A stretch of 64,000 nt of DNA, taken from Elusimicrobiales bacterium. GTDB lineage: Bacteria > Elusimicrobiota > Elusimicrobia > Elusimicrobiales > UBA9959. Below, one piece after another: positions 1 through 64,000 of the stretch; position 1 is the first letter of the stretch, and every line of letters starts with the position of its first letter. The notes beneath the pieces were generated by a model. That model was given only the letters and a program-made list of their open reading frames with translations, was not told where the DNA came from and did not search any database. The translations under genes and the position numbers were made by a program. The stretch lies in NCBI GenBank assembly GCA_028713125.1, contig JAQTOU010000003.1:1-64000 (forward strand). The letters run 5' to 3'.

Positions 1-452
1 TTTAATGGAGCGATTATCGCTGTTGGACACTTTAAATTTGAATCAAAACCGATTGAACAGGATACGTGACGGGGACTTACAGCCATTCCTGCCCTTCGCT
101 TAAAAAAGTTTCTTGGGACAGCCCTGGTATAAAGCGCGTTTCATAACGAGTCCCTTTATAGCCTACCAGAGGAAACCCGGGCTTTCAAGGGGAGGTGCGA
201 ACATTGATCGCGCGGCTGCATATAACCCAGCCGCAGGCTTTACCGCGCTTTATCCGATACAACAAATCTCGACATAGCTCTTATCCTTGTCCAGAAAAAC
301 ATCGGCCTGGCAGGTCTCATAGCTATAAACAGCCTGCTCCGGGTCCGCGCTTAACAAAAATGAATGAATTTGGTGTCGGGGGACGCTTATGACTTATTGT
401 TATTTGTCCACAACCCTCGCCTCAATTGCCAACAAAAAAGTCATGCACGTCC
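1..452. other. Gene-free left edge
   Basis: No convincing gene is seen here. Plus-strand frames lack family-like sequence. On the minus strand an open frame at 250-393 encodes a short acidic, cysteine-containing tail ending in YVEICCIG followed by TAA, but it has no start codon and meets a stop upstream. It could be the decayed 3' end of a secreted or pilin-like gene, or chance. A small inverted repeat (agcgat-t-atcgct) lies near position 10, and one DnaA-box-like TTGTCCACA near 405. I found no tRNA, tmRNA, SRP or RNase P signature. Confidence 0.4.
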
Positions 453-1109
453 CTACCTTAGAACTTCGGCGGCGAAGGCTTTTATTTCTTCGATAAAATC
501 GGGCCAGGAATTCACGGGGAGCTGGGCTTCCTGCTTGAACATAACGATATGGCCGGGGGCGCCCTGCATCCGGAGGCCGAGGTTGCGCTCGAACCAGGCG
601 GCGCGCTGGGGCGTGAAGAACATGTGCACCGCCGACTCATCAGGCCCGGTCAGACGGTACTTGTCAGAAAACAGCGGGAAGGCCGGCAAGTCTATATCTT
701 TAAAGCCTATCGCCTCGCCTATTTTATAGAGCAGGGTCTCGGGTTTCAGCTCGAAAACAGGGATCGAGCAGCGCGAACAGTCCATAAGCGCAAGCGTATA
801 AGCGCGCGTACTGCTTCCTTTGCCGTGGCCAATGGTAAAGCGGTAGTCAAAAATATTCACCGTCCCGGCGCGGGACTGGACCTGCACCAGGTTGGCCGCT
901 TTCCTGGAGTGCCCCAGCCTGAAGATCTCAAGCCCGGTGTTTTCAAGGGTTCCGAGTTCGGGCCCGTCAGGCAGGAATTGCAGCCCCATCGAGGCGGCCA
1001 GCTCCCCCAGGTCCTTCGTTCTTTTCCACTTAAAGAACCAGACCAGGGCGAAAAAAACAGCCGCGACGCCGAAAAAAATAAACACCGGGTGGGAGTAAAT
1101 GTCGTTCAT
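453..1109 (-). CDS. Membrane-anchored protein, paralogue A
   Basis: The 218-residue product has one N-terminal membrane segment (about residues 8-27) followed by a basic KWKRTKD stop-transfer stretch, so the remaining ~190 residues are probably cytoplasmic. The family is not recognised. Its soluble part aligns with the gene directly upstream (1131-1775): both share a GPEL...LE(N/S)TGL segment, an FDY(R/S) segment, an LFTP/FFTP-(Q/E) segment and a closing (I/L)VM(F/Y)K motif. The start has a GAGG-type ribosome site just upstream. It is probably co-transcribed with its paralogue, 21 bases away. No function is proposed. Confidence 0.75.
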   Translation of the reverse strand: MNDIYSHPVFIFFGVAAVFFALVWFFKWKRTKDLGELAASMGLQFLPDGPELGTLENTGLEIFRLGHSRKAANLVQVQSRAGTVNIFDYRFTIGHGKGSSTRAYTLALMDCSRCSIPVFELKPETLLYKIGEAIGFKDIDLPAFPLFSDKYRLTGPDESAVHMFFTPQRAAWFERNLGLRMQGAPGHIVMFKQEAQLPVNSWPDFIEEIKAFAAEVLR

Positions 1110-1130
1110 TTTTCCTCTCCTTGCTTGTTT

Positions 1131-1775
1131 CTAGGCCAGATTAAAGGCCAGTTTCCCGGCCTCGGCCATGAAGTCCTTATATTTTCCGGGGCTCAGGAGA
1201 TTATGGCCTTTATACATCACCAGATAAGGCCCGGAGCCCTGCGCGCTCCAGCCGGGATGCTCGGCGAAGCAGGCCGCTATCTCGGGAGTGAACAGTTTCT
1301 GCAGGGCGGCCAGGTCGCGCCCGTAAAGCTTCGCTCCTTTCGGAAAACCCTTGAAGAGCGTCATATCCACGGGCTCCAGCCCGGACGTTTCTTTCTCGAA
1401 ATTACCTTCGGCGGACAGGTGGAAGTCCGGAAAGGCCCCTTTGCTGAAATCAAAAAGCGCCACGGTGGACTGGCGTTTGCGCTGGCCATCGCCGTCGCCA
1501 AGCAGGCAGGAGTAGTCGAAATAATAAGCCTTGGCCCCGTCTTCCTCCGGAAACCTGAGCAGGTATTTTCCGACGCCGCTCCGGCCGTCCACGAAAAAAG
1601 GCAGCCCGGTACTTTCAAGCAGCTTTAATTCCGGTCCGTATTCCTCGAGATCCACCGAAGCCGAGACTGCCACGGAGGACATGTCGCGCCCGCGCTGTCC
1701 CTTCAGGTATTTTAAGACCTGGCTGACCGCGATAGCAGCGGCGATAGCCGCCGCCAGCAATACATAAATATTCAT
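1131..1775 (-). CDS. Membrane-anchored protein, paralogue B
   Basis: The 214-residue product has an alanine/isoleucine-rich membrane segment (about residues 4-22) and a cytoplasmic-looking domain. It is a diverged tandem duplicate of the 453-1109 product: segments line up in the same order, including GPELKLLESTGL, YYFDYSCLLG, KLFTPEIAACF and PYLVMYKGHN. The start codon is preceded by a purine-rich GGGGGGAA site. It is the first gene of the apparent two-gene unit. Function unknown; a lipid- or envelope-associated role is only a guess from the anchor. Confidence 0.75.
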   Translation of the reverse strand: MNIYVLLAAAIAAAIAVSQVLKYLKGQRGRDMSSVAVSASVDLEEYGPELKLLESTGLPFFVDGRSGVGKYLLRFPEEDGAKAYYFDYSCLLGDGDGQRKRQSTVALFDFSKGAFPDFHLSAEGNFEKETSGLEPVDMTLFKGFPKGAKLYGRDLAALQKLFTPEIAACFAEHPGWSAQGSGPYLVMYKGHNLLSPGKYKDFMAEAGKLAFNLA

Positions 1776-1848
1776 TTCCCCCCCTGTCTTTCATAACCCC
1801 GGCCGAAACGACCCAAATTTCCCGGCAGCCGCGCCGAAGCGCCCGTGT

Positions 1849-2139
1849 TCAGTTCCCGCCGGTGTTATTCACGTCCGCGCTTTTTAGTTCGTTCAAAGCC
1901 GTTTTTTCAAAAAGAGCTTTGGCGGCTTTGGCCTCTTTCACATGCCCGACGGTGGTTTTAAGATAATTGCCGGGCGCCTCCAGCGGGTTCTGGCTGAAAA
2001 CCGGCGCCGTGGAGACGGCCGCCGCGGTCCTGGGCGGCGGCTCGGTCTTGGGCACGGGCACGTTTTCCGGCTGTTTCTTCTTACAGGAAACCAGCGCGGC
2101 GGCGGCCGCGATAAGCGCTAGCGTAAAAAAAGTTTTCAT
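1849..2139 (-). CDS. Small lipoprotein
   Basis: The 96-residue product begins with a short hydrophobic signal peptide ending in a lipobox (residues LVSC, cysteine at about 19), followed directly by KKK and a proline-rich linker. This is the layout of a lipidated outer- or inner-membrane lipoprotein. The mature part has no recognisable domain; it is low in hydrophobicity and ends ADVNNTGGN. A GGGGAG ribosome site precedes the ATG. It lies 41 bases downstream of asd on the same strand and could be in its transcript. Confidence 0.75.
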   Translation of the reverse strand: MKTFFTLALIAAAAALVSCKKKQPENVPVPKTEPPPRTAAAVSTAPVFSQNPLEAPGNYLKTTVGHVKEAKAAKALFEKTALNELKSADVNNTGGN

Positions 2140-2180
2140 GTTCGCTCCCCCTTATAACCTGGCCGCTCCGAAGAGCGGGA

Positions 2181-3188
2181 CTAAAGCCGCGCTATCCGTT
2201 CGGCTATCTGCACGGAATTGAGCGCGGCGCCCTTGTAAAGATTGTCCGAAACTATCCAGAGCTGGAATTCATTCGCCGCGGTCCTGGCCCGGCGCAGGCG
2301 CCCGGCGTAAACTATCTCCGTGCGCTGGCCGTTCTCCAGCGGCGTCGGGTAATCGCCGGGCTTCTCGAAGAATTTGAGGCCCGTGGTGCGCCGCAGCTCT
2401 TTCCTGAGCGCGCCTTCGGAACAGGGCCGCGCGACCTTGAACCAGACGGCCAGCGAATGGCCGCGAAGCACGGGAACCCGGACGGCCGTGACGCTTATCC
2501 GGATCTTTTTGTCGCTCCAGATCTTTTTCAGCTCGGCCTCCACTTTATTCTCCTCGCCGGAATTTCCTTCCTCGTCGAAGCCCCCGACCTGCGGAAAAAG
2601 ATTGAAGGCGATGGGGCGCGGGAACTTTCCGCCTTTAAGCTTCGGCACGGCGCCTTTCCTGAAATAGGCCTTTAATTCCTCTTCAAGCTCGCCCATCGCG
2701 GCTTTTCCCGCGCCGGAAACGGCCTGGTAGGTGGCGAGCCTTAGCTCGGTGATCCCGAACTTCCGGTGTATCCCGGCCAGCGCCACCGCCGCGCCGGTAA
2801 GAGTGCAGTTTGGCCCCGCTATAAGTTTTTTAGAAGGCCCGAGCTCGGCGGCGTTCACCTCGGGGATGACCAGCGGGACTCCCGGCGCGAGCCGGAAGAA
2901 GGCCGAATCGTCGATGCACCAGGTCCCGGCCGCGGCCAGGCGCGGCGCGAACTCTTCGGCTACCTCGTCGGTGGAAACAAAGAAAGCTATCTCCGCTTTT
3001 TTCAGCGCCTCTAAAGAAGGCGCCGCGCAGGCGTATTTTTTCCCGCGGAAAAGAACGGAGGCCGGCTTCCTGCCGGAATTGAAAGGGTAAAATTCCCCTA
3101 CGGGAAAGCGCCGGCTCTCCAGCAGGCCCAGCAGTTCCCCCCCGACCATGCCCGAGGCTCCGACTACCGCGACGTTAAATTTTTTCAT
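2181..3188 (-). CDS. asd: Aspartate-semialdehyde dehydrogenase
   Basis: This enzyme reduces aspartyl phosphate to aspartate semialdehyde with NADPH, the branch-point step to lysine, meso-diaminopimelate, threonine and methionine. The 335-residue length is normal. Visible are the N-terminal nucleotide loop GASGMVG (10-16), the catalytic cysteine in GPNCT (C128), the EENK motif (212-215) of the substrate site, and the catalytic histidine in LRGHS (H244). The stop codon lies just upstream of the lipoprotein gene. No lysC or dapA is in the window, so it is separated from the rest of the pathway. Confidence 0.95.
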   Translation of the reverse strand: MKKFNVAVVGASGMVGGELLGLLESRRFPVGEFYPFNSGRKPASVLFRGKKYACAAPSLEALKKAEIAFFVSTDEVAEEFAPRLAAAGTWCIDDSAFFRLAPGVPLVIPEVNAAELGPSKKLIAGPNCTLTGAAVALAGIHRKFGITELRLATYQAVSGAGKAAMGELEEELKAYFRKGAVPKLKGGKFPRPIAFNLFPQVGGFDEEGNSGEENKVEAELKKIWSDKKIRISVTAVRVPVLRGHSLAVWFKVARPCSEGALRKELRRTTGLKFFEKPGDYPTPLENGQRTEIVYAGRLRRARTAANEFQLWIVSDNLYKGAALNSVQIAERIARL

Positions 3189-3191
3189 AGC

Positions 3192-4250
3192 TTAATCTTC
3201 GCTTTCGCCCTGCTGCTCCGCTGCCGGCGCCGCCGGCGCGGCGGGCGCCCCGGGCATCGCGGGGACGGTTATCGACATCGAGTAGCCTACGTTCTCAAGA
3301 TTATCGGTAGCGGCCGCGCGCAGGTAGAACATTTCCCTGGAGATAGCGTCCCGCCTGAAGGTCCAGAAATACGGCGCCTTGAAAAAATAGCGCGTTACGC
3401 GCTGCCAGTCGAACTTGTCGTAGGAAACTTCAAGCCAGGCGGCGCGGATATCCTCTCCGATGACGGAAAAAGAGACGTTTATCTCCGACTGGGTAAGTTC
3501 GGCCGCGAAGCCCTTCACATAAACCTTGTATTCGTTGAGCGGGACCAGCTTGATGGCCATCGCCGGCTTGATGCCCGAGATAGGGGTTTCGAGCACCCCC
3601 TCGCCCGACGGCGCATTGCCCCTTATCGAGCGGTTGATCCAGACGTCCTCCGCCTCGCCGCCGCTCATAGCCGCGGCCAGGATGGGCGAGCTGGAAGCCG
3701 AAGTGAAATAGCGCGAGGAGGACCAGAGCGCCAGGTAATTGTCTTTTTCCGCGGAGACCCGGGAGAGCGGGATCTCCGCCCAGACCCAGCGCGCGGAATC
3801 GACGCCGTCGAGCGAGTCGTTGGGCAGCGGCTCGCGGGGGAGGTCCGCCGCGTCGACGAGGAAATAGGTATGGTCGGAATTGAAGGTGGGCGCCTGGTTG
3901 AGCGCCATATAGATCTTGCCGGGTATCGGGGTCGTGTCCCAGGAGGCGGGCCAGGACATTATCTTGGTCCGGCCGAGCTTCGCTCCGAGGAAGGCTTTGG
4001 AAAAGCCGCCAGTGGGCACCGGCGGCAGCTTTATGATCCAGCAGTTATTATAACCGACATACCAGTCCGCGTGGAAGCCGCCGTCGGCGTACAGGTAATG
4101 CCGCCCAAGGTTCTTTTCCGGCGAGAAATACGCCGGCACCGGCGACCTGGCGGAAAACACCGGCCCCTTCCCGGGCTCGGAAGCGGGCGCCTGGGCGCGG
4201 GCTGCGGAAAAAGCGAGGGCCAGCAGGGCCGACGCGAGCTGATAGCGCAT
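3192..4250 (-). CDS. Secreted protein of unknown function
   Basis: The 352-residue product has a clear Sec signal peptide (first ~20 residues, cleavage after ARA-Q) and no later membrane segment, so it is periplasmic or exported. The mature part is rich in aromatic residues (YLYADGGFHADWYVGYNNCW) and looks like a beta-sandwich protein. The C-terminus is low-complexity (APAAPAAPAAEQQGESED). It ends 3 bases before asd begins, so the two are probably co-transcribed with asd downstream. I do not recognise the family. Confidence 0.75.
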   Translation of the reverse strand: MRYQLASALLALAFSAARAQAPASEPGKGPVFSARSPVPAYFSPEKNLGRHYLYADGGFHADWYVGYNNCWIIKLPPVPTGGFSKAFLGAKLGRTKIMSWPASWDTTPIPGKIYMALNQAPTFNSDHTYFLVDAADLPREPLPNDSLDGVDSARWVWAEIPLSRVSAEKDNYLALWSSSRYFTSASSSPILAAAMSGGEAEDVWINRSIRGNAPSGEGVLETPISGIKPAMAIKLVPLNEYKVYVKGFAAELTQSEINVSFSVIGEDIRAAWLEVSYDKFDWQRVTRYFFKAPYFWTFRRDAISREMFYLRAAATDNLENVGYSMSITVPAMPGAPAAPAAPAAEQQGESED

Positions 4251-4267
4251 TGATAGTTCCTATCGTG

Positions 4268-5137
4268 CTACTTTTTTAAAATCTGTGTCACTCTTTCGAT
4301 ATCGTCCAGCGAGAAGTAGTGTATGATTATTTTACCATTCTCCGGGCCGGGCCCGGGGCAGACCTCCACCTTGGTGCCCAGGGTTTTCTCGAGCGAGGAT
4401 TCAAGGGCCACGACCTCGGGCGTGCGGCGCGAGCCCGCGCGGGGCGCCCTCGGCGCCCGGGGCTTGTCGGCGTGGAAGCCCTGGGCGAAGCTCTCCACGT
4501 CGCGCACGGAAAGCTTCTCCGTCATTATCCGCTGGTAATATTCGCGGCGCTTGGCCGAATCGGGAATGGAGATGAGCGCGCGGGCATGCCCTTCGCTGAT
4601 GGTCCCCGCCTGTATCCCCTGGCGGATATCCTCATCTAGCTCCAGGAGGCGCAGGGTGTTGGACACCGCGCCGCGGGATTTATGCACCTGCTTGGCGATC
4701 TCGGACTGGGAGACGCTGAATTTATCCATCAGCTGTTTATAGGCCAGCGCCGTGTCGATCGCGTTAAGGTCCTCGCGCTGGATATTCTCCATCAGCGCGA
4801 GCCCAAGCTTCTGCTCCTCGTTAAGATTTTTCTTAACGATAGCGTCGATCTCGGCCAGGCCGGCCAGCTTCGCGGCGCGCAAGCGGCGCTCGCCGGCGAT
4901 CAGTTCGTAGGAATCTTCGTTCGCATCCTTCCACACGGAAATGGGCTGCAAAAGCCCCCTGGTCTTTATTGAATCCGACAGCTCCGCCAGGGCGTTTTCG
5001 TCAAAATTTCTGCGCGGCTGATGCCGGTTAGGGCGCACTTTACCGATAGGGATCCTCTGCACGATATCCCCGGAAATATCATTGTCCTGTACCTTGCTGA
5101 TAAGCGAATCTATCCCGCGTCCTAAAGCCTTTCTCAT
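4268..5137 (-). CDS. parB: Chromosome-partitioning protein ParB
   Basis: ParB is the parS-binding CTPase clamp that loads on the origin region and works with ParA in segregation. The 289-residue product shows the family order: an N-terminal ParA-interacting start (MRKALGRGIDSLI), the ParB/Srx CTP-binding domain with GERRLRAAK (82-90) and ENIQREDLN (117-125), a helix-turn-helix (SQSEIAKQVHKSRGAVSN, about 143-160) and a C-terminal dimerisation region after a basic PRAPRAPRAGSRR linker. An AAGGAG site precedes the ATG. It follows parA by about 88 bases, and three candidate parS sites lie within 1.3 kb. Confidence 0.95.
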   Translation of the reverse strand: MRKALGRGIDSLISKVQDNDISGDIVQRIPIGKVRPNRHQPRRNFDENALAELSDSIKTRGLLQPISVWKDANEDSYELIAGERRLRAAKLAGLAEIDAIVKKNLNEEQKLGLALMENIQREDLNAIDTALAYKQLMDKFSVSQSEIAKQVHKSRGAVSNTLRLLELDEDIRQGIQAGTISEGHARALISIPDSAKRREYYQRIMTEKLSVRDVESFAQGFHADKPRAPRAPRAGSRRTPEVVALESSLEKTLGTKVEVCPGPGPENGKIIIHYFSLDDIERVTQILKK

Positions 5138-5225
5138 ATATTCTCCTTAAACTACAAGCACAAATCTAGCTTTACTATCGAGGTTGAGCCTCAATAGTTT
5201 CCCTGTCGAGGCGAAGCCCCGGAAC
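5138..5225 (-). other. parA-parB spacer hairpin
   Basis: The spacer can form, in minus-strand RNA, ACTATTGAGG-loop-CCTCGATAGT (10 pairs including one U-G) at about 5174-5198, followed by a purine-rich stretch rather than a T run. It could be a processing or partial attenuation element setting the ParA:ParB ratio. This is inference; it could also be incidental. Confidence 0.3.
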
Positions 5226-6068
5226 TCAGCCACCGAGATCGTATTCCAGTTCTCCGGCTTCTTCGGTTACGTACAGGTCGGATTTTTTATGCACTGCAGT
5301 GTCTACCCCGCGCCGCTCAAGGAACTCCAGAGTCAGCTCTTTGTAAGCAAGGGCGCCGCGGGAACTAGGGTCGTAAATAAAGATCGGCTGGCCGAAACTG
5401 GGAGCCTCGGCCAAGCGCACATTTCGCGGGATGACCGTCTTGTAAAGCTTGTCGCCGTAATACTTGCCTATTTCCCCCCTCACCTGGTTGGCGAGATTTA
5501 TCCGGGAATCGTACATAGTTATAACGCCGCCATCTATCTTCAGACCGGGATTAAGAGCCTGGCGGATCTTCTCTACGGTATTCATAAAATAGGCAAGCCC
5601 TTCCATCGCGTAGAATTCGCACTGGACGGGAGTAAGGACGGAATTTGAAGCGTTAAGAGCGTTAATAGTAAGCAGCCCCAAGGAAGGAGGGCAGTCTATT
5701 ATAATGAACTTATACATTCCTTTAACTTTCTCGAGAGAGCGCTTAAGGACGGATTCTCTGGAGAATTCGCTTACAAGCTCTATCTCCGCGCCGGCAAGGT
5801 TATGGCTGGTAGGAATAATATCCAGCCACTCGACGGAGGTCTGGTGTATAGCGGACTCGGCCGGGGCTTTGCCGCAGAGCACGTCGTAAATATTTTTATT
5901 ATTTTTAGTAATGTCCACGCCGAGACCGGAGGTGGCATTGCTTTGGGGATCGAAGTCTATAAGGAGCGTCTCATAATCGAACGCCGCCAGGGCCACAGCT
6001 AGATTAATAGATGTGGTGGTCTTGCCCACGCCGCCTTTCTGGTTCGCTATCGCCACTATTTCAGCCAT
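5226..6068 (-). CDS. parA: Chromosome-partitioning ATPase ParA/Soj
   Basis: ParA is the deviant Walker ATPase that forms DNA-bound gradients moving ParB-parS complexes. The 280-residue product starts MAEIVAIANQ and carries the deviant Walker A KGGVGKTT (11-18), the IDFDPQSN switch/Walker A' region (37-44) and IIDCPPSLGLLT (Walker B). I start it at 6068, where GGAG lies 5 bases upstream. A longer frame opens at a GTG at 6119, but that codon lies inside a parS palindrome and has no ribosome site. It is co-transcribed with parB downstream. Confidence 0.95.
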   Translation of the reverse strand: MAEIVAIANQKGGVGKTTTSINLAVALAAFDYETLLIDFDPQSNATSGLGVDITKNNKNIYDVLCGKAPAESAIHQTSVEWLDIIPTSHNLAGAEIELVSEFSRESVLKRSLEKVKGMYKFIIIDCPPSLGLLTINALNASNSVLTPVQCEFYAMEGLAYFMNTVEKIRQALNPGLKIDGGVITMYDSRINLANQVRGEIGKYYGDKLYKTVIPRNVRLAEAPSFGQPIFIYDPSSRGALAYKELTLEFLERRGVDTAVHKKSDLYVTEEAGELEYDLGG

Positions 6069-6111
6069 ATATGCTCCAAACCCTTGTTTTATATACCTAT
6101 TCGGTCTCTTA

Positions 6112-6127
6112 GTTTTCACGTGAAAAC
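6112..6127. promoter_or_regulatory. parS site 1
   Basis: Perfect 16-base palindrome GTTTTCACGTGAAAAC, close to the Bacillus parS core TGTTTCACGTGAAACA. It lies in the 5' leader of parA, downstream of the mapped promoter. Confidence 0.85.
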
Positions 6128-6152
6128 ATATTTTACTTTGGACCGATAAACT

Positions 6153-6181
6153 ATTCTATAGTTTTAATCCAAACAAGTCAA
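6153..6181 (-). promoter_or_regulatory. parAB promoter (sigma70-type)
   Basis: Reading the minus strand, TTGACT (6181-6176) and TAGAAT (6158-6153) are separated by 17 bases; each hexamer matches consensus at 5 of 6 positions. The start site would be near 6146, giving a leader of about 78 bases that contains parS site 1. ParB bound there could block its own transcription. Confidence 0.75.
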
Positions 6182-6261
6182 ATACTCTCCAATACGAAAC
6201 GAAGCGCAACCTGTACAGCGCACTGCGCTCAAACAAGCGCCTGCCGGATATAAATCATTTT

Positions 6262-6277
6262 GTTTCCACGTGAAAAC
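6262..6277. promoter_or_regulatory. parS site 2
   Basis: GTTTCCACGTGAAAAC, one base away from the perfect palindrome of sites 1 and 3, lying upstream of the parAB promoter. ParB usually tolerates single changes at this position, so it may be a weaker site. Confidence 0.75.
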
Positions 6278-6305
6278 ATTTACGATCAAACTAATAAAGA
6301 AAATA

Positions 6306-6329
6306 CCCCCAAAGCCGGAACTTTGGGGG
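6306..6329 (-). terminator. Intrinsic terminator of the DUF2089 operon
   Basis: Nine-base perfect stem (CCCCCAAAG / CTTTGGGGG) with a six-base loop. On the minus strand it is followed by TATTTTCTTTATT, so it stops transcription from the 6405-7151 genes before parAB. Confidence 0.8.
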
Positions 6330-6363
6330 TAAAAACCTCTTCATGGTGTTTTCAGACAGGGCG

Positions 6364-6379
6364 GTTTTCACGTGAAAAC
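6364..6379. promoter_or_regulatory. parS site 3
   Basis: Perfect palindrome GTTTTCACGTGAAAAC, identical to site 1 and 252 bases from it. It sits between the terminator and the 3' end of the SHOCT-like gene. Confidence 0.85.
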
Positions 6380-6404
6380 ACCTCCCCCCTCTTTTCCCGC
6401 ATGC

Positions 6405-6773
6405 TTATTCAATAAATATTTCAACCTTATCTCCGCCATCCTGGACATCTATTATTTTCATTGGCTCCTGGTTGTCTATGGCCTCCTGGATCTTCTCCAG
6501 GTCTACGTCATAACCTTTAGCAGCCAGCTTGGACTTGATCTTGCTTTCTATAAAGGGCGCCATGAACTTGGCCCAACCCAGGGGCACGTTAACATTTACT
6601 TTAGGCTCGACGCTGCCGCTTTCGTAAACTCTGATACGAAGGGTTCTCCCCCTCCCGCCGGCGCCGGCTTCCGGGGCGGCTTTCCCCAAAGCTTCAAGGA
6701 GCTCCATAGCTTCGGAGGAGCTGATCTTTTTCTCCTCGAGCATTTTTAGTATCCGCAGTTTTTCTTCATTCAT
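6405..6773 (-). CDS. SHOCT-like domain protein
   Basis: The 122-residue product starts with a short two-helix module (MNEEKLRILKMLEEKKISSS then EAMELLEAL) typical of the SHOCT-like N-terminus found in YvlB/LiaX and DUF4097-type proteins. A glycine-rich linker follows, then a ~70-residue domain with a beta strand (LRIRVYESG) and an amphipathic helix. It starts 9 bases after the DUF2089 gene ends and the pair ends at a terminator, so they form one operon. The upstream protein ends with a similar two-helix module. A stress or envelope-response role is suggested by family context only. Confidence 0.75.
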   Translation of the reverse strand: MNEEKLRILKMLEEKKISSSEAMELLEALGKAAPEAGAGGRGRTLRIRVYESGSVEPKVNVNVPLGWAKFMAPFIESKIKSKLAAKGYDVDLEKIQEAIDNQEPMKIIDVQDGGDKVEIFIE

Positions 6774-6782
6774 ATTTTATCC

Positions 6783-7151
6783 TCAGGCTTCGAGGCCTTT
6801 CAGCAGGCCGATGGCTTCCTGGGCGGTTATTTCCCCCCTCTCCAGCCTCTCCACGATCTCGAGCCGGCGTTTCTTCGCTTCTGCCTGCAGACTGCCCAAT
6901 CCGAGCTTATTTAGAAGCGCGTCAAGCCTGCCCTTAACGGTAGGATATGATATACAGAGCTGCCGCTCGACTTCTTTTATATTGCCGCGCGCCGCAAGGA
7001 AAACCCGCAAAAAACTTTCATCTTCCCGAGATAGCGTCGCAAAAGAAGGAAGTTCAAAACTTCCTTTTACCGTGGTTTTACAATCCGAGCAGCATAATTC
7101 CGCTACGACTACTTTTCCGTTGCAAGATGGGCACTTATTAGGAATATTCAT
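6783..7151 (-). CDS. DUF2089 family Zn-ribbon/HTH protein
   Basis: The 122-residue product matches the DUF2089 layout. An N-terminal zinc ribbon has cysteines at about 7, 10, 20/21 and 24. A helix-turn-helix follows (EVERQLCISYPTVKGRLDAL, about 57-76). The C-terminal two-helix module (IVERLERGEITAQEAIGLL) resembles the start of the next protein. It is probably a DNA-binding regulator. A consensus-like promoter with palindromes in its leader lies upstream, which fits autoregulation. The ribosome site is weak (AAGGA 13 bases upstream). Confidence 0.85.
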   Translation of the reverse strand: MNIPNKCPSCNGKVVVAELCCSDCKTTVKGSFELPSFATLSREDESFLRVFLAARGNIKEVERQLCISYPTVKGRLDALLNKLGLGSLQAEAKKRRLEIVERLERGEITAQEAIGLLKGLEA

Positions 7152-7189
7152 ATTATCAATCTTTTCCTTGATATTATCAATTTATTGAT
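7152..7189. promoter_or_regulatory. Palindromic operator candidates before DUF2089 gene
   Basis: Between the promoter and the start codon are TTGATA-T-TATCAA (7168-7180) and the overlapping ATCAAT-TT-ATTGAT (7176-7189). ATTATCAAT also occurs twice (7152 and 7173), 21 bases or two helical turns apart. They are good candidates for binding by the DUF2089 HTH protein itself. Confidence 0.5.
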
Positions 7190-7201
7190 TACGATGTTTA
7201 T

Positions 7202-7230
7202 AGTATAAAGCAATTTATTAAAGTTGTCAA
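7202..7230 (-). promoter_or_regulatory. Promoter of the DUF2089 operon
   Basis: On the minus strand TTGACA (7230-7225), a 17-base spacer and TATACT (7207-7202) give the best sigma70 match in the window. The start site would be near 7195, leaving a ~44-base leader with the palindromes at 7168-7189. Confidence 0.85.
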
Positions 7231-7292
7231 TACCCGTTTTAATAAATTCAAATACCAAACAAAATATAATAGAGAGTAAAAAGGCGGGGGGC

Positions 7293-8420
7293 TTAATGAA
7301 AAAGAGAGGCTAATTTAGATGTTCCCTGCAATATGCTCTGGACATAAGCCGTATCAGCGTAACCTTCAGAGCGGAAAGTAAATTTAAAAGCGCTTCCTTC
7401 CAAGGACATCTCCAGGAAACCGGCTTTATCGTTAAAAATATTGCCCCCGCGCCTCGCTTCGGCGAGAATATTCTGCGCGAACTCCGGGCGGTCGCAGCGC
7501 ACTTCGTAAAAATCCCAGTACGGCACGTCGGGCAGGCGCGGCAGGGAATTAAAAGAGATGGTCAGCTTGCCCAAAAAGCCCTCGGGCCGGACGGAAAGAG
7601 CCACGCCGCGCGAATTAGGGCAGCGGCAGAGAACCTCTAGGGTGAAAAACGGTGGGGAATTCTTTCCGCCGCTCTGCGGCTCGACGTTAAAAAGCGTTTC
7701 CACCCCGTTCATTGCGCCCTTGGAATCGTAAGCCCCGTCGGAAGAAACCGCGCCGTCGGCGTCGGTAAAGCCCAGCTTGCGGCCGATCGCCCGGCCCTCG
7801 GCGCTCTGCTGGTATTTCATGCCGTAATAAGCGCCCCACATGCCCAAAACTATGGATAAAACGGCCAGGACGGCGTAAGGGCGGCCCTGCCCAAGATCAA
7901 AAGCGCCCGCGGCTATAAAGACGAAAGTCATTATGCCGCCGAATATCATAAGGAAAGAGATCAGCGCCGCCGCGCCGCGCAGGATATTTCGCCGGTCGGC
8001 CGGGTCGCCGTAAAAATAAGTCGCACCGAGGATATAAAGTACTCCGGCGGGAATAAGGGCGAAAGATATCACGCTGGTCCGGTTTACGCCGTTCGGCCCG
8101 GTAAAGAAGACCAGGGCGCCGGCCGCGCTGGCCAGCCCTCCGGCGATATAAACCAGGTTAGGGACCGGGTTGGGGACATCGATGCCTGCGGAGAGAGGAA
8201 AGGAGCAGTCGCTCTCCGCGGCGGGGGCGGGAGGGCGGTCCGGCGCGGGCCCTTCTTCGTCCGGCCGGATGAACACGGAAGCGACGATAAACAGCCCCCC
8301 GGCCATCATAAGCCCGCCCGAAACGTAATACAAAGCCATGCCGCCGTGACTGGCCGCCAGCTTAAACCCGATAATAGAGGCAAAAAGGAGGGGGAAACCG
8401 AGCTTCTTCAGGAATTTCAC
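7293..8420 (-). CDS. Polytopic membrane protein, unknown function
   Basis: The 375-residue product has about six membrane segments in its first 200 residues, the first two at roughly 8-28 and 33-52, then a soluble C-terminal half without recognised motifs. A cytoplasmic proline/acid-rich loop (RPDEEGPAPDRPPAPAAESD) separates the first two segments from the rest. The start codon is GTG at 8420-8418. An extended -10 box lies exactly 6 bases upstream and there is no ribosome site, so the mRNA may be leaderless. Family not recognised. Confidence 0.75.
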   Translation of the reverse strand: MKFLKKLGFPLLFASIIGFKLAASHGGMALYYVSGGLMMAGGLFIVASVFIRPDEEGPAPDRPPAPAAESDCSFPLSAGIDVPNPVPNLVYIAGGLASAAGALVFFTGPNGVNRTSVISFALIPAGVLYILGATYFYGDPADRRNILRGAAALISFLMIFGGIMTFVFIAAGAFDLGQGRPYAVLAVLSIVLGMWGAYYGMKYQQSAEGRAIGRKLGFTDADGAVSSDGAYDSKGAMNGVETLFNVEPQSGGKNSPPFFTLEVLCRCPNSRGVALSVRPEGFLGKLTISFNSLPRLPDVPYWDFYEVRCDRPEFAQNILAEARRGGNIFNDKAGFLEMSLEGSAFKFTFRSEGYADTAYVQSILQGTSKLASLFH

Positions 8421-8426
8421 GGAATA

Positions 8427-8435
8427 ATTATACCA
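8427..8435 (-). promoter_or_regulatory. Extended -10 promoter, leaderless start
   Basis: Minus-strand TGGTATAAT fits TGnTATAAT, followed by six bases (TATTCC) and the GTG start of the 7293-8420 gene. Transcription would begin at the start codon. Confidence 0.65.
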
Positions 8436-8444
8436 GAATAAAAA

Positions 8445-8478
8445 GAAAGGCCCGCGGCTTTAAGCTTGCGGGCCTTTC
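8445..8478 (-). terminator. Terminator after the prohibitin gene
   Basis: Eleven-base perfect stem (GAAAGGCCCGC / GCGGGCCTTTC) with a 12-base loop. On the minus strand it is followed by TTTTTATT, so it ends the 8537-9430 transcript just before the next promoter. Confidence 0.8.
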
Positions 8479-8536
8479 CAGGCAAATCGCGCCGAAAAAT
8501 CCGCCCGGCGCCCGAAAAGCGGCGGCGGGCAAGGAG

Positions 8537-9430
8537 TTATTTGCCTTTTTCTATCGAGATGAACGGGACGCCGGCTCCGACATAGCCCGGCAGCACGCCG
8601 TTCCATTTCTCGATGGCCTTGAGCTGCGCGTCCACTTTGCGCAATTCTATCAGGGAGGGGGTAACCTGCTCGCGCTGCATCCGCAGCGCCTCCGCCTCGC
8701 CGCGCGACTTGGCTATCTGCTGCTCGGCGTCGCGCTTGGCTTTCTCGACGAGCTTTCCCGCCATCTGGGCCTGCTGGTCCGCCACCTGCTTGTCCTCCAC
8801 CGCTTTAAGGAACTGCTCCGTGAAATCAAGGTCCACGACGGAGATGTCCGTAACGATGATCTCCTGCTTCATTAATTTATCTTTGGCGACCTGGTTGATC
8901 TCTTCCACCAGGATGTTCCGGTCGGCTATTATCCTTTCCGCGGAGAACTTGGCTGCGATCGATTTAAAGATCTCCTGCACGGTGGGGTCTACTATGGTCT
9001 CGACGTAATTTGGCCCGAGGTTCCTGAAGATGCTGACCGCGGTGCCCTGCTGGATTCGGTGGTTCACGACCAGGTGGCTGTTCATGGTCTGCAGGTCTTT
9101 GGAGAAAGCCTGCGTCTTTATGTCCGCGCGCTGTATCTGTATCGAGAACTTCGTAATGCTCTCTAGGAAGGGCAGCTTGAAGTGCAGGCCCTCGCTATAA
9201 GAGCCGATGATCGCGCCGACGCGGGTCTTTATGGCCACCTCGCCGGGAGGGACGATAAAATAGGACGAAAAACCGATTACTACGGCGACAACTACCAGGA
9301 CCGGCAGCAGCAATTTACCCGCAAAGTCTTTTTCCATTTTTCCTCCGTTATTCTTGTCAGATTCCTTAATGAACTGTTTCTTAAATTCCCCGATGATATC
9401 ATCCAGGTCGTCGAAAAAAGAATTATTCAT
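8537..9430 (-). CDS. Prohibitin/SPFH-domain membrane protein
   Basis: Prohibitin-family proteins form ring-shaped membrane scaffolds that modulate proteases and membrane domains. From 9430 the product has 297 residues: an acidic cytoplasmic lead, one membrane segment (LLLPVLVVVAVVIGFSSYFIV) followed by PPGEVAIKTRVG, the SPFH domain, and a coiled coil (VADQQAQMAGKLVEKAKRDA and on). I choose ATG 9430 because TATAAT lies exactly 6 bases upstream and the following codons look coding. An internal ATG at 9337 has a strong GGAGG 4 bases upstream and would give a shorter form starting MEKDFAGKL; both may be used. It has its own terminator. Confidence 0.85.
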   Translation of the reverse strand: MNNSFFDDLDDIIGEFKKQFIKESDKNNGGKMEKDFAGKLLLPVLVVVAVVIGFSSYFIVPPGEVAIKTRVGAIIGSYSEGLHFKLPFLESITKFSIQIQRADIKTQAFSKDLQTMNSHLVVNHRIQQGTAVSIFRNLGPNYVETIVDPTVQEIFKSIAAKFSAERIIADRNILVEEINQVAKDKLMKQEIIVTDISVVDLDFTEQFLKAVEDKQVADQQAQMAGKLVEKAKRDAEQQIAKSRGEAEALRMQREQVTPSLIELRKVDAQLKAIEKWNGVLPGYVGAGVPFISIEKGK

Positions 9431-9436
9431 AAAAAG

Positions 9437-9442
9437 ATTATA
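9437..9442 (-). promoter_or_regulatory. -10 box of the prohibitin gene
   Basis: Perfect TATAAT on the minus strand, six bases before ATG 9430; no clear -35. Transcription would begin at that ATG (leaderless) or serve the SD-led ATG at 9337 with a ~93-base leader. Confidence 0.55.
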
Positions 9443-9556
9443 CATTTATTGGCCGGGGGGAAAGACGACGGCGGTTTGACCGGACAGAGGGGCCGCCGCC
9501 CACGCGCGGCCTTAAATAATTTAAAATATAACACCTGGTCCGACACAAGGCGCTTA

Positions 9557-11809
9557 ATGAAAAATATTTTTAAAAGTACTCCCAATATCCCTTTGCTGTT
9601 CTTTATCTCCGGCCTGAGCGGGCTGGCCTATGAAACCGTCTGGTTCCGCATGCTGATCCGGGTATTCGGGACCACGCTCGAAGCCACCAGCACCGTGCTG
9701 GCCGTCTTCATGGGCGGCCTGGCCCTGGGGGCCGTGCTCGCCGGAAGAAAGGCGGACGGGCTCAAGAACCCGCTTAAAATTTACGCCGCGCTTGAGCTCC
9801 TGATAGCGCTGTCGGCCCTGGGCGCGACGCTGCTCATGGCCGGCCTGCCGGAGCTTATAGCCCCGCTCCTGCCCGAGGGAGGCGCGCCCGGCGCCGCCGC
9901 CGCAATTACCTCCATACGCCTGCTTGTTTCCGCGGCCGCACTTATAATTCCGACGGCGCTGATGGGCGCCACGCTGCCCCTGCTCGCAAGCGGCCTCTCC
10001 TCCGGCGCGGCCGATTCGGGGGGGAAGATCTCGAAGCTTTACGCTCTGAATACGCTGGGCGCCGCACTGGGAGTCATGGCTGCGGGCTATTTGCTGATAG
10101 GCCATATCGGGGAAAAAGGCACGGCGGCCCTGGCCGCGGCGCTGAACCTGGCCATAGCGCTGCGGATATTTCTTTCGAACCCGCCCGACAGGGCACCGGC
10201 GGCGCCAGCGCAGCCGACAGCCGAGGGCGCGCGCGGCTATAATCGGATGCTTCTCGTAATGGGGGCCTCCGGCTTCACCGCGCTTGCTCTTGAAGTGCTC
10301 TGGGCGCGCCTGCTGGTTCTGACCATAGGAAGCTCAGTCTACGCTTTCTCCGCCATGCTCTGCTCTTACCTGCTGGGGATAGCGCTGGGCAGCCTCTACG
10401 CTGAAAGCCGCGCCGATTCAGGGCAGGACCACCTGCCGCTGCTTGCAAGGACCCAGGCGGCCATAGCCGGACTCTCGCTGCTGGGCCTGGCGGCCTTCTA
10501 TTTCTCAGGCAGTACGACCCTGGATATAAAGTACCTTTATACGCCACTTAACCGGGCGGCGGATATTTTCCATCTTTTCGGCTGGTCCCTGGCTATCATA
10601 ACCCCGGTAACGCTGCTTATGGGCTTCTTTTTCCCTCTGGCCGCCCAGGCCGGAGTGCGCGCCGCGGGCAGGGTGGGCGCTATAGGGCCGCTCTACGGCG
10701 CAAATACGCTTGGAACCATCCTTGGCTCGCTGGTCACCGGCTTCATACTGATACCGGAGCTTGGAACCAAATTCAGCTTCATTCTGTCCGCGCTTCTGGC
10801 CGCGCTTACAGGGACGCTTCTGGCCACGATGGCCGGAGAAACCGAAAAACGCCGCTTCACTCCATGGCTGGCTGGAGCACTGATACTTGCCGGGGCTTCA
10901 TTCTTGCTCCCGGACCCGGTTTTCAACACTATTAACAGGCGCTTCGCCGCGCACCTCAACGGGCGCCTGGTCTATCATAAAGAGGACCGCGCCGGCGCCG
11001 TCGACGTGGTTTTCTCAAGGGGCGACCGGGCGAAATCACTGTATATAAACGGAGTCGCCGTCTCAGGGAACGGGGACGCGGGAAAACTTATGTCGCATTT
11101 CCCTCTTCTTTTCCAGGAAAAGCCGGAGACTATGTTCATAATAGGCCAGGGCGCGGCCAATACGCTGCGCTCGGGCGTAGTGCACGGTGTAAAAGTGACG
11201 GTGGCCGAGCTGCTGGCGGCGGTGCGCGAAACGGGACCGCTCTTCTCGGACAGCTGGGAAGAAGACAAAGCTGCGGGCAGGTTCGAAGTCCGACTTAACG
11301 ACGGGCGGAACGAACTTCTGCGGTCGCGGAAACTTTACGACGCTATCGTGGTGGACGTCACCCCGCCGATCTACAGCTCGGGAGCGGTGAACCTTTATAG
11401 CCGCGATTTTTTTAAAATAGTCCGCTCGAAGCTTTCAAAGACCGGGGTGCTCAGCCTCTGGATACCGCTGCCCTGCTTCGAAAGCGATTATTACATGATA
11501 CTGCGCGCCCTGAAAGACGTATTTCCGCAGGTAAATATATGGAGTTTCCCCAGGCAGCCCGGTTTCCTGGCGCTGGCTTCGAACAATAAGATAGAAGCCG
11601 ACGCTAAAACCCTGGACGGCAGGATAAAGAGCGGGAAAGTGCAAAGCGAACTGCCTTATGTTACCGCGCGCTTCATAACCGACACGCGGATAATGGACAC
11701 CGCCGGCGTGGACTCGATGTCCGCGCGATATCCGGCCGTAACGGACGACAGGCCGTACACCGAGTTCCCGCTTGCGCGGTTCATGGCTTTTTCGCCGATG
11801 TGGTATTGA
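9557..11809 (+). CDS. Fused membrane/spermidine-synthase-like protein
   Basis: The 750-residue product begins MKNIFKSTPN with an AAGG site 7 bases upstream. The first ~430 residues hold about a dozen membrane segments and the family's repeated signature (SGLAYETVWFRM, and again ALEVLWARLL). The C-terminal ~300 residues form a spermidine-synthase-like Rossmann domain with a glycine loop (IIGQGAANTLRS), an acidic VAEL and YDAIVVDVTPP. The last motif replaces the DxxDP signature of true aminopropyltransferases, so polyamine synthesis is doubtful. These 'fused MFS/spermidine synthase' proteins are common and uncharacterised. Confidence 0.85.
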   Translation: MKNIFKSTPNIPLLFFISGLSGLAYETVWFRMLIRVFGTTLEATSTVLAVFMGGLALGAVLAGRKADGLKNPLKIYAALELLIALSALGATLLMAGLPELIAPLLPEGGAPGAAAAITSIRLLVSAAALIIPTALMGATLPLLASGLSSGAADSGGKISKLYALNTLGAALGVMAAGYLLIGHIGEKGTAALAAALNLAIALRIFLSNPPDRAPAAPAQPTAEGARGYNRMLLVMGASGFTALALEVLWARLLVLTIGSSVYAFSAMLCSYLLGIALGSLYAESRADSGQDHLPLLARTQAAIAGLSLLGLAAFYFSGSTTLDIKYLYTPLNRAADIFHLFGWSLAIITPVTLLMGFFFPLAAQAGVRAAGRVGAIGPLYGANTLGTILGSLVTGFILIPELGTKFSFILSALLAALTGTLLATMAGETEKRRFTPWLAGALILAGASFLLPDPVFNTINRRFAAHLNGRLVYHKEDRAGAVDVVFSRGDRAKSLYINGVAVSGNGDAGKLMSHFPLLFQEKPETMFIIGQGAANTLRSGVVHGVKVTVAELLAAVRETGPLFSDSWEEDKAAGRFEVRLNDGRNELLRSRKLYDAIVVDVTPPIYSSGAVNLYSRDFFKIVRSKLSKTGVLSLWIPLPCFESDYYMILRALKDVFPQVNIWSFPRQPGFLALASNNKIEADAKTLDGRIKSGKVQSELPYVTARFITDTRIMDTAGVDSMSARYPAVTDDRPYTEFPLARFMAFSPMWY

Positions 11810-11856
11810 CCCGGACCCTGCGGGCGTTGAACTTCGCCTGAAGTTCCAGGTCCGGG
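11810..11856. terminator. Two-tier hairpin between convergent genes
   Basis: Outer arms CCCGGACC (11810-11817) and GGTCCGGG (11849-11856) enclose a second stem GAACTTC-gcct-GAAGTTC (11829-11846). No T run follows on either side, so it is an atypical or Rho-assisted terminator. Confidence 0.55.
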
Positions 11857-11858
11857 AA

Positions 11859-12149
11859 CTAATCCCAACCCATCGAATCCATTTCTGAATCCGGGGCCGG
11901 CGAGGGAGAAGTCTTCGCCGCTGGCGCCGTGATCGGCGCCGCTTTCCGGGGCTGAGGGAGAATGGTTTTGGGCTGGACAGCGGCTTTTTCCGGCGCCGCG
12001 GCTTTTTCAAGAGCAGCCGCGGGCACGGCCCAGTTCCTTCCGAAGCGCAGAGCTTCCAACTGGCCTTTCTTAACCCTTTTAAAAACAGCTATGCGGCTAA
12101 GGCCCAGCCTCGCCGCCGCCTCGGGTATTGAAAAATATTCCCTGCCCAT
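11859..12149 (-). CDS. Excisionase-like HTH DNA-binding protein
   Basis: The 96-residue product starts with an excisionase/MerR-type helix-turn-helix (YFSIPEAAARLGLSRIAVFK, then VKKGQLEALRFGRNWAVP, residues 5-43), the 'helix-turn-helix domain protein, excisionase family' pattern. A ~50-residue proline/alanine/lysine-rich tail follows and ends acidic (DSEMDSMGWD). No integrase is nearby, so it is more likely a transcription regulator than an Xis. A GTTAAC pair lies 9 bases upstream of its start, with a second copy 85 bases further, suggesting autorepression. Confidence 0.75.
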   Translation of the reverse strand: MGREYFSIPEAAARLGLSRIAVFKRVKKGQLEALRFGRNWAVPAAALEKAAAPEKAAVQPKTILPQPRKAAPITAPAAKTSPSPAPDSEMDSMGWD

Positions 12150-12157
12150 CGCTTTAT

Positions 12158-12173
12158 GTTAACTTATGTTAAC
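12158..12173. promoter_or_regulatory. GTTAAC pair, operator copy A
   Basis: GTTAACTTATGTTAAC: two GTTAAC palindromes with starts 10 bases apart (one helical turn), adjacent to the start codon of the HTH gene. Confidence 0.55.
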
Positions 12174-12242
12174 CATAAATGCAATATCAAGGGTTCCATG
12201 GAAATATTAAAGCTGTCAACACTATTCACACGATCAACACTG

Positions 12243-12258
12243 GTTAACTTGTGTTAAC
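12243..12258. promoter_or_regulatory. GTTAAC pair, operator copy B
   Basis: GTTAACTTGTGTTAAC, one base different from copy A and in the same orientation, 85 bases away (about eight turns). Between the copies are related TCAACAC half-motifs (near 12217 and 12232). The divergent gene at 12352 may share this control. Confidence 0.55.
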
Positions 12259-12351
12259 CTGATAAACAAAATAGCCAGTAAGCCGGCATTTCTTCCCGGG
12301 CCATTATACTTTTGGATAGTACTGAAAATTTATATACTATGGCTACCAATC

Positions 12352-13344
12352 ATGAGAATACTTATCCTCGGCGGCACGAGCTTTTTCGGCAAAGAAACGG
12401 CTATACGCCTGCAAAAAGCGGGAAATGAGGTTACCGTTTTTTCCAGGCGCGCCCCGGTGGAAGGGCTGCCGCTCGACATACGCCAGACCCGCGGGGACCG
12501 CACCGTTGAAATAGACCTCTCGCGGATGGCGGTGGAGCCTTGGGACGTAATAATAGACAATATCTGCTTTAACGCGGAGGACGCGCAGAAAGCTATAAGG
12601 GTTTTCAGCGGCCGAACGGGGCTCTACCTTTTCACCTCCTCCGCCTCGGTCTACTCGGTCCTGGAGGGCTCCTCCTCTCCGTTCAGGGAGAACCAGACGG
12701 AGCTGCTTGCCCTCAAGCCGCAGCTTAAAGAAAAATACGCCTATGGCCTGGGGAAATACGCCGCCGAGCGCGAATACCTTAAAGCCTTTCTTGAAAAGAA
12801 ATTCCCGGCCGCGATAATACGCCCGCCGGTGGTGATAGGCCCCAACGATCCCACCCTGCGGGCTTATTCCTACTGGCTGCGGTTGGCCGGGGGTGGCCCG
12901 ATCTTCCTGCCCGGTTTCGCTTTTAACAACCGTTTTATCTTCTCCAAAGACCTGGCCCGGGCAATAGAAACGCTTATTTATTCGGAAGAGCCCTATGGCA
13001 AGGCGTACAATCTAGGGGACTCCCGGCCGCTTACGCTCGACGATTTCGTGAAGATCTCCGCCCGGGTGATGCACAAAGAAGCCGAGATCCTCTACCCGGA
13101 CTATGCCTGGCTCAAGGAAAACGGCTTTAATTTCGAAGCCTCACCCTTCTCGATGGGCGGGGACTTCGTTCTGGACATCTCGAAAGCCGAAAAAGAGCTC
13201 GGTTGGGCCTCGACCCCGGCCGCGGCCTGGCTTGAGGAAACGATAAACTGGTATCTTTTCAGCTATACCGGGCCCGCCCCGGCGAATTACGCTTCAAGAA
13301 AAAGCGAGCTAGAGCTGGCGAGAAAATGGATAATGAAACTATGA
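12352..13344 (+). CDS. NAD-dependent epimerase/dehydratase (extended SDR)
   Basis: The 330-residue product has the SDR Rossmann motif GGTSFFGKE near its N-terminus, an FTSSASVYS strand and the catalytic YGLGK (YxxxK). It resembles the nucleoside-diphosphate-sugar epimerase family in length and order (IIRPPVVIGPND, NNRFIFSKDLARAI, YNLGDSRPLTLDD). The substrate cannot be read. The start lacks a ribosome site; TATACT lies at 12333-12338, so the leader is about 7 bases. It overlaps the next gene by 19 bases, forming an operon with KdsC, a secreted protein and CcdA. An envelope sugar role is inferred from KdsC. Confidence 0.85.
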   Translation: MRILILGGTSFFGKETAIRLQKAGNEVTVFSRRAPVEGLPLDIRQTRGDRTVEIDLSRMAVEPWDVIIDNICFNAEDAQKAIRVFSGRTGLYLFTSSASVYSVLEGSSSPFRENQTELLALKPQLKEKYAYGLGKYAAEREYLKAFLEKKFPAAIIRPPVVIGPNDPTLRAYSYWLRLAGGGPIFLPGFAFNNRFIFSKDLARAIETLIYSEEPYGKAYNLGDSRPLTLDDFVKISARVMHKEAEILYPDYAWLKENGFNFEASPFSMGGDFVLDISKAEKELGWASTPAAAWLEETINWYLFSYTGPAPANYASRKSELELARKWIMKL

Positions 13345-13952
13345 GCCTGAAAAATAACGCCGCGCGCGCGAAAAAAATAAAGATCTTCCTGATGGACGTC
13401 GACGGGGTCCTTACAGACGGTAAAATGTACTATATCCCCGGCAAGGGCGCCGACATGGTGGAGATCAAAGCCTTCCATTCGCTCGACGGGATCGGCCTGC
13501 GGCTTTTAAACCAGTTCGGCGTAGCCACCGGCGTGATAACCGGCCGCGAATCGCCGGGCACCGAGGAAAGGGCCCGCGGGCTTGGCATGGGCTACGCCTA
13601 CCAGGGTTTCCTCTCGAAACTGGAGCCGCTCATGCAGATCCTGGCCGCCACCGGCCTCAAGCCCGAGAACGTCGCCTATATGGGCGACGACTGGACCGAT
13701 ATCCCCGTCCTGAAAAAAGCCGGGCTGGCCTGCGCGCCGGCGAACGCCCTGGACGAAGTTAAAGCCGCTTCGCATTTAGTGACCAGGAAAGAAGGCGGCC
13801 TGGGCGCGGTGCGCGAAGCCTGCGATTTCATACTTAAGAGCCAGGGGCACTGGAAGACCGTGATGAACTATGTGGAGACCGCCCATTGGCCGCAGATCAA
13901 AAAAAGCCCGATGAAAATAGTAAGATTTTCAAAGACCGGGGGGAAGAAATGA
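13326..13952 (+). CDS. kdsC: Kdo-8-phosphate phosphatase (KdsC-type HAD)
   Basis: KdsC hydrolyses 3-deoxy-D-manno-octulosonate 8-phosphate to Kdo for the lipopolysaccharide core. The 208-residue product has the HAD motif I DVDGVLTDG, motif II as VITGRES, a lysine in the LSKLEP region and motif III GDDWTDIPVLKKAG. KdsC proteins are usually 170-190 residues; here there is a ~15-residue N-terminal lead (MDNETMSLKNN) and a ~30-residue C-terminal extension. ATG 13341 is an alternative start. It could act on another sugar phosphate, but the match to the C-type HAD subfamily is strong. Confidence 0.85.
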   Translation: MDNETMSLKNNAARAKKIKIFLMDVDGVLTDGKMYYIPGKGADMVEIKAFHSLDGIGLRLLNQFGVATGVITGRESPGTEERARGLGMGYAYQGFLSKLEPLMQILAATGLKPENVAYMGDDWTDIPVLKKAGLACAPANALDEVKAASHLVTRKEGGLGAVREACDFILKSQGHWKTVMNYVETAHWPQIKKSPMKIVRFSKTGGKK

Positions 13953-14410
13953 AATTTTTTATTTTAGCGGCGCTGGCGCTGTGCTTCGCGGGTCCCGCGG
14001 CTGCGGCTTTCGAGGACGAAGGACTGACGGAAGCGGCGGCCTCCACCGAGACCGTCAAAAGCGGCGACGAGGACGAGGACCTGGCGCTGATCCAGCAGAG
14101 CGACGAGGACCTGGCGGCCTTCGTGACGGATTATATCCGCAAGGACATGCAGCTTAAAGGGGCCTTCCTCATCGAAGACAAAGCCTCCAAAAAGATCTAC
14201 AGGCTAGCGCTCTCTTCCATCGAACCCAAAGCTGAAGCCGGGGAAAACGGCGGGCGGATAGTATCGGCCAATTTCAAAGACGCGGCCGGAAAAAAAGTGA
14301 CGGTGGCTTTCCACCTGCAGAACGGACCATGGGGCGGCCTGGATATCTTCAAACTGGAGCTGAAAAGCGCGCCCCTGAAGGCCGCGCCCGCCGGGGAAAA
14401 AAGGATTTAA
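13949..14410 (+). CDS. Secreted protein of unknown function
   Basis: The 153-residue product starts MKFFILAALALCFAGPAAAA, a Sec signal peptide cleaved after AAA. An acidic stretch follows (SGDEDEDLALIQQSDEDL), then a compact domain (YIRKDMQLKGAFLIEDKASK and on, KVTVAFHLQNGPWGGLDIFK) resembling small periplasmic binding or shielding folds. The ATG overlaps the KdsC stop (ATGA), with GGGGAAGAA just upstream. The next gene, ccdA, starts 2 bases after its stop, so translation is coupled. No family recognised. Confidence 0.75.
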   Translation: MKFFILAALALCFAGPAAAAFEDEGLTEAAASTETVKSGDEDEDLALIQQSDEDLAAFVTDYIRKDMQLKGAFLIEDKASKKIYRLALSSIEPKAEAGENGGRIVSANFKDAAGKKVTVAFHLQNGPWGGLDIFKLELKSAPLKAAPAGEKRI

Positions 14411-14411
14411 T

Positions 14412-15095
14412 ATGGCCCAGTATATCGCGGCTTTCGGGGCCGGCCTTATGTCTTTCTTCTCGCCCTGCATACTTCCGCTGCTGCCGGCCTACCTTTCCAT
14501 GCTTTCCGGCTTCTCCGCCTCGGAGATAGTGAAAGGCGACGCGAAAGTGGTTACTAAGAAAGTAGTAGGGAACGCCGCTATTTTCATAGCCGGCTTCACT
14601 TTGGCTTTCGCCTTGATGGGAGCCGCGGCCTCCACCCTGGGAGACCTTTTGGCCTCGCATAAAGAAACCCTGATAAAGATATTCGGCGTGGTAATGGTCC
14701 TTATGGGCGCGCATATGGCGGGCCTCTTCAACCTCAATATCCTGAATTACGATAAACACTTTTCAACGCGCGGCCTGGTGCAGGGCCCGCTCGGCTCCTT
14801 CCTGATGGGCTTCGCTTTCGCTCTGGGGTGGTCTCCCTGCATAGGCCCTATCCTCGCCGTGATCCTAGGCATGGCGGCGGTCTCCGGGACCGCGGTCAAA
14901 GGGATTTCTCTGCTTCTGGTTTATTCCGCCGGGATGGCGCTGCCGCTTCTGCTGGCCGCCCTGCTTACGGCAAAATTCTTCACCCTGATCGCGCGCTTCA
15001 AATCCGCGATGCGCTACGTGGAAATAGCCGCGGGCTGCCTGCTCGCCGCCGCGGGCGCGCTTTTATTTTTAGATAAACTCAGTTTCCTGGTCTGA
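14412..15095 (+). CDS. ccdA: Cytochrome c biogenesis/thiol transporter CcdA
   Basis: CcdA/DsbD-beta proteins carry electrons from cytoplasmic thioredoxin across the inner membrane for periplasmic thiol reduction and haem attachment. The 227-residue product has six membrane segments and both hallmark reactive cysteines in proline-flanked motifs: FFSPCILPLLPAY (about residues 15-27) and GWSPCIGPILA. Length and layout are those of CcdA. It is the last gene of the 12352-15095 operon. A perfect palindrome terminator follows. No cytochrome c maturation genes are nearby, so its thiol partner is unknown. Confidence 0.92.
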   Translation: MAQYIAAFGAGLMSFFSPCILPLLPAYLSMLSGFSASEIVKGDAKVVTKKVVGNAAIFIAGFTLAFALMGAAASTLGDLLASHKETLIKIFGVVMVLMGAHMAGLFNLNILNYDKHFSTRGLVQGPLGSFLMGFAFALGWSPCIGPILAVILGMAAVSGTAVKGISLLLVYSAGMALPLLLAALLTAKFFTLIARFKSAMRYVEIAAGCLLAAAGALLFLDKLSFLV

Positions 15096-15097
15096 AT

Positions 15098-15115
15098 CCT
15101 CCCGGGCCCGGGAGG
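15098..15115. terminator. Bidirectional terminator
   Basis: Perfect 18-base palindrome CCTCCCGGGCCCGGGAGG followed on the plus strand by TTATTTAGGTTTTTT. It separates the convergent ccdA and 15116-15922 genes. Confidence 0.75.
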
Positions 15116-15922
15116 TTATTTAGGTTTTTTAACGCTTATCTCCGAACCCGGCTCTTCGGAGCCGTCCGGGGAGAAGCGGTAGACATGCTTCTTCAGCACT
15201 TTGTCGTGCCAGTAGCCGTCCTTCTCTTCGTAAACCATTTTGCTTTCCACAATTTCCAGCTCGGAGCCGTCGCCGCTGAAAAACCTCGGGACCAGATTAT
15301 TTCCGGTCGCGAGCGCCTTGCTCCAGAGCTCTTTACCTTCTTTATCGAAAACTACGGCGCGGCGGCCGCTCTCTCCGGTGATAAAAAGAGCCAGCAGCCT
15401 TTCGCCCGAACCCGAAAGTTTAAGCCCCGCAAGCTTCTCTTTGAATTTTTTACGCCACAGGAGTTCGCCGGTTTCGGCGTTCAGGACAAGGATAGACCAG
15501 GCTGAGCCCTGGTCGGCGCCGAGCGCGTAAACGGAGAAGTCTTCGGAAAAATCCTCACCGGCCGGGCCCTGCATCTGTACCTGGTGGCCGGCCAGGAGCT
15601 CGCCCGAAGCGCTGTGTACGTTAAGGGTGTAAATGGTTACGCTCTGCCCCCAGGCCCCGCAAAAAAAGAAAAGCCGCTGCCCGTCACCGGAAATGGTCAC
15701 GGTGAAAGGCGCCCGCTCGGTCTCGAAAACCGAGATCTTCTTGCCGCCCGCACCGTGAAGTTCCAGCCTGGCGCGGCCGCCGCCGCCCTGCGCCGAATAG
15801 CCGGCCTTAAGAGTATAAATACCGTTCTTGGAATAGAATTCCCGGTTATCTTTGTTAAAATTCTCCGCGCGCGCCGCCGCCAGGCTGGAAAAGACCAGGA
15901 GCGCGGCGAGGAGTTTTGTCAC
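15116..15922 (-). CDS. Secreted beta-propeller-like protein
   Basis: I start this gene at GTG 15922, which overlaps the pyrE stop by four bases (GTGA) with AGGA upstream. It gives 268 residues with a signal peptide (TKLLAALLVFSSLAAARA). The longer frame from 15970 would run through the pyrE 3' end. The mature protein shows repeating strand patterns (VTISGDGQRLFFFCG, LKLSGSGERLLALFI, WRKKFKEKL, LWSKALATG) typical of PQQ/WD-like beta-propellers. Its substrate is unknown. It appears to be the last gene of the pyrF-pyrE transcript, with no obvious functional link. Confidence 0.75.
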   Translation of the reverse strand: MTKLLAALLVFSSLAAARAENFNKDNREFYSKNGIYTLKAGYSAQGGGGRARLELHGAGGKKISVFETERAPFTVTISGDGQRLFFFCGAWGQSVTIYTLNVHSASGELLAGHQVQMQGPAGEDFSEDFSVYALGADQGSAWSILVLNAETGELLWRKKFKEKLAGLKLSGSGERLLALFITGESGRRAVVFDKEGKELWSKALATGNNLVPRFFSGDGSELEIVESKMVYEEKDGYWHDKVLKKHVYRFSPDGSEEPGSEISVKKPK

Positions 15923-16491
15923 GGGAATTTCCTGGAGCCGGGTTTCACCACCGGAACCCCCGCCCGGCAAAGCGGGCAGTCAGCCGGCTGGTAAGCGGTC
16001 AGGTCGAGCGTAAGCAGGCTGAAGGACGGGAAAGGAAGAGTTTTATCGCCCATGCGGTTTATCACTGACATCGCCCCTACGGTTTCCGCGCCGTAGAATT
16101 TGGCGACCTCGGCGGTTTCCAGGGTGGATTTGCCTGTGGTGAAAACGTCCTCTACTATTATAAGGCGCGAGCCCTTCTTCAGGGAAAAACCGCGGCGCAG
16201 CGTCATAAAATTATTTTCGCGCTCTGTGAAGACAAGGTCCAGGCCGAAAGCCCGGGCGACTTCATGACCGATGAAAAGGCCGCCCATGGCCGGGGACAGG
16301 ATGATGTCCGGCTTCGGGCGGTTCCAGGCGGCGACTAGCCCCGCGCCCATTTTTTCCGCCCAGACGGGATTCTTAAGGGCCTGGGCGCACTGCACGTAAT
16401 TCGGGCTGTGCAGTCCGGAAGAAAGAAGGAAATGTCCTTCGAGGAAAGCGCCGGAGGAGGTGAGGTAAGCCTTCAGTTCAGCATCATCCAT
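15919..16491 (-). CDS. pyrE: Orotate phosphoribosyltransferase
   Basis: PyrE joins orotate to PRPP to form orotidine 5'-monophosphate. The 190-residue product has an orotate-binding start (HFLLSSGLHSPNYVQC), an FTERENNFMTLRRG segment and the PRPP-binding signature LIIVEDVFTTGKS. Near the C-terminus is CPLCRAGVPV, a two-cysteine pair also seen in the longer, crenarchaeal/actinobacterial-like PyrE forms. Its start overlaps the pyrF stop by one base (TAATG), so it is translationally coupled to the enzyme that uses its product. Confidence 0.95.
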   Translation of the reverse strand: MDDAELKAYLTSSGAFLEGHFLLSSGLHSPNYVQCAQALKNPVWAEKMGAGLVAAWNRPKPDIILSPAMGGLFIGHEVARAFGLDLVFTERENNFMTLRRGFSLKKGSRLIIVEDVFTTGKSTLETAEVAKFYGAETVGAMSVINRMGDKTLPFPSFSLLTLDLTAYQPADCPLCRAGVPVVKPGSRKFP

Positions 16492-17168
16492 TATTTAAGG
16501 TCCTTGAGTATGTCGGCGGCGGCCGCGGCCGGATCTTTGGCGGCAATAATAGGCCGGCCTACCACGATGAAGTCGGAGCCGGCGGCGCGGGCCGCGGCCG
16601 GGGTGACGGCGCGCTTTTGGTCGTCCCCGAGCGAAGCGGGCCTGATGCCCGGGGTAATGAATTTAAGCTTTCCCTCGAACTGGCTCTTGAACCTGGCCGC
16701 CTCGAGCGGCGAGCAGACTACGCCGTCGGCGCCGTTCGCCAGGCCCAGATTAGCAAGAAGCTTTACCGTCTTGTCTATTCCGCCGCGGAAACCGGAGCGG
16801 AAAAGGTTATATTCGTCGAAGCTGGTAAGAACGCTTATGCCCCACAACTTAGGGCGCTTTTCAAGCTCGACGCAGGCCTTAAGCATCTCGGCTCCTCCGG
16901 AGAGGTGAAGGGAGACGGAGTAAACTCCCATGGCGGCCGCGTTCTTGACGGCATGCTTCACGGTATTCGGGATATCGTGGAACTTCAGGTCCAGGAACAC
17001 TTTTCCGCCGTGCTTATGCACCAGGTCGACGGCGGCGGGCCCGGCTGCCGTAAAGAGCACGGAGCCGATCTTGAAATATTTTACCTGGCCCTCGAGCTTT
17101 TCAATAAGGTGCTCGGCGGACTTAAGCGTATCTGTGTCTATTGCGACAATAAGTTCGGTTTTATGCAT
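16491..17168 (-). CDS. pyrF: Orotidine 5'-phosphate decarboxylase
   Basis: PyrF decarboxylates OMP to UMP, the last step of de novo pyrimidine synthesis. The 225-residue product shows the TIM-barrel family motifs: VAIDTDT at the N-terminus, the catalytic FLDLKFHDIPNT (DxKxxD) around residues 57-68, TPGIRP and the phosphate loop FIVVGRPI. This is the bacterial class I length. TATAAT on the minus strand at 17199-17194 could serve as the -10, giving a ~19-base leader without a ribosome site. pyrE follows with a one-base overlap. Confidence 0.95.
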   Translation of the reverse strand: MHKTELIVAIDTDTLKSAEHLIEKLEGQVKYFKIGSVLFTAAGPAAVDLVHKHGGKVFLDLKFHDIPNTVKHAVKNAAAMGVYSVSLHLSGGAEMLKACVELEKRPKLWGISVLTSFDEYNLFRSGFRGGIDKTVKLLANLGLANGADGVVCSPLEAARFKSQFEGKLKFITPGIRPASLGDDQKRAVTPAAARAAGSDFIVVGRPIIAAKDPAAAAADILKDLK

Positions 17169-17257
17169 AGTCGGCGCGGGAAGCGCCGGCTAAATTATAT
17201 ATAAAATCCGCCCGGCTGGTTTTAGCCTGTGGAGAGGCGGCTCTGGTTCCCGCTGAG

Positions 17258-18115
17258 CTAACCGGGGATATCCATCAAAGGGAGGCTGCGGATCTCCGAG
17301 AACTGGTTTTCCCAGGTTCCGCGGAATTTCTGGAGCTGGGAGATATTCTGCGCGTAGGCTTTACCTTTAATCTTCAGGAGGAAGTCTTCGGGGAAGGCCG
17401 CGGGGTTTATAAAGAAAGCGTTTACCCCGTTGCTGTCCACCGTCAGGAACTGGTAGCCGTATTTCCCGAGCGCTTTACGCCAGCCTTCCACGGAGACGCC
17501 GAAATAAAGTTCGGAAGGATGCGCCTTGGCGTGGCTGAAGTCTTTGCGGTAAGGAACGGTGACCGCCCGGTCCGGGCCGAATACGGAGTTATATTCGACC
17601 ACTAATATTTTAGGTTTAAATCCCTTGGACAAGACCGCTTCGGCCACATAGTAATCCATCCCGTCTATATCAAGGGAGAAAACGTCCGGGTCTTTATAAA
17701 AAGCTTTCCCGGCCAGGGCCGAGATATTCTCGCTGTCCACGAACAAGCTAAGGCACTCCACGCCAAGGGAGTATTTCTTTATTGCCTTCTTCGCTTTGGC
17801 GCTGACGGCCGGGTCGCCTTCTATCATCAGGCCATTGTATTTGCGCGCGATGGCGAGCCAGGCCGTATTATTCTCTATGCCGTCGCAGGCTCCTATCTCT
17901 ATAAAGTAGCGGTTCGGGGAAAGAAGCTTCCTGGTAAGAAAATCAATGATCCCGTCTTCCCCGTTCTGGCTGAAAGCCGAAAACTCCCAGCTCAGGGGAT
18001 CGGTCTCGTCTATGCGGCGGAGGGGGGCCGCCGCCGCGGCTTTTGCCAGGGCGACCGCTATCCGCTGATTGTCGTAAATACGCCGGAATAATTTAGGGAA
18101 TTTAAGTATGGTCAT
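17258..18115 (-). CDS. FkbM-like methyltransferase family protein
   Basis: The 285-residue product contains SQNGEDGIIDFLTRKL and YFIEIGACDGIENNTAWLA, a class I methyltransferase motif I in the FkbM-like style, then GLMIEGDP (motif II acid) and VFSLDIDGMDYYVAEAVL. These point to an SAM-dependent methyltransferase or a related sugar-modifying enzyme. It sits between pyrD and pyrF on the same strand but has no role in pyrimidine synthesis that I know. The start is preceded by GGGGGGC. Substrate unknown. Confidence 0.7.
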   Translation of the reverse strand: MTILKFPKLFRRIYDNQRIAVALAKAAAAAPLRRIDETDPLSWEFSAFSQNGEDGIIDFLTRKLLSPNRYFIEIGACDGIENNTAWLAIARKYNGLMIEGDPAVSAKAKKAIKKYSLGVECLSLFVDSENISALAGKAFYKDPDVFSLDIDGMDYYVAEAVLSKGFKPKILVVEYNSVFGPDRAVTVPYRKDFSHAKAHPSELYFGVSVEGWRKALGKYGYQFLTVDSNGVNAFFINPAAFPEDFLLKIKGKAYAQNISQLQKFRGTWENQFSEIRSLPLMDIPG

Positions 18116-18175
18116 GGCTGCCCCCCGGGTGATTAATTGTCTTCTCCGCGAAAAGCCGGGAAGCTTTTCCAGATC

Positions 18176-19216
18176 CTACCTGCGCGGCTGCCAATTCTTC
18201 TTTTCCAGGTATTCAAGTATCTCTTTTACCAGGAAAGGCCCTTCATAAACGAGGCCGGAATAGACCTGCACCAGGTCCGCGCCCAAATTCAGTTTTTCAA
18301 GGGCCGTCGCCCCGTCGAAGATCCCGCCGGAACCGATAAGAGGAACTTTTCCTTTTACCAGCGCCGCCGTTTTAGAGAGCATCGCGTTGGATAAAGCGCG
18401 TAGAGGCTTCCCGCTCAAGCCTCCCTCGTAGGACTGCCAATAAGCCGGGACCGAGGAGCGGTTCACCGTGGTATTAGTCGCGATCAGGCCGAAATTTTTC
18501 TCCAGGGCTAGGGCGGCGGCGGACTCAAGGTCGGCATCTTCCAGGTCCGGTGCGATCTTAACGAAGAAAGGTTTTACTTTTTTCTGCCCGGAAGCGAAAT
18601 CGAGCATCGGCTCCACCAGGCGCTTTAATTTATCCGCGCCGTGCAGGGAACGGAGCTGGAGCGTGTTAGGGGAACTTATATTCACCGCGAAATAATCCCC
18701 GTAGTCGTACATTATCTTCAAGGTCTCCAGGTAGTTCTTCGGGGCTTCATCTATTGAGCAGTCTGCGTTCTTTCCAACGCTTATCCCTACCGGCACCGGG
18801 AGCGGGAGCAGGCGCTCGAGCGAGCGGGCCGCGTCGAAAGCGCCGGCATTATTAAAACCCATTCGGTTTATTATGGCGTGATCGTCTCGCAGGCGGAACA
18901 GGCGCGGCTTCGGGTTTCCTGGCTGCGGCCGGAGCGTTACCGTGCCTAATTCCAGAAAGCCGAAGCCCAGCCCGGCCAGGAAGCGCGCGGCCTCGCAGTT
19001 CTTGTCGAAGCCGGCGGCCAGCCCTACCGGATTGTGAAATTTCAAGCCAGCTACCGTTAGAGGGAAATCTTTGGCCTTTGTAAGCAGCCTTACCATGGAA
19101 TTCAAGAATTCCACGCGCTGCGCCGCGCGGGCCGTTTTTATTACCGCGTCATGCACTACTTCAGGATTGAGGTTGAAGAGAAGCTGGCGGACGAATTTCC
19201 TGTATAAGAAGCCCAT
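18176..19216 (-). CDS. pyrD: Dihydroorotate dehydrogenase (quinone, class 2)
   Basis: PyrD oxidises dihydroorotate to orotate, passing electrons to membrane quinone. The 346-residue product has the class 2 N-terminal amphipathic extension (MGFLYRKFVRQLLFNLNPEVVHDA), NPVGLAAGFDKN, INRMGFNN, the catalytic-serine motif VNISSPNT, the FVKIAPDL lysine and the FMN-phosphate loop IGSGGIFDG. Class 2 membership implies a quinone-based respiratory chain. It reads away from the AT-rich 19217-19589 spacer. No ribosome site is obvious before the ATG. Confidence 0.95.
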   Translation of the reverse strand: MGFLYRKFVRQLLFNLNPEVVHDAVIKTARAAQRVEFLNSMVRLLTKAKDFPLTVAGLKFHNPVGLAAGFDKNCEAARFLAGLGFGFLELGTVTLRPQPGNPKPRLFRLRDDHAIINRMGFNNAGAFDAARSLERLLPLPVPVGISVGKNADCSIDEAPKNYLETLKIMYDYGDYFAVNISSPNTLQLRSLHGADKLKRLVEPMLDFASGQKKVKPFFVKIAPDLEDADLESAAALALEKNFGLIATNTTVNRSSVPAYWQSYEGGLSGKPLRALSNAMLSKTAALVKGKVPLIGSGGIFDGATALEKLNLGADLVQVYSGLVYEGPFLVKEILEYLEKKNWQPRR

Positions 19217-19589
19217 AGTTGTGTATTTATTTTAGCAATAATGAGGTCTGGAAAAAGCGTCTCTTCCTGATATCTTTTAATCGTACCGGCTTATCCGGTC
19301 TTTAATAGAAGGAAAAGCCCTTTTTTAAAAAGGTTCTCTTCCGGGTTGCTAGAGTAGTATCTAATTTCATCATCATAGTCATCTATAAGAGGGGCTGTTA
19401 ATAATGTGAATCAGGCTCAAATCATAAGAAGAAGTTATCAACAGCCCATCCGAATTCACTGACAGTCCTGACAAAACGGAAGAGTACTGACATGGTTTGC
19501 GGGGTTATTAACAGATTTAAAGATCATTAAAAAAGACAGTTTAAAGCGGAGAGGTAGCCCACTATTAGTAGAATTTATTATAAAGCGGT
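19217..19589. other. AT-rich gene-free region with DnaA-box-like sites
   Basis: This 373-base spacer is visibly AT-rich against high-GC surroundings and holds no credible frame. It contains three 9-mers of form TTAT(T/C)AACA: 19396-19404 (minus), 19435-19443 (plus) and 19505-19513 (plus), each one or two changes from TTATCCACA. Two of them form the arms of an inverted repeat. A short hairpin ACCGG-cttat-CCGGT lies near 19286. It may be a DnaA-responsive region, an origin-like element or only a promoter region for pyrD. Confidence 0.4.
19392..19447. repeat. 13-base inverted repeat, 30-base loop
   Basis: GGGCTGTTAATAA (19392-19404) and TTATCAACAGCCC (19435-19447) are inverted copies with one mismatch. 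Each arm contains a DnaA-box-like sequence, the two facing each other. Confidence 0.6.
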
Positions 19590-20876
19590 TTAATTTTCCC
19601 GCAGGCAGGAGCAGCGAAAAATAATATTACCGGCAGCTATGGTCGCCGCGGGCCAGCCGCGCAAAGGTCTCCCCGAGAAAGGGGAATTTGAGGATTTCGA
19701 CACAAAGACTTGAGGGACGCGCTTTAGCCGCCGCGGGTCCAAGAGGGAAAGGTCCGCGTCGTAGCCGGCGGCGATGCGGCCTTTTTTCTTGAGGCCGAGA
19801 ACTCGCGCGGGGTTCAGGCAAAGAAGTTCCGCCAGGCGCTTTTTATTAATTATTTTTTTAAGGACCAGCTCCGTCACGCAGAGCGGCGCCAGGGTTTCAA
19901 GGCCGATAATGCCGAAAGGAGAGCCCTTGAAACCATTGGCTTTGAGCCTGGCTTCATGAGGGGCGTGGTCGGTAGCTATAAGGTCTATGGTTCCGTCCGC
20001 CAGGGCGGCGAGCACGGCGCGGCGGTCCGCGGGGGAGCGAAGCGGCGGCTTCATTTTATAATTAGCATCGTCTTTTTTAATATCCGCGTCGGAAAGCGTG
20101 AAATAATGGGGACAGGTTTCACCGGTAACCGGCCAACCGGCTTCTTTTGCCGCGCGCAGGGCGGCGACGGAAGAAGCGAGGCTCAGATGCTGCAGGTGAA
20201 TGGGCCCGGCCGAGGAGGCGGCGAGAATATCCGCCAGCACGGCCAGGAGCTCCGCTTCCGGCGGGATGCCCGGCAAATTAAGCCTGCGCGCCGCGGGGCC
20301 GGCGTTAATAACGCCGCCGCCTGTCAGGGAAAAATCCTCGGGGTGGTCCATCAGCGGCAGACGGAGCGCGGCGGCCTTTTTAAGAAGCTCGGAGAGAAGG
20401 CCGCGCGGCAGGCAGGAGCCGTCGTCCGTAAATGCGGCCGCGCCGGCTTTTTTAAGAGCGGCGAGGTTAGAGACGGTCTTTCCGGAACGGCCGGCGGTGG
20501 CGGCGGCGGAAAAATAAAAATTGACTGGGAGCTTCGCGGCGCGGCGGCGGTATTTCTTCACCAGCGCGGCCGTGGCCATCGCCGGGAAAGTGTTAGGCAT
20601 CAGGAGGGCGGAGGTCACGCCTCCGGAGGCGGCGGAGAGCGCGGCGCTTTCCAGCGTTTCAGCCGCCTCGGCTCCGGGCTCCCTGGCGTGCACATGGACG
20701 TCTATAAAACCCGGGAAGATCCATAAGCCGGCGGCGTCCAGGACTTCACAGGAGGGAGGGGGCCTGATCGCCCGGGCAAGGCGGCTTATCCGGCCGCCCT
20801 CTATAAGAATATCGACGGAGGCCTCTCCCGAGACGGGGTCAATTGCCAGGCCGTTTTTTATCAGTAATTTTTTCAT
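19590..20876 (-). CDS. pyrC: Dihydroorotase
   Basis: PyrC cyclises carbamoyl aspartate to dihydroorotate. The 428-residue product is a type I-like dihydroorotase: metal ligands DVHVHAREPG (H61, H63), AFTDDGS (aspartate in place of a carboxylated lysine, as in this class), MDHPED, HLQHLS, and IATDHAPH near residue 300. A cysteine-rich short C-terminus (IIFRCSCLREN) is unusual. It is the last gene of a four-gene minus-strand unit; its first 38 bases overlap the end of the upstream membrane-protein gene. Confidence 0.93.
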   Translation of the reverse strand: MKKLLIKNGLAIDPVSGEASVDILIEGGRISRLARAIRPPPSCEVLDAAGLWIFPGFIDVHVHAREPGAEAAETLESAALSAASGGVTSALLMPNTFPAMATAALVKKYRRRAAKLPVNFYFSAAATAGRSGKTVSNLAALKKAGAAAFTDDGSCLPRGLLSELLKKAAALRLPLMDHPEDFSLTGGGVINAGPAARRLNLPGIPPEAELLAVLADILAASSAGPIHLQHLSLASSVAALRAAKEAGWPVTGETCPHYFTLSDADIKKDDANYKMKPPLRSPADRRAVLAALADGTIDLIATDHAPHEARLKANGFKGSPFGIIGLETLAPLCVTELVLKKIINKKRLAELLCLNPARVLGLKKKGRIAAGYDADLSLLDPRRLKRVPQVFVSKSSNSPFSGRPLRGWPAATIAAGNIIFRCSCLREN

Positions 20877-21519
20877 TTTTAAGAGCGGCCGTGGCGGGAA
20901 CGACAGGAGCGCTTTCTAAAGTTACCAGGTGGGGGGCGAAAGCTTCGGAAGCTTCCCTGTAAGTGACAAGCTGGAGGCCCGCCATCAGGAGCAGCACCGC
21001 CCAGGCCAGGTGCAGGGCGCGGCGGCCGACGAAGACGTCCACGGTCTTAACGGCCACGGCCAGGAGCAGGGTAAAGCCGATAGCCGAATGCCAGACCAGG
21101 ACCTGGCGCCAGGCTTCCTCGTTAACGCGCCAGGCCATCGCGAAGTAAAGCGTCCCCGTAAGAGCGAGCAGGAATAAAAAAAACGCGCGCCAGGCGCCGC
21201 GCCCGAAAGATTCATACATGAACCGGCTGAGGCCGGCCGCGCAGAAGAGACAGGCGAAAGCTATGAAAAGGTGAAAGCCGCGGCGCGTCTGCAGGGCCAG
21301 GGACATTTGCTCCAGGCTCCAGCCGCCGGGAAGCGCCAGCACGGCGGCCAGCATGGCCGCGCCGAAGGCCGCCAGGACCAGCGAAGCGGCCTGCGCGAGC
21401 GCCTTCCCTTTATTATCCAGGGACCAGGCCTCGGCGGCTCCGAGGGTCAGCAGGGCGCCGCCCTGCAGCCAATGGATGATATTCGACGCCTTTGTAAAAT
21501 CTCCGTAATCTATGGTCAC
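20839..21519 (-). CDS. Membrane protein of unknown function
   Basis: The 226-residue product has about six membrane segments with histidines at segment edges (NIIHWLQGG, GFHLFIAFAC, WHSAIGFTLLLAV), a pattern that can resemble b-type cytochromes of the DUF2231/cytochrome b561 kind. The motif set is too weak to claim haem binding. It ends with a soluble tail whose coding bases overlap the pyrC start by 38 bases. It begins with a 4-base overlap with the 21516-21869 gene. Translational coupling with its neighbours is likely; function unknown. Confidence 0.7.
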   Translation of the reverse strand: MTIDYGDFTKASNIIHWLQGGALLTLGAAEAWSLDNKGKALAQAASLVLAAFGAAMLAAVLALPGGWSLEQMSLALQTRRGFHLFIAFACLFCAAGLSRFMYESFGRGAWRAFFLFLLALTGTLYFAMAWRVNEEAWRQVLVWHSAIGFTLLLAVAVKTVDVFVGRRALHLAWAVLLLMAGLQLVTYREASEAFAPHLVTLESAPVVPATAALKNEKITDKKRPGN

Positions 21520-21869
21520 TTGCGTTTCCTTTTTTTAGATCCCTCGCGCAGGTAAAAATAAAGCCCGGTAAACCCGGCGATCACGAGGAAAAGCCAGGCG
21601 GGGCTGGAAAGCCGGCCGCCGGGCTCCACAGGGATTCCGGCCGTAACCGGAGTAATTGCGGCGGAGGAGGCGGCGACGGCGGGGGAGGAGGCTTTTTTTG
21701 CAGCGGCCTCGATATGGGGAGGAGAGCTTTCACGGAGCGAGGCCGCGACGAAGGGCGACATTTTTTTATTCCCGGCGGCGCAGGCGTCCTGGGTTTTCGA
21801 GCAATCGGTTTCGGCGAAAGCGGGCGGGCAGGCCAGAAGCAGAGCGAGGATGATAAATTTTCTTTTCAT
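21516..21869 (-). CDS. Small exported membrane-tethered protein
   Basis: The 117-residue product has a signal peptide (MKRKFIILALLLACPPAFA), two cysteines close together (DCSKTQDACAAG), an alanine/serine/proline-rich low-complexity middle and a C-terminal membrane segment (WLFLVIAGFTGLYFYL) followed by a basic tail (REGSKKRKRK). It is therefore periplasmic and anchored at its C-terminus. It overlaps by four bases with both the nitroreductase upstream and the membrane protein downstream. No family recognised. Confidence 0.7.
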   Translation of the reverse strand: MKRKFIILALLLACPPAFAETDCSKTQDACAAGNKKMSPFVAASLRESSPPHIEAAAKKASSPAVAASSAAITPVTAGIPVEPGGRLSSPAWLFLVIAGFTGLYFYLREGSKKRKRK

Positions 21870-22420
21870 AATTTATTGTAGGAACAGAACTCCTCCGTTT
21901 TTTTTCTCGGCCTCGGAGCGGGAGCTTCATCCGGGTAGCCGACCGACAGCAGGACCTCTACCTTCTTTCCCGCGCCCAGCCCGAGGGCTTTAGCGGCGCC
22001 TTTGGCGCTGAACCAGCCGAGCCAGCAGGTCCCGAGGCCCTGCTCCGCCGCCGCCAGGACGAAATGTTCGGCGGCTATGCCTATATCCATGAGGCGGAAA
22101 TTCGTGTCCTGAACCTGGTTTCCCAGCCAGGCGCTTACTTTGCCTTTGCCGGAAACCACGGCTACGATAGCGGGCGCGGAGGCCGCGAATTTGCAGGCGG
22201 CGTAGACCCCGCTGAAGGCCGCGGCGCAGAACTTCTCCTTCAGGGCCGGCTCGTCTATGACCACGAATTTATAGGGCTGGGCATTGCAGGCGGAGGGAGC
22301 GAGCCGCGCGGCCTCGAGGCAGAGGTCCAGCTTCGCCCTTTCCACGGGCGTGCTCCTGTATTTGCGGATGCTCCGGCGCTCCGCGGCCAGCTTGAGAAAG
22401 CGGGATTCGTGCATAGGCAT
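21866..22420 (-). CDS. Nitroreductase family FMN oxidoreductase
   Basis: The 184-residue product has the nitroreductase fold motifs: AAERRSIRKYRSTPVER for FMN phosphate, ARLAPSACNAQPYKFVVI and GLGTCWLGWF near the isoalloxazine, and a closing GYPDEAP. Such enzymes use NAD(P)H to reduce nitro compounds, quinones or flavins; the true substrate is not readable. Two starts are possible (22420 or 22414). A -10-like TATATT/TATTAT lies 5-7 bases upstream of 22420 and there is no ribosome site. It heads the operon leading to pyrC. Confidence 0.88.
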   Translation of the reverse strand: MPMHESRFLKLAAERRSIRKYRSTPVERAKLDLCLEAARLAPSACNAQPYKFVVIDEPALKEKFCAAAFSGVYAACKFAASAPAIVAVVSGKGKVSAWLGNQVQDTNFRLMDIGIAAEHFVLAAAEQGLGTCWLGWFSAKGAAKALGLGAGKKVEVLLSVGYPDEAPAPRPRKKTEEFCSYNKL

Positions 22421-22438
22421 ATTTTATAATATAAGTAA

Positions 22439-22460
22439 GAATCGGAATCGGGAATCGGGA
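22439..22460. repeat. AATCGGG heptad repeat, copy 1
   Basis: Three imperfect tandem AATCGGG-like units in the divergent spacer between the nitroreductase and PAS genes. Related arrays occur at 29774-29798 and 37664-37690. Confidence 0.6.
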
Positions 22461-22481
22461 GCAGGGAAACCGGAGATCAAA

Positions 22482-22820
22482 ATGGAAAACTGGAAAGACG
22501 GGGTTGACTTCGCTATAACGGTCTGCGACGCGGACGGGATAATTACCGAGATGAACGCTAAAGCCGCGGCGACATTCGCAAAGTTCGGCGGGGCCGGCCT
22601 GGTGGGAAAGAGCCTGCTGGACTGCCACGCCGAAAAGTCCCGGGCCATGATCAAAAAAATGCTGGCCGGGAATATCAGCAATACCTATACGATAGAAAAG
22701 AACGGCGTTAAAAAACTGATCCACCAGGCGCCTTGGCTGAAAGACGGGAAAACCGCCGGCCTGGTCGAGATCTCGCTCGAGATCCCGGCCGTCATGCCAC
22801 ACCACGTCAGAAAACCGTAA
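22482..22820 (+). CDS. PAS-domain protein
   Basis: The 112-residue product is essentially a single PAS sensor domain (FAITVCDADGIITEMNAKAA near the start, then LVGKSLLDCHAEKSRAMIKKML). It has no output domain, so it would act through a partner. I start at ATG 22482, which has GGAG 7 bases upstream; the open frame extends further 5' but that part runs through the divergent spacer and the opposite nitroreductase gene. TATAAT at 22425-22430 can be its -10. It converges with terC, leaving four bases between stop codons. Confidence 0.82.
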   Translation: MENWKDGVDFAITVCDADGIITEMNAKAAATFAKFGGAGLVGKSLLDCHAEKSRAMIKKMLAGNISNTYTIEKNGVKKLIHQAPWLKDGKTAGLVEISLEIPAVMPHHVRKP

Positions 22821-22824
22821 TATT

Positions 22825-23583
22825 TTATTTTGCCGGGACCGGGGTTTCGGTATAGGCTTCCCGCAAATGCAGCGGCTTTTCCGCGCGCGACCGCATTTTT
22901 ATATTTATCATCTCCACCATCACCGAGAAGGCCATGGCGAAATAGGTGTAGCCCTTGGGGATATGCTGGCCGAGGCCGTCCGCCACCAGATTGACGCCGA
23001 TAAGGATCAGGAAGCTCAGCGCGAGCATCTTGATGGTCGGGTGGCGCTCCACGAACTCTCCTATAGCGCGCGACCACCACATCATGAACAGCACGGCTAT
23101 CACCACCGCCGCGATCATCACGCCCACCTGCTGCGCCATACCGACGGCCGTTATCACGGAGTCGAGTGAAAAAATAATGTCCAGGAACATGATCTGGATT
23201 ATCACGCCGCGGAAAGTGGCCGCGGCCTTGGCAGAACTGTGCCCCTCGATCCCCTCCAGCTTCTCGTGGATCTCGAAAGTGCTCTTTGCGATGAGGAACA
23301 GGCCGCCGACGAGCAGGATAAGGTCCCGGCCGCTGATGGACCGCCCCAGGGCGGTGAACAGCGGCGCGGTGAGCTTCATGATCCAGGTAAGGGACAGGAG
23401 CAGCCCTATCCGCGTCAGCATCGCCAGCGCCAGCCCCGCGCGCCGCGCTTTGTCGCGCTGCGACTCAGGCAGCTTGCCGGCCAAAATGGCGATAAAGATG
23501 ATATTGTCCACGCCGAGGACGACCTCGAGCACGGTCAGGGTTATCAGCGCGATCCAAATTTGCGGGTCTATCAGCCATTCCAT
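22825..23583 (-). CDS. TerC family integral membrane protein
   Basis: The 252-residue product is a TerC/YkoY-type membrane protein with about seven segments. It carries the conserved acidic motifs ALITLTVLEVVLGVDNIIFI near the N-terminus and LDIIFSLDSVITAVGM in the middle, which line a metal-ion path. Family members are linked to tellurite resistance and to manganese efflux or metalation of exported proteins. The C-terminal tail is cytoplasmic and basic. It stands alone, downstream of mutL on the same strand with a 26-base gap. Confidence 0.9.
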   Translation of the reverse strand: MEWLIDPQIWIALITLTVLEVVLGVDNIIFIAILAGKLPESQRDKARRAGLALAMLTRIGLLLSLTWIMKLTAPLFTALGRSISGRDLILLVGGLFLIAKSTFEIHEKLEGIEGHSSAKAAATFRGVIIQIMFLDIIFSLDSVITAVGMAQQVGVMIAAVVIAVLFMMWWSRAIGEFVERHPTIKMLALSFLILIGVNLVADGLGQHIPKGYTYFAMAFSVMVEMINIKMRSRAEKPLHLREAYTETPVPAK

Positions 23584-23609
23584 GCGGTTTTCTCCTGGAC
23601 TGAATTATT

Positions 23610-25436
23610 TCAGAGCGCGGCCGAGCGCTGGAAGCGGCGGGCGATGTCGGAGCCGGAAAGGTGGAACAAGGTGGGGCGGCCGTGGGGGCAGTGGTAGCCG
23701 TCCTTGGCTTTTTTCAGGTCTTCCATCAGCCGCATGGCCTCCTGCGGCTTGACGAAATCGTGCGCCTTGATGGATTTCTTGCAGGCCATGGTCGCTATTA
23801 TTCCGCGCTTCATATCCTCGGCGGCCTTTTCGGGTTCGCCCAGAACCTCGGACAGGTAGCCCAGGAATTCGGAGAAGGCGGGCTGGGTGAAATAGAACAG
23901 CGCCGGCGTCGCGCGCAGCAGGGCCACGGCCGGGCCGCGCTGGTCTATTTCGAAGCCGGCGGTCTTGAGCCAATCCCGCCATTTAAGGACGGTTTCCATC
24001 TGCGAGCGGGAAAGCTCGGTCTCGAGCGGGACCAGCAGGGGCTGGACCCTTACCGCGCCCTTTGAAAATTCGTCCAGGTATTTCTCGAAAAGAACGCGCT
24101 CCTGCGCCGCGTGCTGGTCCACCACCAGCAGGCCGGCCTCGCATTCGAAAAGCAAATAGCTTTTGGCCAGCTGGCCGAGGTATTTCAGCTCATGGCCCCG
24201 CCAGTCGGCGGGGACGGCGGGCTGCGGCGCGGCGGCCGCGTGCTGGTCGAAAAGACCGCCGGTTCCGTTTCCCGATAAAGGAGGCAGGGAAGAATTATAC
24301 TGCCCGGTCCTGTCCTGGACGGAACCGGGCCCGGCGGCGGCCTGTGGAGGCGCCGCGGCTTCCCGGTAGGCGGGGACGTCGGGGGAGCCGAACTTCACCT
24401 CTCCGGCGGGCGCGGTCATGTTCACGGCGGCGGTCTGCTTCGAAAGCAGCTCCTCGTAAATAGTGTTGGAGATGGTCTTGAAGATCTCGTTCTCGCCGGA
24501 GAATTTCACGTCGCGCTTCTGCGGGTGGATATTCGCGTCGAAAGAGCCGGGGTCCAGCTCCACGAAAATCGCGCAGGCGGGATGGCGGCCTGAGAGCATG
24601 TGGCCGTAGCCGCGGTAAAAAGCCTGGCGCAGCAGGGCCGAGGAGACGGGGCGGCGGTTCACGAAGAAATGCTGGTTGACGCGCGTGGCGCAAAGCGCGT
24701 CCGGGCGGGAAGCGAAGCCGTAGACGGCCATGCCGGTGGTTTTCCCTTCGACGCGGGCCATGCCGCCGTAGGTGCTTTTGCCGAAGATGGAAGCGGAGCG
24801 GCTTTTAAGATTCTCCCACAGCCCGCCGGGAAGCGTCGGCAGGGAAAGGATCTCGGCGCCGTCGATGACCAGCCGGAAAGAAACCCCGAGATTGGCGAGG
24901 GCGGCTTCCTCGACGGTCTTTATCAGCTGCGCGCGCTCCGAGGCGTCGCTCTTCATGAACTTTGCGCGGGCGGGCGTGTTAAAGAACAGGTCCGCCGCTT
25001 CTATGGTGGTGCCCTTCACCGGCGGGGCCGGCAGTTCCGCTATAACCCTGCCGCCCTCGCCCTCTATGGCATAGCCGGATTCGGCCCCGGCGCGGAAGGA
25101 GGTTATTTTAAGGCGGGAAACGGCGAAGATAGAATAGAGGGCCTCGCCCCTGAAACCGAAAGTGGCGAGAGAATAAATATCCTCGAAAACATTGAGCTTG
25201 CTGGTGGCGTGGCGGCCCAGGGAAAGGCGCAGGTCCTCGCGGTCCATGCCGCGCCCGTCGTCGTGCACGCGGATGAGGCCCCGGCCGGCTTTCCTGATCT
25301 CGATCTCGATCTTCGAAGCGCCGGCGTCCAGGGAATTCTCTATGAGCTCCTTGAGAACGGAGGCGGGGCGCTCGATGACCTCGCCCGCGGCGATCTTGGA
25401 GACGACGTCCTCTGGAAGAACCTTAATTTCCGGCAT
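23610..25436 (-). CDS. mutL: DNA mismatch repair protein MutL (nuclease type)
   Basis: MutL couples MutS mismatch recognition to strand removal. The 608-residue product has the GHKL ATPase motifs ELIENSLDAGA (30-40), DDGRGM (59-64) and GFRGEAL (94-100), a proline-rich linker (~340-410) and a C-terminal endonuclease domain with DQHAAQERVLFE (440-451, fitting DQHAx2Ex4E), ACKKSIKA (551-558) and CPHGRP (583-588). It therefore nicks DNA itself and no MutH is expected. A TGCTAAAAT extended -10 lies 6 bases before the ATG with no ribosome site. mutS is only 1.8 kb away. Confidence 0.95.
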   Translation of the reverse strand: MPEIKVLPEDVVSKIAAGEVIERPASVLKELIENSLDAGASKIEIEIRKAGRGLIRVHDDGRGMDREDLRLSLGRHATSKLNVFEDIYSLATFGFRGEALYSIFAVSRLKITSFRAGAESGYAIEGEGGRVIAELPAPPVKGTTIEAADLFFNTPARAKFMKSDASERAQLIKTVEEAALANLGVSFRLVIDGAEILSLPTLPGGLWENLKSRSASIFGKSTYGGMARVEGKTTGMAVYGFASRPDALCATRVNQHFFVNRRPVSSALLRQAFYRGYGHMLSGRHPACAIFVELDPGSFDANIHPQKRDVKFSGENEIFKTISNTIYEELLSKQTAAVNMTAPAGEVKFGSPDVPAYREAAAPPQAAAGPGSVQDRTGQYNSSLPPLSGNGTGGLFDQHAAAAPQPAVPADWRGHELKYLGQLAKSYLLFECEAGLLVVDQHAAQERVLFEKYLDEFSKGAVRVQPLLVPLETELSRSQMETVLKWRDWLKTAGFEIDQRGPAVALLRATPALFYFTQPAFSEFLGYLSEVLGEPEKAAEDMKRGIIATMACKKSIKAHDFVKPQEAMRLMEDLKKAKDGYHCPHGRPTLFHLSGSDIARRFQRSAAL

Positions 25437-25442
25437 AAAAAT

Positions 25443-25451
25443 ATTTTAGCA
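25443..25451 (-). promoter_or_regulatory. Extended -10 promoter of mutL
   Basis: Minus-strand TGCTAAAAT with the hexamer ending six bases before the mutL ATG, predicting a transcript that starts at the initiation codon. Confidence 0.5.
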
Positions 25452-25490
25452 ATTTGAAGACGGGCGGCTTATATCAAAGTCCCGTAAATT

Positions 25491-25520
25491 ACTAGTCCCG
25501 GGCTTTCGCCCGGGACCAGT
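25491..25520 (-). terminator. Strong hairpin after the repeat protein
   Basis: GTCCCGGGC-tttc-GCCCGGGAC with a further ACT/AGT pairing outside one mismatch. It lies just after the stop of the 25539-26705 gene; the downstream run is AGTAATTTA rather than poly-T, so termination is likely but not certain. Confidence 0.6.
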
Positions 25521-25538
25521 AGGCTTCAGGGCCGCAGA

Positions 25539-26705
25539 TCAGCGGTATTGCGGGCCGGGGCCGGGCTGGCCGGCTTTGGCCACGTAATCTATTACGTAGG
25601 TGAAGCTGCCAAGCGAACCGGTGACCGCGGAGCCAACCACGCGCAGGCCGGCGGCGTTGAAAGCGGCGGCTTTTTCGGCCATTGCTTTTTTTGCCTCGGT
25701 GTCGAAGGTAAAGGTTTCGGCGGCCTGGTAGGTCTCTATGGCGGCGGAGGGGATAACACCGCCCTGCTGGTAGATGTTCTCTACCAGGAAATCGACGCTG
25801 TAAGAGTAATCGTTACCTTCCGGCCTTACTACGGAGGATAGAGGGGGGACGCCGGCCGCGGTAAAGTCGGGGAGGCGCGCTTTGGAAGCCTTCAGGGCGT
25901 CTTTATCGAAAGGGAAAACTTCGCGGGCTTCGTAGCGGGAAACTGAATACTGGGGCCGGGCGCCGAACCGGTTGGTCTTCACCACATATTCGACCAGGAC
26001 CGCGTAGTCCCCGTCCTGGCGCGCGACGGCTTTGCCGCGGATGGCCGGGACGCCGGCCTGCTTGAACAGGGCCAGGTAGGAGGGGACGGCTTTAAGAGCT
26101 TCGCTTTCGAAAGTGAATTTCCCGCCGGTGTAATTCATGAATTTAACGTCGTATTCCTGCGTGGGGCGCAGGACGTTCTTTACCAAATAATCCACGGCGA
26201 AAGCGCTGTCATTGCCTACATCGTAAAGGTAGGAACCGACCACGGCCAGCCTGGCCGCGCGGAAATTTGCCGAGCAGGCGTTCATGGTAGCCGTGGCGTC
26301 GCTGTCGAGCCAATAGGCGGCGCCGTTCTTGTAGGTTTCCACGAGCACGGCGGGGGGGAGGACCGCGCCGTTCTTCACGGTGGGAATATAGTCGATGACG
26401 TAGGAGTAATCGTTGCCCAGCGGGACCACGCGGCCGCCCAAAGTGGTTATGCCGGCGGCTTTAAGGGCGTTTATGCGGGCGTCCATGGCCGGTTTCGCCT
26501 GGCTTTCAAAAGTTACGGTCTCATCTGTAGTATAGGCGGCTATGGTAACGCCGGGAGGGGTGACGGGCGTCGGCCCATAGGGCAGCGGCGGTTTAGAAAC
26601 AGTGATGTCGGGGAGAGCCGCGGAGTTAAGGCTGAAGGATTGGGAAAAAGACTGGACGTTTAAGATTATAACTGAAAAACCGGCGAGTATGATCTTATTA
26701 AGCAT
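25539..26705 (-). CDS. Secreted protein with five tandem repeats
   Basis: The 388-residue product has a signal peptide (about residues 1-22) and then five ~57-residue imperfect repeats at about 53-107, 119-176, 185-243, 252-309 and 321-377. Each runs: short strand, TFxF(D/E)(S/T)EA, amphipathic helix, (A/G)AG(I/V/L) turn, strand, GNDYSYVIDYx. Repeats 2 and 3 are the most diverged. No cysteine pairing, lipobox or membrane segment is seen. I know no named family. The repeats suggest a modular periplasmic or surface binding protein built by duplication. Confidence 0.8.
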   Translation of the reverse strand: MLNKIILAGFSVIILNVQSFSQSFSLNSAALPDITVSKPPLPYGPTPVTPPGVTIAAYTTDETVTFESQAKPAMDARINALKAAGITTLGGRVVPLGNDYSYVIDYIPTVKNGAVLPPAVLVETYKNGAAYWLDSDATATMNACSANFRAARLAVVGSYLYDVGNDSAFAVDYLVKNVLRPTQEYDVKFMNYTGGKFTFESEALKAVPSYLALFKQAGVPAIRGKAVARQDGDYAVLVEYVVKTNRFGARPQYSVSRYEAREVFPFDKDALKASKARLPDFTAAGVPPLSSVVRPEGNDYSYSVDFLVENIYQQGGVIPSAAIETYQAAETFTFDTEAKKAMAEKAAAFNAAGLRVVGSAVTGSLGSFTYVIDYVAKAGQPGPGPQYR

Positions 26706-26734
26706 TGAGCCTCCCTGTACCCTTTAATTATAAT
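26705..26734 (+). promoter_or_regulatory. Promoter of the 26739 gene
   Basis: TTGAGC (26705-26710), 18-base spacer, TATAAT (26729-26734). Four bases separate the -10 from ATG 26739. The -35 overlaps the start codon of the divergent repeat-protein gene. Confidence 0.65.
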
Positions 26735-26738
26735 AGTT

Positions 26739-27188
26739 ATGCGACAGGACTGTATGGGCCTAAAGGCCATGTTTCTGGTGGGTACTATGGATAAAGAAAA
26801 GAACCGGCTTGATTACTTTTATTATGCCGCGCCGCTCTGGTTCCTGGTCGAACAGTTTTTCTGGCCGAATTTGAGGGCCGGGGTGATAACGGGCGGGTCC
26901 CTGTGGGGAAACCTCGCTTTCTATGGCCTGGAGGGAGGGCTCGGGGCCGCGCTTTTCTTCCGGCTTAAATTCGCGAGCCCGGCCGTTCTTATCGAGAACT
27001 TCGTGCAGCTAATTTTTTTCCTCAAGTATATACTGTTCGCCCCTCTAGACATGGCGCTCTGCATAGACGGGGACACGGAGGCGGTGTCCAGGGCGGCCCA
27101 CGCTTATTCCGCGGCCCTGCCGGGCGCGCTGTTTTCCTGCTGGCAGCTCATAGCCCGGATAAAATCCTGGCTTCGCCGCTTTAGCTGA
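26739..27188 (+). CDS. Small membrane protein, unknown function
   Basis: The 149-residue product has about three membrane segments (YYAAPLWFLVEQFFW, FYGLEGGLGAALFF, LIFFLKYILFA) and an amphipathic C-terminus. The start is uncertain. ATG 26739 follows a -10 box by four bases (leaderless). ATG 26754 has AGGA 4 bases upstream, and ATG 26787 follows GGTGG and gives the cytoplasmic-looking MDKEKNRLDYF. It converges with mutS, six bases away. Family not recognised. Confidence 0.6.
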   Translation: MRQDCMGLKAMFLVGTMDKEKNRLDYFYYAAPLWFLVEQFFWPNLRAGVITGGSLWGNLAFYGLEGGLGAALFFRLKFASPAVLIENFVQLIFFLKYILFAPLDMALCIDGDTEAVSRAAHAYSAALPGALFSCWQLIARIKSWLRRFS

Positions 27189-27194
27189 TCCCTC

Positions 27195-29768
27195 TTATTT
27201 AAGTCTTTTTTTCCAATCGCTTATGGCGGCAAGGGCCTGCATTGGCGTGAGGTTGTCGGTATCGCACATTTTGACTTCATCTATCACCGGGTGGCTGGAG
27301 AAGATGGGGAGGAGCGGGGTCTGCTCCTCGAAATTAGAGGCCACCTGGATATTCCCCTTGGTCTCCAGGATATGAAGGATCTCCCGGGCGCGCTGTATGG
27401 CGCTTTCGGGCAGGCCGGCCAGCTGCGCTACGTGGATGCCGTAGGATTTGTCGGCCGGGCCCTGGCCTATCTTGTGCAGGAAGACCACCTCGGTCTTGCC
27501 CAGGGCGTTGGTCCATTCTTTCACCGCTATATTGCAGTTCTTTATCCCGTCGAATTTTTCGGCCAGCTCGGTAAGTTCGAAATAGTGGGTAGCGAACAGG
27601 ACCTTGGGGCCGCCCTCGGGCTTATAGAGGTGCTCCACCACGGCCCAGGCGATGGAGATCCCGTCGAAAGTCGAAGTTCCCCGCCCGACCTCGTCGAGGA
27701 GGATCAGGCTCTTCGGGGTGGCCAGCCGCATGATGGCCGAGGTCTCCCGCATTTCTACCATGAAAGTGGATTCGCCGCGGGCCATCCGGTCCTGGGCGCC
27801 TATGCGCGTCATGATACGGTCGATTATCCCGATCTCCGCGGCCCTGGCCGGGACGAAAGAGCCCATCTGCGCCATGATCACGGCCACGGCCGCCTGGCGG
27901 AGGTAGACGCTCTTCCCGCTCATATTGGGGCCGGTGAGGATTATGATCCTCGCGGAGGAGCTGCCCAGCTCGAGGTCGTTAGGGACGAAAGTCCCGGCCG
28001 GCAGAAAGCGTTCCACGGCGGGATGACGGCCTTCCTCGACCCGGAGGAGGTCGCCTGAATTGACGCGGGGGCGGGCGAATTCATAGCGCACCGCGCTTTC
28101 GGCCAGGGCGAAGAAAACGTCGAGCTCGGCGGCGCCCGAGGCGAAGGTCTTTATCTCGCCTATCGCGGCGCGCACTTTCTCGCGCAGCCCGGCGAAGAGG
28201 TGGGCCTCCAGCTTCGACATCTTTTCTTCGGCGCCCAGGATCTTGTTCTCGAGGACCTTGAGCTCTTCGGTGATATAGCGCTCGGCGTTGACCAGGGTCT
28301 GCTTGCGGACGAAATAGTGCGGGACCTTGGGGGTCTGCGCCTTGGACACCTCTATGAAATAGCCGAAGATCCCGTTATAGCCCACCTTCAGCGTGGAGAT
28401 ACCCGTCTTTTCTTTTTCGCGAAGCTCGATATCCGTAAGCAGCTGCTGGCTGTCTCGGCGGACGGAACGCAGCTCGTCCAGCTCCGCGCTCGCGCCCTCG
28501 CGGATGACCCCGCCGTCGGAAAGCCGCGCGGGAGGGGTTTCGGAAAGGTCCTTTTCAAGCACGGCGCGCAGGCCGTTGAGAGCGTGGGAGGCCGCGTCCA
28601 GGCGCGAGGCCAGCTCGGGGGCGCATTCGAAGAAGCCGGCGGAGCTCAGGAGAAGTTTCAGCCGGGGCAGCTGGCCCAGGGCTTTGCGCACGGCCGCGAG
28701 ATCGCGAGGCGAGGCGCTCAGGTTGATCACCCGGCCAAGGAGGCGCTCGATATCGGGCACCTGGGAGAGGATATCGCCCAGCTGCTCTCGCGCCTCGCGG
28801 TTCTCGGCGAGGAAGGCCGTGAAGGCCTGCCTGGAAAGGATCTCGCGCATGTCCGTCAGCGGCTCGAGGATCCAGCGGCGCAGCAGGCGCGAGCCCATTG
28901 CGGTCTTGGCCAGGTCCAGCACGCCCCAGAGGGTCTTTGAATCGTCCCCGTCAGGGGAGGAGACGAGCTCCAGCGTCTTTATAGCGGATTCGTCCAGCTG
29001 CAGCCGGTTCAGCGGCTCGTAATAAAAGGGGGAGAAAACTTCTTTAAGGCCGGGCTGGGTCTGGCGCACGTAGGCGGTAATTTCCAGCGCGGTCTTCATG
29101 GCCAGCTTGTGGTTCTGCCACACGGCCTGCGCGGCCCAGGCCGGAAGGGCCGTTTCATGCATCGTGTATTCCGTTATCGGCACCGGCCCGAAGTCCAGGC
29201 CGCGCTTCTTGATCTCTTTCACGGTGCGGGCGTTCGCCAGGATCTCGGCGGGGCCGGTTTTAGAGATAAAAGAGAGAAGCTGGTAGAGGTCCGGGTCGTT
29301 GAGGTTCTGCGTGGCCAGGAAGTCGCCGGTGGAGGCGTCCAGAGAGGAGAGGCCCCAGCCTACTATGTCCAGGTCCAGCGCGACCAGGTACCTTGAGGCC
29401 CTGGGCGTAAGAAGTTCGTCCTCGACCACCGTGCCGGGGGTGATAAGCCGCACGACTTCCCGCTTGAACAGCTTGGCTTTCTTCGCGTCGCCGGAGGGCG
29501 CCACCTGCTCGCAGATGGCCACTTTGTGGCCGGCGGCCAGGAGACGGCAGATATAATTGGAAGCGGCGTGATGGGGGACCCCGCACATAGGGACGCCCTG
29601 CCTGGCCGTGAGGGTGAGGCCGATCACCGCGCTCGCGGTCTTCGCGTCATCGTAAAACATCTCGTAAAAGTCGCCAAGGCGGAAAAAGAGCAGGGCGTGG
29701 GGATAGGAACTCTTCAGCGACTGGTACTGCTGCATCAGGGGGGTTTCCGGGGTTTCTACTTGTGTCAT
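27195..29768 (-). CDS. mutS: DNA mismatch repair protein MutS
   Basis: MutS recognises mismatches and recruits MutL. The 857-residue product is full length: mismatch-reading GDFYEMF (32-38, the F-x-E wedge), connector, lever/clamp region, and the ABC-type ATPase with Walker A GPNMSGKS, Walker B LILLDEVGRGTSTFDG and the ATHYFELTEL histidine switch. It is classical MutS1. The start has no clear ribosome site; an AATCGGG repeat array begins just upstream. mutL lies beyond two unrelated genes on the same strand. Confidence 0.96.
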   Translation of the reverse strand: MTQVETPETPLMQQYQSLKSSYPHALLFFRLGDFYEMFYDDAKTASAVIGLTLTARQGVPMCGVPHHAASNYICRLLAAGHKVAICEQVAPSGDAKKAKLFKREVVRLITPGTVVEDELLTPRASRYLVALDLDIVGWGLSSLDASTGDFLATQNLNDPDLYQLLSFISKTGPAEILANARTVKEIKKRGLDFGPVPITEYTMHETALPAWAAQAVWQNHKLAMKTALEITAYVRQTQPGLKEVFSPFYYEPLNRLQLDESAIKTLELVSSPDGDDSKTLWGVLDLAKTAMGSRLLRRWILEPLTDMREILSRQAFTAFLAENREAREQLGDILSQVPDIERLLGRVINLSASPRDLAAVRKALGQLPRLKLLLSSAGFFECAPELASRLDAASHALNGLRAVLEKDLSETPPARLSDGGVIREGASAELDELRSVRRDSQQLLTDIELREKEKTGISTLKVGYNGIFGYFIEVSKAQTPKVPHYFVRKQTLVNAERYITEELKVLENKILGAEEKMSKLEAHLFAGLREKVRAAIGEIKTFASGAAELDVFFALAESAVRYEFARPRVNSGDLLRVEEGRHPAVERFLPAGTFVPNDLELGSSSARIIILTGPNMSGKSVYLRQAAVAVIMAQMGSFVPARAAEIGIIDRIMTRIGAQDRMARGESTFMVEMRETSAIMRLATPKSLILLDEVGRGTSTFDGISIAWAVVEHLYKPEGGPKVLFATHYFELTELAEKFDGIKNCNIAVKEWTNALGKTEVVFLHKIGQGPADKSYGIHVAQLAGLPESAIQRAREILHILETKGNIQVASNFEEQTPLLPIFSSHPVIDEVKMCDTDNLTPMQALAAISDWKKRLK

Positions 29769-29773
29769 AAGAA

Positions 29774-29798
29774 AATCGGGGATCGGGAATCGGGAATC
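29774..29798. repeat. AATCGGG heptad repeat, copy 2
   Basis: Tandem AATCGGG, GATCGGG, AATCGGG, AATC in the mutS-dusB spacer. It is complementary, allowing G-U pairs, to 29843-29865. Confidence 0.65.
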
Positions 29799-29842
29799 AA
29801 AAACAAAGGAGCCGGAGAAATCAGTATTTGTATTTCTTTAAA

Positions 29843-29865
29843 GATTCTCGATTCCTGATTCTCGA
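29843..29865. repeat. Inverted partner of heptad copy 2
   Basis: GATTCTC, GATTCCT, GATTCTC, GA. It is the inverted form of the 29774 array with C-to-T changes that keep pairing as G-U in plus-strand RNA. It ends one base before the dusB stop. Confidence 0.55.
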
Positions 29866-30843
29866 CTAGTCCTTCGTATATTGTATCAAAAGGTCTTCGG
29901 CCTCTTTAAGGGTTTTCAGCTTCATAAAAGCTCCGCGCGCACAGGAAGCGCCGGGGAGCCCTTTAAGCCAGTAGCCCACCAGCTTGCGCGCGCGCGCCAT
30001 GCCGTGCTCCTCGCCGTAGATCCCCGCGTTCAGCTCGAGGAAGCGCAGAAAAAGTTTAATGCGGACGGCGGAAGTGACGGGCTCGGCCGGGCCGCCGGCC
30101 AGGCCGGAAGCGATCTCCGCGAAGAGGGCCGGGTTGAACACGGCCGCGCGCCCTATGGCGATCCCGGAGCAGCCGGTAGCGAGCATCGCGCGGGCGCCGG
30201 CGGCGTTCTCCACTCCGCCATTGCCGAAAACCGGGATCTTTACCGCGGCGGCGGTCTCCGTCATGGCCTCCAGGTTCACCGGCCCGGTGTGGAACTGGGA
30301 AGCCGGCCTGCCGTGCAGGGTGATGGCGGCGGCGCCGGCCTCCTCGCAGACGCGCGCAAGCAGGGGGCCGAGATTTTCCCCGGCGGTAAGGCCTATCCTG
30401 AATTTAACGGTGACCGGGACCTTCACGCTTTTTACCATGCGCGAAACGATGTCCGCCAGCAGCAGGGGCGACCTCATCAGGGCGGAGCCGGCCCCGGAGC
30501 GTATCACTTTTTTTACCGGGCAGCCGGCGTTTATATCCACGATATCCGCCCCCGCGCGCTCGGCGGCCTGGGCGGCCAGCGCCATGGAGGAAGGGTCCGC
30601 GCCGAAGATCTGGATCGCGGCCGGATGCTCGCCCGGCAGGAGCTCGAGCATCTTGAAAGATTTCTTGTTCCCGTATTTTATGCTCTCCGCGGAGATCATC
30701 TCGGTGACCACCAGCCCGGCGCCTCCCTCGGCGGCGAGGATCCTGAAGGCGGCGTTGGTGATGCCGGCCATGGGGGCCAGCGCGAGGTTGTTCTTGAGGT
30801 TTACGACTCCTATGGAAAGAGGGCGCAACAGGTTTTTAGTCAC
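29866..30843 (-). CDS. dusB: tRNA-dihydrouridine synthase (DusB-like)
   Basis: Dus enzymes reduce uridines in tRNA D-loops using FMN and NADPH. The 325-residue product has LALAPMAGITNAAFR for FMN, the catalytic-cysteine motif DINAGCPVKKV with the following SGAGSALM, KFRIG, the ITLHGR histidine and the FMN-phosphate loop GNGGV. The closing GIAIGRAAVFNPALF fits the bacterial DusB branch. The stop of the upstream membrane protein overlaps its start by four bases, so the two are co-translated. No fis gene is nearby. Confidence 0.92.
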   Translation of the reverse strand: MTKNLLRPLSIGVVNLKNNLALAPMAGITNAAFRILAAEGGAGLVVTEMISAESIKYGNKKSFKMLELLPGEHPAAIQIFGADPSSMALAAQAAERAGADIVDINAGCPVKKVIRSGAGSALMRSPLLLADIVSRMVKSVKVPVTVKFRIGLTAGENLGPLLARVCEEAGAAAITLHGRPASQFHTGPVNLEAMTETAAAVKIPVFGNGGVENAAGARAMLATGCSGIAIGRAAVFNPALFAEIASGLAGGPAEPVTSAVRIKLFLRFLELNAGIYGEEHGMARARKLVGYWLKGLPGASCARGAFMKLKTLKEAEDLLIQYTKD

Positions 30844-31619
30844 GGGTTTATGGCGTAATTGCCGTCGTGCGCGTACTGGAAATCTCGCGGCGCCCGGCGG
30901 AAAATAGGGCGCGTTTCGCTCGCGGGGGCCCCGACTTTCTTAAGGACTTCCAGCTGGAAGCCGGAAGCTTTGTCTTCGACGTAAAGTATGGCGTCCATCC
31001 CCTTGTAATCGAAGCGCATGGGGTTGATGTCTATTACCCGCTCGTCCTTGTCGCCGGGCAGCGGCGGGGCCAGGCGGCTTTTTTTCTTCTTGGTCAGCGT
31101 ATACCAGGCGTGCCAGCCCTGGTGGGCGAGGATCCCGGCGCACCAGGTGAGCGAGCGGAAAGCGTGGGCGGTGGAGAGCGCCGCCACCGGGTTCCCGTTC
31201 TCCATATAAAAGCCGGTCTGGGTCTCGTTCCGTATCACGTACAGGTTCTTTTTAAGAAAAAGGAAAGTTTCGCGGTCGGCCATCCAGATCAGCTTGAGCG
31301 CGTGCGTCACCTGGCTCTTGAATTCCGGCGGGCCCTGGATGTCGATGCCCGCCTTCGGGTCGTAAGCGTCCTGGGCGGTCACTACGGGCGCCCCGGTTCC
31401 GGGCGCGGCGGCCTCCGGCGCCGGGGCGGCCTTGGGCTTCGCGGCGGGAGCGGGCGGCTTCCCGAAAAGCCCGCTCATCTGCGCACCGGAAGACTCGGCC
31501 CCGCGGCTTTCCGTGCGGGCGTGTATGAAATACCAGACCCCGGCGCCAAGCAGGAGCAGCGGGATGAAGGCCAGCACCTTGTGGGTGCGGAAGAAGCTCT
31601 TATGTTCGATTTCCGCCAT
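30840..31619 (-). CDS. Membrane-anchored protein, unknown function
   Basis: The 259-residue product has a basic N-terminus, one membrane segment (about 14-31, VLAFIPLLLLGAGVWYFI), a proline/alanine-rich spacer (~55-80) and a ~170-residue periplasmic domain. That domain includes a helical part (QVTHALKLIWMADRETFLFL) and an HAFRSLTWCAGILAHQGWHAW segment with three histidines. No catalytic signature is certain. It overlaps dusB by four bases but has no obvious link with tRNA modification. Confidence 0.72.
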   Translation of the reverse strand: MAEIEHKSFFRTHKVLAFIPLLLLGAGVWYFIHARTESRGAESSGAQMSGLFGKPPAPAAKPKAAPAPEAAAPGTGAPVVTAQDAYDPKAGIDIQGPPEFKSQVTHALKLIWMADRETFLFLKKNLYVIRNETQTGFYMENGNPVAALSTAHAFRSLTWCAGILAHQGWHAWYTLTKKKKSRLAPPLPGDKDERVIDINPMRFDYKGMDAILYVEDKASGFQLEVLKKVGAPASETRPIFRRAPRDFQYAHDGNYAINP

Positions 31620-31630
31620 GTAAATACGGG

Positions 31631-31660
31631 GACCGTAAAACGCGCGCGCGCCTTACGGTC
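31631..31660. repeat. Inverted repeat with CG-repeat loop
   Basis: GACCGTAA (31631-31638) and TTACGGTC (31653-31660) enclose a loop containing five CG dinucleotides. It lies between two minus-strand genes and could be a weak terminator for neither or either; no T run follows. Confidence 0.4.
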
Positions 31661-31679
31661 TCCCTTACCCGCGGCGCAA

Positions 31680-32081
31680 TTACTTAAGCGCTTTCAGGTA
31701 GGACTTGTAGAAGGCCTGCAGTTCGCTGTCGGCGTTCTGGAACTCGAGGACGTGCTTTTTGCAGCCGCGGCGCGAGCAGATCTGCACCTGGCCGCCGTCC
31801 TTAAGCTCGAAAGCTATCATCTGGGAGCCGCAGGCGTCGCACTTGCGGGTGCTCTTCAGGTCGGCCTTGCAGTGGGGGCAGCGGAAACCGGCCACTTTGC
31901 CCACCGGCATCTGCAGGTCCGTCTCGATGAGGTAGCTGCCGTAAAGGGAGCTCATGTACAGCGGGGCGTGCTTGCCCGCATAGGTCAAATTGACCTCGAT
32001 GGAGGAGGCATTGTCCAGCTTCTTTTTGGGATTCATCAGCGATTTGTTGCAATGAGGACATTTAACGAGAACGCTTACCAT
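31680..32081 (-). CDS. Multi-zinc-ribbon protein
   Basis: The 133-residue product has four cysteine pairs: C8/C11 and C68/C71 (both CPHC), C81/C84 (CDAC) and C102/C107. This is enough for two zinc ribbons. The region between the first and second pair (~20-60) is a beta-rich domain. It has no signal peptide and is presumably cytoplasmic. No catalytic motif is seen. It may bind nucleic acid or act as an adaptor; I do not recognise a family. It stands alone between the dusB unit and the efflux genes. Confidence 0.7.
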   Translation of the reverse strand: MVSVLVKCPHCNKSLMNPKKKLDNASSIEVNLTYAGKHAPLYMSSLYGSYLIETDLQMPVGKVAGFRCPHCKADLKSTRKCDACGSQMIAFELKDGGQVQICSRRGCKKHVLEFQNADSELQAFYKSYLKALK

Positions 32082-32169
32082 AGTGAACCTCCAGAAAACT
32101 CAAGCTAGACAGTCAGGCGGCCGGCCCGCTATTGCGGAGAGCCGCTCAGTGATCGTATATATTACTAAA

Positions 32170-34119
32170 TTATTCGTAGCGGAGAGCTTCTATAGGGGAA
32201 AGCAGGGAAGCTTTCTTCGCCGGCCAGAAGCCGAAGACGATGCCCACCCCGGCGGAGAAGCCGAAGGCCAAAGCGACCGAGAAAGGCGAGATATAGACCG
32301 CCCAGCCGGAAAGCTTTGAAAGTATGATGGAGCTGGCCGCCCCGGTCATTATGCCGAGCACCCCGCCCACCACCGAGACGATGACCGCCTCTATCAGGAA
32401 CTGCAGCAGCACGGCGCGGCTGGTGGCCCCGATGGCTTTGCGCAGGCCGATCTCCTTGGTGCGCTCGCTCACGCTCACCAGCATGATGTTCATGATGCCG
32501 ATGCCGCCGACGATGAGCGAGATGCCGGCTATCATGCCGAGCAGCGTGCTGAAGGTCTTTATCGTGCCGGTCAGCATGGTCTGCATCTCGGCCATGTTCA
32601 TAAGCATTACGTCGTCGTCTTTGTGGGCCGGGACATTATGCCGCTTGCGCATCAGCGCTTTTATCCCGGCCTGGACGTCAGGCATCAGGCTGAAGTCCGA
32701 CACTTCCACCCAGATCGAGTCGAGAAAGGTTTTTCCCAGCACTACTTTCATCGCCGTCTGCAGGGGAACGATCACCACGTCGTCCTGGTCGCGCATTCCG
32801 CCGGCTCCCTTAAGCGGCAGCACGCCGATCACGGTAAAGTACTTGCTGTTTATCTTGATGGTCTTGCCGACCGGGTTCTCCCCGGCGAAAAGCTCTTTCA
32901 CCACGGTATTGCCGACCAGCGCCACCTTGGCCAGGCGCGCGCCCTCCTGGTCCGAAAAGAACCTGCCGTAATAAGGCTGGGAATTGCGCATCGAGGCGTA
33001 AACGGCGGTCACCCCGGTGATGCTGGTGCGCTGGTTCTTCGCGCCGTAAGCCACCTGGGCATTGCCGGAAACATTGCAGTCGGCCCTTGTTATGTCCGGG
33101 ACTTCTGCCGCTATGGCCTTGGCGTCTTCTATGGTGAGGCGGCTGACCGCTCCCGCCCCCATCCCCATCCCGCCCTGCCTGAACATACCCGGCATCACGC
33201 TGAGCAAATTGGTCCCGAGCCCTGACATCTGCTTCTGTATCGAACGCTGGGCGCCGGTGCCTACGGCCAGCATGGCGATAAGCGCGCCGACGCCGATTAT
33301 TATGCCCAGCATGGTCAGGAGTGACCTGGTCTTATTGCTGATTATGGAGCTTACCGAGGAGCCGAGGTTCTCGGCCACCTCGCGCCAGCTCAGGAAAAAA
33401 GATTTCGGGATATGGAGGCGCTTCAGGGACTCTTCTTTTTTAGCCGGGGCTTTCCTGGACACGTCTTCGATTATCATGCCGTCTTTAAGTTTAATGACGC
33501 GGTCCGCCCAGGCGGCGATGTCCGGCTCGTGGGTGACTATGACCACGGTGATCCCCCGGTCGTTGAGCTTGCGGAAGATCTCCATTATCTCGTTGGATTG
33601 GGCGGAAGCCAGATTGCCGGTGGGCTCGTCGGCGAAGATGATCTTCGGGTCGTTCACCAGGGAGCGGGCTATCGCCACGCGCTGCTGCTGCCCGCCGGAG
33701 AGCTGGTTGGGCTTATGGTCGGTGCGGTCAGCGAGGCCGACCTGTTCCAGGTATTTTATCGCTTCGTGCGGGCGGGCCTTTTCGCCCAGGTAGATCTGGG
33801 GCAGGGCCACGTTGGCGGCGGCGCTGATCCGCGGAAGCAGATTGAACTGCTGGAATACGAAGCCGAGGATGCGGGCCCGCAGGTAGGACAGCTCTACGTC
33901 GTCAAGTTCCGAAATTTCCCTGCCGAAAAGCTTATAGGAACCGGCGGTGGGCCTGTCGAGGAGGCCGAGGATATGCATCAGGGTGGATTTGCCGGAGCCG
34001 GACGGGCCCATAATGGCCACGAACTCGCCCTCTTTTATCGAAAGGTCCACGCCTTTCAGGATCTCCAGCGGCTCGCCGCCCATCTGGTAGACTTTTTTTA
34101 TGCCTTTGAGTTCGATCAT
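32170..34119 (-). CDS. macB: MacB-type ABC transporter (ATPase + permease)
   Basis: MacB powers tripartite export of macrolides, peptides or lipids from the periplasm through a TolC channel. The 649-residue product has an N-terminal ATPase with Walker A GPSGSGKS (38-45), signature LSGGQQQR (140-147) and Walker B IIFADEP (160-166). A linker follows, then a membrane segment (~282-305), a large periplasmic MacB_PCD domain and the C-terminal FtsX three-helix bundle ([20 protein letters not shown]). It is third in a tolC-macA-macB order on the minus strand, 30 bases after macA. Confidence 0.93.
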
Positions 34120-34149
34120 AAAGATATTCCGCCGCCGCCGTCCTTCAGC

Positions 34150-35130
34150 CTAGCGCCCGCCCATTGCCCTGCCCGCCCCGCGGGGCATGCTAGGGCGGCT
34201 CGGCATCAGCGGGTTCTTCCCCGCGGAATCCACCTGCGCCGTGTACCTTTTTCTCTGGTAAAAAACGGTGTCGCCTTCCCCGAGCCCCGAGGTTATCTCC
34301 ACCATATCGCCCTCGTTCTGGCCGGTCTGCACTTTGGCGTAAACGGGAACCCCGTCTTTAAGCTCTTTTATCACAGCCGTTTCCCCCTGGGCATTGGTGG
34401 TGACGGCCATGGCCGGGAGCAGGAGCACGCCTTTGCGCTCCGAGATGCTTATTTTGATATTTGCGGTCATCTGCGAGCGGAAGAAAGGAGGGACGCGGTC
34501 CGGGCGCAGCTTGACGGTATAGGTGACCACATTGCTCTTGGTGGTTCCCTCGTCGAGGATCTTGAATATGGTTCCGGTCACTTTTTTGTCCGGATAGGCG
34601 TCCAGCACTATGGACGCGCGCTGTCCCATTTTTACGCGGCCGATGTCCGACTCGTCGAGGCTGGCGGAAACTATGAGCTTGTCGGAGATGGCGAACAGCA
34701 CGGTGTTCCCGCCCACGGTCTGGCCCTCCACCACGTTCTTGAGAATCAGCGTTCCGCTTATCGGGGAAATTATCTTGATAGGCTTGTAGGTCTCCTTCCA
34801 CTGCTTGTACTGGTCGTCGCCGGAAGCGCGCGCGGCGTCGAGGATGGCCACCCGGTCAGAGGAACTCATCAGCGCCAGGACCTCGCCGGCGTTTATGGTT
34901 TCGCCCTCGTCGACCAAAATTTCCTCTATCCGGCCGGAGGAGGAGGGCTGGATCTCGACGCGGTTCTCCGGGGCCACGACCCCGGTAGTGTCCACAACCT
35001 CGGAAAGGTCTTTTAGTTCCGCCTGCACGGGCACGTACCTGGGCGCGGTGTCCGCGTTCTTTTTCTTATAGTAGTACCAGCCGCCGCCGGCCAGCGCCGC
35101 GATGACAAGGATGATGATCAGTTTTTTCAT
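34150..35130 (-). CDS. macA: MacA-type periplasmic adaptor (HlyD family)
   Basis: This membrane-fusion protein links the MacB-like permease to the outer-membrane channel. The 326-residue product has an N-terminal anchor (IIILVIAALAGGGWYYY), the barrel-sandwich halves (GRIEEILVDEGETINAGEVL and ISPISGTLILKNVVEGQTV), a short coiled hairpin between them, a beta-barrel and a membrane-proximal domain. A basic, proline-rich tail (PSRPSMPRGAGRAMGGR) is extra. It lies between tolC and macB with 10- and 30-base gaps. Confidence 0.92.
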   Translation of the reverse strand: MKKLIIILVIAALAGGGWYYYKKKNADTAPRYVPVQAELKDLSEVVDTTGVVAPENRVEIQPSSSGRIEEILVDEGETINAGEVLALMSSSDRVAILDAARASGDDQYKQWKETYKPIKIISPISGTLILKNVVEGQTVGGNTVLFAISDKLIVSASLDESDIGRVKMGQRASIVLDAYPDKKVTGTIFKILDEGTTKSNVVTYTVKLRPDRVPPFFRSQMTANIKISISERKGVLLLPAMAVTTNAQGETAVIKELKDGVPVYAKVQTGQNEGDMVEITSGLGEGDTVFYQRKRYTAQVDSAGKNPLMPSRPSMPRGAGRAMGGR

Positions 35131-35140
35131 ATTGTTCGCC

Positions 35141-36436
35141 TTATTCCTCTACGCCGACGCCCAGAAGCTGCTCCAGCGCAAGCTTGCGGCTGTGGGCTGC
35201 GCGGGCGTAGTCAAGCTGGTTCAGGTCCGAGTCCACGAAATTCTGCTCAACGTTCTCCAGGTCTATGAAGCTTATCTTGCCGGCCATGTATTTGATCTGG
35301 GCTTCCTTGAAGCGCTCCTCATTGGCCTTCAGCAGGGAAACGTTCGCCTGCGCGGTTTCGGCGGCGCTCAGGTAATCGTCGTAGCCTGAGCGCAGCGAGG
35401 AGGCCAGCGAGATCCTTTTCGCCTTGAAGTTCTCTTCGGCGGCGGCCAGGGACCTTTTGGCCGAAGCCAGATTATTGACGTAGGCGGTGGGGCCGCCGGA
35501 AAAAATGGGGATGCTCAGGCTGAGCCCGAGGCGCCAGCTCGGGTCCTGCGGGAATTCGGTGTCGCCGCTCCAGCTGTAGCCCTGGCTGGCGGTAAGCGTG
35601 GGGTAGGCTGAATAGCGGGCGGATTCGTTCTTCTCTTTCGCGGACTCAAGCGTCTTTTTGGCCGAAACTATACCGGGCGCCTGCTCCAAAGCCCTGGCCA
35701 GGCGGGCCTCATCCAGCTTGAAAGCCGGAACGCTGATGTCGCCGTTCGCCTTAACCTGGATGTTTCCCTCCAGGCCCATGGCCTCGAGGAGGGCGCGCTG
35801 GGCTACGGCCACCTGGCGCTCCGCTTTTTTTACGGAGATGCCGGAATTTTCGGCCAGGGCCTCTGTGTAAAGCGCGTTCCCGTTGGATTCCATGCCGCTC
35901 TCGTACTTCAGCCTGATTAGCTTGGCGTTCTCCGCCCTTATGGAGAGGATCTTCTTCTGCACTTCTATCCTTTTCTGCGCGAAGAGCAGGTCGGCGAAGG
36001 CGGCGGCGAGGCTTTGCCTGGCCGAAGCCGAAACCGACCTGTAATCAGATTCCGCCCTTTCTTTGTTTATCCGGCTGGTTTTAACCGCTGAGGCCGCCTT
36101 AAGGTTCAGCAGGTTCTCGGACATGGAGATACCTGCGCTCCAGCTGTAGTTGCCGGGAGGGGAATCCGGGACGCCGGACCTGGAGACTGAGTGGGAGAGG
36201 CCGATATTCGAGATATAGTAATTAAGCCCGGCTCCCGCCAGGTAGTCGTAGCCGGCCTGCTCCATCGAGGCGCGGGCGGCCTTGACCGAGGGGTTATTGG
36301 CCATGGCCAGCCGCCTGGCCGCGTCCCAGTCGAGGCTGAGCTGCTGCTGTGCCGCCGCGCGGCCCGCCAGCAGCAGGATCATTGGTAAAAGGAATAATTT
36401 TTTATTGATGGTCATGGATTTGTGGATGAGCTGCAT
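35141..36436 (-). CDS. TolC-like outer-membrane efflux protein
   Basis: The 431-residue product has a signal peptide (ending AGRAAAQQ) and two outer-membrane-efflux repeats rich in long helices (for example NPSVKAARASMEQAGYDYLA and the QVAVAQRALLEAMG region), as in TolC-family trimers forming the outer-membrane exit duct. Two starts are possible (36436 and 36415); neither has a clear ribosome site, and the second gives a more typical signal peptide (MTINKKLFLLPM). It is the first gene of the efflux operon, behind the palindrome at 36474-36495. Confidence 0.9.
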   Translation of the reverse strand: MQLIHKSMTINKKLFLLPMILLLAGRAAAQQQLSLDWDAARRLAMANNPSVKAARASMEQAGYDYLAGAGLNYYISNIGLSHSVSRSGVPDSPPGNYSWSAGISMSENLLNLKAASAVKTSRINKERAESDYRSVSASARQSLAAAFADLLFAQKRIEVQKKILSIRAENAKLIRLKYESGMESNGNALYTEALAENSGISVKKAERQVAVAQRALLEAMGLEGNIQVKANGDISVPAFKLDEARLARALEQAPGIVSAKKTLESAKEKNESARYSAYPTLTASQGYSWSGDTEFPQDPSWRLGLSLSIPIFSGGPTAYVNNLASAKRSLAAAEENFKAKRISLASSLRSGYDDYLSAAETAQANVSLLKANEERFKEAQIKYMAGKISFIDLENVEQNFVDSDLNQLDYARAAHSRKLALEQLLGVGVEE

Positions 36437-36473
36437 ACCAATACAACGCAGGCGGGCCCGGTTTTATTGCATA

Positions 36474-36495
36474 TTATTTACCGAGCGGTAAATAA
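36474..36495. promoter_or_regulatory. TetR-type operator upstream of the efflux operon
   Basis: TTATTTACCG-AG-CGGTAAATAA has 10-base perfect inverted arms around a two-base centre. The ACCGnnCGGT core is typical of TetR/AcrR operators. It lies 38 bases upstream of the tolC-like start in the expected promoter region. No TetR gene is in the window. Confidence 0.6.
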
Positions 36496-36501
36496 GCCGC
36501 C

Positions 36502-37659
36502 TTATTTCAGCTTTTCCTGGCCCTCGAAGCTGCGCTCAAGCCTGAAGCCCGCGAGGATCTCCTTGTCTTCGGAGGAGGGCTTCCCGGCTATATGCGCCGC
36601 CAGGGCCTCTCCGAGGCCCGGCCCGAGCATGAAGCCCTGGCCGCACATCCCCACGGCCAGGACATAGCCTTTAAGAGCGGCCGGGAAATCGACTATAGGG
36701 AAACCGTCAGGTGTCATCGGGTACAGCCCGCGCCAGGTGCGGCGCACCTTGAGGTTGGAAAGGTTAGGCATCAGGGAGATCATGCGGCGGGAAACCTCGG
36801 GGAGGAATTCCGAAGTGGAGCGCCTGTCGTGCCCCCAGATGGGAGGCTGCGGCGTCATGCAGAACACTATCTGCCCTTCCCAGTTCTGGTAAAAATAATA
36901 ATTCTTCGATTTGTCGCCCGGGCGGATGTCCACTACCATAGGCTCGAAGAACCTTTCGGCCGGCTCGGTTATTCCCGCTTCGTGGCAGTCCGGCTTTACC
37001 GGGACTTTTATCCCGGCGGGCTCTGAAACGGCGGCCGCGTCGGCGCCGGCGGCATTGACCACCCATTTGGCGGTATAGCTGCCCAGGGGGGTCGCCACGC
37101 CCGTAACGGCGCCTTTTTGGGCCGCTATTTCCGTCACCGCTTCTTTGAAGTGAAATTCGGCGCCAAGTTTCACGGCGCGGCGGTAGAAAGCGTTGACGCT
37201 CAGAAGCGGCGAAGCCGAGCCGTCGCCGGGGGCCCAGGTCCCGCCCCGGAGGTCCTTCTCGGCTATGCCGGGGACCAGTTTCCGCACTTTCTCCGGCGCG
37301 GCCCAGTCTATATCCAGGCCGAAACCCTGCTGCACTTTGAGCAGCTCCCTCAGCACGGCTTCGTCCCGCTCTTTATAAACGGGGAAAAGATAGCCGCCCT
37401 TTATCCAGCCTATATCGTCACCGTGCTTCTCTTTCCAGGTGGAAAAGATCCGCAGGCTGCGCAGGCAGGCCTTTATTTTGGACCCGTCGGAGTGGGTGGC
37501 GCGCACGCCGCCTATCGCGCACTTGTTCTGGCCCTGGCCGGGGGAGGCCTCTTTTTCGAGGACCAGCGTCTTAAGCTTGCGCTCCGCCAGCGCCATGGCC
37601 AGCGGCGTCCCTATGCTGCCCGCGCCGATTATGATGACATCAAAATTATTCTCGCTCAT
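36502..37659 (-). CDS. FAD-dependent amine/amino-acid dehydrogenase (DAO family)
   Basis: The 385-residue product has the FAD Rossmann motif DVIIIGAGSIGTPLAMAL with the second-strand acid VLEKE, the DAO-family GQGQNKCAIGGVRATHS segment (as in sarcosine oxidase beta and HcnC), and the C-terminal GLYPMTPDGFPIVDF and GMCGQGFMLGPGLGEALA motifs. It is likely the catalytic subunit that oxidises an amino acid, opine or methylated amine. Its partner is the 37711-39807 flavo-iron-sulfur protein, transcribed just upstream. The substrate is not readable; sarcosine, proline and glycine are family options. Confidence 0.85.
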   Translation of the reverse strand: MSENNFDVIIIGAGSIGTPLAMALAERKLKTLVLEKEASPGQGQNKCAIGGVRATHSDGSKIKACLRSLRIFSTWKEKHGDDIGWIKGGYLFPVYKERDEAVLRELLKVQQGFGLDIDWAAPEKVRKLVPGIAEKDLRGGTWAPGDGSASPLLSVNAFYRRAVKLGAEFHFKEAVTEIAAQKGAVTGVATPLGSYTAKWVVNAAGADAAAVSEPAGIKVPVKPDCHEAGITEPAERFFEPMVVDIRPGDKSKNYYFYQNWEGQIVFCMTPQPPIWGHDRRSTSEFLPEVSRRMISLMPNLSNLKVRRTWRGLYPMTPDGFPIVDFPAALKGYVLAVGMCGQGFMLGPGLGEALAAHIAGKPSSEDKEILAGFRLERSFEGQEKLK

Positions 37660-37663
37660 AAAA

Positions 37664-37690
37664 ATTCCCGATCCTCGATCCCCGATCCCG
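37664..37690. repeat. AATCGGG heptad repeat, copy 3
   Basis: On the plus strand ATTCCCG, ATCCTCG, ATCCCCG, ATCCCG, the reverse of the 22439 and 29774 arrays. It lies in the spacer just upstream of the DAO-family gene. Confidence 0.55.
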
Positions 37691-37710
37691 GCCCCACGGC
37701 TTGCTGTTTA

Positions 37711-39807
37711 TCAGAAGCCTCCCCAATCGGCTTTTTCCTCGGCGTCAGTGCGGCATTTTACTCCGGAGAAGACGCCCAGCGGCGCTTCCACGAACAGCGG
37801 CCGTCTCGTGAAGGAGGTGACCTCTTTAAGGTCCACGCCTTCGCTCCGGAAAATATTAAGCAGCATCGTCGAGCAGGTCTTGGAGCCGCAGGCGCCCATG
37901 CCGGCCCGGGTCACCGCTTTGAGCTGGTTCAGGTCGCGCATGCCGGCGCGGATAGCGCGGCGGATCTCGCCCAGGCTCACCCGCTCGCAGCGGCAGATTA
38001 TGGTTTCGTCGTCGGACTTGGCCAGTTCGGCCGCCGCTTTCTTCCCGGCTTCCGCGGGGTACAGTTTCAGTGAAACGGCCAGGTCCGCCGTTTCCTGGGA
38101 GGCCTTCACTATGACGATAAGAGTATTTTCCGCTTTGAAATCTTTCACGTCCAGGACCTCGGCCTCGCCGAGGTCTGCGCCCTCCCGGCCGGTCAGCCTC
38201 ACTTTGTCGCCCTTCTTCACCAGCCCGCGCCCTATCTCGAAAGGCAGGGCCACCGACGGGTTCTTCGGGTCTTTGCGGCGGTCCACTATGGTCACGGCGA
38301 GCCCGGGGCAGATTATCAGGCACTTGAAGCAGCCGATGCAGTCCCCGGAGAACTTCGGGGTGGTCATGATGCTGTCGCCGGAAAGCTTTATAGATTTCTT
38401 CGGGCAGACCGTGACGCAGGGATTGCAGGGGATCTCCTGGCGGCAGTGCATTACCGGGTAGACGGGGTTGGGCGGCCGCTTAACTTCCGCGGTCTCCGTC
38501 GCGCCGGGCCTGGACTTGAGCACCTCCAGGCGGTCGAACCAGAACTGCGGCACCGGCCCGGACATCACGCCCAGGCTTTTGAGCACTTTGTGGGCGGTGA
38601 TCTTCCCGCTGAACATCGCGGCGGAGGCTTCGGCTATCTCCTCGGCGTCGCCGCAGACGAAGGCTTCCATTCCGGCCTCGCGGGCCTGGGCGTGGAACTC
38701 GTCCACCGAGCTGAGGCCGACGGCTATAAGCAAAGTGTCCGCCTTGAAAGTTTTTTCGGTGCCCGGCAGCGGGCAGAATTTTTCATCCACTCCGGCTATG
38801 GTCACGGTTTCCACCCCGTCCCCGCCTTCGGCGCGGAGTATGGTGTGGCGGGTGTAGACGGGCACCCCCAGGCGCTTTATTTTATCCTCGTGGACTTTAT
38901 AGCCGCCGCAATGGCCCTGCGCCTCGATAAGCCCGATCACCTGTATGCCGGCCTGCAGAGCGTGGTAGGCCGCTATCAGCCCGACGTTCCCGCCGCCGAC
39001 GATGAACAGCCTTTTGGCGGGCCGCACCAGGTCGCGGTTAACCAGGGTCTGGAAAGCGCCGGCGCCGTAGACTCCGGGCAGGGTATTGCCGGGGAAAGCC
39101 AGGCTTTTCTCCCGCGCGCCGGTGGCGCTTATCAAGGCTTTCGGGCGAACCAGGTAATATTTGTCCCCGCGCAGGACCCCGACTTTCTTATCCGAAAAAA
39201 CCGCGAGGCAGCAGGCGTCCGTCCAGGCTTTCACCGAAGGATATTCTTTCAGCTGGGCTTCCAGCTTCTCCGCTATATCGATCCCGCGCGTTCCGGCGTA
39301 GCAGTCCTCCACCGAGCCGAAAAATTTATGGGTCTGGAGCACCAGCTTGCCGCCGAACCTGGCTTTGTCGTCTATGACCAGGGTTTTCACGTTGAGCTTG
39401 CCCAGCTCGGCCGCGGCGGCCAGGCCGGAGGGGCCGCCGCCTATTATCAGGGCGTCTACGTCCAGCTCTTCCACGCGCCCGAACTCCTGGACGCAGGCGG
39501 TCTTCGGCAGCCTGGCCTCCCCGCGCAGGGTTTCAACTTTCAGCCCTTCGCGCACCTGGGTCACGCAGGATTTCACGGTAAGCCCGTCGGCGATGACGGA
39601 GCACTGGGCGCACTGCCCGTTGGCGCAGAAGATGCCCTGCGGCGCCGAGTCTTTTTTGTGGCGGCTGAAAATCTTTATCCCGTTGGCGAAGAGGGCGCTG
39701 GAGATCATCTCTCCTTCGAGCCCGGAGCAGGGCTTTCCGTCGAAGGTGAATTTTATGGTTTTGCGCTCTTCCGGCTGGAGTACGGGGTGCTCGGTTATTC
39801 TTTCCAT
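37711..39807 (-). CDS. Multi-domain flavo-iron-sulfur dehydrogenase subunit
   Basis: The 698-residue product joins modules that are separate subunits in HcnAB or proline dehydrogenase complexes. It has a [2Fe-2S] domain (C61, C66, C69, C81), an FAD/NAD disulfide-oxidoreductase domain (LIIGGGPSGLAAA from ~120; second Rossmann LFIVGGGNVGLIAA), a two-cluster ferredoxin insert (PCNPCVTVCPKKS and CIGCFKCLIICPG) and a C-terminal BFD-like [2Fe-2S] domain (CRCERVSL ... GACGSKTC). It resembles the sarcosine oxidase alpha family. It probably takes electrons from the DAO partner and passes them to a ferredoxin or quinone pool. A GAGGA site precedes the ATG. Confidence 0.85.
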   Translation of the reverse strand: MERITEHPVLQPEERKTIKFTFDGKPCSGLEGEMISSALFANGIKIFSRHKKDSAPQGIFCANGQCAQCSVIADGLTVKSCVTQVREGLKVETLRGEARLPKTACVQEFGRVEELDVDALIIGGGPSGLAAAAELGKLNVKTLVIDDKARFGGKLVLQTHKFFGSVEDCYAGTRGIDIAEKLEAQLKEYPSVKAWTDACCLAVFSDKKVGVLRGDKYYLVRPKALISATGAREKSLAFPGNTLPGVYGAGAFQTLVNRDLVRPAKRLFIVGGGNVGLIAAYHALQAGIQVIGLIEAQGHCGGYKVHEDKIKRLGVPVYTRHTILRAEGGDGVETVTIAGVDEKFCPLPGTEKTFKADTLLIAVGLSSVDEFHAQAREAGMEAFVCGDAEEIAEASAAMFSGKITAHKVLKSLGVMSGPVPQFWFDRLEVLKSRPGATETAEVKRPPNPVYPVMHCRQEIPCNPCVTVCPKKSIKLSGDSIMTTPKFSGDCIGCFKCLIICPGLAVTIVDRRKDPKNPSVALPFEIGRGLVKKGDKVRLTGREGADLGEAEVLDVKDFKAENTLIVIVKASQETADLAVSLKLYPAEAGKKAAAELAKSDDETIICRCERVSLGEIRRAIRAGMRDLNQLKAVTRAGMGACGSKTCSTMLLNIFRSEGVDLKEVTSFTRRPLFVEAPLGVFSGVKCRTDAEEKADWGGF

Positions 39808-39855
39808 AGTGTCCTCGCGCTGCCTTCGGCCGGCGGCGGCCTGCCTCTTGATTTA

Positions 39856-39861
39856 TATACT
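39856..39861 (+). promoter_or_regulatory. -10 box of the 39869 gene
   Basis: TATACT seven bases before ATG 39869, with no ribosome site and no clear -35. An overlapping TACAAT (39861-39866) is an alternative. Confidence 0.4.
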
Positions 39862-39868
39862 ACAATAA

Positions 39869-42472
39869 ATGAAAGTTATGGAGAAAACCCGGGCAAACCG
39901 CTCCAGTGAAAAATGGCTTTTCTACGGCGCCTCCGCCGCGGCCGCCGCTCTTGCCGCCTGGGCCTTCCTTGGCCGGGCCCCGGCCTCGGTGCAGAACTTC
40001 GCTTATTACGCCGACCGCGGCGAACTCCTTTTCCACGCGGTAAGCAGCAAGGCCGTAAGCTACAGCATGCCGCTCCTGAGCCTGCTGGTCTCGGCCGCCG
40101 GCCATTTCGCTTTCGACCCGGCCCAGCCGGCCAGGTTCGCCGCCGCGCTGCTCTGCCTCGCGGCCTACGGCCTGGGGGCGCGCGCGGGGGGGCGGGCGCG
40201 GGGAGCCCTTTTCGCTCTCGCCGCGGCCGCCGCCACGCTCACCTGCGCCGCCCCTGAAGCCGAGCAGGTTATCTATTCTCTTTTCCTCCTGGTTTTCCTC
40301 AGCCTTGAATTCAGGCGGCAGTCTGACGAAAGCCTCGTCTCCTCGGCCGCGGCCGGCCTCGCCGCCGGCGCTTCAATGCTGATCCGCTCTCCGCTCTTCG
40401 CTTTTCCCCCGCTGGCGGTTTTATTCCGGCGCCTTTCGCCCGGCCGCAAAGCCGGCTGGCTGGCCGCCGCGGCCTTTTTCCTGTTTTGCGCTTATCTCCC
40501 GCTCGCTCCCTGGGCGCGGCTGAACCACAGCGTGTTCGGGCGGCTGATAATTTTCGAGGAAGAGCGCTCCACCTGCAATATCATCACAGGGGCAAGCGGG
40601 ATAGTCTATACCATCGAGGGCGACGCCCGCGCTTTCGCCGGGCTATCCCGGACGGAAAGCGTTTATCCCTGGGCGGTAAAGACGGTGCTGGAAAACCCGG
40701 TCCGCTACGCTCTTTCAGTGGTCAAGCGCGCCTGGCGCGTCTTCCTGATGTTCCCGCTGCTCTTCCTCCTTGCCGGCGCGGGGTTTTTTTTAAGCCGGAA
40801 GGACCCGCTGGCGCGGCTGCTTGCCTTCTTTAGTTCATATTTCATCCTGGTCCACTGCCTGCTCTCGATAGAAGAACGCTATTTTTACCCGCTGCGCTAT
40901 GTGCTCGCCCTGCTTGCGGCCGGCGGGGCCTGGGAACTGGCTAAAAAAGCCGGTCTGACCGGTGAAGAAAAGGGGAAGGATAATTTTACCGTACCGCTTT
41001 TCGCTTTGGTCCTCGCCGCCTCGGCTGCGACCCTCGGAGTGGTCTGGCGCTATCCCGGAGCGGCCAAGCCCGCCCTTATCGCCGTGACACAGGAACTTGA
41101 AAAATATCCCTCCGACGCCTGGCTGCACAGGAAACGCGGCGAGATACTTCTTTCGCTGGACCTCACCGCGGAAGGCCTGGAATCCCTCGGGCGGGCCTGC
41201 GAACTATCCGGGGCGCGGGACCTGTGTTATATCTCCGGGGCTATGAAGTCCTCCGCTCCCCAGGACCCGCCTCCGCTTGAAAATTATTATGAGCTCCAGC
41301 TGGTCAAGCTCATGAGGGAGCTCGAGCTGGGCCGGGAAGCGGCGGCAAAGGGAATCCTGGCAGCGGCGCTGGAGAACTGGCGTGGAGAAAAAAACTCCAT
41401 AAAAGGCGCGCAGTTCAAAGAGGATGAAAATAACCTGGCGCGGATAAAAGAAAGCAATAAGACTTTCTGGGATATGGACCTGCCCAATGCCCTGGCCTAT
41501 CTGCCGCCGGAAAAGCGCGCCGGGGCCCTGGTCCTGCTTTCGCGGCTTACTCCACTGACGCCCAAGCTGCGCGCGATCCTGCTGAGGAACAAAAAAAACC
41601 TGTCGGCGGCTGAAAAAGCCGAGAAAGAAGAACTGCGGAAAAAGCTTGAATTCGAGCTGCCGGAAGCCGAATTCGAGTGGGGCGGAACGGCGCGTGAACT
41701 GACCGCGGAGCTGCTTGGAAAAGCGCGCGCGCCCGAAGGAACAGGAGGGGAACTCGGTCTTTTGCTTGGCCTGGACCTTGAGCCCGGGGAAGCCGTTTCG
41801 ATTTTCGACACGCATTGCGGGGAGTGCGCCGGCGCAGCGGTAAAGGCCGCGGCCCGGGCTTACCTGTCCGCGGGAAAGGACCGTATAGCCGAAGCCCGCA
41901 GGCTGGCGGAGGCGGATCCCGGGAATTTCGCCTATGCCCTGGTACTTTTGGAAAGCGAGAACTTCAGCCCCGAGTCTCTTAAAGCGGCAGCCGGAACTCT
42001 TAAGAACCGCCCCTATCCGCTGGCTGCGGGAGCCCTGGCCTGGGCGCAAAAAGGCGGAAAAAAAGAGGCCGTGGCCCTGGCCAAAGCGGCCGCCCTTACA
42101 AATAAACTGGATAAGAACGGCTGGAGCCTGGCCCTGCTCGCGGCCCAGGAGGCCGGGGATTATAAGACAGGCCTTGAGATAGCCGGCCTTGCCCTGCGCG
42201 AAAACCCGGGTTCCTCGCTGCTTCTAAATGACCGCGGGGTGCTCCGGAGCCTCTCCGGCGACGCCGCGGGGGCGGGCAAAGATTTCGAGGCTGCGGTCGC
42301 GGCCGATCCTTCTAATTTCTCGGCGCTTATGAACCTGGGCGCTACGCTGGAGAGAGCGGCTGAAAAAGAAAAAGCCGCCGAAGCCTACGCCAGGGCGCTC
42401 CGGGCGGCGCGGCCGGGAACGGAGAAGCGGGACGCGGAACAGGCGCTTTCCAGGTTGGGAAAAGCTCAATGA
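39869..42472 (+). CDS. GT-C glycosyltransferase-like membrane protein with TPRs
   Basis: The 867-residue product has ~10 membrane segments in its first ~390 residues, with GT-C/PMT-like features: an acidic first periplasmic loop (YYADRGELLFHAVSS, YSMPLLSLLVSAAG) and LLSIEERYFYPLRYVLALLA near the end of the domain. The C-terminal ~470 residues are helical TPR-like repeats, clearest at the end (NPGSSLLLNDRGVLRSLSGD, PSNFSALMNLGATLERAAEK). It may transfer a sugar from a polyprenyl carrier; the substrate is unknown and the first acidic loop lacks a textbook DE motif. ATG 39878 is an alternative start. Confidence 0.78.
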   Translation: MKVMEKTRANRSSEKWLFYGASAAAAALAAWAFLGRAPASVQNFAYYADRGELLFHAVSSKAVSYSMPLLSLLVSAAGHFAFDPAQPARFAAALLCLAAYGLGARAGGRARGALFALAAAAATLTCAAPEAEQVIYSLFLLVFLSLEFRRQSDESLVSSAAAGLAAGASMLIRSPLFAFPPLAVLFRRLSPGRKAGWLAAAAFFLFCAYLPLAPWARLNHSVFGRLIIFEEERSTCNIITGASGIVYTIEGDARAFAGLSRTESVYPWAVKTVLENPVRYALSVVKRAWRVFLMFPLLFLLAGAGFFLSRKDPLARLLAFFSSYFILVHCLLSIEERYFYPLRYVLALLAAGGAWELAKKAGLTGEEKGKDNFTVPLFALVLAASAATLGVVWRYPGAAKPALIAVTQELEKYPSDAWLHRKRGEILLSLDLTAEGLESLGRACELSGARDLCYISGAMKSSAPQDPPPLENYYELQLVKLMRELELGREAAAKGILAAALENWRGEKNSIKGAQFKEDENNLARIKESNKTFWDMDLPNALAYLPPEKRAGALVLLSRLTPLTPKLRAILLRNKKNLSAAEKAEKEELRKKLEFELPEAEFEWGGTARELTAELLGKARAPEGTGGELGLLLGLDLEPGEAVSIFDTHCGECAGAAVKAAARAYLSAGKDRIAEARRLAEADPGNFAYALVLLESENFSPESLKAAAGTLKNRPYPLAAGALAWAQKGGKKEAVALAKAAALTNKLDKNGWSLALLAAQEAGDYKTGLEIAGLALRENPGSSLLLNDRGVLRSLSGDAAGAGKDFEAAVAADPSNFSALMNLGATLERAAEKEKAAEAYARALRAARPGTEKRDAEQALSRLGKAQ

Positions 42473-42478
42473 AATGTT

Positions 42479-42487
42479 TGGTATAAT
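42479..42487 (+). promoter_or_regulatory. Extended -10 promoter
   Basis: TGGTATAAT (TGnTATAAT) 32 bases before the 42520 start. A TTGGGA 21 bases further upstream is too far to be a normal -35. Confidence 0.65.
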
Positions 42488-42519
42488 ATAGCCAGGGACA
42501 GAGATTTCAGGAGGGTACA

Positions 42520-43053
42520 ATGAAAAAAATTATTCTTGCGGCGGTCTGCGGCCTTTTCGCCGCCAATCTTAGCGCGGCTGAAAAGCTTAATTTCACCGAC
42601 GCTTCTTTCGCCAAACAGCTCAACGCGGTAACCGCGGCGCCCGAAGTGCAGCTCCCGGCGGTCACCAAGCCCGCCAGGGCCAAAGCCGGCCGCTACGTGC
42701 AGGTCTCCGGCTACGTGAACCTCACCGGCAACGGCTTCATTTCCGGCCCCACCGGCGGCTATACCTCGGTCCCGCTAAGCGGCTGGGCCTCCTTCAGGGA
42801 TTCCAGCGGCGAGGTGACCAGCAATAACTCCTACATCAACGTCTACGCCTCGATGTGGATCTACCCCAACCAGTACGTCATGCAGACGGTCTGGCCCAAT
42901 ATCTACGCGCAGTTCTCCTACAAGGGCAAACCCGTAGGCTCCGCCAATATGACCGGCAGCATCTCGGTCTCCGGCTGGCCCAGCGGCAACTTCGTTTCCC
43001 TCAACGGCTCGGGCTACCTCAGCGGCTCGATCTACGTCGAAGACCAGCCTTAA
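42520..43053 (+). CDS. Secreted beta-rich protein, unknown function
   Basis: The 177-residue product has a signal peptide (MKKIILAAVCGLFAANLSAA), a ~30-residue linker and a ~120-residue domain rich in glycine, serine, tyrosine and tryptophan with alternating strands (RYVQVSGYVNLTGNGFISGP, NVYASMWIYPNQY, ISVSGWPSGNFVSLNGSGYL). This suggests a small exported beta-sandwich. An AGGAGG site lies 6 bases upstream. With its own extended -10 promoter and a following terminator it is monocistronic and perhaps well expressed. No family recognised. Confidence 0.8.
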   Translation: MKKIILAAVCGLFAANLSAAEKLNFTDASFAKQLNAVTAAPEVQLPAVTKPARAKAGRYVQVSGYVNLTGNGFISGPTGGYTSVPLSGWASFRDSSGEVTSNNSYINVYASMWIYPNQYVMQTVWPNIYAQFSYKGKPVGSANMTGSISVSGWPSGNFVSLNGSGYLSGSIYVEDQP

Positions 43054-43107
43054 CAGTTTCCGCGCCGCGGAACCGGTGCACGGCTAATACGGGGCACGGA
43101 CAAAAAT

Positions 43108-43137
43108 GGCGGCTTTAAAAGGCCGCCGTTTTTATTT
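43108..43137 (+). terminator. Intrinsic terminator
   Basis: GGCGGCTT / AGGCCGCC stem (eight pairs, one G-U) with a TAAA loop at 43108-43127, then GTTTTTATTT. It ends the 42520-43053 transcript just before folD. Confidence 0.85.
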
Positions 43138-43149
43138 AAGGACTCGATA

Positions 43150-44049
43150 ATGAAATTACTCGAAGGAAAGACCCTCTCGGCTGAAATACTGGGCGCCCTG
43201 CCGGCGCGCATCGACGCGGTCAAGGCCCGCCTGGAGCGGCCGCCTTCGCTCGCTATCATAAATTATTTCGCGGACTCTCCCTCCGCCGTGTACGTGAAGA
43301 GAAAGATAACCGCCTGCGAGAAGCTAGGGATATCCGTGAAGCTCTTCGCCCCGAAGCCGGAGGAAGGCTACCCGGCCTTCAAGGCGCTGCTGGCCAGGCT
43401 GGGAGCGGATCCTAATTACGACGCGATAATGATAGAGCGCCCGCTCCCCGACGGCTTCGAGACGCTGGAGACCTGGGACGCCCTGCCCGCCGCGAAGGAC
43501 GTGGACGGGCTGTCCACGCTCAATATGGGCCGGCTCTTCCTGGCTAAGAAATTCTCCGAGGTGGAAGAGGGCGGCTATTTTGCCCCCTGCACGGCCCTAG
43601 CCGTGATCCGCCTTATGAAATTCCACGGGATAAACCCGTCCGGGATGAATATCGCCGTAGCCGGGCGCTCCGCCGTGGTGGGCCGGCCGCTTGCGCAGAT
43701 GCTCACCGCGCTGGACGCGACGGTGACGATGTGCCATACGCGCACTAAAAACACGGCCGAGATCTTCAAGCGCGCCGACCTGGTCATCACCGCGGTGGGA
43801 AAAGCGAAGTGGCTCAAGAAAGACCTGCTCCCGCCCGGCGCCACGGTCATAGACGTGGGGACCAATTTCGACGAGAACGGGAAGATGTGCGGGGACGCGG
43901 ACTTCGAGGATATAAAAGACGGAGCAGCGGCCGTTTCCCCCGTGCCCGGCGGCGTGGGCCCCGTCACTCTGGCCTGCCTGATAGAAGCTTCCGTGAAGGC
44001 CGCCGAACTGGCCGTCAAAACGGAGAAAAGAGGAATAATACTCACATGA
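43150..44049 (+). CDS. folD: Methylenetetrahydrofolate dehydrogenase/cyclohydrolase
   Basis: FolD interconverts methylene-, methenyl- and formyl-tetrahydrofolate, supplying one-carbon units. The 299-residue product keeps the catalytic YVKRK (Y48, K52), KDVDG (116-120) and the NADP-binding AGRSAVVGRP. Two signatures differ: the usual QLPLP is ERPLP (96-100), and the usual PCTP is PCTA (146-149). The AAGGA ribosome site is 8 bases upstream. It heads a tight plus-strand run to 46455; the next start overlaps its stop. Confidence 0.9.
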   Translation: MKLLEGKTLSAEILGALPARIDAVKARLERPPSLAIINYFADSPSAVYVKRKITACEKLGISVKLFAPKPEEGYPAFKALLARLGADPNYDAIMIERPLPDGFETLETWDALPAAKDVDGLSTLNMGRLFLAKKFSEVEEGGYFAPCTALAVIRLMKFHGINPSGMNIAVAGRSAVVGRPLAQMLTALDATVTMCHTRTKNTAEIFKRADLVITAVGKAKWLKKDLLPPGATVIDVGTNFDENGKMCGDADFEDIKDGAAAVSPVPGGVGPVTLACLIEASVKAAELAVKTEKRGIILT

Positions 44050-44465
44050 AAACTATCCTGAAACTTATTATCGCCCTGCTGCTTCCGGCGGCGCTCAGCC
44101 TGCCGCTTTCCGCCCAGGACGAAGAGGGCGCCGCGCCCCCGGCGGGAACCACTACGGAGAGCGATGTAAGGCCGATGGTAAAACCCGCGGCCAAGCCGGC
44201 GGCTAAACCCGCGGCTAAAAAACCGGCTCCTAAAAAAAAGCCGGCGAAGAAAAAGAAAAAACCGGCCAAGCCCGTGTCCGAATACAAGTTCACCGCGGCC
44301 GAGGCCGTGCCGACCTATAAATTCGACAAGAAGGCCAACCCGATAGTAAAAGCCCCGCCTAAAAAGAAAGGCGCCGCCAAGCCCGCCGCCAAAAAGCCGG
44401 CCGGCGACGATTCAAAATATATAAAAGAAGAAAGCGCTACCAAATCGCCGGAGGAAGGACAGTAA
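44046..44465 (+). CDS. Exported Lys/Ala/Pro-rich protein
   Basis: The 139-residue product has a signal peptide (LKLIIALLLPAALSLPLSAQ), an acidic short segment, then a long basic stretch of AKPA, KKPA and PKKK repeats (about residues 45-75) and a second basic block (~103-120). It resembles TonB-like spacers or histone-H1-like tails, but it is exported. The ATG overlaps the folD stop (ATGA), and its own stop overlaps the GNAT start (TAATG), so translation is coupled. Possible roles include binding peptidoglycan, LPS or extracellular DNA; none is shown. Confidence 0.75.
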   Translation: MKTILKLIIALLLPAALSLPLSAQDEEGAAPPAGTTTESDVRPMVKPAAKPAAKPAAKKPAPKKKPAKKKKKPAKPVSEYKFTAAEAVPTYKFDKKANPIVKAPPKKKGAAKPAAKKPAGDDSKYIKEESATKSPEEGQ

Positions 44466-44950
44466 TGGCCGACCTCCTGGTCAAGCTTTACGATCTTCCC
44501 CAGTCCGCGCAGGCGCTTGAAAAACTGCGCGAAGACGGGATAGAGATACGCCGCGCTATAGGTCCCGAGAAGCACGCTATAGTGGAATGGGCCGAGAAGA
44601 AGTTCTCGCGTTCCTGGGCTTCCGAGTGCGACGTCGCTCTTTCGGCGCAGCCCGTAACCTGCTTCATAGCTATAAAGGAAAAGCAGATAATCGGTTTCGC
44701 CTGCTACGATTCCACCCTGAAAGGCTTTTTCGGGCCCATCGGAGTGGACGAGAGCGTGAAAAAGAAGGGCCTGGGCAAAGCGCTGCTGATACGCACGCTT
44801 GAAGCGATGCGCGACGCGGGCTACGGCTACGCCGCGATAGGCTGGGCCGGGCCGGTGGAGTTCTTCAGGAAGACCGTCGGCGCCACGGTCATCGAGGGCT
44901 CCGAGCCCGGGGTTTACAAAAACCTTATAAAAGCCGGGCCGAGGCAATAG
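44465..44950 (+). CDS. GNAT family N-acetyltransferase
   Basis: The 161-residue product has the GNAT core: a strand FIAIKEKQIIGFACYDS, FGPIGVDESVKKKGLGKALL with the acetyl-CoA pyrophosphate loop (KKKGLGK), and a closing GYGYAAIGWAGPVEFFRKTVGA. The N-terminal ~45 residues form an extra helical part. The acyl acceptor is unknown; the FFRKTVGA ending is typical of small-molecule or peptide acetyltransferases. It begins on the previous stop codon. Confidence 0.88.
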   Translation: MADLLVKLYDLPQSAQALEKLREDGIEIRRAIGPEKHAIVEWAEKKFSRSWASECDVALSAQPVTCFIAIKEKQIIGFACYDSTLKGFFGPIGVDESVKKKGLGKALLIRTLEAMRDAGYGYAAIGWAGPVEFFRKTVGATVIEGSEPGVYKNLIKAGPRQ

Positions 44951-44962
44951 GCCGCCGCGCCC

Positions 44963-45712
44963 ATGAAAGTCCCGCACGAGTGGCATAAAGATTTTTTCAG
45001 GAACTCTTTCTACAACCCCGCCTCCCCGGCGGCGGTGGAGCATGCCCCTTCGGAAGCGGCCTTCATACTCAAGCGGCTTAAATTGAAAAAAGGCGCGGCG
45101 CTGCTCGACTTGTGCTGCGGCCCCGGCCGCCACGCCGTGGAATTCGCCAAAAAAGGCCTGGCCGTCACCGGCTATGATTTTTCCGCGGAGTACCTGAAGG
45201 AAGCCGCGGAGCGCGCGAAGAAAAAGAGGGTTTCATTGCGGCTTATGCGCGGCGATATGCGCCGGCTGCCGTTCCGCGGCGAGTTCGACGCTGCCGTGAA
45301 CCTGTTCACCAGCTTCGGCTATTTCCAGAAATTCTCCGACGACCTGAAAACCCTCAAAGGCGTGGCGGCGGCGCTTAAGCCCGGGGGCCTCTTCCTCCTG
45401 GACGTCATCCACGGTGCTTTTGTCAGGGAAAATTTCCGCCGGCGCGACTGGCTGGAGATGGAGGATTATTACCACCTTGAGGAGGTAGAGGCCGTACGCG
45501 ACGGAGTGTTCACTACCTGGACAAGGATAGAAAAGAAAGGCGGAAAAGTTCAATCGCGCGGTTTTTTCAGCCGTCTGTACGATAAAAAAAAGATCAGCTC
45601 CGCCCTCGGGAAAGCCGGCCTAAAGTCCTTGAAGTTCTGGGGAGGCTTCAGCGGCAAACCTCTGACTTCCAAAGCCAACCGGCTTATCGTCCTGGCCAGG
45701 AAAAAACGATGA
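44963..45712 (+). CDS. SAM-dependent class I methyltransferase
   Basis: The 249-residue product shows motif I LLDLCCGPGRHAVEFAKKG, motif II GYDFSAEYL, motif III RGDMRRLPF and motif IV AAVNLFTSFGYF, followed by LKPGGLFLLDV. The N-terminal WHKDFFRNSFYNPAS segment is frequent in a small-molecule methyltransferase group (UbiE/COG2226-like). The substrate cannot be read. It is 12 bases after the GNAT stop and overlaps trmO by four bases. Confidence 0.88.
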   Translation: MKVPHEWHKDFFRNSFYNPASPAAVEHAPSEAAFILKRLKLKKGAALLDLCCGPGRHAVEFAKKGLAVTGYDFSAEYLKEAAERAKKKRVSLRLMRGDMRRLPFRGEFDAAVNLFTSFGYFQKFSDDLKTLKGVAAALKPGGLFLLDVIHGAFVRENFRRRDWLEMEDYYHLEEVEAVRDGVFTTWTRIEKKGGKVQSRGFFSRLYDKKKISSALGKAGLKSLKFWGGFSGKPLTSKANRLIVLARKKR

Positions 45713-46455
45713 AGACCCATGAAGCGCCGGGCTTCAAGATAATCGGCGTGCTTGAATCCTGCTTCCAGGAGAAATTCGGCACGCCGCGCCAGCCCCACCT
45801 GGTCCCCGGCTCTTTCGCCAAACTTAAGATCTATCCGCAGTTCTCGCCGGAGCATTCCCTGGCCGGGCTGTCCGAATTCAGCCATGTCTGGCTGCTCTCC
45901 TGGTTCCACCTCAGCACGAACAAGACTTTCCACCCCAAGATCCACCCGCCGCGGCTCAAAGGGGGGAAGATCGGCGTCTTCGCCTCGCGCACGCCGCACC
46001 GTCCGAATCCCGTCGGGCTTTCCCTTACCAAACTCGAGCGCGTGGAAAAAGATACGCTCTATCTCTCGGGGATAGACCTGATAAGCGGGACCCCGATCCT
46101 GGACGTGAAGCCCTATCTGCCGATCAGCGATATAGCCGCCAACCCGCTCTCCGGCTGGGTTCCGCTCAACACTTTTCCCGAATTAAAAGTGGAATTTTCC
46201 GACCGGGCCCTCAAGGACATTGAGAAACTGGACCCGCCGGGACTACGGGAGATCCCCCGGCTGATCGCGGACACGCTCCGCCACGACCCCCGCAATATCC
46301 GGGACCGGACCCAGATGAAGGACGGCGCTGAGCTCGCTTTTTTCATGCTGAACCGGGAAATAAAGTTCTCGGTCACCGGCGGCACGGCCACGGTCACCGG
46401 CGTGGAAGCCGCCGTCCCCTTCGACAAGAAATTCCGCAGGGAAAAGCCCCGTTAG
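45709..46455 (+). CDS. trmO: tRNA t6A37 N6-methyltransferase
   Basis: TrmO (TsaA/YaeB family) methylates N6 of t6A37 in some threonine tRNAs using SAM. The 248-residue product has the signature beta-barrel motifs GVFASRTPHRPNPVGLS and LSGIDLISGTPILDVKPYLP, plus FSHVWLLSWFH. The C-terminal ~90 residues (AINPLSGW region onward) match the tRNA-binding tail. Its ATG overlaps the methyltransferase stop (ATGA). It closes the 43150-46455 run. Confidence 0.93.
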   Translation: MKTHEAPGFKIIGVLESCFQEKFGTPRQPHLVPGSFAKLKIYPQFSPEHSLAGLSEFSHVWLLSWFHLSTNKTFHPKIHPPRLKGGKIGVFASRTPHRPNPVGLSLTKLERVEKDTLYLSGIDLISGTPILDVKPYLPISDIAANPLSGWVPLNTFPELKVEFSDRALKDIEKLDPPGLREIPRLIADTLRHDPRNIRDRTQMKDGAELAFFMLNREIKFSVTGGTATVTGVEAAVPFDKKFRREKPR

Positions 46456-46471
46456 CGCCGCAGCTCCTGAA

Positions 46472-46500
46472 TTGAAAACCCAATAAATATAAAGTAACAT
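46472..46500 (+). promoter_or_regulatory. Promoter of the methyltransferase-GT2 gene
   Basis: TTGAAA (46472-46477), 17-base spacer, TAACAT (46495-46500). The leader carries a small CGGCGG/CCGCCG hairpin just downstream. Confidence 0.6.
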
Positions 46501-46547
46501 CAAATTACGGCGGGTTTACCGCCGGGGAAGAGATATAGTCCGGACTT

Positions 46548-47987
46548 ATGCTGAAAATTCAATATCTGCAGGACTTGAGGGCGAGGATAACCGCCAAAAA
46601 GAACGCTATCGCCCAGGAAAGGGAGGCTTGGCAGTCCGGCAACACCTATTACTATTCCCAGATCCTGAATTCCCTCAGATTTTTCATCCCTGCCGGCTCC
46701 TCGGTGCTGCATATCAACTGCGGCACCGGCTTTATCCTGGAAAGGCTGGCCCCGTCCCGCGGGGTAGGCGTGGACGACGGCGCGGCGCAGATAGAGAAAG
46801 CGAGCCAGAAGAAGCTTAAGAACCTCTCTTTTCTCTGCCAGAACCCGGAGGAGCTGAAGCTGGAAACGGCGGAAGCCTTCGATTATATCCTCGTCTCCAC
46901 GATAGAGGAACTCGTGGACATCAAGGCCGTCCTGGATTCCGTCTCGAAATACGCCGATAACCATACCCGGATAATCCTCACGAACTACAACTATCTCTGG
47001 AACCCGCTGGTCAATCTCGCCGAGAAGCTGAAGCTGAAATATCCCCAGGAGCTGCATAACTGGGTTTCTCCCAAGGATATGGACGATTTCTTAAGGTTGT
47101 CCGGGCTCGACGTCATCGCTACCGACAGTATCGTGCTCTGTCCCTACTACATCCCGCTGCTTTCATGGCTGCTGAACAGGTTCGCGGCCAGGCTGCCTTT
47201 TTTCAACAATTTCCCAATGATCCAGCTTTCCTTCGCCAGGAAGACGCCGCAGCTGAAAGACCCTAAGGAATATTCCATCTCCGTGGTCGTTCCCTGCCGG
47301 AACGAAGTCGGCAATATCCAGAACGCCGTCGAGCGGATCCCCGCGATGGGGAAACACACCGAGATAATTTTCTGCGACGACAAATCCACGGACGGCACGC
47401 CGGAGAAAGTCAGGGAAATGATAAAGAAGTATCCCGAAAAAGACATCAAGCTGGTGGCCGGGCCCGGGATCTGCAAAGCGAAGAACGTCTGGACCGGCTT
47501 CGACAGCGCCGCCGGGGATATCCTGCTGATCCTGGACGCCGACCTTTCAGTCGTCCCCGAGGAGCTGCCCTATTTCTTCGAGGCGATCACCAAAGGCTAC
47601 GGCGAGTTCATCAACGGCTCGCGCCTGGTCTACCCCATGCATGACGGCGCGATGAGGTTCCTGAACGTCCTCGGCAACAAGTTCTTTTCCACGCTCTTCT
47701 CTTTCATCCTGGACATCCCGCTGAAAGACACCTTGTGCGGGACCAAGGTCCTGTGGCGGACCGATTACCTTAACAAAGTAAAACCCCGCCGCGGGACCTG
47801 GGGCGAGGACCGCTGGGGCGACTACGACCTGATCTTCGGCGCCGCGAAGAACCTGAAGATAATAGAATTGCCCGTTCACTATATGGACAGGACCTACGGC
47901 GAAACCAAGATGACGGGCAGGTTCAGGAACGGCTGGATCATGCTGAAGATGTGCCGGCAGTCCATGTTCAAGACTAAATTCCACTAG
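46548..47987 (+). CDS. Methyltransferase-glycosyltransferase (GT2) fusion
   Basis: The 479-residue product joins two enzymes. Residues ~30-215 are a class I methyltransferase (VLHINCGTGFILERLA, then VGVDDG), with a hydrophobic YYIPLLSWLLNRF segment at the end. Residues ~243-479 are a GT2 family glycosyltransferase (ISVVVPCRNEVGNIQNAVER, IIFCDDKSTDGTPEKV, LLILDADLSV). The GT half resembles dolichyl-phosphate-type or polyprenyl-phosphate sugar transferases. It lies 12 bases before an NDP-sugar epimerase gene, suggesting a shared glycan pathway. It has its own promoter. Confidence 0.88.
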   Translation: MLKIQYLQDLRARITAKKNAIAQEREAWQSGNTYYYSQILNSLRFFIPAGSSVLHINCGTGFILERLAPSRGVGVDDGAAQIEKASQKKLKNLSFLCQNPEELKLETAEAFDYILVSTIEELVDIKAVLDSVSKYADNHTRIILTNYNYLWNPLVNLAEKLKLKYPQELHNWVSPKDMDDFLRLSGLDVIATDSIVLCPYYIPLLSWLLNRFAARLPFFNNFPMIQLSFARKTPQLKDPKEYSISVVVPCRNEVGNIQNAVERIPAMGKHTEIIFCDDKSTDGTPEKVREMIKKYPEKDIKLVAGPGICKAKNVWTGFDSAAGDILLILDADLSVVPEELPYFFEAITKGYGEFINGSRLVYPMHDGAMRFLNVLGNKFFSTLFSFILDIPLKDTLCGTKVLWRTDYLNKVKPRRGTWGEDRWGDYDLIFGAAKNLKIIELPVHYMDRTYGETKMTGRFRNGWIMLKMCRQSMFKTKFH

Positions 47988-47999
47988 GAAGGACGGATC

Positions 48000-49052
48000 A
48001 TGAAAATACTTGTGACGGGCTCCAGCGGTTTGATCGGCAGCGAGGTGGTTTCCTACTTCGCCGAAAAAGGCCATGCCGTCCACGGCATCGACAATAATAT
48101 GCGGGCGGATTTTTTCGGGCCCGGCGGCGACACCAGCTGGCGGCAGAAAGAGTTAAGCGGGAAGTACAAGAATTTCAAGCACGCCTCGATAGACATTAGG
48201 GACCGGGCCGCCGTCCTGAAATGCCTCGAAGAGATCAAGCCGGAGGCCATAGTGCACACCGCCGCCCAGCCCAGCCATGACCTGGCCGCCTCCAGGCCTT
48301 TCGACGATTTCGACGTGAACGCGGTGGGGACGCTGAACCTGCTGGAGGCCACCCGGCGGCATGTGCCGGAAGCGGTCTTCGTCTATACCTCCACCAATAA
48401 GGTCTACGGCGACGCGCCCAACAGCATAAAGCTGAAAGAGCTTGAAAAGCGCTGGGAATACGATGACGAGAAGTACAGGAACGGGATCGCCGAAGATTTC
48501 ACCATCGACCAGTCAAAGCATTCGATCTTCGGCGCCTCGAAGGCGGCCGCGGATATCATGGTGCAGGAGTACGGCAGGTATTTTTCGATGAAGACCTGCT
48601 GCTTCAGGGGCGGCTGCCTGACTGGGCCCAACCATTCCGGGGTGGAGCTGCACGGCTTCCTGAGCTACCTTATAAAAGTGAATCTGGAAGGCCGGGTTTA
48701 CAAGGTGTTCGGCTACAAAGGCAAGCAGGTGCGCGATAATATCCACTCCCTGGACGTGACCAGGATAATAGAGCAGTTCATCGAGAAACCCAGGATAGGC
48801 GAAGTCTATAATCTGGGCGGCGGGCGGGGGAATTCATGCTCCATCCTTGAAGCTTTCGGGATAATAGAGGGCATAACCGGGAAAAAGATGAACTACGAGT
48901 ACGTGGAGAAGAACCGGGAAGGCGACCATATCTGCTATATCTCCGACCTGGGCAAACTGAAGAGCCACTACCCCAAATGGGATATCTCGGTGCCCCTGCC
49001 CAAAATATTCGAGGAAATAGCCGGGGCCTGGCAGAAAAGAGGGATGAAGTAA
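48000..49052 (+). CDS. NDP-sugar epimerase, CDP-paratose 2-epimerase-like
   Basis: The 350-residue product is an extended SDR: NAD loop [33 protein letters not shown], and the active-site [20 protein letters not shown], followed by [20 protein letters not shown]. The order is close to CDP-paratose/tyvelose 2-epimerases (RfbE). The catalytic tyrosine of YxxxK is phenylalanine (F177, K181). The AAGGA site precedes the ATG. It follows the GT2 fusion gene and ends at a strong terminator. Confidence 0.87.
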
Positions 49053-49077
49053 AAGCCCCGTCTTGTATAGGCGAAAG

Positions 49078-49109
49078 AAAAGGCCCGCTGGATGTCCAGC
49101 GGGCCTTTT
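49078..49109. terminator. Bidirectional terminator
   Basis: Fifteen-base perfect stem (AAAAGGCCCGCTGGA / TCCAGCGGGCCTTTT) with a two-base loop and T runs on both strands. It separates the epimerase from the convergent papain-like gene. Confidence 0.9.
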
Positions 49110-49125
49110 TTTCGCGCGGTATTAT

Positions 49126-50091
49126 TTACTGGCCGAAGTCGTAAGCCGCGGCTTCTTCCGCTACGGCATTGCAGCGCTTGCCCGCCGCGTCCGTCATCTT
49201 GGTTCGCATAAAGCCCTTCTCGCCCCAGGAGGTTCCCCAGCTATTGCGCAGGATCCAGACGCCCTTGCCGGGGGGGAGATTGCCGTTCTCGTCGAAAGCG
49301 GCGCCCTCATTGTCCCAGCCCACTATATTGATCATATGGTCCATCTGGCCGTATTTGCAGGCATTATAGACGCCGCCGCTATAGCTCTGCCAGCGGCCCA
49401 CGCCGGCGGCCACGGCTATGGCTATTTCTTTGCCGGTGCTGGCCATATAAGCCTCGATGTCTTTGACGGTGGGGCCGGAGGCTTTTTCGCCAAGCATGAA
49501 CCAGCCTTTTATGCCAGCCGCTATCGGGAGGTCGGCGCGGCATTTACCGTTGCCGTTCTTATAGGGGCAGTCTTTCCAGAGCGGCTGGCCGCGCGGGGTG
49601 ACGATATCATTTGCGGAGTCGAAGTAGCCGCCCTGGCAGCCGGCGGCGTAGGTGGAATTATTCACCATCCATTCCTGGGAGAGCCGGCCCGGATCTTTGC
49701 CGGCGAGCGCGTGGCCGTCGCGGTGCGCCGCGGTGAGGCCGAAAGCCCAGCAGCTTCCGCAGGAGCCCTGGTTCTCTATCTGGGTGAGGCCCGGGCGCAG
49801 GTCGAGGGCGTTGGGGATCTCGACTTTAACGTCTTTGAAAGATTTCCACATCGAGGCGGGCAGGTCTTTCTTTATGAAGCCTTTGGCGTAAACGACGCGC
49901 TCGGCCGACTCGGTAAAGGTGAATTCCGGGAAGAAAGGAGTGGAGACGGCCGGTTGGGCCGCTTCCCGGGCGGAGCCGAGCATCGCGCCCATATCCCCGC
50001 TCTGGTCGAAAGTCACTTCCCTGTCAGCCGCAGCGGCGTAGCCCGCCAGCGAAGCAAAAGCAAAAAATAACGCTATAAGTTTCTTGTTCAT
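49126..50091 (-). CDS. Secreted papain-like cysteine protease (C1 family)
   Basis: The 321-residue product has a signal peptide (to about residue 22), a ~70-residue propeptide-like region and a C1 protease domain with oxyanion Q108, catalytic C114 (QGSCGSCWAFG), H252 (DHMINIVGWD) and N283 (NSWGTSWGEKGF). It also has GCQGG and other paired cysteines of the papain fold. All catalytic residues are present, so it should be active. It would be exported. A GGAGG site precedes the ATG. It stands alone between two terminator or promoter regions. Confidence 0.93.
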   Translation of the reverse strand: MNKKLIALFFAFASLAGYAAAADREVTFDQSGDMGAMLGSAREAAQPAVSTPFFPEFTFTESAERVVYAKGFIKKDLPASMWKSFKDVKVEIPNALDLRPGLTQIENQGSCGSCWAFGLTAAHRDGHALAGKDPGRLSQEWMVNNSTYAAGCQGGYFDSANDIVTPRGQPLWKDCPYKNGNGKCRADLPIAAGIKGWFMLGEKASGPTVKDIEAYMASTGKEIAIAVAAGVGRWQSYSGGVYNACKYGQMDHMINIVGWDNEGAAFDENGNLPPGKGVWILRNSWGTSWGEKGFMRTKMTDAAGKRCNAVAEEAAAYDFGQ

Positions 50092-50190
50092 TTAGCCTCC
50101 GAATATATGGTTAAACCGGCCCAAGAGTTGTCTAAAGTCAATTATACACAACTCCGCGGCAAAACTGGCGCCCTTTCCGGCAAAAGCCGG

Positions 50191-51195
50191 CTAGGCGGCC
50201 AGTTCGAACATTTTATCTATGGAGCGTTTGGCGCGGGCGGCTATTTCCGCGGGGACCGTCACTTCTTCGGGGTTCGGGTCCTTCAGGAGGGCCAGGACGC
50301 TTTCAAGGGTTATGGACTTCATGTAAGGGCAGAGCCGGCACATGGCTATGAAATTCTTCTGCGGGAATTTGAGCTTGGCCAGCTCGCCGAAGCCGCATTC
50401 GGTCACCAGTAGGTAGGCCGCGGCGTTGGTGTTCTCGACATAGCGCATCATATCGCCCGTGCCGCCCATGAAATCGACCGCTGCGATAAGGTCGGAAGGG
50501 CATTCGGCGTGCGCCAGCGCGACGAGGCCCGGATATCTCTGCCTGTAAATTTTTATCAGGTCCGGATTCAAGTGTTCATGTACGATGCAGGTCCCGTGCC
50601 AGAGGATGATATCCCTGCCGGGCGTCTTTCCCAGCACCTTCGCCAGGTTAGCCCCCATGAAGCGGTCGGGGATAAAAATAACCTTGTCATGCTTCTCGTA
50701 CATCTTCCGCAGGATCTTCTCCGCATTTGCGCTGGTCACTATGCAGTCCGACTCGGCTTTAACTTCGGCCGAAGTGTTGATATAAGTGACAACCGGCAGG
50801 CCGGGATGTTCAGCCTTAAGTTTGCGCACGTCGGCGCCCGTGATCGCCTCGCTAAGCGAACAGCCGGCGTTCCTGGAGGGCACATAGACTTTTTTTGAGG
50901 GATTGAGGATCTTGGCCGTCTCGGCCATGAAATGAACGCCGCAGAAAACTATGATATCCGCCGCGGTCTTCCGGCAGTCATCAGCCAGTTTGTAAGAATC
51001 CCCGACGAGGTCGCCGATGCCGAGGATAATGTCCGGCGTCTGGTAGACATGGGCGCAGATAACCGCGTTCTTCTTCTTTTTAAGAGTGTTTATCTCTAGC
51101 GTCAGCCCGGCCACCCGGGCGATATCTCCCTCCACGCAGCGGCGGTGCAGGCCGAGCGCGGTCAGGCGTTTGATTTCCTCGTTCAAAGCGTCCAT
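50191..51195 (-). CDS. nadA: Quinolinate synthase
   Basis: NadA condenses iminoaspartate with dihydroxyacetone phosphate to quinolinate for de novo NAD synthesis. The 334-residue product keeps the three-cysteine [4Fe-4S] ligands (NAGCSLSEA, TECGFGEL, CRLCPYMK), the VYQTPDIILGIGDLVGDSY start, FCGVHFMAETAKIL and the VYVPSRNAGC region. The enzyme is oxygen-sensitive, which fits an anaerobic or microaerobic cell. nadB and nadC are not in the window. It follows the GDPD gene by two bases. Confidence 0.95.
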   Translation of the reverse strand: MDALNEEIKRLTALGLHRRCVEGDIARVAGLTLEINTLKKKKNAVICAHVYQTPDIILGIGDLVGDSYKLADDCRKTAADIIVFCGVHFMAETAKILNPSKKVYVPSRNAGCSLSEAITGADVRKLKAEHPGLPVVTYINTSAEVKAESDCIVTSANAEKILRKMYEKHDKVIFIPDRFMGANLAKVLGKTPGRDIILWHGTCIVHEHLNPDLIKIYRQRYPGLVALAHAECPSDLIAAVDFMGGTGDMMRYVENTNAAAYLLVTECGFGELAKLKFPQKNFIAMCRLCPYMKSITLESVLALLKDPNPEEVTVPAEIAARAKRSIDKMFELAA

Positions 51196-51196
51196 A

Positions 51197-51934
51197 TCAG
51201 CCTTTCAACTCCCATTTCCCGAGGATATCGGGATAATTGCTGAAAATACCGTCCACGCCTATCTTCTTCATGCGCAAAGCGTCTTTTTTCTCGTTCACTG
51301 TATAGACGCAGACCCTGAACCCGGCTTTTTTGATCCGGGAGACGTTCAGTTTGAAAGCTATGCGCAAAGCCATGTGGAAATTCACGGCGCCTATGGCTTT
51401 TGCTTTCTTTATTGCCGGCAGGAGGAACAGGGTGCTTAGCCCGTGTCCGAGGAAAGCCAGTTTCAGGCGGGGGGAAAGCTCGCGGAAGCGCTTAAGAGTG
51501 GGATAGTCGAAACTTGAGACTATCGATTTATCGAAAAGCCCCGGCTTGCTCTTCAGGAAAGAGAGGACTTTCTCCTCGATGCCGGGATAAATATTTTTGT
51601 CGTTCTTGATCTCGAAATTCAGCCAGTCCGACTTGGCGCCTATAATATCCAGGACTTCTTCCAGGCGGGGAATATGCTGCACGATCTTGTCGCGCTTGAA
51701 ATGGGCCGCCACATTGTATTTTTTCAATTCCTCGTAAGAAAGGTCCGCGATCCTGACCGCTTTGTGGGCCGTGGGCTTCAGGTCATAATCGTGGTGCACC
51801 ACCAAAATGCCGTCCTTGGTCTGGTGGACGTCGAACTCGAAATCTTTGGCCCCCATTTCTATGGCCAGCTTGAAAGCTTTAAGGGTGTTTTCCGGCGCAT
51901 AGCCCGAGGCGCCGCGGTGGGAGATTATTTTCAT
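51197..51934 (-). CDS. Glycerophosphodiester phosphodiesterase
   Basis: The 245-residue product is a GDPD family TIM-barrel: ISHRGASGYAPENTLKAF (catalytic histidine and glutamate), FEFDVHQTKDGILVVHHD with metal ligands, LNFEIKNDKNIY and a closing VYTVNEKKDALRMKKIGVDG. There is no signal peptide, so it is cytoplasmic and likely recycles glycerophosphodiesters from phospholipids. It lies between the PHP gene (25 bases) and nadA (2 bases) on the same strand. Confidence 0.93.
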   Translation of the reverse strand: MKIISHRGASGYAPENTLKAFKLAIEMGAKDFEFDVHQTKDGILVVHHDYDLKPTAHKAVRIADLSYEELKKYNVAAHFKRDKIVQHIPRLEEVLDIIGAKSDWLNFEIKNDKNIYPGIEEKVLSFLKSKPGLFDKSIVSSFDYPTLKRFRELSPRLKLAFLGHGLSTLFLLPAIKKAKAIGAVNFHMALRIAFKLNVSRIKKAGFRVCVYTVNEKKDALRMKKIGVDGIFSNYPDILGKWELKG

Positions 51935-51958
51935 ATGGGTGGAGCTTTGCGCCGCGAT

Positions 51959-52771
51959 TCACTGAACGAAAAGCTTCTTTACCTCCGAGAAGTATTCATC
52001 CGAATATTCGAAGCCGGCCATCTTGTCCCGCTCCGAGCCGGGGCCGTGAAAATCGCTGCCGGCGGTAAGGAACAGGCCGTGCCGCGCGGCCAGGCTGATG
52101 AAATCCCGGGTGGCGACTCCGGTATGGGCGGGGTAAAAAGCCTCCAGCCCGTCCAGGCCCGCGGCCTTCCAGGCGGGCAGGTCCAAAATTTTAGATATTC
52201 CGCCGGGATGGGCAAGCACGGCTTTGCCGCCGGCTTCTTTCACCGCCGCGATAGCTTCCTCCACGGTCGGCCCGTTGGGGAGGACATAGGCCGGCGCGCC
52301 GGGGGCGAGGTAGCGCTTGAAAGCCTGGCTCCTGCTCGGGACCAGCTTGCGGGAGCGCATTACGTCCGCTACATGCGGGCGGCCCACGGTGCGGCCCTCC
52401 GGCACAGGCAGGTCTTCGAAAGCTATCTCCACGCCCAGCCCTTTAAGCAGCTCGAGTATCTTTTTTATCCTTACCACCCGCCTGCCGCGGAACTCCGCCA
52501 GGCGCGCGGCCAGGACCTGGTCCGCCGGGTTTATCCCGTAGCCGAGTATATGGAGGTTCTCATGCAGGCCTGTGCTTATCTCCACGCCGTAGCAGTAGCT
52601 GATGCCCGCCTCTTTCAGCGCCGGCTCCATCTCGGGCCAGCCGCCGACCATATCGTGGTCGGTCAGGGAGAAATATTTAATGCCGGCGCGCGCGGCCTCG
52701 CGGGCCAGCAGCGCGGGCGTAAGGGTACCGTCGGAATAAGTGGAGTGATTGTGGAGGTTGATCAAAGCCAT
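51959..52771 (-). CDS. PHP-domain phosphoesterase (RNase AM/YciV-like)
   Basis: The 270-residue product is a PHP phosphoesterase with all metal-binding motifs: NLHNHSTYSDGTLTP, LTDHDM, VEIS, LAHPGG and GSDFHGPGS. The insert with YLAPGAPAYVLP and the order match the YciV/TrpH group, which hydrolyses 3',5'-nucleoside bisphosphates and trims rRNA 5' ends. It probably has that role. It is cytoplasmic and followed by the GDPD and nadA genes. Confidence 0.9.
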   Translation of the reverse strand: MALINLHNHSTYSDGTLTPALLAREAARAGIKYFSLTDHDMVGGWPEMEPALKEAGISYCYGVEISTGLHENLHILGYGINPADQVLAARLAEFRGRRVVRIKKILELLKGLGVEIAFEDLPVPEGRTVGRPHVADVMRSRKLVPSRSQAFKRYLAPGAPAYVLPNGPTVEEAIAAVKEAGGKAVLAHPGGISKILDLPAWKAAGLDGLEAFYPAHTGVATRDFISLAARHGLFLTAGSDFHGPGSERDKMAGFEYSDEYFSEVKKLFVQ

Positions 52772-52822
52772 AGGCGCCGGAGGGCCTGCCTCCGGCTTGC
52801 GGACTTCCGGCGGAAATCTTTT

Positions 52823-53047
52823 TTAGCCTACCGTGACGGCTTTAACTCCGGGGACTTCTTCTTTTATCATGCGCTCGACGACGTTCTGAAGCGTCATCGT
52901 GGCGTGGGGGCAGCAGCCGCAGGCGCCGGTCAGGCGCACGGTAACGACGCCCTTCTTCTCATCCACGCCTACCAGTTCGACGGAACCGCCGTCGGCCGCC
53001 AGCATGGGCTTTATTTTCTCGATAACTTTGGTTACTTGGTCTTTCAT
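52823..53047 (-). CDS. NifU C-terminal-like Fe-S scaffold
   Basis: The 74-residue product is the NifU C-terminal domain alone: LAADGGSVELVGVDEKKGVV and the cluster-binding TGACGCCPHATMTLQ (two cysteines in CxxC). Such stand-alone proteins carry or transfer Fe-S clusters. I start at ATG 53047, with AGAGG about 8 bases upstream; a longer frame to 53215 has no family sequence. nadA and other Fe-S enzymes in the window are possible clients. It is divergent from the 53204 gene. Confidence 0.93.
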   Translation of the reverse strand: MKDQVTKVIEKIKPMLAADGGSVELVGVDEKKGVVTVRLTGACGCCPHATMTLQNVVERMIKEEVPGVKAVTVG

Positions 53048-53203
53048 AATGATACCTCTGATTAAATTATACCATGCCGCGGCCCTCCCGGCCCCGCGCC
53101 GGCCCCGGCCGGGCTGGGCCCAATGCCGGGCCCCGTTTAGGTCCTGCGCCCTTTCGGCTTCTCCCGCATTACTGTAGAATATACCAGGTAAGGAGATACC
53201 TGC

Positions 53204-54106
53204 ATGAAAAAACACGCCCTGGCCCTGGCCGCCATAACCGCTTTCTTTTCCGTTTCCCGAGCTCAGGACAATACAGCCCTGGACCAGCTGGCGGGAACTT
53301 CCGATATAAACATTACCATCCCCGAAGCGCCCCTGCCCGACAGGGGGCCGATCCTGGACTCTATTTACAATGCCTGGGACCCGGCGGCCCCTTTCTCCTA
53401 TAGCCAGGCGCCCGCGCTTGCGCTTTCATATACCGGCGGAGTGACCGTCATAAAGAACGTGCGCTCGGGCCCGGCCCCGGCCGACCATAAGAGCTATGCC
53501 TGGGATACCCTCACGATAAAGACCGCCCTTATAGAGAAAGTCGTTTTCGGCTACAGGACTTACGGCGTCGGCCACTCTTTCCTGGTCTTCGTTTTCAGGG
53601 ACGGCGGCGCGGTCAATTCCCTCGGTAAGAGCGTCCGGGCCCTCACCTTCGGCGCGGAAGGCTGGAGCAGGGAGCCTTACGGCTATACTCTCGCCCACGC
53701 CCTGAACGGCCGGTACCCTCTTATCTGGGCCGCGACCACCTTCGAAAGCTATACCGGCTATATCGTGGCTAAAAAGACGGACTCTTTCTTCAAGAACATG
53801 AACCTCGGCCCGGCGCAGACCGCCAGGCTGTTCGGGCTGCTGATGGCGCGGATAGACGAGACTAACCGCAATAAAGAGATGTACAACATGTTCACCAACA
53901 GCTGCACCAATAACCCGGTCAATCTGATAAACCAGGTCATCCCCGCCGACAAGCGCATCGCTCTGGAAGTGATCGGCGTGACGAATCCTAATTCCGCGCT
54001 CCCGCGTCTCGCCGTGAGGAAATACACGAACAACGGAACGCTGAGGACCGAGACCTTCCGGATGGGCGCGGATAATTACGCCCAGTTCGACATCACAAAG
54101 ATATAA
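53204..54106 (+). CDS. Secreted Lnb/DUF4105-like protein
   Basis: The 300-residue product has a signal peptide (KHALALAAITAFFSVSRAQ) and no later membrane segment. Its middle contains GYRTYGVGHSFLVFVFRDGG and, later, YNMFTNSCTNNPVNLINQVI, which resemble the histidine and the NCT-type cysteine motifs of the periplasmic DUF4105/Lnb N-terminal domain, linked to lipoprotein or cell-envelope acyl transfer. The match is partial, so the activity is a guess. An AAGGAG site lies 7 bases upstream. It precedes the 54113 gene by six bases. Confidence 0.75.
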   Translation: MKKHALALAAITAFFSVSRAQDNTALDQLAGTSDINITIPEAPLPDRGPILDSIYNAWDPAAPFSYSQAPALALSYTGGVTVIKNVRSGPAPADHKSYAWDTLTIKTALIEKVVFGYRTYGVGHSFLVFVFRDGGAVNSLGKSVRALTFGAEGWSREPYGYTLAHALNGRYPLIWAATTFESYTGYIVAKKTDSFFKNMNLGPAQTARLFGLLMARIDETNRNKEMYNMFTNSCTNNPVNLINQVIPADKRIALEVIGVTNPNSALPRLAVRKYTNNGTLRTETFRMGADNYAQFDITKI

Positions 54107-54112
54107 ACCGCT

Positions 54113-54475
54113 ATGCTGAAAGAAGCGAAGAACGTAAGTCAGTCGGCGGGCGAGCCGCGCCGCCGCTGGTTCGACGACGAGTATTTCGACCTGATCGTCT
54201 GGTTCGAGAAGGATGACTCTATCTTTGGCTTTCAGCTTTGCTATGACCGGGAATACAAGCCGCGCGCTCTTACCTGGACCAAAAAGGACGGCTACAAGCA
54301 TACCGGTATCGACGACGGGGAAGGCGGCGGGATACTCAAGGAATCCCCTGTTCTGGTGGTGGACGGCCTGTTCGACTCCGGGGCTATAGGGAAAAAACTG
54401 GAAGCGGCGGCCAAAGAGCTGCCGCCGCAGATAAGCCTCTTTGTTTTGAAAAAGGTCTCCGACTTCAAACTCTGA
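54113..54475 (+). CDS. Conserved hypothetical protein
   Basis: The 120-residue product is a small acidic, aromatic-rich cytoplasmic protein (RRRWFDDEYFDLIVWFEKDD, FGFQLCYDREYKPRALTW, TGIDDGEGGGILKESPVLVV). I recall similar stand-alone proteins in other bacteria but no function. It starts six bases after the secreted protein and its stop overlaps the adenosyltransferase start (TGATG), so it is in the same transcript and may be coupled to it. Confidence 0.75.
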   Translation: MLKEAKNVSQSAGEPRRRWFDDEYFDLIVWFEKDDSIFGFQLCYDREYKPRALTWTKKDGYKHTGIDDGEGGGILKESPVLVVDGLFDSGAIGKKLEAAAKELPPQISLFVLKKVSDFKL

Positions 54476-54960
54476 TGCTAGAAAATTTCAAACCTGAAAT
54501 GGGCGCCGGCGACCTCGGCCTCACGGATATCTTCGGCGGCGGCCGGGTTCCGAAAACGGACCGCCGCGTAAAGCTGAACGCCCTGGTGGACGAGCTCTCC
54601 GCCCTGCTGGGCCTGGTCAAGACCGGGATCAAGGACAAGAAAACCAAAGAAGAGCTTTCGGCGGCGCAGGCAGCGCTTATCCGCGCCTCCGGCCTGGCGG
54701 CCGGCATGAAAGGCGGGCTTAAAGAAGAAACCGCCGCGCTGGAAGCGCTGATAGGCGCGCTTTCGGAAACCATAAAACCGCCCAAAAAATTCGTCCTGCC
54801 TGGTGCGAACGAAACTGAAGCCCTGGCCCACCTGGCCAGGACCAAGACCCGGATCTGCGAGATCCTCGCCTGGGAAATAAAAGCAAAAGCCCCCGCCGTC
54901 TACCTCAACCGCCTCTCCGACTACCTCTTCCTGCTCGCGCTGAAGAGCGCCAGCAAATAA
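54475..54960 (+). CDS. Cob(I)alamin adenosyltransferase (PduO/MMAB type)
   Basis: This enzyme transfers adenosine from ATP to cob(I)alamin, making coenzyme B12. The 161-residue product has the PduO-type landmarks: GDLGLTDIFGGGRVPKTDRR (ATP loop), LNALVDELSALLGL, PKKFVLPGANETEALAHLAR, the TKTRICEILAWE helix with the family's arginine and glutamate, and YLNRLSDYLFLLAL at the end. It is ~20 residues shorter than usual at the N-terminus. No B12-dependent enzyme or cobalamin gene is in the window. It overlaps the upstream stop by one base. Confidence 0.88.
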   Translation: MLENFKPEMGAGDLGLTDIFGGGRVPKTDRRVKLNALVDELSALLGLVKTGIKDKKTKEELSAAQAALIRASGLAAGMKGGLKEETAALEALIGALSETIKPPKKFVLPGANETEALAHLARTKTRICEILAWEIKAKAPAVYLNRLSDYLFLLALKSASK

Positions 54961-54963
54961 TAT

Positions 54964-55758
54964 CTAGATAGGGTTTATCCGCCTGTCCGGGCCGGTCAGT
55001 TTCAGCATCCCGCCCTTGAACATCACGCCTTCCCTGAAGCGCGGCATATAAACTTTCACCTGGGCTATCCAGGTCTCCCAGTCATGGGGCCATTCCCCGC
55101 CCCAGCGGTCGTACCAGCAGGTGATGCCCTTTTCCTTGATGATCTCCGAGAGCGCCTCCGCCTGGGCGTTAAAGGTTTCCCAGGCCCCGAGGCCGTGCGC
55201 GATCACGATATAGCCCTCCCGGAGCTTTTCGAGTATGGCCGGGTCGTTAAGGCCGGGCGCGTAGCTGAGCGGTTCGTTGAAATAGATCCCCGGATCGAAG
55301 TAGCCTCCGATCTCGGCCTGCATATGGTAAACCCCGCTCAGGCACATCGCGGAGTCGAACAGGTCCGGGTGCTTCAGGAAGAAGTTGGCGGAGTGGAAAG
55401 CCCCGAAGCTGTTGCCCGTGGCCATGAATTTCTCGTTCACATTATAGACGCCCCGGATATACGGGATCACCTCGCCTGTGATGCAGGCTTCGTACTGGTT
55501 ATGCCTGTGGGCTATCCATTCGTCCCTGACCGGCTTGTACCAGCTTTCATTGTCCCGCCCGTCCACGCAGAACACCATTATCTCGCCTTTCTCTATGAAC
55601 TCGGAAAGGGCGCCGATCATCCCCTTGTTCTCGTAATCGAAGAACCTGCCGCAGGAAGTGGGGAAAACCATGACGGGTTTGCCCGACCAGCCGTAAGCTT
55701 TGAACTCGAACTCCTGACCGAGGTGCCGGCTGAAGAACTTGTGGTAGTTGACTTGCAT
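54964..55758 (-). CDS. Alpha/beta-hydrolase esterase, ATP-grasp-associated
   Basis: The 264-residue product is an esterase of the alpha/beta-hydrolase fold: oxyanion-side GKPVMVFPTSCGRFFDYENK, nucleophile elbow GNSFGA (S117), acid region FCVDGRDN and a likely catalytic histidine in WPHDWETW. There is no signal peptide. Similar esterases occur beside ATP-grasp genes in other bacteria, to my recollection. Here an ATP-grasp gene starts 96 bases away on the other strand, so the two share a divergent promoter region. The substrate is unknown; ester or peptide cleavage linked to the ligase product is inferred. Confidence 0.82.
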   Translation of the reverse strand: MQVNYHKFFSRHLGQEFEFKAYGWSGKPVMVFPTSCGRFFDYENKGMIGALSEFIEKGEIMVFCVDGRDNESWYKPVRDEWIAHRHNQYEACITGEVIPYIRGVYNVNEKFMATGNSFGAFHSANFFLKHPDLFDSAMCLSGVYHMQAEIGGYFDPGIYFNEPLSYAPGLNDPAILEKLREGYIVIAHGLGAWETFNAQAEALSEIIKEKGITCWYDRWGGEWPHDWETWIAQVKVYMPRFREGVMFKGGMLKLTGPDRRINPI

Positions 55759-55854
55759 GGTTGTCCGTCCTGTGGCCGCTTTAAAATTACCACATTAATC
55801 TTATTAAATTTCAGCGCCCGGTGCAGTATGCTAAAATTAAGTTAAGGAACCGAT

Positions 55855-57039
55855 ATGAATTTTGTTTTTCTTTCTCCTCATTTCCCGCCAAATTACTATC
55901 TTTTCTGCCGCCGCCTGAAAGAGGCCGGGTTCACGGTGCTGGCCATAGGCGAGCCCGAGCTCGGCGAGCTCAGCCCGGAGCTGCAGCAGGCACTGACCTG
56001 GTATTATAAAGTGGACAATTTGCATAACTACGGCGAACTCAAAGCGGCCTGCGAGTTCTTCACCGCGCGGTTCGGGAAGATAGACAGGCTGGATTCCCTC
56101 AACGAGTACTGGCTGGAGACGGAAGCGCGCCTGCGCACCGAGTTCGGCGTCTACGGGGTGCAGAACGACACCATCGCCGACATCCGGCACAAATCCCGGA
56201 TGAAGAAGATCTTCGCCGCCGCCGGCATCCCGCACGCCCGCGGCCGCCTGGCCCGCACCGCCGAAGAGGTCCTGGCGCTCGCGAAGGAAACGCGCTTTCC
56301 CGTCATCGTGAAACCGGACGACGGGATGGGCGCCGCTTTCACCTACAAGCTCAGGAACGCCGCCGAGATCGGGGAATTCTTCGCCGGCAAGCCGGACCGG
56401 GAGTTCATAGCCGAGGAATTCATCCCCGGCGACATAGTGACTTTCGACGGCCTGGCCGACAGCGGCGGGAAAATAGTTTTCTGCACTTCCCACGTCTACG
56501 GCGAGGGCGTGATGGAAACCGTCCTGGCCGATTCCCATATCTATTATTATTCCACCCGGGAGATCCCCGCGGACCTGGAAAAAGCCGGGCGCAAGCTGGC
56601 GGACGCTTTCAAGGTGCGGGAGCGGTTCTTCCACTTCGAGTTCTTCCGCAGGAAGGACGGGACGCTCTGCGCCCTCGAAGTGAATATCAGGCCGCCCGGC
56701 GGCTTCACCGTGGACATGTTCAACTATTCCTGCGACATGGACGTTTACGCGCTCTGGGCGCGCGTCATGACCGGGGCCCCGGTCATATTCGATTATAAGC
56801 GGAAGTATTTTTGCTGCTATATAGGGCGCAAGAACCGCCTTGATTACAAGCGCTCCCACGAAGAGGTCATGAACGGGCTGGGCGATATCATAGTGCAGCA
56901 CCAGGAGCTTGCTCCCGTGCTTGCCCGCGCCATGGGCGATTACGGCTATATCGTAAGGGCCGAAAAGCTGGACGCGGTCCTGGCCGCCGTCAAATTTATC
57001 CAGGAACTGGGAAGCCGGCCTGAAGTCCCCGCGGTTTAG
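55855..57039 (+). CDS. ATP-grasp carboxylate-amine ligase, paralogue 1
   Basis: The 394-residue product is an ATP-grasp ligase: N-terminal Rossmann-like NFVFLSPHFPPNYYLFCRRL, phosphate/adenine motifs FPVIVKPDDGMGAA and EEFIPGDIVTFDG, and the Mg/ATP-binding HFEFFR ... ALEVNIRPPGG. Such enzymes join a carboxylate to an amine through an acyl phosphate, but the substrate is not readable. It is divergent from the esterase and 155 bases before malic enzyme. A paralogue is at 58937-60136. Confidence 0.85.
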   Translation: MNFVFLSPHFPPNYYLFCRRLKEAGFTVLAIGEPELGELSPELQQALTWYYKVDNLHNYGELKAACEFFTARFGKIDRLDSLNEYWLETEARLRTEFGVYGVQNDTIADIRHKSRMKKIFAAAGIPHARGRLARTAEEVLALAKETRFPVIVKPDDGMGAAFTYKLRNAAEIGEFFAGKPDREFIAEEFIPGDIVTFDGLADSGGKIVFCTSHVYGEGVMETVLADSHIYYYSTREIPADLEKAGRKLADAFKVRERFFHFEFFRRKDGTLCALEVNIRPPGGFTVDMFNYSCDMDVYALWARVMTGAPVIFDYKRKYFCCYIGRKNRLDYKRSHEEVMNGLGDIIVQHQELAPVLARAMGDYGYIVRAEKLDAVLAAVKFIQELGSRPEVPAV

Positions 57040-57194
57040 GCTTGCTCCGGAAGCTGCCGATAGCTCTCCTCCCGGCCGCCTCGCCGAAGCCGCCCGGGGA
57101 ACTTGATTTTTAGCATCCGGGCGGCTGACGCCGCATAACCCGGCTATTGCCCTGCCGACTGTACAGAAAGCATACCGTATTATAGGATTAAGAT

Positions 57195-58868
57195 ATGAAA
57201 ACAACTCTCCCCAGCCGTAAAAATTCCACCCCCGTCCGCCGCGGCCGCTGCGCGGCGGACTTTCTCCACGACCCTTATTTGAACAAAGGCACGGCTTTTA
57301 CCGAGGTCGAGCGCAAGCGCTTCGGCCTGCTCGGGCTGCTGCCGCCCCAGGTCAGCACGATCGAGCAGCAATGCACCCGGGTGCTGGAGAATTTCCGGCG
57401 CGTACCGGACGGCCTGGGCAAGTTCATCATGCTCAGCGCCCTGCAGGACCGCAACCAGACCCTCTTTTACCGCGTGGTCATGGACAATATCGAAGAGACC
57501 ATGCCCATCATCTACACCCCCGTGGTCGGCCAGGCCTGCCAGATCTACGGCCATATCTTCAGGCGTCCCAAGGGGCTCTATATTTCCAGGAACTACAAAG
57601 GCCGGATCAGGGAGGTCCTGCGCAACTGGCCCGAGAAGGACCCCCGCGTGATCGTGGTGACGGACGGCGAGCGGATCCTGGGCCTGGGCGACCTGGGCGC
57701 CAACGGGATGGGCATCCCGGTGGGCAAACTCTCCCTCTACACCGCCTGCGCCGGTATCCCACCGGAACAGACGCTGCCGATACTGCTTGATGTGGGGACC
57801 AATAACGAAGACCTGCTCAATGACCCGCTTTACCTCGGGATCCGCAAGAAGCGCATCTCCGGCGCGGAGTTCGATTCTTTCGTGGACGAGTTCGTGCACG
57901 CGGTCAGCGAGGTGTTCCCCGCGGCCATGATCCAGTTCGAGGACTTCGCCAATCATAACGCTTTCCGGCTGCTAGCGAAATACCGGGACGAGGTCTGCAC
58001 CTTCAACGACGACATCCAGGGCACAGCCTCGGTGACCCTGGCCGGCATCTACAGCGCGCTGCGCCTGACCGGCGGCAAGCTGAAGGACCAGACCCTGCTC
58101 TTCCTCGGGGCCGGAGAAGCGGCTACCGGGATCGCGGAGCTCTGCGTCAGCGCGGCCGTGGCCGAAGGCGCCGACCGGGCCGAGGCTATGGGCCGCTGCT
58201 GGTTCGTGGACTCCACCGGCCTCGTTGAAGACAGCCGCACGGACCTGGCCGCGCATAAAAAGCCTTTCGCCCACCGGCATGCGCCGGTCAAGAGCCTGGA
58301 GGCCGCGGTCAAGTCGATCAGGCCGACCATCCTTATCGGCGCTTCCGGCCAGCCTAAAAGATTCACGCGCGAAATAGTGGCCGAGATGGCGAAAATAAAC
58401 AAGCGCCCTGTCATCTTCGCGCTCTCCAACCCGACTTCCAAGGCGGAGTGCGCGGCGCAGGACGCCTATGACTGGTCAGGCGGGCGAGCTATCTACGCCA
58501 GCGGCTCGCCTTTCCCGACCTGCAAATACAAAGGCAAGACCCTAGTCCCCGGGCAGGCCAATAACGCCTATGTTTTCCCCGGCATCGGGCTCGGGGTGGT
58601 GGTCAGCGGCGCCAGGAGGGTCACCGACGAGATGTTCTTCGTGGCCGCCAAGACCCTGGCGGAGATGACCAGCCCGAAGGACCTCGCGCAGGGCCGGCTT
58701 TTCCCGGCGCTGAACCAGATCAGGGAGATCTCGGCCCGCATCGCCGCGGCCGTGGCCGAAGTGGCCTGCAGGAGCGGCCTGACGGACAAGCGCAGGCCGA
58801 AGAATATGCTGGACCTGATGCGCCGCAGCCAGTACCAGCCGGTCTACGGGCGCCTGGAAAGGAACTAG
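57195..58868 (+). CDS. NAD(P)-dependent malic enzyme
   Basis: The 557-residue product oxidatively decarboxylates malate to pyruvate. It has the family motifs YTPVVGQACQ, GDLGANGMGIPVGKLSLY, IQFEDFANHNAFRL (metal), CTFNDDIQGTASVTLAG, FLGAGEAATGIAEL (NAD(P) loop) and SNPTSKAECAAQDAY. The length and order match the long, eukaryote- and gamma-proteobacteria-type enzyme (MaeA-like). An AGGA site lies 7 bases upstream. It sits between two divergent ATP-grasp genes, possibly supplying pyruvate, CO2 or NADPH. Confidence 0.93.
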   Translation: MKTTLPSRKNSTPVRRGRCAADFLHDPYLNKGTAFTEVERKRFGLLGLLPPQVSTIEQQCTRVLENFRRVPDGLGKFIMLSALQDRNQTLFYRVVMDNIEETMPIIYTPVVGQACQIYGHIFRRPKGLYISRNYKGRIREVLRNWPEKDPRVIVVTDGERILGLGDLGANGMGIPVGKLSLYTACAGIPPEQTLPILLDVGTNNEDLLNDPLYLGIRKKRISGAEFDSFVDEFVHAVSEVFPAAMIQFEDFANHNAFRLLAKYRDEVCTFNDDIQGTASVTLAGIYSALRLTGGKLKDQTLLFLGAGEAATGIAELCVSAAVAEGADRAEAMGRCWFVDSTGLVEDSRTDLAAHKKPFAHRHAPVKSLEAAVKSIRPTILIGASGQPKRFTREIVAEMAKINKRPVIFALSNPTSKAECAAQDAYDWSGGRAIYASGSPFPTCKYKGKTLVPGQANNAYVFPGIGLGVVVSGARRVTDEMFFVAAKTLAEMTSPKDLAQGRLFPALNQIREISARIAAAVAEVACRSGLTDKRRPKNMLDLMRRSQYQPVYGRLERN

Positions 58869-58885
58869 CCGAACCGCGATAAAAA

Positions 58886-58918
58886 AAAGAGCGCCGGTCT
58901 TAGCGACCGGCGCTCTTT
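58886..58918. terminator. Bidirectional terminator
   Basis: Fourteen-base perfect stem (AAAGAGCGCCGGTC / GACCGGCGCTCTTT) with a five-base loop, A run before and T run after. It separates malic enzyme from the convergent second ATP-grasp gene. Confidence 0.9.
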
Positions 58919-58936
58919 ATTTTTCGCGCTTTCAGG

Positions 58937-60136
58937 TCAGCCGCGCAGTTCCGAGATAGCCGCCAGGATCTCGGCCCTCCGCTCCTGCGTATCAGTGAGC
59001 ACCAGATAGGCGTAGTCGCCCATCACTTTGCTGTCCATCGGCGTATGCAGTACGATCTCGCCGCCGAAGCGGGCCAGCAGCTCTTCGTGCGAGAGCAGGT
59101 AGGGCCTGTCGAAAACGCGGGCCGCGTAGCAGCAGACCTTGTCCAGCGGAAGTTTTACGTCCAGCTTTTCGCCGGCGCACATCCGGGCGTAAAGGTCCCA
59201 GCAGTCTATCCCCTTCGAGTGGTTTATCATGTCCAGGGTCAGCACGCCGGGAGGCCGGGCGTTTATCTCCAGCCCATAACAGACGCCGTTAAGCCGGAAG
59301 AACTCGATGTGGAAGAAATTCTTTTTAAGCCCGAAGGCCTTCAGCGCCGCCAGGCCGGCGGTTTTCAGCTCCGCCGGTATTTCGCCGCGGCGCAGATTGT
59401 GGTAGCTGAGGGGATTTCCCTCCACCACTTCCAGGATGCCGTCGCAATAAAAATGGCTGGTGAAGAATACCGGTTCCCCCGCGGCGTCGGTGAAGCCGTC
59501 GAAAGAGAACAGTTCCCTGCCGGGGCCGGAGATGAACTTCTCGATATAATACGGGAAAGCGGGGTTGCGGCCGCTGAAAAATTTCTCCGCCTCCTCCCTG
59601 GTCCTTATGCGCCGGGTGTCCGAGGCCCCGACGCCGCGGTCCGGCTTCGCCACTATATCCCGCCCGGAGCGCTCGAAGAAAGCGAGGAGGGCCGCGAGGG
59701 TGGTCACTATTTCGCCCTCGACGACAGAGACGCCGGCCTGCCGGAACTTCTCTTTCATGACCGATTTCCTGAGCAGGCGGGGCATGTCCTCCGGCCTGAG
59801 GCCGGGGATCCCCAGGTCCTGACGGAGCGCGGCGTCCAGCGGCAGCCACCACTCGTTGAAAGATTCAAGGTAGGAGGGCCGGCCGTATTTATCCGCCAGG
59901 TAGAGCGCCGTGGAAAGGACGGAGGCGTATTTTTCCCGGTCTATCTCCTCGTTGCCGGAGTAGCAGGCCAGGCCGGTCTTGCAGTATTCGGCGAGGTCGG
60001 CCCTAAGGTCCTCGTCGAGGCAGCCCCAGTCCGCGTCGCCGACGCCCAGCACGTTGAAGCCGCGGGCTTTGAGCCTGCTTGCGAAAAACCGCAGGCGCGG
60101 CGGATACTGCGGGGAAATCATGATGAAGTTGTTCAT
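58937..60136 (-). CDS. ATP-grasp carboxylate-amine ligase, paralogue 2
   Basis: The 399-residue product has the same plan as the 55855-57039 protein: NNFIMISPQYPPRLRFFASRL, ATP motifs GRDIVAKPDRGVGAS and IEKFISGPGRELFSFDG, and HIEFFRLNGVCYGLEINARPPG. The two share many aligned segments (SLNEYW / SFNEWWL and PGG/PGVxTxDM) but are well diverged, so they probably use different substrates. It is transcribed after asnA, 31 bases downstream, and ends at a terminator. The function of neither is known to me. Confidence 0.85.
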   Translation of the reverse strand: MNNFIMISPQYPPRLRFFASRLKARGFNVLGVGDADWGCLDEDLRADLAEYCKTGLACYSGNEEIDREKYASVLSTALYLADKYGRPSYLESFNEWWLPLDAALRQDLGIPGLRPEDMPRLLRKSVMKEKFRQAGVSVVEGEIVTTLAALLAFFERSGRDIVAKPDRGVGASDTRRIRTREEAEKFFSGRNPAFPYYIEKFISGPGRELFSFDGFTDAAGEPVFFTSHFYCDGILEVVEGNPLSYHNLRRGEIPAELKTAGLAALKAFGLKKNFFHIEFFRLNGVCYGLEINARPPGVLTLDMINHSKGIDCWDLYARMCAGEKLDVKLPLDKVCCYAARVFDRPYLLSHEELLARFGGEIVLHTPMDSKVMGDYAYLVLTDTQERRAEILAAISELRG

Positions 60137-60166
60137 AAGATGATCCGGCGGGAACTCCCCGGCCGT

Positions 60167-61204
60167 CTATAGAAGTTTGATCCCGGTTTTTAAGCACTTC
60201 GCGCGCATCTTGTCGGGCCAGACGCTGGCGTGCACTTCCCCGATATGCATCTTTTTCAGGAAAAGCATGCAGAGCCTGGACTGGCCGATGCCGCCCCCTA
60301 TCGTCAGCGGCAGCCGGCTGTTTAGCAGCCTTTTATGCCAGAAAAGGTCCTTCCGGCCGAGCTCGTTCCTTTCTTTAAGCTGTTTTAAAAGCGCGGCCCG
60401 GTCCACCCTTATCCCCATCGAGCTGACTTCGAGGGCTATTTTCAAAGGCTGGTACCAGACGAAGATATCGCCGTTTAGCCCCTTTTTGCCGTCCCCGGTA
60501 GGCGTGGTCCAGTCGTCATAATCAGGCGCCCTTCCGTCGTGGGGCTTGCCGTCGCTCAGCGCTCCGCCTATGCCTATTATGAAAACGGCGCCGTATTTTT
60601 CCGCGGCCAGGCGCTCTCTTTCGCGCGGGTCTAGGCAAGGATGCTCCTTGGCCAGGTCTTCGGCGTGGATAAAGGTTATGGCGGCGGGAAGCGCGGGGCG
60701 GATATTAGGATATTTAGCGTGGACCACGCGCTCCGTCTCTTTCATGGCCGCGTAGATCTTCCTGACCGTGGCGCGCAGGAAAGGCAGGCTCCGCTGCTTT
60801 TTAGTGATGATCTTCTCCCAGTCCCACTGGTCAACGTAGACGGAATGGATATTATCCAGGGAATCCTCGTCGGGACGGATGGCGTTCATGTCCGTATAAA
60901 GCCCTTCTCCGACGCGGAATTTGTAATCGGCCAGGACCATCCGCTTCCATTTCGCAAGGGAAAAAACGACCTCGGCGCGGGAATTGTCGTGCTTGATGGG
61001 GAAGGAAACTTTTCTCTCGCTGCCGTTCAGGTCGTCGTTGATGCCGGAACCGCCGCGCACGAACAGCGGGGCGGAAACCCGCTGCAGGCGCAGCGCCCGG
61101 GCGAGGTTGACCTGGAAGCTGTCCTTGATGAACTTGATCGCCCGCTCCGTTTCCCGGAGGGACAGCTTGGACCTGTAGTTCTTATCGGTTATGAGTTCGG
61201 CCAT
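60167..61204 (-). CDS. asnA: Aspartate-ammonia ligase
   Basis: AsnA makes asparagine from aspartate, ammonia and ATP; it is related to class II aminoacyl-tRNA synthetases. The 345-residue product shows the family sequence throughout: LSLRETERAIKFIKDSFQ, VSAPLFVRGGSGINDDLNG, the KRMVLADYKF and MNAIRPDE region, YVDQWDWEKI, and LPLTIGGGIGQSRLCMLFL at the C-terminus. An AAGGGA site precedes the ATG. It starts the asnA-ATP-grasp pair, so the ligase may use aspartate or asparagine; this is inference. Confidence 0.95.
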   Translation of the reverse strand: MAELITDKNYRSKLSLRETERAIKFIKDSFQVNLARALRLQRVSAPLFVRGGSGINDDLNGSERKVSFPIKHDNSRAEVVFSLAKWKRMVLADYKFRVGEGLYTDMNAIRPDEDSLDNIHSVYVDQWDWEKIITKKQRSLPFLRATVRKIYAAMKETERVVHAKYPNIRPALPAAITFIHAEDLAKEHPCLDPRERERLAAEKYGAVFIIGIGGALSDGKPHDGRAPDYDDWTTPTGDGKKGLNGDIFVWYQPLKIALEVSSMGIRVDRAALLKQLKERNELGRKDLFWHKRLLNSRLPLTIGGGIGQSRLCMLFLKKMHIGEVHASVWPDKMRAKCLKTGIKLL

Positions 61205-61240
61205 ATGGTTTATCCCTTAGACTTGAACCCCCGTTAAAGT

Positions 61241-61264
61241 AAAAACGCCCGTTAAAGGGCGGTT
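61241..61264 (-). terminator. Terminator after argS
   Basis: On the minus strand CGCCC-tttaac-GGGCG, extended by outer A-T pairs with one bulge, followed by TTTTTACTTT. It ends argS transcription before asnA. Confidence 0.8.
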
Positions 61265-61286
61265 TCGCTTTTTTAGCCTCTCTTTC

Positions 61287-62894
61287 TCACATTCTTTCGG
61301 GCGCGGAAACCCCGAGCAGGCCCAGCCCTTTGGCGATGACGGCCTGCACGTGCTTCAGCAGGAAAAGCCTGTAAGCCGAGGTTTCCTTGTTCTCCGGGTC
61401 CAGCACTTTGCACTTGTCGTAGAAAGAGTGGAAGCTGGCCGCCAGCTCTGACAGGTAGGTGGTCAGGTGGTGGGGGGAGAAGTCGCGGGCGCAGTCGGAA
61501 AGCGTCTTCTCGAGCCAGAGCAGCTTCAGGATCAGCGCGCGCTCCTCGGGGCGGATAACCACTTTGGCCTGGTCGAAACCGGCGGCCGGGTCGATGCCCT
61601 TTTCGGCGGCATTGGCGAAGATGGAGCTTATCCGCGCGTGCACGTACTGCACGTAGAAAACGGGGTTGTCATTGCTCTTCTTTTTAGCGAGGTCGACGTC
61701 GAAAGTCAGGTGGGTGTGGGGGCCGCGCGCCGCGAAGAAGAACCGGCAGGCGTCGGCGCCGACTTCTTCCACCAGCTCCTTGAGCGAGATGAAATCCCCG
61801 GCGCGCTTGGACATCTTCACGGTCTCTTCGCCGCGCTTCAGGGCCACCTGCTGGTGGATGATCACCTTGAAACTCCCCTGGCCGGCGCCGAGGGCGCCCA
61901 CGGCGGCCTCCATGCGGGGCACGTAGCCGTGGTGGTCCGCGCCCCAGATATCTATCAGCCGCGTGAAGCCGCGTGAAAATTTATTGAGGTGATAAGCGAT
62001 ATCGTTCAGGAAATAAGTGTTGCGGCCGTCGGCTTTCACCAGCACCCGGTCCTTGTCATCCGATTCGAGCTCGGTGGAAGAGCCGAACCAGACGGCGCCC
62101 TCTTTCTCGTAAGCCATCCCGCGCTCTTTCAGGGTAGCCAGCGCTTTGGCCGGCCCGCCGGCCGCGTGCAGCTCGGATTCGAGGAACCAGCGGTCGAAAT
62201 CCACGCCGAAAGCTTTCATGTCCGCCCGGTGCAGCTTCAGCATTTCCGCCACGGCGTATTCCGAGAACTGCGTTCCGGTCCAGCCGGCGGCCTCTCCCGG
62301 GAGGGCCGCGGCCATGTCTTTAAGGTAAGCGCCCTGGTAGCCGCCCTCGGGCGGCTCCTGCCCCGCGAGGCGGGCTTTAAGAGAAAGACCGAGCATCTCC
62401 ACCTGCTTGCCCACGTTGTTCACGTAAAATTCGGTAGCGACTTCGGCGCCCAGCGCCCTGTAGATGCGGGCCAGGCTGTCGCCCAGGGTGGCGCCGCGGC
62501 CGCTGGCCAGATGCATCGGTCCGGTCGGGTTGGCCGACACGAACTCGAGATTTATTTTTTCGCTTTTGAAGTCCGGCCGGGAGAAGCAATCCGGCTTCTC
62601 GAGCTCCTTCAGAGCCTCGAACAGGACGGAATCCTTGAATTTAAGATTGACGAAACCCGGCGGGACCGACTCGGCCTCGAATTCCGCGCCGAGCGCGGCT
62701 TTAAGCTCCTCGGCGATCTTGAGGGGCGGCTTCCTGAGCAGTTTTGCGCCGGCGATAGGCCAGGCTATGGAGACGTCGGCGGCGATATGCGGGGGCGGCG
62801 CGGCCAGGTGGAAGCCGGCCATAGCCGCTTCTTCCAGGCCAAAGGCCGCCGCCGCGCGGCTTTTAAGGCCGGCTTCGAGGATCGATAGCTTCAT
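61287..62894 (-). CDS. argS: Arginyl-tRNA synthetase
   Basis: The 535-residue product has the class I order: Arg-tRNA N-terminal domain, SANPTGPMHLASGRGATLGD at the HIGH site, and VKMSKRAGDFI as the KMSK loop. A C-terminal anticodon domain ends with the usual hydrophobic LLKHVQAVIAKGLGLLGV and ERM. The HIGH tetrad reads HLAS (128-131): the first histidine is kept and the second is serine, an unusual change. Its start overlaps the RsfS stop by four bases. Confidence 0.94.
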   Translation of the reverse strand: MKLSILEAGLKSRAAAAFGLEEAAMAGFHLAAPPPHIAADVSIAWPIAGAKLLRKPPLKIAEELKAALGAEFEAESVPPGFVNLKFKDSVLFEALKELEKPDCFSRPDFKSEKINLEFVSANPTGPMHLASGRGATLGDSLARIYRALGAEVATEFYVNNVGKQVEMLGLSLKARLAGQEPPEGGYQGAYLKDMAAALPGEAAGWTGTQFSEYAVAEMLKLHRADMKAFGVDFDRWFLESELHAAGGPAKALATLKERGMAYEKEGAVWFGSSTELESDDKDRVLVKADGRNTYFLNDIAYHLNKFSRGFTRLIDIWGADHHGYVPRMEAAVGALGAGQGSFKVIIHQQVALKRGEETVKMSKRAGDFISLKELVEEVGADACRFFFAARGPHTHLTFDVDLAKKKSNDNPVFYVQYVHARISSIFANAAEKGIDPAAGFDQAKVVIRPEERALILKLLWLEKTLSDCARDFSPHHLTTYLSELAASFHSFYDKCKVLDPENKETSAYRLFLLKHVQAVIAKGLGLLGVSAPERM

Positions 62895-63544
62895 TTTTTC
62901 TTGGCCGTTTTTTTAGCGGGCTTCGCTTTTTTCGCGGCGGTTTTCTTAGCCGGCTTGCTCTTCCCGGCCGCTTTCTTGGCCGCGGTCTTTTTGACCGGGG
63001 CCTTTTTAACGGCTGTTTTTTTCGCGGCGGTTTTCTTCGCGGCGGTTTTTTTCACGGCGGGCTTTTTCGCGGCAGGCTTCTTTGCCGCGGGTTTCTTCGC
63101 GGCGGGCTTTTTGGGCTCCGCTTTTTTGGCCGGGGCTTTTGCGGGCGCGGTCGCGGCGGGCCGGGGTTCCGGCTTCGGCGCGGTCGCTTCTTCCCATTCC
63201 ACGGTCTTGTAGCCTTCGTAAACTTTGTCTATGGCGTAAAATTCGGCGGCCTTGCCTTCGTAGATATGCACCAGCACGCCGCCGTAGTCCAGCACTTTCC
63301 AGTTCTTGGAGCGCATCCCGTCCCGGTGGAGGCAGTAGATCCCCTCCTGCTTCAGCTTTATCTGCACCTCTTCCTCGATGGCGTCGAGCTGCGGCGCCGA
63401 CTCGGCGACCAGGAGCACGGCGTAGTCGGCCAGCGGGGACTTGCCGGCGAGGTCGAAAATAGTGACGGGGGAGGCTTTCTTGGAGTCTCCCGCGCGGGCC
63501 GCCGCGACCGCGATTTTTTTAAAGCCTGGTTTTGTCATTGTCAT
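62891..63544 (-). CDS. rsfS: Ribosomal silencing factor with H1-like tail
   Basis: RsfS binds ribosomal protein L14 and blocks subunit joining in starvation. The first ~120 residues match RsfS in full: AADYAVLLVAESAPQLDAIE, EEEVQIKLKQEGI, YCLHRDGMRSKNWKVLDYGG and VLVHIYEGKAAEFY. The remaining ~90 residues form a K/A/P-rich array of KKPA, KKTA and KKAA units, like a histone H1 or Hc1 tail. RsfS is usually ~105-130 residues. The tail should be disordered and could bind rRNA or DNA. It overlaps argS and the GAF-like gene by four bases each. Confidence 0.9.
   Translation of the reverse strand: MTMTKPGFKKIAVAAARAGDSKKASPVTIFDLAGKSPLADYAVLLVAESAPQLDAIEEEVQIKLKQEGIYCLHRDGMRSKNWKVLDYGGVLVHIYEGKAAEFYAIDKVYEGYKTVEWEEATAPKPEPRPAATAPAKAPAKKAEPKKPAAKKPAAKKPAAKKPAVKKTAAKKTAAKKTAVKKAPVKKTAAKKAAGKSKPAKKTAAKKAKPAKKTAKKK
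62900..63130. repeat. Imperfect 15-base coding repeats in rsfS
   Basis: The basic tail of RsfS is written as imperfect tandem units of about 15 bases (plus strand GCGGCGGGCTTTTTC-like). Such arrays can expand or shrink by slippage, so tail length may vary between strains. Confidence 0.7.
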
Positions 63545-64000
63545 ATTGTGTTCTTTCTGTTCTTCAGTTTTTCCAGCATGGCGGCTTCCGCCTGGTGCTC
63601 GATATTTATCATCGCGGAGCCCGCGATGGATGATATTGTATTAAATATGGTGGCGAGGTTGTTTTTCTCCACGGCGGACAGCTTCTCGGAGCGCTCGAAC
63701 ACCGCGCAGGCCAGCGGCCGCCTGTCCGCGGAGCAGACCAGCGTGTAGGTGCTCTCGTTCGTCCAGCCGCTCTCCGGCCTGGCGGGGAGAACGCGCGGCT
63801 CTCCCGCGGGGGTAAAGGACTCCCGCGAGTAGACCTCCTCGTATTCCTCGTTGAACATATTGTAGGAGTAGCCCTTCACGTTCCAGGACCCTTCCAGGTA
63901 AATATGCATCTCGCTCAGCACCGTGGAGAAGAACTCCGCCGGGGACTTGTGCTGGACCAGCAGCTGGCGGCTGAGGTCGAACAGCATGGTAAGCTCGCTC
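63541..64000 (-). CDS. GAF-like domain protein, 5' end outside window
   Basis: The visible 148+ residues (frame open to the window edge, with SELT read before the first ATG at 63987) look like a GAF-type sensory domain: ELTMLFDLSRQLLVQHKSPA, EFFSTVLSEMHIYLEG and YTLVCSADRRPLACAVFE, ending in a coiled-coil (SAMINIEHQAEAAMLEKL). It probably continues upstream with further domains. The stop overlaps the rsfS start by four bases, so rsfS is downstream in the same operon. Confidence 0.72.
   Translation of the reverse strand, partial: SELTMLFDLSRQLLVQHKSPAEFFSTVLSEMHIYLEGSWNVKGYSYNMFNEEYEEVYSRESFTPAGEPRVLPARPESGWTNESTYTLVCSADRRPLACAVFERSEKLSAVEKNNLATIFNTISSIAGSAMINIEHQAEAAMLEKLKNRKNTI

What the first reader, a model, noticed from the sequence alone, without database searches (positions are those of the whole stretch)
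19392..19513. AT-rich spacer with three DnaA-box-like 9-mers, two in a 13-base inverted repeat
Seen: in the only long AT-rich gene-free stretch, TTATTAACA or TTATCAACA occurs three times in about 120 bases, two of them head-to-head as arms of an inverted repeat with a 30-base loop. All share A at position 6, unlike TTATCCACA. parAB and three parS sites are 13 kb away, and ParB sites usually lie near the origin. Inference: an origin-like or DnaA-regulated element, or a lineage-specific DnaA box.
Basis: partly seen in the sequence, partly recalled or inferred. Interest (0 to 1): 0.5.

Follow-up and report, generated by a model that had tools for sequence, protein, structure and literature searches.

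The report
A second, displaced copy of oriC
In an uncultured bacterium of the order Elusimicrobiales, the DNA element that lies at the usual chromosome start point beside dnaA has been copied 52 kb away between two pyrimidine genes and kept there by selection, which looks like a replication origin caught while duplicating or moving.

Summary
In detail: three TTATNAACA 9-mers at 19396-19513, two head-to-head, in the AT-rich pyrC-pyrD spacer; 0 of 5000 shuffles of the spacer reach three. The element is a second copy of the spacer between dnaA and dnaN, the likely oriC of this order. dnaA itself lies 52 kb away on the same contig. The copy includes the former dnaN ribosome site and start codon. 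Of 28 same-genus genomes with pyrC directly before pyrD, only the window genome G000 and its sister G026 carry it (gaps 373 and 395 bases against 13-129). Its core is conserved between them beyond synonymous sites (106/120 against 475/632). Their resident dnaA-dnaN spacers depart at 8 and 9 of 42 near-invariant positions, the most of 30 genomes, yet are still constrained (116/126). A third genome, G021, has another displaced copy nearby. Derivation is near certain. That the copy is an active origin, moved or second, is the best reading but unproven: GC skew and parS position cannot decide, since relatives without the element look alike.

The parts
19217..19589 (.). pyrC-pyrD spacer, 373 bases, 37% GC, holding the displaced copy
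   Evidence: gap 13-129 bases in the 26 same-genus genomes that have pyrC directly before pyrD but no insert
19359..19478 (-). displaced copy of the dnaA-dnaN spacer (origin core), read in the dnaA to dnaN direction
   Evidence: sequence model R1 built from 28 dnaA-dnaN spacers of other genomes: 83.9 bits, E 1.9e-23; BLAST with this stretch hits the dnaA-dnaN spacer of 19 other same-genus genomes
19396..19404 (-). DnaA-box-like TTATTAACA, one arm of the inverted repeat
   Evidence: same orientation and spacing in G026
19435..19443 (+). DnaA-box-like TTATCAACA, other arm of the inverted repeat
   Evidence: same orientation and spacing in G026
19505..19513 (+). third box TTATTAACA, outside the model match; probably arose from dnaA's last codons (CTGTTAATAACC against CCGTTAATAACC)
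   Evidence: alignment; flank test weak, best 5 of 500 shuffles; box kept in G026 as TTATCAACA
19459..19473 (-). paired TGTCAG motifs (19459-19464 and 19468-19473) shared with the dnaA-dnaN spacers; a further one at 19487-19492
   Evidence: coordinates by eye
19365..19391 (-). relic of the dnaN ribosome site and start codon (TCTTATAGATGACTATGATGATGAAA); AGAGGA of dnaN has become AGATGA
   Evidence: AGAGGA in all 30 resident spacers, AGATGA in all 3 displaced copies
18176..19216 (-). pyrD, dihydroorotate dehydrogenase
   Evidence: Pfam PF01180
19590..20876 (-). pyrC-like amidohydrolase (dihydroorotase by context)
   Evidence: Pfam PF01979; name by context

Best explanation
The feature is a second, displaced copy of the chromosomal origin core. 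Shown: a stretch reaching across the dnaA-dnaN spacer into the start of dnaN was copied, in inverted orientation, into the pyrC-pyrD junction 52 kb from dnaA in the common ancestor of G000 and G026; its core has been kept since, and the resident spacer changed at conserved positions, including its strong DnaA box. Inferred: DnaA (the same protein that serves the dnaA region) binds the head-to-head TTATNAACA pair and the third box, forms its complex on the AT-rich DNA beside them, opens it and loads the helicase, so that replication starts here, either instead of the dnaA site or besides it. My odds: derivation from the dnaA-dnaN spacer 0.95; maintained by selection 0.85; works as an active origin, moved or second, 0.5.
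For: (1) BLAST with 19340-19530 finds, at E <= 0.001, the dnaA-dnaN spacer in 19 other same-genus genomes; model R1, built without G000, G026 and G021 C65, scores the displaced copy at 83.9 bits. (2) The copy carries the dnaN ribosome site and start codon relic. (3) 26 of 28 same-genus pyrC-pyrD junctions have a 13-129-base gap without it; G000 and G026 have 373 and 395, so it was inserted. (4) All three boxes keep orientation and spacing (70 and 39 bases) in G026; the model-defined core is 106/120 identical against 475/632 at fourfold sites of pyrD, pyrC and dnaA, binomial p 2.6e-4. (5) Resident spacers of G000 and G026 depart at 8 and 9 of 42 near-invariant columns, the most among 30 genomes (others 0-7), the displaced copies at 4 of 42. 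(6) In G045, a one-contig genome of the order, dnaA sits at the GC-skew switch: 10 of 10 sampled stretches positive in the first half, 10 of 10 negative in the second, and R1 has a weak hit in its dnaA-dnaN spacer (E 0.008). (7) G021 has a further displaced copy with dnaA-tail and dnaN-head relics.
Against: No direct evidence of initiation. The resident spacer is not decaying now: 116/126 identical between G000 and G026, as in other pairs, and it scores about the same as the displaced copy on R1 (82.1 against 83.9 bits in G000; 81.7 against 80.5 in G026). On the summed column score 8 residents of other genomes lie below G000's resident, and 5 other genomes also lack an exact TTATNAACA in the resident spacer. 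The two canonical boxes at the dnaA start are intact in G000. GC skew does not single out the element, and the orientation-corrected TA-skew shift (-0.046 and -0.031 between pyrD and dnaA, against -0.086, sd 0.034, in 10 relatives) lies within error. The whole pyr spacer is only 287/368 identical. I saw no run of DnaA-trios (by eye only).
Confidence: 0.55

Rival explanations
1. DnaA control site, not an origin: the copy titrates DnaA or resets its nucleotide state, as datA and DARS do in E. coli, while replication still starts beside dnaA.
For: Three conserved boxes without a proven unwinding region; resident spacer still constrained (116/126); canonical boxes at dnaA intact; G021 keeps an intact resident (3 of 42 deviating) beside a displaced copy.
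Against: The copy keeps more than boxes: the paired TGTCAG motifs, the inter-box segment and the former dnaN start stretch. The conserved resident positions were lost only in the lineage that has the pyrC-pyrD copy.
Confidence: 0.25
2. DnaA-responsive promoter or operator for pyrD (or pyrC), coupling pyrimidine synthesis to the initiator.
For: It lies directly upstream of pyrD, and a sigma-70-like match overlaps the first box on the minus strand.
Against: pyrD has its own conserved TGCTARAAT element just before its start in the genus alignments; promoter-like matches were 2 against 1.0 expected; G021's displaced copy is not beside a pyr gene.
Confidence: 0.1
3. Non-functional duplicate that survives by chance.
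For: Flanks of the core have diverged with indels (287/368 over the whole spacer).
Against: The core is more conserved than fourfold sites (106/120 against 475/632, p 2.6e-4), and three boxes are kept in register.
Confidence: 0.1

Closest known systems
dnaA-dnaN spacer origin (B. subtilis incC / oriC type), basal unwinding system
   Same: Donor element lies between dnaA and dnaN with DnaA-box-like sites; boxes also upstream of dnaA, as in bipartite origins (passages of PMC4285127 and PMC6669920 seen).
   Different: The copy stands alone, 52 kb from dnaA, without the upstream TTATCCACA pair; no DnaA-trio run seen (by eye).
Origins away from dnaA, such as E. coli oriC
   Same: An origin-type element in another gene context (passage of PMC4285127 seen); the closeness to about 44 kb between E. 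coli oriC and dnaA is recalled.
   Different: Here the donor sequence is still recognisable beside dnaA and the copy is confined to two sister genomes of one genus.
Putative double origins in DoriC (Gao 2015, PMC4403523, part 1 of 2 read)
   Same: Two origin-like regions on one bacterial chromosome; [quoted passage not shown]
   Different: Those were found by skew switches and box counts or large duplications; here there is sequence homology to the resident origin spacer and a dated insertion.
datA / DARS DnaA control loci of E. coli (recalled; PMC5010248 abstract start seen in a listing)
   Same: Non-coding DnaA-box clusters away from oriC.
   Different: Not known to me to be copies of the origin itself (recalled).

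Membership tests
DnaA-dependent bacterial oriC | cluster of DnaA boxes beyond chance | tested here: met
   3 TTATNAACA, 0 of 5000 shuffles of the spacer; boxes are non-canonical
DnaA-dependent bacterial oriC | homology to an accepted origin region of the lineage | tested here: met
   dnaA-dnaN spacer of the genus; dnaA at the skew switch in one complete genome of the order
DnaA-dependent bacterial oriC | position at the strand-composition switch of its own chromosome | tested here: inconclusive
   contig minimum of cumulative GC skew at 15,881, secondary low near 80 kb, but relatives without the element show a like minimum; genome in 39 contigs
DnaA-dependent bacterial oriC | AT-rich unwinding element with DnaA-trios | tested here: inconclusive
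   55-80% AT 20-mers across most of the core; no trio run seen, by eye only
DnaA-dependent bacterial oriC | DnaA binding, unwinding and initiation | not testable with these tools
   needs footprinting, unwinding assays or marker frequency
Plasmid or phage origin | similar DNA in plasmid or phage records | tested here: not met
   blastn, E 0.01: no match in 72,556 plasmid and 50,697 phage records
Structured RNA element | known family or consensus fold | tested here: not met
   no Rfam match in the window; no consensus fold of 28 resident spacers, although the arms pair in 81.1% of cells with a covariation score above 500 of 500 shuffles
datA / DARS-like control site | changes initiation timing without being an origin | not testable with these tools
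   needs genetics or biochemistry

The most novel reading that the evidence does not exclude
A natural origin move caught in the act: the ancestor of G000 and G026 gained a second copy of its own DnaA origin core 52 kb away, initiation shifted to it, and the resident spacer was freed to change, while a related genome (G021) made, or inherited and moved, its own displaced copy in the same gene block. Bacteria of this clade would then carry two homologous DnaA origins on one chromosome, at least for a time.
Probability: 0.35. Interest if true: 0.8.

Novelty: new variant of a known kind. Interest (0 to 1): 0.6.

Why it matters
Origins clearly moved away from dnaA in some lineages, but the steps are rarely visible. 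Here donor, copy, insertion point and sister genomes without the copy are all present within one genus, so the question whether a bacterial chromosome can pass through a two-origin state becomes testable with read depth alone. It also defines an order-level oriC element for a phylum with little cell-cycle work that I could find.

Tried and rejected
GC skew as proof of an origin at 19.4 kb: rejected. The contig minimum (15,881) looked supportive until 10 relatives without the element were examined; by eye 6 of 10 (G028, G009, G024, G014, G017, G020) have a like local minimum near pyrD, and skew between pyrD and dnaA is 0.0105 and 0.0122 in G000 and G026 against -0.0125 to 0.0194 in the ten.

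Orientation-corrected fourfold skew: TA component in the right direction but within error; inconclusive.

parS closeness: rejected as evidence.

Cruciform or RNA hairpin: no consensus fold; arm covariation is real but modest and also fits paired DnaA sites.

Plain decay of the resident spacer: rejected in its simple form, since it is 116/126 identical between G000 and G026.

Relic of dnaN beyond its first codons in the window copy: not supported (70-145 of 500 shuffles as high, five donors tried). dnaA tail relic: weak (5 of 500 for G021 and G012; 32, 52 and 88 for G022, G003 and G000). In G021's copy both relics are plain in the alignment, without a shuffle test.

A hand-picked core gave 98/105 (p 1.2e-6); since its ends were chosen after seeing the alignment, I use the model-defined 106/120. 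The dnaN fourfold count was out of frame and is not used. One origin against two for the displaced copies: not settled; the DnaA tree needs two changes. Weak R1 hits in G003 (C117, C58), G021 (C20) and G012 (C12), 13-18 bits, were not followed.

Full report
What was seen. The window is the first 64 kb of a 541-kb contig (C26) of a 3.48-Mb genome in 39 contigs, G000. The spacer lies between pyrD and a pyrC-like amidohydrolase gene.

Where it comes from. dnaA lies on the same contig at 71526-72881, followed by dnaN. BLAST with 19340-19530 against all 32 same-genus genomes held gave matches in 21 at E <= 0.001: the element itself in G000 and G026, the spacer directly after dnaA in 19 others, and one further place in G021. 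G000's own dnaA-dnaN spacer was not among the BLAST hits. I read that spacer in all 30 same-genus genomes that have a dnaA locus (G006 and G019 have none held). Its shared pattern is a pair of TGTCAG motifs, CTGTTNATAACTT, a short loop, NACTATNAACAG, then the dnaN ribosome site and start. The window copy shows the same series on the minus strand, down to TCTTATAGATGACTATGATGATGAAA, the relic of dnaN's ribosome site and start codons. A sequence model from the 28 spacers other than those of G000 and G026 (R1) finds one strong hit (over 80 bits) in each of those 28, as it must, and in G000, G026 and G021 two each: the resident spacer and a displaced copy. The third box probably comes from dnaA's last codons, though that flank test is weak.

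The donor is an origin region. dnaA-dnaN spacers are classic oriC sites (established knowledge; passages of PMC4285127 and PMC6669920 seen). R1 also hits the dnaA-dnaN spacer in 4 of 5 genomes of other genera of the family, and in 10 of 24 of a second family, mostly weakly (E 1.8e-5 to 0.03); at that level there are also 12 hits elsewhere in those 29 genomes. In G045, whose 1,643,562-base contig I take from memory to be Elusimicrobium minutum, dnaA begins at 577 and GC skew is positive in 10 of 10 sampled stretches of the first half and negative in 10 of 10 of the second. Two canonical TTATCCACA boxes overlap the dnaA start in 29 of 30 same-genus genomes, so the ancestral origin looks bipartite (inference).

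When it was inserted. 29 same-genus pyrD loci were found (3 of 32 genomes lack one); 28 have pyrC directly upstream (not G027). In 26 the gap is 13-129 bases; in G000 and G026 it is 373 and 395. The two are sisters in a DnaA tree (100/99), inside a five-genome clade with G012, G027 and G021 (95/92). So the insertion dates to the G000-G026 ancestor, unless it was lost elsewhere.

It is kept. Between G000 and G026 the model-defined core is 106/120 identical, against 475/632 at fourfold sites of pyrD, pyrC and dnaA (p 2.6e-4). All three boxes keep orientation and spacing of 70 and 39 bases. Flanks have diverged with indels; the whole spacer is 287/368.

What happened to the resident. In a leave-one-out comparison at 42-45 near-invariant columns, 28 residents deviate at 0-7, those of G000 and G026 at 8 and 9, and the displaced copies at 4 and 4. 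The changes include TGTCAG to TGTCGG and to AGTTAA, and loss of the strong box. But the resident is not rotting: it is 116/126 identical between the two, in line with other close pairs, and R1 scores it like the displaced copy. It still has to serve dnaN's translation start, which may be enough (inference). This counts against a completed move and leaves room for two working sites or a division of labour.

A parallel. G021's displaced copy (C65:19026-19151) has dnaA-tail and dnaN-head relics and lies in the conserved mutS-dusB-macB block, which in G000 sits about 12 kb from pyrC-pyrD between pyrD and dnaA. It has the same orientation relative to that block as the window copy, and all three displaced copies have AGATGA where all 30 residents have AGAGGA. 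Whether this is one event with later movement or two events is open. Displaced copies occur in 3 of 5 genomes of the clade and 0 of 25 others with a dnaA locus.

What cannot be decided here. Orientation-corrected fourfold TA skew between pyrD and dnaA is less negative in G000 and G026 (-0.046, -0.031) than in ten relatives (mean -0.086, sd 0.034), as expected after an origin shift, but the standard errors are 0.03-0.04. No plasmid or phage record matches.

In print. Searches for oriC with Elusimicrobia, origin relocation, oriC duplication or second origin, multiple natural origins, E. minutum origin and origin switching listed no report of this element; I read part 1 of 2 of PMC4403523 and passages of two others, the rest as listings only.

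Verdict. A displaced, selected copy of the lineage's own origin core: near certain as to descent, even odds as to being an active origin.

Noticed in passing
L215 9026-9151 (G021:C65:19026-19151): Another displaced copy of the dnaA-dnaN spacer with dnaA-tail and dnaN-head relics, in the mutS-dusB-macB block, while G021's resident spacer is intact.
   Followed up: partly
G027:C67:21021-22052 (L028): In G027, of the same five-genome clade, pyrC no longer lies before pyrD: the same junction is broken by another rearrangement.
   Followed up: no
G000:C36:2437-3468: A second full-length pyrD, 80% identical to the window's, on another contig of the same assembly: a paralogue or a stray contig of a related species.
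   Followed up: no
window 6113-6378: Three parS-like palindromes (TTTTCACGTGAAAA type) at the start of a parA-parB gene pair (4268-6119).
   Followed up: partly
G000:C25:1185-1727 and G000:C37:7691-7890: Other small groups of DnaA-box-like 9-mers: three TTATCCACA in 550 bases on C25; TTATCAACA, TTATTCACA and TTATTAACA in 200 bases on C37.
   Followed up: no
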